Virus record (IMG/VR): IMGVR_UViG_3300048591_000021
Location: 1 to 20,242 of that record
Strand: one strand, 5' to 3'
Length of the DNA: 20,242 nt
Source of the DNA: a virus
Below, in pieces: positions 1 to 20,242 of this stretch; the stretch's first letter is position 1, and the number at the start of each line of letters is the position of its first letter. A program made the position numbers and the translations under genes. Under the pieces are notes generated by a model, which ran no database searches, was not told the DNA's origin, and saw only the letters and a list, made by a program, of their open reading frames with translations.

Positions 1-158
1 AATATACATTACATAATATATCTAGACAGGGACAGTCTAAGTACGACAAGGTCTTTATAACTAACATTGAATATATTGGCAAGGAAGATGGTTATTGTAT
101 CTCGGTAGATAGTGAAGATAAGACATATATCACCAAAGACTATATAGTTACACACAAT
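1..158 (+). other. C-terminal end of an intein at the terminase P-loop
   Basis: About 52 codons of an intein are visible, in the terminase frame. The segment ends with typical intein blocks F and G: YCISVDSEDKTYITKDYIV then THN, followed by Ser (codon 159-161) as the first C-extein residue. The penultimate His and terminal Asn are at 153-158. The extein after the junction (SFLLAVYAWLKM, then KIVVVGSGFRQSK) matches the terminase stretch that follows GKS/GKT of Walker A, so the insertion very probably splits the P-loop between Lys and Ser. The N-terminal splicing half and any homing endonuclease lie outside the window. Confidence 0.85.
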
Positions 159-3089
159 TCATTCTTACTAGCTGTTTATGCTTGGCTAAAAATGGTACTT
201 ATACCAGAAACCAAGATTGTTGTGGTAGGCTCTGGCTTCCGTCAGTCTAAGATTATTCTTGAGTATATGGAAACTATCTGGAAGAAGGCCCCTATACTTC
301 GTAGTATATCAGACAGAAGGGATGCCCTAAGTAAAGATGTTGATAGGTGGAGGGTAGCTTTCCATGATAGTTGGGCTATAGCTGTACCTATTGGTGATGG
401 TCAGAAAATTAGAGGTTTGCGTGCCCATACAGTTATTGCGGACGAATTTGCTTGTCTAGATGAGAATACTATAATAGAAACCAATAATGGTTTAATGAGA
501 ATTAAGGATACTTTTATAGATGGTATCCAAATACTAAATCAAAACGGTCAGTTAGAAACTCCATCCAAATTTATTAAAACACCATTAACAGACGTATATG
601 AAATTAAGACTAGTCGTGGCTATGGCTTTAAATGCTCTAATATACATAAAGTAAAAACAAGCAGTGGTTGGAAGTTAGCAAAAGACCTGACCAAGTATGA
701 CTATTTGGTGTTTGACAATCAATATGTATTTCCTAATAAAGAAAAGGATGTTCTTACAAGGAAAGAGGCGTGGTTATTAGGACTGGTGGTAGCCAAAGGA
801 ACTTGTACGAAGAAAAATGGACTATCTATTAAAACAACAGACGTAGATACTGTAAATAAAATACGTAACGAATATTCCGAGTACCTGCCCAAAATTTATA
901 CTAGAACAGCTTATGTAGACAGTAGGGGCTGGAATTGTAAACAGTCATATGAAATTGTGTTTAAAAAAGCTTTGAGAGATAGGTTTTTTGAACTTGGCCT
1001 AGAGTATGTAACATCACACAAGAAAGAGATTCCTAGTGCTATATTAAAATCATCAAGAGATGTTGTTATATCCTTCTTATCTGGTTTATTTGATGGGGAT
1101 GGTTCTGCTTTCATTTGGGAAAGTAGCGGTAGGAAGATGTTAGGTATTGCCTATTATTCTGTTTCTGAAAAATTGATTAATGAGATACATATACTATTGT
1201 CTAAATTAAATATCATAGGTAATAAAGTATCTAGGAGTAGCAAAATGTCTAATAATATGCAGTGGATGTTAAGGTTTAATAGTGACTATGCGCATTTCCT
1301 ATTTGAAATGTTAAATATTGATAGGTGGCACGCTATTAATATAGCAGACCTAGATGTGGATAAGAAACCTAAAAAGCTAGGAGTTACATTTGCAAAAGAC
1401 AAGAAAAAATGGAAATGCTCTCCATACTATTGTGGTAAACTAAATAATCTTGGTTATTATCATACAGAACAAGAGGCTATAGATGCTGCCAAGTCTTTTT
1501 GGGAAACTCACCCAAGTCTCTTAAAGGTTAGTAGCGTTACTAAACTGGCTGTACAACAACAGCTATATGATTATGAGTTGCCCGACACACATAGTTTTTA
1601 TGGAAATGGCTTTGTACAACATAACTCCATCCCTCTTCAAATATATGAAACTGTTATTGCTGGTTTCGGTGCTGTTTCTGCTGACCCAATTGATAACGTT
1701 AAAGCTGCGGCTAGACGTAGGAAGATGAAGTCTCTTGGTTTATGGAACGAAGAGTTGGAGGCCAGTTATGAAGAAGGAAGGGTTGGCAACCAGTCTATTA
1801 TTACAGGTACAGCCGATTATGCCTTCAAACCATTCGCCCAATACCATAATCAGTATCAGCGTATCATAAATAGTAAGGGTGATATGCGTGTAATAGCAGA
1901 TATCTATGGTGGAGAAGAGAATGTACCAGAAAGCTTTGATTGGCGTAACTATGCAGTTATTCGTATTCCATATGAGCTTATTCCAGAAGGTTTCATGGAT
2001 GACAAGACCGTAGCCCGTGCCAAAGCTACTGTTCATAATGGTATTTTCCAAATGGAATATGGGGCCGTCTTTACCGAAGATAGCGAGGGATTCTTTAAGA
2101 GAAGCCTTATCGAGAGTTGTGTAACTAGCGATATTCGCCCCATCTATCTTCCTTCTGGCCCAGTGTGGTTCGACGCTGTAACCAAGGGCAACCCTAAAGA
2201 GAAATATGTATATGGAGTTGACCCTGCATCTGAGAACGATAATTTCACTATAACAGTCCTACAGTTAATGGAAGACCATACACGCGTGGTCTATTGTTGG
2301 GCCACTAACCGTAAGAACTTTAAGGAAAGACAAGATGCGGGTTTATCAAACGAGCATGATTACTATGCTTATTGTGCTAGAAAAATACGTGATTTAATGA
2401 GAACTTTCCCTCCCGTCCGTATTGGTATGGATTCCCAGGGTGGCGGTGTCGCTGTTATGGAAGCATTACACGACCCTGATAAAATGTATCCAGGTGAGCA
2501 ATTCTTGTGGCCTATCATCAATCCTGAAAAATCGGCGGACACCGACTTAAAGCAGGGCTTACATATAGTAGAGCTTGTTAACTTTGCTAGTGCTGAGTGG
2601 ACTGGTAATGCCAACCATGGTATGCGTAAGGATTTGGAGGATAAGGTTCTTCTCTTTCCAAGGTTCGACCCAATCACACTTGGACTTGCTCATGAGAACG
2701 ATGCGGCTGCCTACAAAGCAGGAGACAAGAGCCGTCTATACGATTCCTTAGAAGACTGTGTTATGGAGATAGAGGAGCTTAAGGATGAGCTAGCCATGAT
2801 AGTTATGACTAAGACTCTTATGGGTAATAGAGATAGATGGGATACGCCAGAAATCAAGGGTAAGGATGGAAAGAAAGGTAGGCTGAGAAAGGACCGCTAT
2901 TCTTCTTTGGTAATAGCTAATATGTTGGCTCGCGTTATACATAGAACGGACGTTACGCCTACTTATATCGTTATTGGTGGCGCGGTCCACAATATGGTAC
3001 CAGCCAACCCAAATATGGGCCAATTATACGCTCCAATAGGAAGTCATGTTTTTGAGCCAGGAATTTTTCAGGCAGTTCGTAGGATTTAG
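1..3089 (+). CDS. terL: Terminase large subunit, 5'-partial, with two inteins
   Basis: ATP-driven motor and nuclease that packages phage DNA through the portal. The frame starting at base 3 is open from the left edge to the TAG at 3087-3089, so the ATG at 192 is internal and the true start is outside the window. Extein parts seen: 159-452 (start of the ATPase just after the P-loop, then Walker B VIADEFA at 432-452) and 1626-3086 (coupling motif SIITGTA, then an RNase H-like nuclease). Likely nuclease acids are Asp at 2220 (YGVDPAS), Asp at 2430 (IGMDSQGG) and Asp at 2892 (RKDRYSS), in the order and spacing usual for terminase nucleases. The GK of Walker A is not visible because it lies upstream of the first intein. 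The protein works only after both inteins splice out. It is followed after 47 bases by the portal gene, the normal order. The family call is firm; the packaging type (cos, pac) cannot be told. Confidence 0.93.
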   Translation, partial: YTLHNISRQGQSKYDKVFITNIEYIGKEDGYCISVDSEDKTYITKDYIVTHNSFLLAVYAWLKMVLIPETKIVVVGSGFRQSKIILEYMETIWKKAPILRSISDRRDALSKDVDRWRVAFHDSWAIAVPIGDGQKIRGLRAHTVIADEFACLDENTIIETNNGLMRIKDTFIDGIQILNQNGQLETPSKFIKTPLTDVYEIKTSRGYGFKCSNIHKVKTSSGWKLAKDLTKYDYLVFDNQYVFPNKEKDVLTRKEAWLLGLVVAKGTCTKKNGLSIKTTDVDTVNKIRNEYSEYLPKIYTRTAYVDSRGWNCKQSYEIVFKKALRDRFFELGLEYVTSHKKEIPSAILKSSRDVVISFLSGLFDGDGSAFIWESSGRKMLGIAYYSVSEKLINEIHILLSKLNIIGNKVSRSSKMSNNMQWMLRFNSDYAHFLFEMLNIDRWHAINIADLDVDKKPKKLGVTFAKDKKKWKCSPYYCGKLNNLGYYHTEQEAIDAAKSFWETHPSLLKVSSVTKLAVQQQLYDYELPDTHSFYGNGFVQHNSIPLQIYETVIAGFGAVSADPIDNVKAAARRRKMKSLGLWNEELEASYEEGRVGNQSIITGTADYAFKPFAQYHNQYQRIINSKGDMRVIADIYGGEENVPESFDWRNYAVIRIPYELIPEGFMDDKTVARAKATVHNGIFQMEYGAVFTEDSEGFFKRSLIESCVTSDIRPIYLPSGPVWFDAVTKGNPKEKYVYGVDPASENDNFTITVLQLMEDHTRVVYCWATNRKNFKERQDAGLSNEHDYYAYCARKIRDLMRTFPPVRIGMDSQGGGVAVMEALHDPDKMYPGEQFLWPIINPEKSADTDLKQGLHIVELVNFASAEWTGNANHGMRKDLEDKVLLFPRFDPITLGLAHENDAAAYKAGDKSRLYDSLEDCVMEIEELKDELAMIVMTKTLMGNRDRWDTPEIKGKDGKKGRLRKDRYSSLVIANMLARVIHRTDVTPTYIVIGGAVHNMVPANPNMGQLYAPIGSHVFEPGIFQAVRRI
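453..1625 (+). mobile_element. Complete intein with LAGLIDADG endonuclease, after terminase Walker B
   Basis: A 391-residue in-frame intein. It begins with Cys (453-455, block A CLDENTIIET), has a block B-like stretch with CSNIH and GWKLAKDL, and ends with block F/G (YDYELPDTHSFYGNGFVQ, then His-Asn), the Asn codon at 1623-1625, followed by Ser. Splicing would join DEFA to SIPLQ, restoring a normal terminase sequence. The middle carries two LAGLIDADG-type helices: WLLGLVVAKG (771-800) and FLSGLFDGDG (1074-1103). The first has Lys (795-797) where the metal-binding acid is expected; the second keeps Asp (1098-1100). A block H-like stretch follows (KLINEIHILLSKLNI). Next is an AP2-like domain (1380-1503), listed separately. 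Splicing residues look intact, so splicing is likely functional; DNA cleavage may be impaired. Confidence 0.93.
1380..1503 (+). other. AP2-like DNA-binding domain inside the intein
   Basis: About 41 residues, GVTFAKDKKKWKC, then GKLNNLGYYHTEQEAIDAAK, follow the AP2/ERF pattern: G-V plus basic beta strands with a conserved Trp, then G-K-x-x-x-LG-x-[YF], then T-x-x-E-A and a short helix. AP2 domains are known in phage homing endonucleases, more usually of the HNH type, where they help bind DNA. Here the domain sits between the LAGLIDADG unit and the C-terminal splicing blocks, so it probably adds target-site affinity. It was recognised by pattern only. Confidence 0.65.
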
Positions 3090-3091
3090 GT

Positions 3092-3130
3092 GTATTATAA
3101 TTACAGTGCGATTGTAATACGATTAAAGGA
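3092..3130 (+). promoter_or_regulatory. Hairpin/leader element before the portal gene
   Basis: The gap between terminase and portal holds an 11-pair imperfect inverted repeat with two G-U pairs (GTATTATAATT at 3092-3102, GATTGTAATAC at 3110-3120) around a 7-base loop. It is followed by GATTAAAGGA, which includes the portal ribosome binding site. There is no T-run, so it does not look like a terminator. A similar element (GTATTATAA, AATACG, TTAAA, AGG) precedes the connector gene at 8781. It could be a late promoter, an RNA-processing site or a translational element. Confidence 0.45.
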
Positions 3131-3136
3131 AATTCT

Positions 3137-5332
3137 ATGACGAAAAAGTATCCTAAGAGCGAGATGGTCAACTCTATTCTTCATTCTGATGAACCAGCCT
3201 TTACGTCTTGGCTAGAGGGTGATGCCCAATCTAAACAGGAGGCATTCAAAGAATCTGCTAAGTCTCTTTCTGAGTACATTGGTGTCTCTAGGGCAGATAC
3301 CCGTTTCAACGATTTCTCCAATTTGCTTCCTGGCATATCTGGTCGCCCTGGCCTAACTAGGGATGGATATAATTATTTTCGCCCAGAAGAAGCTAGTCCA
3401 ACACGCCACAGAGATATTATACTAAGATGTAATGATATCTATCAGGGTGTAGGTTTAATCCAAAATGTTATTAATCTGATGGGAGACTTTACTGCCCAGG
3501 GCGTTAGGCTTAGTCATCAGAACAAGAAAATAGAGAAGTTTTTCAACAATTGGTTCAAGAAGGTGAATGGGCCAGAACGCACAGAGCGTATGGCAAACTA
3601 CCTATATCGTTCAGGAACCGCTATTGTTCGTAAGCAAACCGCAAAGATTAGTGTCCGAACCGGAGAAAAATTATACAAAACGTCTGCCGACCCAGACCTC
3701 AAGAATGAGGATGTACAACCACTTTATAAGACAGAGAAGCGTGAAATTCCTTGGAGGTACACATTTCTCGACCCTGCTACGGTAGTAACGGTGGGCGGCT
3801 CCCTATCTTCTTTTGTTGGTAATCCTAGATATGCTATTGTTTTGCCAGACAAGATTCGTCGTCAAATAATGTCTCCTAAGACAGAAGTTGAGAAGCAGAT
3901 AGTAGATATGTTACCAGACGATATTAAGAACGCCGCTAAGAAGAAAGCCCCTTATATTCTTCCTTCTGAAAAAACAATGGTCGTCCACTTTAAGAAAGAT
4001 GACTGGGATGAGTGGGCCTATCCTATCATCTACTCTATCTTCAAAGATGCGGTAGCTTACGAAAAAATGAAGCTGGCCGACATTGCTGCTTTAGACGGAG
4101 CTATCTCTAATATCCGTATCTTTACCGTCGGTGATATAGCTAATAACATTCTACCTACAGCTTATGCTGCTGCCAAACTAGCAGAAATCCTGCAAAGCCA
4201 TACTGGTGCTGGTACCATGGATATCATTTGGGGTGAAGACCTTAAGCTTCAAGAAACCAAAAGTGAGGTTTATAAGTTTTTGGGCGAAGAGAAGTACAAG
4301 CCCATTCTGAACGCATTATACGCTGGTTTGGGCATTCCACCAACATTGACTGGAACCTACGGAGCAGCAGGCACCACCAATAATTTCATTTCGTTGAAGA
4401 CTTTAACGGAACGCTTGGAGTATGGTCGTGCCCGTATTATAGAATTTTGGGAGAAGGAAATCGCCATAGTACAAGAGGCTATGGGTTTTCGCTTTCCGGC
4501 TCAGGTAGAGTTCGACCTTATGAACTTGGGTGACGAGCAATCCATACTGAGGTTGTATATGGACCTTGCCGACAGACTTATGATTTCCGATGAGACACTA
4601 CAAAAGGTATTCAAACAAGACCCTGAGATGGAAAGACTAAGAATCAACCGTGAGGCAAAGGATAGGGAAGCAGGCAGAAGGGTTGGCAAGACAGGGCCTT
4701 TCTTCGAGCCAGAACCAGACGAAAGCCTAAAGAAGATTGCATTGCAGCAGGGTGTTGTGACGCCAAGCCAGTTGGGCTTGGACCTACCTCCACCTAAGGA
4801 AGGCGAGGTTACTATGATGGATAAGAAGCATGAGCAGGATATGAAGAGGCAAGAGTTAGCTAATAAACAGAAGATTGCTCAGCAGAAGATGAAGGGTAAG
4901 CCAGGGCAGGGGAGACCAGTCGGTAAGAAGGATTCTACTAAGAGGAAGACTAAGACTTTTAAGCCACGCTCTAAAGCGGCTACTATGGTATGGGCAAATC
5001 GCGCACAAGCCGAGATAGCTGAGATTTTGAACCCAGGACTTTTGGCAACATATGGCAAGAAAAACTTCAGGATGCTTAGTACATCTGAGGCTGAGGAAGT
5101 AGAAAGAATCAAGTTTGGGGTATTATCAGAGATAGAACCTTTTACCACTATTACTGCGGATGTTATCAAGGGTGCCCTTAATTTTTCATTCACTTATTCA
5201 GAAATGAGTAAATTATATAGAAAACATCTATCTCAGGTGTTAGGTGAAAATGGGGAAACTTTATCAGTAGACGATATTAAGCAGATACAATCTTGTGTAT
5301 ATGCAGACTATTATGGAGGAGAAGATGAGTAA
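3137..5332 (+). CDS. Portal protein
   Basis: Dodecameric ring at the capsid vertex through which DNA enters and leaves, and the docking point for the terminase and later the neck. 731 residues, somewhat long for a portal. Position right after the terminase and before the prohead protease is diagnostic. The N-terminal region has the usual portal pattern of an early helix (GLIQNVINLMGDF, residues 106-118) followed by a mixed alpha/beta wing region; around residues 380-440 is the GIPPTLTGTYGAAGTTNNF type of segment seen in portals. Unusual is a strongly basic, Lys/Gln-rich stretch at about 560-613, followed by a further C-terminal domain. Such a basic tail could face DNA or scaffold (inference). 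AAAGGA lies 7 bases before the ATG. The last 8 bases overlap the next gene. Confidence 0.88.
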   Translation: MTKKYPKSEMVNSILHSDEPAFTSWLEGDAQSKQEAFKESAKSLSEYIGVSRADTRFNDFSNLLPGISGRPGLTRDGYNYFRPEEASPTRHRDIILRCNDIYQGVGLIQNVINLMGDFTAQGVRLSHQNKKIEKFFNNWFKKVNGPERTERMANYLYRSGTAIVRKQTAKISVRTGEKLYKTSADPDLKNEDVQPLYKTEKREIPWRYTFLDPATVVTVGGSLSSFVGNPRYAIVLPDKIRRQIMSPKTEVEKQIVDMLPDDIKNAAKKKAPYILPSEKTMVVHFKKDDWDEWAYPIIYSIFKDAVAYEKMKLADIAALDGAISNIRIFTVGDIANNILPTAYAAAKLAEILQSHTGAGTMDIIWGEDLKLQETKSEVYKFLGEEKYKPILNALYAGLGIPPTLTGTYGAAGTTNNFISLKTLTERLEYGRARIIEFWEKEIAIVQEAMGFRFPAQVEFDLMNLGDEQSILRLYMDLADRLMISDETLQKVFKQDPEMERLRINREAKDREAGRRVGKTGPFFEPEPDESLKKIALQQGVVTPSQLGLDLPPPKEGEVTMMDKKHEQDMKRQELANKQKIAQQKMKGKPGQGRPVGKKDSTKRKTKTFKPRSKAATMVWANRAQAEIAEILNPGLLATYGKKNFRMLSTSEAEEVERIKFGVLSEIEPFTTITADVIKGALNFSFTYSEMSKLYRKHLSQVLGENGETLSVDDIKQIQSCVYADYYGGEDE

Positions 5333-5612
5333 AGTAGTAATTACGTTAGATACGGCTACAAAGGAGTTGGATGTAAAAGTAGACGGTAACTCTTTAGACG
5401 ATGTTACTAGTGTCTCTATTTATAAGTATGAAGATTATCATGATGAGGAAAACGTAAATATTTCTATCAATCAAAGGAAAGAACCAGAAGAAAAGAACGG
5501 AATGTGTATCCACACAACTCTGACTGCTTCTGAGAGTGGTGACCTAGTTGTTGATAAAAATGCCCCAAGTCCTGTTCAAAGTTCCATTGCCAACTTTATA
5601 AAGAGTAGATAA
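5325..5612 (+). CDS. Small hypothetical protein between portal and protease
   Basis: 95 residues from the ATG at 5325, which has a strong GGAGGAG at 5315-5321. An in-frame ATG at 5295 would lengthen it by 10 residues but lies deeper in the portal gene and lacks as good a ribosome binding site. The start overlaps the portal stop (ATGAGTAA) and the stop overlaps the next start (TAATG), so the three genes are translationally coupled. The protein is acidic, rich in beta-prone residues at the N-terminus (VVITLDTATKELDVKV), with no signal peptide or membrane segment. I recognise no family. The position suggests a head-assembly accessory role. Confidence 0.8.
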   Translation: MSKVVITLDTATKELDVKVDGNSLDDVTSVSIYKYEDYHDEENVNISINQRKEPEEKNGMCIHTTLTASESGDLVVDKNAPSPVQSSIANFIKSR

Positions 5613-7162
5613 TGTCATATCAGATTCCTGTATATAAAGCTGAGGTTGAGGCTGGCATTGCCGAGTTGGTACGTTCCAGCGCCTCTGTTGCTTATTGCGC
5701 TCAGGTTGAAAAGAACCTGGCTAGCCAAAAAGACATCAATGAAATAATGGCTATTCTAGAGAAGTACGACAAGAAGCTTGTGGCCTCTATTGGTGATAGC
5801 GACTTATATCCTGCCAGGTCCATTCTTGCATCTACAGTTTGGAATAAGAATGATGATATTTTCCATAAGGCTGATACGTGGGCTGCACGCCACTCTCCTT
5901 CTCATAAACCCGACAACCTAGAACATAATGAAAAGGTTATAGTGGGGCATATGATTGATACATGGGTTATAGATTCAGACGGTAAGGTAATAGCTGATAA
6001 TACTACTATAGATGACCTTCCAGATTTATTCCACATTTTTAATAGCTCAGTTATATACAGAAGTTGGTCAGATGACGACTTAAGAAAGAAGGTTGAAGAC
6101 TTAATAGAAAAGATAGAAGCTGGTAAGGCTTTTGTATCCATGGAATGTCTTTTCCGTGGTTTTGACTATGGGCTTATACTACCTACTGGTGAGCAGCATA
6201 TTGTGGCCCGTGGCGCAGAAACAGCCTTTTTAACTAAGCATTTGAGGGCATATGGTGGTGAGGGCAAGTACGAAAACTATAGAGTTGGGCGTGTATTACG
6301 TAATATGACGTTCTCAGGCAAAGGATATGTTGGGCGTCCGGCCAACCCAGACAGCGCTGCATTTCCTTGGGAAAACAGTATTAATTTTACAAAAGCAACA
6401 GAAATAAATCCATTTTCAAAAGCATCTGGTGTATCTATATTATGCAAGGGTATTCCTACAGAAGAGGAAGCCACTGCTAACACGAATAACAAACAGGAGA
6501 TTAGTAATATGACCGCAGATATTAACAAGGTTCTTGAAGACCAAGTAGCTGAGCTAAAGGCCCAGGTTAAGACGTTGTCAGACGAGAATAAGACTCTTGC
6601 CACAACGACAACCAAGGCTTCTGTTGAGAAGCTTGAGGCTTCCATTACTGACTTAACTGCAAAGCTTGAGGCTGCTAACGCAGCTAAGGCTGCAAAGGAG
6701 ACTGAGTTGGCTGCTGCTGTTACAGCAAAGGCCGAAGTTGAGAAGCAGCTTGCTGATATTACCAAGGCCAAGACTGACCTTGAAACCGACCTTAACAAGA
6801 TTAAGGCAGACGCAGCAAAGGCAGCACGTATTTCATCTCTTGTAGAGGCTGGCGTTTCCAAGGAAGTTGCAACAACTACCGTAGAGAAGTTCAGCGCTCT
6901 ATCTGACGAACAGTTCGCAGCAATCGCTGAGCTTGCCATCAAGGCAGCTAAAGCTGAATTCCCTCCTGCTGACGATAAGAAGAAAGATGACAAAAAGAAG
7001 AAGAGTGACGCTACAGAATCAGCGCTAGAAACGGCTGAGACTGAAGAGGAGCCTGCTCTTTCTGCATCTGCTAGTGAAGATGACGCAGATAAGACTGTAG
7101 AGACACGTAAAGCTCTAGCAGCTTGGTTTGAGTCAAGTGGTATCGGTGGTAGCACCAAGTAA
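5612..7162 (+). CDS. Prohead protease fused to scaffold protein
   Basis: 516 residues in two parts. Residues 1 to about 260 look like a head-maturation protease: His113 in VIVGHMIDTWVID and Ser176 in AFVSMECLFRGFD are the likely catalytic pair, and the domain ends with a FSGKGYVGRPANP segment close to those in other prohead proteases. Residues about 300-430 are a long Ala/Lys/Glu-rich coiled coil typical of scaffolds, followed by a Lys-rich stretch (DDKKKDDKKKK) and an acidic tail. Known systems use the scaffold to shape the prohead and the protease to remove it. The order portal-protease-scaffold-capsid supports this. A second start at 6509 probably gives free scaffold, as lambda does with C and Nu3. 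The catalytic residues are inferred by pattern and not confirmed. Confidence 0.82.
   Translation: MSYQIPVYKAEVEAGIAELVRSSASVAYCAQVEKNLASQKDINEIMAILEKYDKKLVASIGDSDLYPARSILASTVWNKNDDIFHKADTWAARHSPSHKPDNLEHNEKVIVGHMIDTWVIDSDGKVIADNTTIDDLPDLFHIFNSSVIYRSWSDDDLRKKVEDLIEKIEAGKAFVSMECLFRGFDYGLILPTGEQHIVARGAETAFLTKHLRAYGGEGKYENYRVGRVLRNMTFSGKGYVGRPANPDSAAFPWENSINFTKATEINPFSKASGVSILCKGIPTEEEATANTNNKQEISNMTADINKVLEDQVAELKAQVKTLSDENKTLATTTTKASVEKLEASITDLTAKLEAANAAKAAKETELAAAVTAKAEVEKQLADITKAKTDLETDLNKIKADAAKAARISSLVEAGVSKEVATTTVEKFSALSDEQFAAIAELAIKAAKAEFPPADDKKKDDKKKKSDATESALETAETEEEPALSASASEDDADKTVETRKALAAWFESSGIGGSTK
6509..7162 (+). CDS. Nested scaffold protein from an internal start
   Basis: In-frame ATG (residue 300 of the fused gene) preceded by AACAGGAGATTAGTAATATG. 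This nearly copies the leader of the decoration gene at 7186 (AACAGGAGATTTAAGTAATATG). The predicted product has 217 residues: coiled coil, basic patch, acidic C-terminus. The start separates protease and scaffold at the domain border, which makes independent scaffold translation likely. It needs protein-level proof. Confidence 0.7.
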   Translation: MTADINKVLEDQVAELKAQVKTLSDENKTLATTTTKASVEKLEASITDLTAKLEAANAAKAAKETELAAAVTAKAEVEKQLADITKAKTDLETDLNKIKADAAKAARISSLVEAGVSKEVATTTVEKFSALSDEQFAAIAELAIKAAKAEFPPADDKKKDDKKKKSDATESALETAETEEEPALSASASEDDADKTVETRKALAAWFESSGIGGSTK

Positions 7163-7185
7163 ATAAAACAGGAGATTTAAGTAAT

Positions 7186-7644
7186 ATGGCTCTTAAAGCA
7201 GATAGACACGAAGCGCGCACAGATATTTCATTCTTCATGAATACAACTGGCAATCGTGGTGTAATTGTTGTCCACGACACAAGCGCATCTGGTGCTGGTA
7301 TGGACGCAGCAGCAGCCGTTGTAAAGATTCCAACAGCAGGCTTCTCTGGTAGTTTGCCAGCCGGTTTGCTATTGTGCGACGTTGTAAACTACGACTTAAC
7401 TCGTCAGCATATCAATTGGCACAAAGATGAGGTTCAGATTGGTGGTAAGGTTACGTTGTTGAAGGACGGCTGGGTTGTAACAAACGCAGTTTCCGGCTCC
7501 CCAACAGCAGGTCAGACAGCTTATTATGACCAAAACGGTAACCTAACACCTACAGATGGTGGCGGCGGTGTCAAGGTTGGCCGTTTCCTAACATCCAAGG
7601 ATGCGGACGGTTACGCTAAAGTTGACATTAACATAACAGGCTAA
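7186..7644 (+). CDS. Head decoration / capsid-stabilising protein (probable)
   Basis: 152 residues, small, beta-rich and Gly/Ala-rich, without a signal peptide. The position between scaffold and major capsid is that of lambda gpD-like and DUF2190-like decoration proteins. The C-terminal pattern (GGVKVGRFLTSKDADGYAKVDIN) resembles the end of such proteins, where a GR-x-L plus polar loop plus V-D-I strand closes the fold. AGGAG lies 11 bases before the ATG. It probably binds the expanded shell at three-fold or quasi-three-fold sites (family knowledge). Alternative: another minor head protein. Confidence 0.65.
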   Translation: MALKADRHEARTDISFFMNTTGNRGVIVVHDTSASGAGMDAAAAVVKIPTAGFSGSLPAGLLLCDVVNYDLTRQHINWHKDEVQIGGKVTLLKDGWVVTNAVSGSPTAGQTAYYDQNGNLTPTDGGGGVKVGRFLTSKDADGYAKVDINITG

Positions 7645-7665
7645 TTAGAGGAGATACAATATATC

Positions 7666-8673
7666 ATGGCTAAGAGTAAGGTTTTTCAACCAAATGATGA
7701 GATGAATCAGCTTTTGATTAAGTCTGGTTCATATAAAAAGGAAGAAGCTCTTGCTGCCCAAGCAGAACTAGCTAAGGCTCTAGAACTACCTTTGAGACAG
7801 GGTATTCTGTTTGGAGATATTCTAGATAGCATTTTCCAGCCAATCAAGTTGGCTCAGAGTGCTACTCCAGAGTTTCCTTTGGATTTCCTAGCTCCGGGGA
7901 CCGAGAAGGACTGGGTCGCCTACACAATTCCTAATCAGGGTAGAATACCTGAGAGGCGTGTAGAGGGTGATTACGTCATGGTACCAACTTATGATATTGG
8001 TGCATCTATTGACTGGTTGCTAAAGTATGCCCGCGATGCACGCTGGGACGTTGTTCGTCGTGCTATGCAGGTAATGGAAGCTCAGTTCGTTAAGAAAATG
8101 AACGATGACGGATGGCATACAGTAATTGCTGCTGGTGTTGACCGTAACATTGTTGTTCTTGACGCTGACGCTAACCCAGGTCAGTTTACAAAGAGACTTA
8201 TCTCTCTTGGTAAGACAGTTATGCGTAGAAACGGTGGCGGTAATTCAACAAGCCAGAACCGTGGTCTGCTAACTGACGTTTATATGAGCCCAGAAGGTAT
8301 CGAAGACATCCGTAACTGGGGTCTTGACCAGATTGACGAGGTCACCCGCCGTGAGATTTACACAGCAGAAGATGGTGGCGTGAGCCGTGTCTTCAGTGTT
8401 AACCTACACGACCTTGATGAGCTTGGTGAAGGTCAGGAGTATCAGTTGTTCTACAGCAACCAGCTAGCAGGTAGCCTGCCATCCGGTGACGTAGAAATCT
8501 GCGTGGGTCTAGACCTTCGTAAGAGCGACAGTTTCGTTATGCCAATCCGTGAAGAGGTTCAAATCTTCGAGGACGACATGATGCACCGTAGCAAGAGAGC
8601 TGGTCTATATGGATGGGCTGAGCAGGGCTTTGCTGTTCTAGACAACAGAAGAGTTATCCTACTAAGCTACTAA
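7666..8673 (+). CDS. Major capsid protein
   Basis: 335 residues, the usual size for an HK97-fold capsid protein without a large cleaved N-terminal arm. Supporting points: location after protease/scaffold/decoration and just before a strong terminator, and a helix-rich middle (DWLLKYARDARWDVVRRAMQ) that resembles the spine helix of HK97-fold shells. The C-terminal half includes LFYSNQLAG and ends in the strand AVLDNRRVILLSY, as in many capsid proteins. The ribosome binding site AGAGGAGA ends 12 bases before the ATG. It forms the icosahedral shell on the scaffold. HK97-fold membership is inferred. Confidence 0.88.
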   Translation: MAKSKVFQPNDEMNQLLIKSGSYKKEEALAAQAELAKALELPLRQGILFGDILDSIFQPIKLAQSATPEFPLDFLAPGTEKDWVAYTIPNQGRIPERRVEGDYVMVPTYDIGASIDWLLKYARDARWDVVRRAMQVMEAQFVKKMNDDGWHTVIAAGVDRNIVVLDADANPGQFTKRLISLGKTVMRRNGGGNSTSQNRGLLTDVYMSPEGIEDIRNWGLDQIDEVTRREIYTAEDGGVSRVFSVNLHDLDELGEGQEYQLFYSNQLAGSLPSGDVEICVGLDLRKSDSFVMPIREEVQIFEDDMMHRSKRAGLYGWAEQGFAVLDNRRVILLSY

Positions 8674-8696
8674 AAATAGTTTAATTTCAAATTCAA

Positions 8697-8728
8697 CCCC
8701 TGGTAGGCTTGCCTACTGGGGGTTTTTT
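8697..8728 (+). terminator. Rho-independent terminator after the capsid gene
   Basis: GC-rich stem CCCCTGGTAGG / CCTACTGGGGG (two G-U pairs) with a CTTG tetraloop, immediately followed by six T. It lies 23 bases after the capsid stop. It probably ends or reduces transcription of the head gene block; a new start for the connector genes would then be needed in the 52 bases that follow. Confidence 0.9.
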
Positions 8729-8739
8729 GTTGTAATGGG

Positions 8740-8770
8740 GTATTATAAGATAGGCAATACGTTAAAAAGG
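8740..8770 (+). promoter_or_regulatory. Leader element before the connector operon, like that before portal
   Basis: GTATTATAA (8740-8748), then AATACG with TTAAAAAGG (8756-8770). The same words occur in the same order before the portal (3092-3129) with a longer middle. GTATT and AATAC can pair. It sits right after the terminator, where a new promoter would be expected. No convincing -35 box is visible, so a phage-specific promoter or a processing site are the alternatives. Confidence 0.45.
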
Positions 8771-8780
8771 GTATAAATAT

Positions 8781-9296
8781 ATGATGCCATCTGGAATGGT
8801 TACTCCTCTACGAGTCCTGATAAATGATTTAGATGTTAGTCCAACCTATTCAGACGCAAGGTTGAGTCAAGCGCTTTGTGTTGCATCACAGCAGATTCAG
8901 GTCCACCTTTCTTTTTCTACAACATACACAATAGACTACACCGCCCTTACAATCACGCCAGACCCAACTGTTGCTGCAACGCTAAATGAGGATTTTGTGG
9001 TGCTGGCAGTATTGAAGGCTGCTTGTTTTATGGACCAAAGCTTAATGAGAACTAAGGCCGCAGCGGCAGGACTAAGGGCAACTCTTGGTTCATTAAGTCT
9101 GGATACAAGCAATAATTTAGATGGATTTATAAAAATGCTTCAGTTAGGGCCATGTGCTAATTTTGACGATATGGCTAAGGACTATGCTTTTGGTAACCCA
9201 AATATTATGAAGGCTGTTTTAAGTCCATTTGTTAATAATCAGTTTGACCCAGCAAATTTAAATTCTTACATGCCACCTGAACGAGATAGGAGTTAA
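8781..9296 (+). CDS. Head-tail connector / adaptor protein (probable)
   Basis: 171 residues. The N-terminal half pairs a short helix motif (YSDARLSQALCVASQQIQ) with a later helix bundle (NEDFVVLAVLKAACFMDQSLMR), the pattern of gp6-type adaptors that bind the portal underside. It is the first gene after the capsid terminator, which is the usual adaptor position. Two adjacent ATGs (8781 and 8784) can serve as start after AAAAAGGG; the first is used here. The next gene follows after 2 bases. Function is inferred from position and helical content. Confidence 0.6.
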   Translation: MMPSGMVTPLRVLINDLDVSPTYSDARLSQALCVASQQIQVHLSFSTTYTIDYTALTITPDPTVAATLNEDFVVLAVLKAACFMDQSLMRTKAAAAGLRATLGSLSLDTSNNLDGFIKMLQLGPCANFDDMAKDYAFGNPNIMKAVLSPFVNNQFDPANLNSYMPPERDRS

Positions 9297-9298
9297 TT

Positions 9299-9493
9299 AT
9301 GTCAGCCGATATAGTAAAAGCAATAAGTGCAAATCCAATTAAAAACGGTTCTATGATTTTGAACAAGCCACTTAAGGCATATTCTGACGGTCCATTGGCT
9401 TATAATGCTTATGTTGATAATAAGCCAGTAATCACCGATATAGATGATAAATATACCGACAGATTTGACGACCTAAACTACTACCAGAACTAA
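9299..9493 (+). CDS. Small hypothetical protein in the connector cluster
   Basis: 64 residues, with a good ribosome binding site (TAGGAG, 6 bases before the ATG) and tight spacing to both neighbours. The C-terminus is rich in Asp and Tyr (DIDDKYTDRFDDLNYY). No family is recognised and no membrane segment or signal is visible. Its place among neck genes suggests a virion accessory or assembly role. Confidence 0.75.
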   Translation: MSADIVKAISANPIKNGSMILNKPLKAYSDGPLAYNAYVDNKPVITDIDDKYTDRFDDLNYYQN

Positions 9494-9502
9494 AGATAGC
9501 TC

Positions 9503-10036
9503 ATGGCTAATCCATTATCTGGTATTATAACGGCGGAGTTCAAGCAACTCTTTAATTATGCTATAGACGCACTATTAGAGGACACTGCCCTAACAGTAAC
9601 ATGCCGTATATATTACGGTACTACTAAGAATACGCAGTGCCCTAACTGTATTTTAGACAACAATGCTAGGGTATCTGCGAACCAGTATAAGCCCGGTGGG
9701 CCAGTGTCTTTTGCCACAGGCTCCATCTGTCCAATGTGTGGTGGCATAGGTTTCATAGCCTCCGACACTAGCGAAACCTTTAACATGGCTATCATCTACG
9801 GATATAACCGCACCAAGTTTATACAAACGGGTCAGAATCTTAAAGAGGGCGTTTTCTACGTACAAAGCGTATGTAAGCTTGATAGGTTTCCTAATCTAAA
9901 GAATGCTAAAGAAGCTGTGTTTGATACGAGTGTGGAAGGAATAGGTAAGTATAAGTTTGAGAGGTATGGTGACCCAACCCCAGTAAACTTTGGAACTACG
10001 CCCTATATTGTTACAAATTGGACAAGGAAAGGTTAA
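9503..10036 (+). CDS. Putative head-closure/neck protein with zinc-ribbon motif
   Basis: 177 residues. Two CxxC pairs, CPNC (Cys46, Cys49) and CPMCGG (Cys76, Cys79), form a likely zinc ribbon in the N-terminal half. The C-terminal half is beta-rich. The position between adaptor and neck genes points to a head-closure (stopper) or neck protein; the zinc site would then stabilise the fold rather than bind DNA. This is inference. The ribosome binding site is weak (AAAGATAGC before the ATG), suggesting coupling to the upstream gene. Confidence 0.55.
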   Translation: MANPLSGIITAEFKQLFNYAIDALLEDTALTVTCRIYYGTTKNTQCPNCILDNNARVSANQYKPGGPVSFATGSICPMCGGIGFIASDTSETFNMAIIYGYNRTKFIQTGQNLKEGVFYVQSVCKLDRFPNLKNAKEAVFDTSVEGIGKYKFERYGDPTPVNFGTTPYIVTNWTRKG

Positions 10037-10039
10037 GCC

Positions 10040-10654
10040 TTGAGCATAAAGCTAACTCAGAGTGAGGCACAAATTGAGCGTATTATTATAGATATGCTTA
10101 AGAAGCAATTCAAGGATACGGCTATCGCTAGTCAACTTGCAATAGAAGATAGGTTGCGCTCCGTTATTATAGACTCAATAAAGGCCGCGCCCGAATATCA
10201 TTCCTTACTTTCTGGCAGATTGCTTGGTGAATTTGGATTGACTGACGCGCCAACGAAGCTTGATAGGATTTTACAGGTATGGTCGCAGGACATACATTTT
10301 GATATGAAGAATACGACAATGCGCATTACGGCCATACAGGGCGACTTTAAGAATGTTCTTTCTCTTCCAGAAGCTCAGCAGTTTACCAACAAGGGCGTTT
10401 CTTTAGATTGGCTTGACTGGTTGTTGATTAAGGGAGATAAGACCATTATTCGTGAATATGAGATAGAGGCGGCGCAAGGGCGTAGGTCACGTACTGGGCT
10501 GGCTGTGATGGTTAAGGTAAAGAAGGGGCGCTGGAAGGTTCCCTCTCAATATGCGGGCACAGTGAATAAAAACTGGGTAACCAGGGCAATAGACGATATA
10601 CCAGATAGTAAAATAGAAAACATAATAATCCAAGAAGTAACTAATAAATGGTAG
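10040..10654 (+). CDS. Putative neck / tail-completion protein, TTG start
   Basis: 204 residues from the TTG at 10040, which starts 3 bases after the previous stop and has AAGGAAAGG a little upstream. The C-terminal region carries SRTGLAVM (150-157), WKVPSQYAGT (165-174) and NWVTRAID (178-185), a pattern I associate with HK97 gp10-like neck/tail-completion proteins. The N-terminal part is helical. It probably forms part of the ring joining head and tail. The stop overlaps the next start by 7 bases. Confidence 0.55.
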   Translation: MSIKLTQSEAQIERIIIDMLKKQFKDTAIASQLAIEDRLRSVIIDSIKAAPEYHSLLSGRLLGEFGLTDAPTKLDRILQVWSQDIHFDMKNTTMRITAIQGDFKNVLSLPEAQQFTNKGVSLDWLDWLLIKGDKTIIREYEIEAAQGRRSRTGLAVMVKVKKGRWKVPSQYAGTVNKNWVTRAIDDIPDSKIENIIIQEVTNKW

Positions 10655-11613
10655 AATCCTATACACTGTTCAAGGGCGTAAGAAATATCGGCGATACGCT
10701 GATAATGAACGAGCTTGAGAACAATTTGAAGACATTCTTAGATTGGGGCTTCCTAAACATAGGTGGCTTTGTTAATGTTCAGATTCCTACCTCTGGTTCG
10801 TTTGGTGGTAACTTCCATACATTAAGGGTTGCCGAAGACCCATCATATACAGATGGCTCTGTTTGGGAAACAATTCGTAAGGATTGGGTGTGGGAAACAG
10901 GGGTCAACTTTAATGGCATGTCTCCAATCGCTATTTCTGGAGTATATATTAATGGTACGTTTTATGCGCCTAATCACGCAACGTATGGACACCACTATGA
11001 CTACGCTAATGGCCGTGTGATATTCTCTGGTACAGTTCCAGCGGCTAGCAGCGTAACTATGAACTATTCTTACCGTTGGGTACAAGTTGCTCTAGCTAAT
11101 AATTCAAATTGGTTTTATGAAGGGCAGTACGACTCCCTACTTCCAGGCGACCCTCAGTGGACGACATATCATCCTGGTAGCGGAGACTTTTCTTCCCCTC
11201 CTCAACATCGCATTCAGTTTCCAACAATAATTATCGAGGCAGTGCCAAGGGCCAGAAATAGGCCGTATGAAGTTGGTAACACCTCTTTATGGGTGGAGCA
11301 GGATGTGGTTTTCAATATTTTAGCAGAAAATAAATGGGGACGTAACAAGCTGATAGATGTTATAAGGCTAGAGGATAATAGGGAAATATACCTATATGAC
11401 AGTGATGCTGTAGCAAGGTCTGGTTTTAATGCCATAGATTATAGGGGGATGTTGGTAAATACGAGCGGAATGTATCCATATTTAGTTGATAACTTCCGCT
11501 TAGCAAAAGTGTACTTTAAGGAAGTCGTTTTGTCCGAAGTGGAGTCTTTGAATCCAAAGCTTCATGAGGCTAGCGTGAGGGTGACAATGGAATTGGTGCT
11601 TAAACACATTTAG
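10648..11613 (+). CDS. Putative tail terminator / neck structural protein
   Basis: 321 residues, rich in Trp, Tyr and beta strands (for example GVNFNGMSPIAISGVYING and VTMNYSYRWVQVALANN). The C-terminal third reads VVFNILAENKWGRNKLIDVI and VYFKEVVLSEVESLNPKLHE, and ends in a strand (VRVTMELVLKHI). The place between the neck genes and the tail tube is that of the tail terminator or tail completion protein. The start overlaps the previous stop (AAATGGTAG). The 3' end overlaps the oppositely oriented HNH gene by 14 bases, with no coding damage. The family is not recognised with certainty. Confidence 0.5.
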   Translation: MVESYTLFKGVRNIGDTLIMNELENNLKTFLDWGFLNIGGFVNVQIPTSGSFGGNFHTLRVAEDPSYTDGSVWETIRKDWVWETGVNFNGMSPIAISGVYINGTFYAPNHATYGHHYDYANGRVIFSGTVPAASSVTMNYSYRWVQVALANNSNWFYEGQYDSLLPGDPQWTTYHPGSGDFSSPPQHRIQFPTIIIEAVPRARNRPYEVGNTSLWVEQDVVFNILAENKWGRNKLIDVIRLEDNREIYLYDSDAVARSGFNAIDYRGMLVNTSGMYPYLVDNFRLAKVYFKEVVLSEVESLNPKLHEASVRVTMELVLKHI

Positions 11614-12193
11614 AGGAATGTTCTGTTACTAGGCGGCATATCTCTTTGAAACGTTCTTCTGTATATCCGTTCTTCATTTTATTTACATCTTTATGTACCC
11701 ATTGGATATTATCTTTGGTATAGCCTTTTGAACTGTCTATACGGTCCAGTGAGGCTGTTGATTCACCTGGGTTTGTTCTTTTCTTATATGAGGTTTTAAA
11801 GCTTAATTTTAATCCAGTTAACATGCAGACCCCATCCTGCTCCAAAAATAGATTCCACATATCTTCTATAGTGATATCAAAGCTTATTCCTCTTTTTTTC
11901 GCGCCAGCTTTTATCATAGCAAAATAAAACCCAGAGATATCTCCACACCCACGCCACAATTTGTGCTTTTGGCCAAGTATGTGCATACTGTGCTGACATC
12001 CACAGGAAAAGTTATTATCTGGACATCTTTTTAGATAATCATCCCTTCTTTCTACGGTTTTGCCACAGACACACTTACAGGTCCAATACCTATCTGTTCC
12101 TATCCCACTTTTACGTGGCCTACGTTCTGAGGATATTAAAGTAATATGTCCATATACCATACCTGGCTTTCTATCACATGGTAGCTCTTTCAT
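11600..12193 (-). CDS. HNH homing endonuclease, free-standing
   Basis: 197 residues, the only gene here on the - strand. The N-terminal part has a Cys cluster (YWTCKCVCG, Cys39/41/43, and SCGCQH, Cys64/66) likely to bind zinc. The C-terminal nuclease core runs from about 121 to 175: GVCMLTG, then TASLDRIDSSKGY, then DNIQWVHKDVNKMKN, matching phage HNH proteins (Asp150, Asp153, Asn162, His167, Asn171 as candidate active-site residues). Such genes are typical mobile intruders that cut an allele lacking them. It overlaps the 3' end of the neck gene by 14 bases tail-to-tail and uses an ATG after AGGTG, with only 4 bases between. Confidence 0.88.
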   Translation of the reverse strand: MKELPCDRKPGMVYGHITLISSERRPRKSGIGTDRYWTCKCVCGKTVERRDDYLKRCPDNNFSCGCQHSMHILGQKHKLWRGCGDISGFYFAMIKAGAKKRGISFDITIEDMWNLFLEQDGVCMLTGLKLSFKTSYKKRTNPGESTASLDRIDSSKGYTKDNIQWVHKDVNKMKNGYTEERFKEICRLVTEHSSKCV

Positions 12194-12234
12194 AAAACAC
12201 CTAATAAAAGTTTGTTAGTAATATCGTTCTGTTA

Positions 12235-12278
12235 GGTATTATACACCAGTTTCAAAGAAATGCCAAGTTTGGTGTATA
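12235..12278. repeat. Inverted repeat between HNH gene and tail tube gene
   Basis: Perfect 9-base arms TATACACCA (12240-12248) and TGGTGTATA (12270-12278) are separated by 21 bases. The left arm overlaps GTATTATA (12236-12243), also found before the portal and connector genes. The stretch lies in the 142-base gap shared by the divergently transcribed HNH and tail tube genes. It could be an operator or promoter element for one or both, or an RNA hairpin. There is no T-run, so it is not a terminator. Confidence 0.5.
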
Positions 12279-12335
12279 CTTCTATGTAGGAAAAGTCCTA
12301 ATAAATCGTAATCAGAAACATAGAGAGATTAACAT

Positions 12336-13481
12336 ATGGCCGGAAACAAGAGGATATTTTATGCCGTAGAGCAAATTGGGGTCAAAGGTGACGGCGTTGC
12401 CGGTTCCTACAATGCTATTCATGGCGTACAATCTTGTGGTATTACCACGAATTTCAACCTAAGCCAGGTATTCGAGCTAGGTCAAATCTCTATCTATGCT
12501 AACATCGAAGACTTGCCAGATGTGCAGGTTACGGTTTCCAAGGTATTGGATGGTTATCCACTTATTTATCACTTGGCTACAGTACAGGCTACAACACCAA
12601 CCCTGGCTGGTCGTTCAACCACAAAGTGCGTTCTAGCTCTAGCTATCTTCAACGATACTCAGACTGCCGCTGCTGGCACACCACCATCTCAGGTGGAATG
12701 CTCTGGTCAGTTCGTTGCTTCAGCTTCTTATCGTTTTGAGGTTGATGGTAACGGTACCGAAGATGTAAGCTTTGCTGGTAACAACAAAATTTGGAAGGGT
12801 CAAACCTATCTAAGCGGTGAAACAATTGCAACTACATTTACTGGTGCGTTTAGCGAAAGCGTTGTTGATAGTCCGCTAGCTGCCGTAGGTATTAGCCGTA
12901 GACAGCACGTTCTTTTTGAAAACACGATTCTGACAGCCGATGCCAATGGGCAGGTTGCTGACTACGACTGTACAGTTCTACCTAGAGAAATCGACGGTAT
13001 TAGTACGAGTGGTTTGAATATCTTGGGTGCAGACGGTGTCTATCCAGCCCACATTCAGTCCATCAACGTTAATTGCGACTTCAATAGAACAGCTCTTAAC
13101 GAACTTGGTCACTTGGCCCCATATACCCGCTATATCAACTTCCCAGTTCAGGTTACAACAGAAGTATCCGTTATCTCAAGCTCTGGTGACTTGGTATCTG
13201 CTACAGAAAAGGGTATCTTGACAACTGGTACTGGTTGCGCGGCTTTCCGTGGTAACCTAAGAGACAACACAATTCGTATTGCTACCTGCGAAGGTACGAG
13301 AGTATACTGCGGTACAAAGAACAAGCTACAGTCTATTAACTACACTGGTGGCGACACCGGTGGTGGTAACGTAACTGTAACCTACAGCTTCAGAAACTTT
13401 AACGACTTTACGGTTATGCATTCTGGTGACCCGAACGTTAATTTCACTTGGGCAAGCCGCACTGGTTACCTAGTTAACTAA
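12336..13481 (+). CDS. Tail tube protein (major tail protein)
   Basis: 381 residues. It lies between the neck genes and the chaperone-position and tape measure genes, the tail tube position. Beta-rich, with many short Thr/Ser/Gly strands and no signal or membrane segment. Codons such as GGT and GAC look like those of the capsid gene (read by eye), fitting a highly expressed structural protein. GAGAGAT lies 6 bases before the ATG. It stacks into the tube around the tape measure. There is no sheath gene beside it. Alternative: another abundant tail protein, less likely. Confidence 0.72.
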   Translation: MAGNKRIFYAVEQIGVKGDGVAGSYNAIHGVQSCGITTNFNLSQVFELGQISIYANIEDLPDVQVTVSKVLDGYPLIYHLATVQATTPTLAGRSTTKCVLALAIFNDTQTAAAGTPPSQVECSGQFVASASYRFEVDGNGTEDVSFAGNNKIWKGQTYLSGETIATTFTGAFSESVVDSPLAAVGISRRQHVLFENTILTADANGQVADYDCTVLPREIDGISTSGLNILGADGVYPAHIQSINVNCDFNRTALNELGHLAPYTRYINFPVQVTTEVSVISSSGDLVSATEKGILTTGTGCAAFRGNLRDNTIRIATCEGTRVYCGTKNKLQSINYTGGDTGGGNVTVTYSFRNFNDFTVMHSGDPNVNFTWASRTGYLVN

Positions 13482-13495
13482 GCGCGGGCGTAAGC

Positions 13496-13537
13496 GAGGG
13501 GGGTTGGGTCATAATACCCGCCCCTCTTCCGGTTTTT
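13496..13537 (+). terminator. Probable terminator after the tail tube gene
   Basis: A G-rich arm GAGGGG..GGGT (13496-13509) pairs with ACCCGCCCCTC (13516-13526) through an internal bulge and the loop CATAAT. Five T follow at 13533-13537, six bases after the stem. The shape and the position 15 bases after the stop suggest a terminator, but the bulge and the delayed T-run make it imperfect; readthrough to the tail genes is likely. Confidence 0.5.
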
Positions 13538-13559
13538 AGGGATAATAAGGATTTCGTCT

Positions 13560-13655
13560 ATGGATACATCTACAATTACAGACTTATGGACCGTTTGTAT
13601 CGTGATAAATGAATTTAATACAAAAGAAAGATATTGTATTTCGCATTCTGTCTGA
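13560..13655 (+). CDS. Possible 31-residue leader ORF
   Basis: ATG at 13560 with AAGGA 8 bases before it, a better ribosome binding site than that of the following gene (ATG 13609), whose upstream bases (TATCGTGATAA) hold none. The small ORF overlaps the first 47 bases of the next gene in another frame and ends at a TGA (13653-13655). It may be a leader that couples translation to the next gene, or the ribosome binding site may simply serve the next gene from afar. No product homologue is recognised. Confidence 0.3.
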   Translation: MDTSTITDLWTVCIVINEFNTKERYCISHSV

Positions 13656-14634
13656 CAGCTTACATTGTGAGATAGGTGGGGTAATATATGTAGTCAGTAG
13701 TCCAGATATCCAATTGTTATATAGGGCGAATGAGTTAGAGAAGAAGATACTGTATAAAGAGAAGTACAATACAGAATGGCTCACTAAAGAAGAAACGGCG
13801 CATCTATTAGTTAAGCAGGAAATACTAAAGCCTGACATTGATACGATACTGAAAGACTTGAATACACAGCAGGATGACATTAAGTATGCGATGTATAAGG
13901 CTTTTCTACAACCTGATAATTTAGCTCAACTTAGGAAGCGCCTTGAGATGCTTAAAAAGCTAATAAACGAAACGTATTATAAGAAGCACTCCTTAGACTA
14001 TTTGACGAAAGAAGGGTTTGCGGCGACCTGTCGCTCACAATTTTTGTTGATGCATACTGTTAAGACTGAGGATGGAAAGCCACTTTGGGACAGCGACGAA
14101 TCTGTTAACTATCCGCTATTAGATTCTATTATGGCAATTTGTAACGAGAGGACATTAACAAACGAACAGTTCAGAGAGATAGCTAGAACGGAACCCTGGA
14201 GGTCTTATTGGTCAGCCGATAAGGATAACGTAATAGGTGGGCCTGCTATGTCATGGACAGAAGACCAAAGGACACTAGTGAGCTATAGTAAGATGTACGA
14301 TAGCATATACGAGAATCCAGACAGTCCAAGTGAAGATATCATAAATGATGACGATGTTCTGGATGGTTGGATAGTTAATAGGAGGAGAGAGGCTGAGAAG
14401 GCAAAGAAGAAAGAGCAGCTAGAAAGTTTGTTGGATAATAAGCTAAAGGATGCAGACAATATCTTTATGGTTGCTAAGGACCAAAAGGCGGCGCAGGAAA
14501 TATTTGATTTGAATACACCAGAAATGAGAAGGATAAAGGCTCAGAGAGATAAGGCCATCCAAGAACACGGCGTATTGAAAGAGTCAGAATTGCCAGACGT
14601 TCAGCTAGAGCGTTTGGTACAGGTAAATAGATAA
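13609..14634 (+). CDS. Tail assembly protein of unknown family (chaperone position)
   Basis: 341 residues, largely helical and charged. The N-terminal strand region (KKDIVFRILSDSLHCEIGGV) is followed by Lys/Glu-rich helices, including a Lys/Arg cluster with coiled-coil character near the end (RRREAEKAKKKEQLESLL). It lies between tail tube and tape measure, where tail assembly chaperones are encoded, but is larger than a classical gpG. A stop codon (TAA) directly precedes the ATG in frame, so the start cannot move upstream. The next gene begins 7 bases after the stop. Function by position only. Confidence 0.6.
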   Translation: MNLIQKKDIVFRILSDSLHCEIGGVIYVVSSPDIQLLYRANELEKKILYKEKYNTEWLTKEETAHLLVKQEILKPDIDTILKDLNTQQDDIKYAMYKAFLQPDNLAQLRKRLEMLKKLINETYYKKHSLDYLTKEGFAATCRSQFLLMHTVKTEDGKPLWDSDESVNYPLLDSIMAICNERTLTNEQFREIARTEPWRSYWSADKDNVIGGPAMSWTEDQRTLVSYSKMYDSIYENPDSPSEDIINDDDVLDGWIVNRRREAEKAKKKEQLESLLDNKLKDADNIFMVAKDQKAAQEIFDLNTPEMRRIKAQRDKAIQEHGVLKESELPDVQLERLVQVNR

Positions 14635-14641
14635 AGGAGAT

Positions 14642-15007
14642 ATGATGGACGATTTACAGAATGTGATTCTACAGGCCCAAAGGGATAATATTAGGGCTAA
14701 GAATGAGGATAGATATAGGGACAACTCAAAGAAAAGACTCATTAGTATTATTGAGAAGAAGTTTAAGACGACGATGATTGGGTCGCTGGCAACCTTTGAA
14801 GATGTGTTTGGGTATCTTTGGGGCCATGGAGAGCAGAGTCTTTCTGAGGAACAGGCTGAGTTTCGTAGAATGTGGGATGAGGCTAGGACAGAGATACTTA
14901 ATAAGGGCAATAACCAGCTTAGGGCTGTCCAGGATGAAATCGCTACATACACAATGACATGGGATAAATATAAGACGGACTTCATTATAAAGCAAAGGGA
15001 ACACTGA
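14642..15007 (+). CDS. Small helical tail assembly-region protein
   Basis: 121 residues, strongly helical and charged (ERYRDNSKKR-type stretches). Start at 14642 with AAAGGAGA 1 to 8 bases upstream; a second ATG follows at 14645. The stop TGA shares its last base with the next ATG (TGATG), so the genes are coupled. No -1 slippery heptamer in the right frame is seen at the overlap, so a lambda G/GT-type frameshift is not supported. Family unknown; the position suggests a chaperone partner for the tape measure. Confidence 0.65.
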   Translation: MMDDLQNVILQAQRDNIRAKNEDRYRDNSKKRLISIIEKKFKTTMIGSLATFEDVFGYLWGHGEQSLSEEQAEFRRMWDEARTEILNKGNNQLRAVQDEIATYTMTWDKYKTDFIIKQREH

Positions 15008-15882
15008 TGAGTACAGAAGCAGAAACACTAAAAGTGGAAGTTAAGGGCGATAAGAGAGCTGGAGAGCTGATTATTCGCGCACCAAACCTAGCTGATATTC
15101 GTGGGGGCCAGAGAGTATATAATTCCACATATAGGGATGCTATTGAAAGCAAGGCCTTTATGCGTATTAAACTGGACGACCTTGCAAAGGAACAGGGTAT
15201 ATGGGATGATACAAAGCAAGCGCGCTATACGGCTATTCGTCAAGAGTTGCTCGATATAGAGAAGAGGCTAGACGAGGGTGGCTTTAAGCTGTCCGAGGGC
15301 AAGGAGATTGCCATTCAGATGATTAAGCTGCGCAATGAGTTAAGGGTACTTATTTCTGACAGAACGGACCTGGATAACAAGAGCGCCGAAGGTCAGGCAG
15401 ATAATGCTAAGTTTAGCTATCTTGCATCTGTTTGTTTGGTGTATAAAGATAATGGGAAGCCATATTATACTGGCCTTGATGATTACCTGAATAATGGGTC
15501 AGATGAGGCTGCTATATGGGGCGCTACGAAGCTTAGCTCGCTGTTATACGGCTTGGATAATAACTTTGAGGCTAAACTACCTGAGTTTAAGTTTTTAAAA
15601 GAATTCGGCTTTGTAGACGAGAAGCTGCGCTTCATAAATAAAGAAGGAAAGCTTGTAGACGTAGAAGGTAGGCTGATTGACGAAGAGGGCAGATTCATCA
15701 ATGAAAAGGGTGAATTTGTGGACAAGACTGGCAACCGTGTTGATAAGGAAGGAAATTACCTTGTCGAGCGTAAGCCGTTCTTGGATGATGATGGCAATCC
15801 CATCGTAAAAGTGGAAGTAAAGACAGAGATAACTTCTGCTTCTGAGCCTGATAAATGGGTAGAAGAGGAAGTGAAAAAGTAG
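15007..15882 (+). CDS. Tail assembly-region protein with heptapeptide repeats
   Basis: 291 residues. Residues 1-200 are helical and charged. From 202 to 264 there is a run of seven-residue units with the shape h-h-[D/N]-x-x-G-x: FVDEKLR, FINKEGK, LVDVEGR, LIDEEGR, FINEKGE, FVDKTGN, RVDKEGN, one degenerate unit, FLDDDGN. The protein ends in an acidic tail. It precedes the tape measure, so a role as assembly chaperone or as a tail protein is plausible. The repeats could form short beta turns. Family unknown. Confidence 0.65.
   Translation: MSTEAETLKVEVKGDKRAGELIIRAPNLADIRGGQRVYNSTYRDAIESKAFMRIKLDDLAKEQGIWDDTKQARYTAIRQELLDIEKRLDEGGFKLSEGKEIAIQMIKLRNELRVLISDRTDLDNKSAEGQADNAKFSYLASVCLVYKDNGKPYYTGLDDYLNNGSDEAAIWGATKLSSLLYGLDNNFEAKLPEFKFLKEFGFVDEKLRFINKEGKLVDVEGRLIDEEGRFINEKGEFVDKTGNRVDKEGNYLVERKPFLDDDGNPIVKVEVKTEITSASEPDKWVEEEVKK
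15610..15798 (+). repeat. Tandem 21-bp protein-coding repeats (heptapeptide)
   Basis: Nine consecutive seven-codon units within the gene at 15007, all in one phase (residues 202-264). The third residue is Asp or Asn in eight of nine and the sixth is Gly in seven. The DNA has diverged, so the repeat is old and held at protein level. Confidence 0.8.
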
Positions 15883-15902
15883 TATATATTCGCGGACAGT
15901 GT

Positions 15903-15957
15903 TAGCTATACGGATAGTGCATAAGTGTTTCTTGTGTCTATTCGTGTAGCTATTTTT
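15903..15957 (+). terminator. Long hairpin with T-run before the tape measure gene
   Basis: A 15-pair stem (two G-U) of TAGCTATACGGATAG (15903-15917) with CTATTCGTGTAGCTA (15938-15952), capped by a further 6-pair stem CATAAG / CTTGTG around TGTTT, then five T at 15953-15957. It has the form of a rho-independent terminator, though AT-rich. Only 35 bases separate it from the TTG start of the tape measure, leaving little room for a new promoter. It may act as a partial terminator or attenuator that lowers tape measure expression, or as an RNA-processing site. Confidence 0.65.
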
Positions 15958-15992
15958 ATAGGTAAAAGGTAAAACCCAGATGGTAAGTAAGA

Positions 15993-18900
15993 TTGGCTAA
16001 GACATTCCAGTTAACAGCACAACTTAATATACAGGCTCCAACTAATCTAAGGCCTGTTATACAAAGCATCCAGCAGCAGCTTGGTAATATTAGGGTTAAT
16101 ATTGATGTAAGGATAGACCCAGCCGCAGCTACTAGGGTTGCCGCCCTTAACACACAGCTTACACAGCTAAGTAGAACTCTTACAGGTATAACTGCTTCCA
16201 CAACCGCTATTCGTGGGTTGTCCACCGCCCTTGGTGGTCTGAGTACAAGTGTCACAGCTACATCTAGGGCTGTTAGTACACAGGCCGCAGCATTTACTAA
16301 AACGAAGAATAGTATACAAGAAGCTCGTACTGAAATAGAAGCCTTTGGTTTCCAGTCAGCCTTGGCTATTAGACGCTTTGCTGCCTTTAGCGTTGGTACC
16401 GCCGGCATCCTTGGTTTAGTTGGTGCATTTAAAAGTGGCATCTCTGAGGCTATAAAGTTCGATAAGGAAATGGTCAGGTTGAGTCAGGTTACTGGCATCA
16501 GCATTCGTGGCCTAAAAGGTATTAATGATGAAATTGGGCGTTTGGCTACTACATTTGGAGTGTCCAGTGCTGGCCTTCTTGATGTGTCTACAACGTTAGC
16601 ACAGGCTGGTTTGACTGCGCGCGAAACCAAGATTGCGCTTGAGGCTTTGGCTAAGTCAGCCCTAGCTCCATCCTTTGATAATCTAAAGGACACTACTGAA
16701 GGTGTTATTGCTTCGATGCGTCAGTTCTCATTGCAAGCTGGCGACGTAGAGAGTGCCCTTGGTTCTATTAATGCTGTGTCTGCTGCTTTTGCTGTTGAAT
16801 CCGCTGACATTATCACAGCTATCCGTACAACTGGTGGTGTGTTCGCCTCAGCTAGTAAGGGTGTGTCTGAAGGTAAAAGAGCCCTAAACGAATTCATTTC
16901 TGTGTTTACGTCTGTTCGTGCAACAACTCGTGAAAGCGCAGAAAGTATCGCTACTGGTTTGCGCACCATCTTTACACGTATCCAGCGCCCGCGTACCATT
17001 GAGTACCTAAAAGAGTTCGGTATTAATCTACAAGACCTTGAGGGTAAGTTCGTAGGCCCATATGAGGCCGTAAAGAGATTAAGCGAAGGATTAAGTCAGC
17101 TAGATACCAGAGACAGCAGGTTCGCCCAGGTTACAGAAGAACTTGGTGGTTATCGCCAGCTTGGTAAGGTTATTCCTGCTATTCAACAGTTTGCCACGGC
17201 ACAACAGGCTTTGCAGGTTGCTACTAGTGGTTCCAACTCATTGAATAAAGACGCCGCTATAGCACAGCAAGCTCTTGCGGTCCAGATTTCTAAGACTAGA
17301 GAAAAGTTCTTAGACTTGGTTCGTTCCTTTGCTCAATCAGCCACATTTAATAATTTGATAAGTGGTACTCTTAAGTTGGCAGATAGCTTTATAGCTATTG
17401 GTAACGCAATACGCCCTATTCTTCCTTATCTAACTATCCTAGCTGGCATCAAACTATCATCAAGCTTGTTTCAGTTTGGAAGTGGATTTGCTGGCGGTAT
17501 AAAGAGAGGTGGTGGAGCAGGCGGTGCAGGTAGCGGTCTTGCTTCCCTTATAACTGGTAATCGTGGATTTGCTACTGGTGGTTTGGTTCCTGGCTACGGT
17601 AATAGTGATTCATATGCTGCTGACCTAACTCCAGGTGAATTCGTTATTCGTAAGAGCGCTGTTAAGGCATTGGGTGTTGACACCCTAGACAGCTTGAACA
17701 AATATGCAAGCGCGGGCCCAGTTAAAGGTCCAACAGCTAAACAGCTTCAAAACGCTAATAATCTAAGTCGTGCCGAATTTTATGCCCTTCCGCCAGCCGA
17801 AAGAGCTAGATTGGCTGCTAATTATTCAGAACCAGTAAAAAGTGGCTTACAGTCAACGTCTTCTGCAAAACGACTGTCTCCAAGAAACCTAACGGTTGAT
17901 GGTCCTTATGGTGGTCTTTTCTTCCAGCTTGGTTCAAAGAGTGGTAATGTAACAACTGGCCCGGTATCTATTAATAGCTCTGAACTATCACAACAGAATC
18001 AGTCGCAGCTTGCTGGTATGTTTCCAAATAACAAGATTGGAAAGATAAGCGGGCAACCATTCCAATTCTATGTTAACAAGCAAAAGGGCGACCAGTTTGA
18101 TAGGCTTGCTGAAGATAGTATGGGCAAGGTCATTGATAACATTCTGGCTACTGCTGGTGGTGCCGATGCAGTTTCTCAGGGAATTGGAAAGCCAATTGGT
18201 GAAGTAAAAGATATTATGAAGAAGCAGATAGGTTTCTCTGCTTTTGCTGGTAATATTTTCGAGGCGTATATTGGTGCTGTGGGTCGTCAGATAAACCCAG
18301 ACCGTGGACGTTCCTTCGATTTCAATCCGGTCAACCCAGAGTTCCAGCAGTTGTTTGGCCCTAATGTAGGTCAGGCTAAATATGCCGATGCTAAACTATC
18401 TGCTACCAGTAAGTCACTACCAAGTATTCTAAAGAAGGCTGTAAGCGCTAAGCTTGCTGGCGCTGGAGACATTATATTCCGTCTTGGCAATGCCAATGTT
18501 GACGCAGTAACATCCAGGTCAAGTAAGATTGAAGAGGCTCTTGGTGACCAGTCTGGTATCCGTAGAACTGGTAGGGCTACTGGTGGACAAGTAGGTTCTG
18601 TAAAATCATTACTGACTCCTGGTGAGTATGTGCTTGGTAAGAGTGCTGTTAAAATGCTTGGACCGGCTACGCTAAATAAACTTAATAATGCTGACCGTGT
18701 TGGGTTTGCAATTGGTGGTCGTGCTGATTATATTCCAGAGGCTCAAAATAGATTTGATGAGGAATATAGAAGGCGTCGTTCATCCAATAGTCAGGCTACC
18801 TTAAAATACGCTGGGCTTTCTCAAGAAATAGCTAGAGCAGAAGTTGCAAACTTGATAGCTGCTAATCCAGGGATGTCTGCAAAAGAAGCGTATAATATAG

Positions 18901-20242
18901 TAAAGCGTGGCTTACCTAAAACCAGTGTTGTTAACAACTCTCTAAGTATTCCTGCCTCACAAGCAAACAGAGAGGCACAAATAAACACTGGCCTTGATGC
19001 TACCATTTTAAGAAGTAATGGAGGCCTTAGATATTCTAAGGCCAACCCAACTGCAATTCCTGGCCAAACAGCATCGGCTACTCCTATAGTTGCTGGATAT
19101 GGTTTTACACCAGAATCGGGTGTTATTCCACCACCAAGCGGTTCTCCAGGTGGGGGCGGTCCTCCAGGTGGGGGTGGGCTTCCAGGTGGGGGTGGAGGAG
19201 GTGGTGGTCCAGTTAATCCATATACTCCAAACAGTAGGGTTCCACGTAGATTTGATAGGCTTCGTTCTCGTATAAGCAATTTTACTTCTGGTGGCAACCT
19301 TGGCTCTAGACTAGCCGCAGCCGGTCCAACTGCTGCATTTATAGCCGCCCCATTAGCTCAACAAGCTATTGGTGGTCCTGCGGGTAGCGCTATTGGTGGT
19401 GGTTTAGCTGCTGGTGCTGCGGCTGGTGCTGTTGGTGGTCCAATAGGTGCAGTATTTGGTGGCGCTATTGGTGCCGTAACATCATTCGCAAACTCAATTA
19501 GAGAAGTAGAATTAGCCAAAGATTTAAAAGATGTGGGAGATGCTGCTACTGGTCTACAAAAGAAATTTGATGAGTTCAATGTTGGTAAAGCTACTAGTCA
19601 AGAATTGAATAACAGTATAGGGGCAGCATCAAGAACCATTAATAGAGATAGGAATAATTCTTTATTTACTGGTGGAACAAGTATTAGAAATTTTGTTGGT
19701 GGAGAAGATAGGCTACGTCAGAGCGATGCTTTTGGTGGTGGTTTATCTGGTGCTATATCTAATAGTTTGTCAAAGAAGTTTGATACTGCTTCTGAAAGAC
19801 AAGCTAAAATTGGTGGTTTTGTTGAGCAACGTCAGTCAGAGCAATTAGTTAATAGGCAGCCGATAGCTGCTGCTGCTGAGGGATTTTTCGCTAAAAGATT
19901 TGGCAGGGCTCAGTTTGGGTCTGGTAACGAAGACTTTAAGAATGATGATGCTGTACGAGCATTGGCATATAGTGGTCCTGACGCCGTAAAGAATAATAAG
20001 GCTTTAAGTGAATTAACTGGCGTTGCTAAAAATGTTAAGGAACGAGAGCTTGGAGAGGCTAGAGTTAAGACTCTTGAAAAAGAATATAAGGCTCTTAAAA
20101 ACCTTCAGGCTAGCTCTGAGGCTGTTACAAAAAACGTAGAAATATTAGCTCAGTCTTTTGATAAAGTATCGGCTGGCGTGGCCAGAACTTTAGCAGAAAG
20201 CGATAAAAGAAGTATAGTAACCGAAGACTTGTTGGGTCAGTC
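15993..20242 (+). CDS. Tail tape measure protein, 3'-partial
   Basis: 1416 codons seen, open at the right edge. It sets tail length and is ejected on infection. TTG (15993) is the only plausible start near the N-terminus (MAKTFQLTAQLNIQAP), because a stop lies at 15984-15986 in frame; its ribosome binding site is weak. Domains: N-terminal coiled region with a hydrophobic segment (about 125-150); a TP901-type tape measure core (about 156-370, FDKEMVRLSQVTGISIRGLK onward); first TPGEFVIRKSAVKALG motif (527-569); a PD-(D/E)XK-like domain (about 700-860) with Glu757, Asp776 and Asp799-Ala-Lys801; second TPGEYVLGKSAVKMLG motif (862-898); a Pro/Gly linker (1046-1073); a Gly/Ala-rich hydrophobic stretch (about 1115-1170). 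It follows the chaperone-position genes as expected. Confidence 0.92.
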   Translation, partial: MAKTFQLTAQLNIQAPTNLRPVIQSIQQQLGNIRVNIDVRIDPAAATRVAALNTQLTQLSRTLTGITASTTAIRGLSTALGGLSTSVTATSRAVSTQAAAFTKTKNSIQEARTEIEAFGFQSALAIRRFAAFSVGTAGILGLVGAFKSGISEAIKFDKEMVRLSQVTGISIRGLKGINDEIGRLATTFGVSSAGLLDVSTTLAQAGLTARETKIALEALAKSALAPSFDNLKDTTEGVIASMRQFSLQAGDVESALGSINAVSAAFAVESADIITAIRTTGGVFASASKGVSEGKRALNEFISVFTSVRATTRESAESIATGLRTIFTRIQRPRTIEYLKEFGINLQDLEGKFVGPYEAVKRLSEGLSQLDTRDSRFAQVTEELGGYRQLGKVIPAIQQFATAQQALQVATSGSNSLNKDAAIAQQALAVQISKTREKFLDLVRSFAQSATFNNLISGTLKLADSFIAIGNAIRPILPYLTILAGIKLSSSLFQFGSGFAGGIKRGGGAGGAGSGLASLITGNRGFATGGLVPGYGNSDSYAADLTPGEFVIRKSAVKALGVDTLDSLNKYASAGPVKGPTAKQLQNANNLSRAEFYALPPAERARLAANYSEPVKSGLQSTSSAKRLSPRNLTVDGPYGGLFFQLGSKSGNVTTGPVSINSSELSQQNQSQLAGMFPNNKIGKISGQPFQFYVNKQKGDQFDRLAEDSMGKVIDNILATAGGADAVSQGIGKPIGEVKDIMKKQIGFSAFAGNIFEAYIGAVGRQINPDRGRSFDFNPVNPEFQQLFGPNVGQAKYADAKLSATSKSLPSILKKAVSAKLAGAGDIIFRLGNANVDAVTSRSSKIEEALGDQSGIRRTGRATGGQVGSVKSLLTPGEYVLGKSAVKMLGPATLNKLNNADRVGFAIGGRADYIPEAQNRFDEEYRRRRSSNSQATLKYAGLSQEIARAEVANLIAANPGMSAKEAYNIVKRGLPKTSVVNNSLSIPASQANREAQINTGLDATILRSNGGLRYSKANPTAIPGQTASATPIVAGYGFTPESGVIPPPSGSPGGGGPPGGGGLPGGGGGGGGPVNPYTPNSRVPRRFDRLRSRISNFTSGGNLGSRLAAAGPTAAFIAAPLAQQAIGGPAGSAIGGGLAAGAAAGAVGGPIGAVFGGAIGAVTSFANSIREVELAKDLKDVGDAATGLQKKFDEFNVGKATSQELNNSIGAASRTINRDRNNSLFTGGTSIRNFVGGEDRLRQSDAFGGGLSGAISNSLSKKFDTASERQAKIGGFVEQRQSEQLVNRQPIAAAAEGFFAKRFGRAQFGSGNEDFKNDDAVRALAYSGPDAVKNNKALSELTGVAKNVKERELGEARVKTLEKEYKALKNLQASSEAVTKNVEILAQSFDKVSAGVARTLAESDKRSIVTEDLLGQ
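18246..18395 (+). other. PD-(D/E)XK nuclease-like core within the tape measure
   Basis: Glu in GNIFEAYIGAV (18261-18263), Asp in SFDFNP (18318-18320) and Asp-Ala-Lys in YADAKLS (18387-18395) match the spacing of the three acids and lysine of a PD-(D/E)XK site. The whole domain covers roughly 18090-18570. Comparable nuclease-like insertions occur in other phage tape measures. Activity is not shown. Confidence 0.55.
19142..19195 (+). repeat. Three 18-bp tandem repeats, Gly/Pro linker coding, G-rich
   Basis: Units TTCTCCAGGTGGGGGCGG, TCCTCCAGGTGGGGGTGG and GCTTCCAGGTGGGGGTGG lie head to tail, encoding SPGGGG, PPGGGG, LPGGGG, then more Gly. They form the linker at residues 1046-1073 of the tape measure. 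Runs of five G, several close together, could fold as a G-quadruplex on the + strand. Confidence 0.85.

What the first reader, a model, noticed from the sequence alone, without database searches (positions are those of the whole stretch)
1..1628. Two inteins in one terminase, at the P-loop and right after Walker B
An intein tail ends at 158 before Ser, where the P-loop Ser is expected, and a full intein follows DEFA of Walker B. Both nucleotide-binding motifs of the same ATPase thus need splicing before packaging can work. Inteins favour conserved ATPase motifs, but two in one phage terminase, only 98 extein codons apart, is notable and could delay or condition packaging.
Basis: partly seen in the sequence, partly recalled or inferred. 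Interest (0 to 1): 0.75.

Follow-up and report, generated by a model that had tools for sequence, protein, structure and literature searches.

The report
Phage packaging motor split by two inteins
The DNA-packaging motor gene of an uncultured phage carries two self-splicing protein inserts, one in each half of its ATP-binding site, so the motor should be inactive until both are cut out; relatives show this motor is a repeated target for such inserts, with up to three in one protein.

Summary
The finding is confirmed. Codons 1-52 (3-158) are the C-terminal end of an intein that stops exactly at the P-loop GK^S site. A complete 391-aa intein (453-1625) sits at DEFA^S, just after Walker B, exactly 98 extein codons later. 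Intein-free relatives run through both junctions without a break. The window is the whole record, so the 5' part of intein 1 cannot be read, but 16 distinct complete homologues occupy the same site in related terminases. Intein 2 is class 1 with intact splicing residues; its endonuclease has Lys for Glu in the first LAGLIDADG motif and is probably dead.

This terminase family has four intein sites. P-loop plus Walker B recurs in four other lineages, one with three inteins (L180). Two alleles 97.8% identical up to the Walker B site, both with the P-loop intein, differ by the second, which points to stepwise invasion. Two-intein terminases and a class 3 plus class 1 pair in DnaB were already known. 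Regulation of packaging is untested.

The parts
3..158 (+). C-terminal 52 aa of intein 1 (class 3 type), inserted at the terminase P-loop GK^S; 5' part lies off the contig
   Evidence: Sequence; 49-81% identical (most 67-81%) to the tails of full-length P-loop inteins of the same TerL family
96..98 (+). Block F Cys (TGT), the initiating nucleophile of class 3 inteins
   Evidence: Invariant C334 in alignment A3 and present in the homologous tails listed
150..158 (+). Block G Thr-His-Asn at the end of intein 1 (Thr of the WCT triplet, penultimate His, terminal Asn)
   Evidence: Sequence ACACACAAT; T352 H353 N354 invariant in A3
159..452 (+). Extein segment of 98 codons from P-loop Ser(+1) to Walker B DEFA
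   Evidence: Aligns without gaps at its ends to intein-free TerLs
453..1625 (+). Complete intein 2 (391 aa, class 1: Cys1, SxxH block B, His-Asn end), inserted at DEFA^S next to Walker B
   Evidence: Pfam Intein_splicing and LAGLIDADG_3; AF2 pLDDT 90.5, Foldseek TliVMA intein E 2e-17; 12 full-length distinct homologues plus one shortened at the same site
774..800 (+). LAGLIDADG motif 1 of intein 2 (LLGLVVAKG); codon 795-797 AAA = Lys where the 12 endonuclease-bearing homologues have Glu or Asp
   Evidence: Alignment; codon
1077..1103 (+). LAGLIDADG motif 2 of intein 2 (LSGLFDGDG), acidic residue retained
   Evidence: D216 invariant in A2
1377..1508 (+). AP2-like module (three short strands and a helix) between the endonuclease and the C-terminal splicing blocks
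   Evidence: phrog_99 E 3.4e-5; PF00847 AP2 E 0.004-0.01 in three homologues, below Pfam cut-off; secondary structure
1626..3089 (+). C-terminal extein of TerL (487 aa plus stop), begins with Ser+1 of SIPLQIYETV; the Terminase_6C nuclease match is weak

Best explanation
The gene encodes the large terminase subunit (TerL) of an uncultured tailed phage as a precursor that carries two inteins of different mechanistic class. Intein 1 (class 3; block F Cys starts the reaction, the P-loop Ser is +1) interrupts Walker A between Lys and Ser. Intein 2 (class 1; Cys1 starts the reaction, Ser is +1) interrupts the chain directly after the Walker B DEFA. Only after both have excised themselves does the ATPase site exist, so packaging ATPase activity should require two independent splicing reactions (inferred). 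The two are there because this TerL family offers several conserved homing sites, which are filled one at a time; they were most likely acquired stepwise by homing and not as a designed regulatory pair. In this copy intein 2 has probably lost homing nuclease activity (first LAGLIDADG acid is Lys) but keeps all splicing residues.
For: Exact junctions against intein-free relatives. WCT triplet and non-nucleophilic residue 1 in complete homologues of intein 1; profile matches solved class 3 DnaB inteins 6bs8, 6rix, 6riy. Complete class 1 residue set and confident intein plus homing endonuclease fold for intein 2. Four sites and eight multi-intein terminases in the family. Alleles L091 and L097 are 97.8% identical over 5,451 nt ending at the Walker B site, both with the P-loop intein, and only L091 has the Walker B intein.
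Against: The 5' part of intein 1 and the GK of the P-loop are not in the record, so a defective or split intein 1 is possible in this genome. Splicing is inferred from conserved residues only. L091's contig ends inside its Walker B intein.
Confidence: 0.88

Rival explanations
1. The pair works as a staged switch: the class 1 Walker B intein splices at once, the class 3 P-loop intein is slow or redox-sensitive and sets when the motor becomes active, delaying packaging until late in infection.
For: Precedent in M. smegmatis DnaB, where a class 3 P-loop intein splices slowly and is inhibited by oxidation while a class 1 intein in the same protein is fast (PMC6195587). Cyanophage Mic1 authors proposed control of packaging by their two TerL inteins (PMC7156551). 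P-loop intein carriers are over-represented among Walker B carriers (4 of 13 against 2 of 131, Fisher p = 6e-4).
Against: Most relatives lack both inteins, sites and lineages are interchangeable, and near-identical alleles differ in intein content: the pattern of mobile parasites. The enrichment is not corrected for phylogeny or for seeding of the searches.
Confidence: 0.12
2. Intein 1 is split or trans-spliced: the N-terminal half and the TerL N-extein are encoded elsewhere, and position 1 is close to a true gene start.
For: The record begins inside the intein and a naturally split class 3 intein has been published (PMC7891396, listed).
Against: The frame is open to the first base, and all 16 distinct homologues at this site with readable 5' parts are contiguous; contig breaks at inteins occur elsewhere here (L091, L103).
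Confidence: 0.05
3. Assembly chimera: terminase and intein pieces from different phages were joined.
For: Metagenomic contig; relatives with and without inteins exist.
Against: Both borders are in frame and exact, the +1 Ser is right at both, and independent contigs from many samples show the same two junctions.
Confidence: 0.03

Closest known systems
Mycobacteriophage TerL inteins, sites TerL1-a (P-loop) and TerL1-e (Walker B) (PMC5050341)
   Same: Same two motifs of TerL invaded; classes 1 and 3 both occur; TerL inteins tested there spliced
   Different: Inteins described per site across phages; no mention of two in one TerL was found in the text; different TerL family
Cyanophage Mic1 TerL with two inteins (PMC7156551)
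   Same: Two different inteins in one phage TerL, one with a homing endonuclease
   Different: One in the ATPase and one in the nuclease domain; not at both Walker motifs
crAss-like Delta phage TerL with two Hint-Hop inteins (PMC7886860)
   Same: Two inteins in one TerL ORF
   Different: Hint-Hop type, TAG-recoded gene
Mycobacterium smegmatis DnaB inteins DnaBi1 and DnaBi2 (PMC6195587)
   Same: One ATPase with a class 3 P-loop intein and a class 1 intein with endonuclease
   Different: Host helicase; second site is motif H4, not Walker B; DnaBi1 is a mini-intein
Haloarchaeal MCM with four intein sites (PMC10643990)
   Same: Several neighbouring homing sites in one ATPase, double occupancy reached mostly by sequential invasion
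   Different: Archaeal helicase, experimentally studied
Klebsiella phage RaK2 TerL (NC_019526)
   Same: P-loop GK^T intein with class 3 features (starts Ala, block B DHLW, block F Cys, THN end) in an isolated phage
   Different: Single intein; TerL annotated as T4 gp17-like; no intein annotated

Membership tests
Class 3 intein (intein 1) | No Cys or Ser at position 1 | tested here: inconclusive
   Off the contig in this genome; 16 distinct homologues at the site start with Leu, Met or Ala
Class 3 intein (intein 1) | Block F Cys and block G Thr before HN | tested here: met
   Cys at 96-98 and THN at 150-158; invariant in homologues
Class 3 intein (intein 1) | Block B Trp | tested here: inconclusive
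   Off the contig; W67 invariant in all 13 rows of A3
Class 1 intein (intein 2) | Cys1, block B [TS]xxH, penultimate His, terminal Asn, nucleophilic +1 | tested here: met
   C1, SNIH62-65, H390, N391, Ser+1
Active LAGLIDADG homing endonuclease (intein 2) | Two LAGLIDADG motifs, each with a catalytic acidic residue | tested here: not met
   Both motifs present, but motif 1 acid is Lys115 (codon AAA, 795-797); all 12 endonuclease-bearing homologues have Glu or Asp. Domain present, activity doubtful
Large terminase subunit (TerL) | Walker A, Walker B and nuclease part next to portal and capsid genes | tested here: met
   Extein aligns to TerLs with SRGFGKS and DEFA; portal and major head protein hits downstream. 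The GK itself is off the contig
AP2 DNA-binding domain (module in intein 2) | Pfam PF00847 above curated cut-off | tested here: not met
   Best 18.0 bits against cut-off 33.3; called AP2-like only
Functional splicing element | Ligated extein produced | not testable with these tools
   Needs expression

The most novel reading that the evidence does not exclude
In this phage lineage the terminase is kept as a multi-intein precursor because splicing of mechanistically different inteins at the two halves of the ATP site acts as a coincidence gate that releases motor activity only under the right late-infection conditions.
Probability: 0.1. Interest if true: 0.8.

Novelty: new variant of a known kind. 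Interest (0 to 1): 0.52.

Why it matters
It gives a phage counterpart of the few known multi-intein ATPases: one motor protein whose Walker A and Walker B are both interrupted, by inteins of two splicing classes, in a family with four homing sites and natural alleles having zero to three inteins. That makes co-invasion, interference between neighbouring inteins and the cost of delayed packaging directly testable. It also shows that a screen requiring Cys or Ser in block A would miss the P-loop member.

Tried and rejected
Search for intein 2 alone in viral contigs found nothing, probably because the 8-mer patterns were too specific; an alignment of the Walker B junction worked. Horizontal transfer of intein 2 shown by tree conflict: rejected as unproven; the window's place in the intein tree is weak (62/84) and compatible with the extein tree without a root. 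Intein and extein identities are poorly correlated (rho 0.21, p 0.06), which is suggestive only. Disulphide geometry in the P-loop intein model could not be measured: no coordinates available. Isolated-phage search for the TerL C-extein gave only a 24% match. Genome-collection search gave two MAG contigs only, so no host is named. Paper searches for 'three inteins' with terminase gave no TerL case.

Full report
OBSERVATION. The window begins inside an open frame of 1028 codons (3..3089) with no stop. Codons 1-52 end YITKDYIVTHN|S at base 158; 98 codons of extein follow (159-452); then 391 codons CLDENTIIE...GFVQHN (453-1625); then 487 codons of extein from Ser 1626.

ARE THE JUNCTIONS RIGHT? 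A search with the C-extein found about 500 relatives in IMG/VR, of which 80 were fetched. Nearly all of the 80 are intein-free at these sites and read SRGFGKS(F/W)... and (I/V)(A/S)DEFASIP... without a break. The window, spliced in silico, aligns to them over about 585 residues at 57-62% identity with no gap at the Walker B joint. The insertion points are thus GK^S in the P-loop and DEFA^S directly after the Walker B acids.

INTEIN 1. The record is only 20,242 nt long, so the upstream part is missing. A search with the tail plus P-loop extein brought 115 relatives, among them 16 distinct complete inteins of 299-363 aa at the same P-loop site. None starts with Cys or Ser: residue 1 is Leu, Met or Ala. 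Block B has DHxW, block F a Cys, block G Thr-His-Asn, all invariant in the aligned set. PMC5050341 defines class 3 inteins by lack of a position 1 nucleophile and a WCT triplet in blocks B, F and G. The window tail has the C and T at the right places (96-98, 150-158). The profile of this group matches the solved class 3 DnaB inteins 6bs8, 6rix and 6riy, and a predicted structure (L083 copy, pLDDT 88) matches PI-SceI and the class 3 DnaB inteins. Class 3 for the window's own intein 1 is therefore partly shown (C, T) and partly inferred from homologues (residue 1, W).

INTEIN 2. It has Cys1, block B SxxH, His-Asn and Ser+1, matches Pfam Intein_splicing, LAGLIDADG_3 and Hom_end above cut-off, and folds with pLDDT 90.5 into an intein with a LAGLIDADG domain (Foldseek best 7qss, E 2e-17). 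Homologues at exactly the same site occur in 13 other distinct TerL sequences. In the first LAGLIDADG motif the window has Lys (AAA, 795-797), where all 12 homologues with an endonuclease have Glu or Asp; from general knowledge of LAGLIDADG enzymes, losing one catalytic acid abolishes cleavage. A single G-to-A change explains it, so a sequencing error cannot be excluded. L180's copy has lost most of the endonuclease (262 aa). Residues 309-352 resemble the AP2 DNA-binding module of phage HNH endonucleases (phrog_99; PF00847 below cut-off).

THE FAMILY. A TerL profile was run over all fetched loci. Four intein sites appear: (1) GK^S, used by the class 3 lineage and by an unrelated Cys1 lineage (L166, L180, L293); (2) GDG^(S/T)KIRG; (3) DEFA^S; (4) EY(G/N)A^CF. 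Several combinations occur: 1+3 in the window, L091, L169 and L166/L168; 1+2+3 in L180 (1723-aa ORF, three inteins, read directly); 3+4 in L162; 1+4 in L293; 2+4 in L297. Among Walker B carriers found by a search blind to the P-loop, 4 of 13 also carry a P-loop intein, against 2 of 131 extein-sampled clusters without a Walker B intein (p 6e-4). This is not corrected for phylogeny, and the sampling was seeded with intein carriers.

HOW IT AROSE. L091 and L097 are 97.8% identical over 5,451 nt up to the Walker B site, both with the P-loop intein; from there L091 continues with a Walker B intein and L097 with the plain extein. This is a natural before/after pair: the second intein was gained (or lost) in an allele that already had the first. 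It fits the haloarchaeal MCM work, where double inteins arise mostly by invasion of single-intein alleles (PMC10643990).

HOW IT WORKS. Shown: positions, reading frame, junctions, conserved catalytic residues. Inferred: that both inteins splice in this phage, that the unspliced protein is inactive (the P-loop Lys and Ser are separated by an intein of roughly 350 aa in the homologues, and Walker B is followed at once by 391 aa), and that no ordered regulation is needed to explain the arrangement. In M. smegmatis DnaB a class 3 P-loop intein splices slowly and is redox-sensitive while its class 1 partner is fast (PMC6195587), so a rate-limiting P-loop intein is a testable expectation, not a result.

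NOVELTY. Each ingredient is published: P-loop and Walker B TerL inteins (PMC5050341), two inteins in one TerL (PMC7156551, PMC7886860), class 3 plus class 1 in one ATPase (PMC6195587). New, as far as the held literature shows, are both Walker motifs of one TerL occupied, by different classes, recurring across a TerL family with four sites and up to three inteins in one protein. Literature coverage is limited to open-licence papers.

Noticed in passing
L180 (ORF 2184-7352), same contig as L305: A single TerL with three inteins in the ATPase part: GK^S (Cys1 type), GDG^SKIRG and DEFA^S; total ORF 1723 aa.
   Followed up: partly
L162 6675-7838; L293 2201-3331; L297 2084-3211; L298 4852-6000; L300 723-1853: A fourth intein site at EY(G/N)A^CF downstream of the ATPase motifs, combined with other sites in three of these terminases.
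   Followed up: partly
window 11600-12193 (-): Free-standing HNH/endonuclease VII-like gene on the opposite strand among structural genes (phrog_3322 E 9e-27), a further likely homing element.
   Followed up: partly
alignment A3, residue 62 (L083 numbering; L083 121-1182): The block B Thr/Asp position (xxH) is an invariant Cys in the P-loop class 3 inteins, close in sequence to the conserved His and Trp; a possible redox partner of the block F Cys.
   Followed up: no
L370:2258-4924 (RaK2 TerL): Isolated jumbo phage RaK2 TerL carries an unannotated P-loop GK^T intein with class 3 features.
   Followed up: partly
window position 1; L091; L103: Several contigs end inside or at the border of these inteins, as expected if intein-plus and intein-minus alleles coexist in the sampled population.
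   Followed up: no
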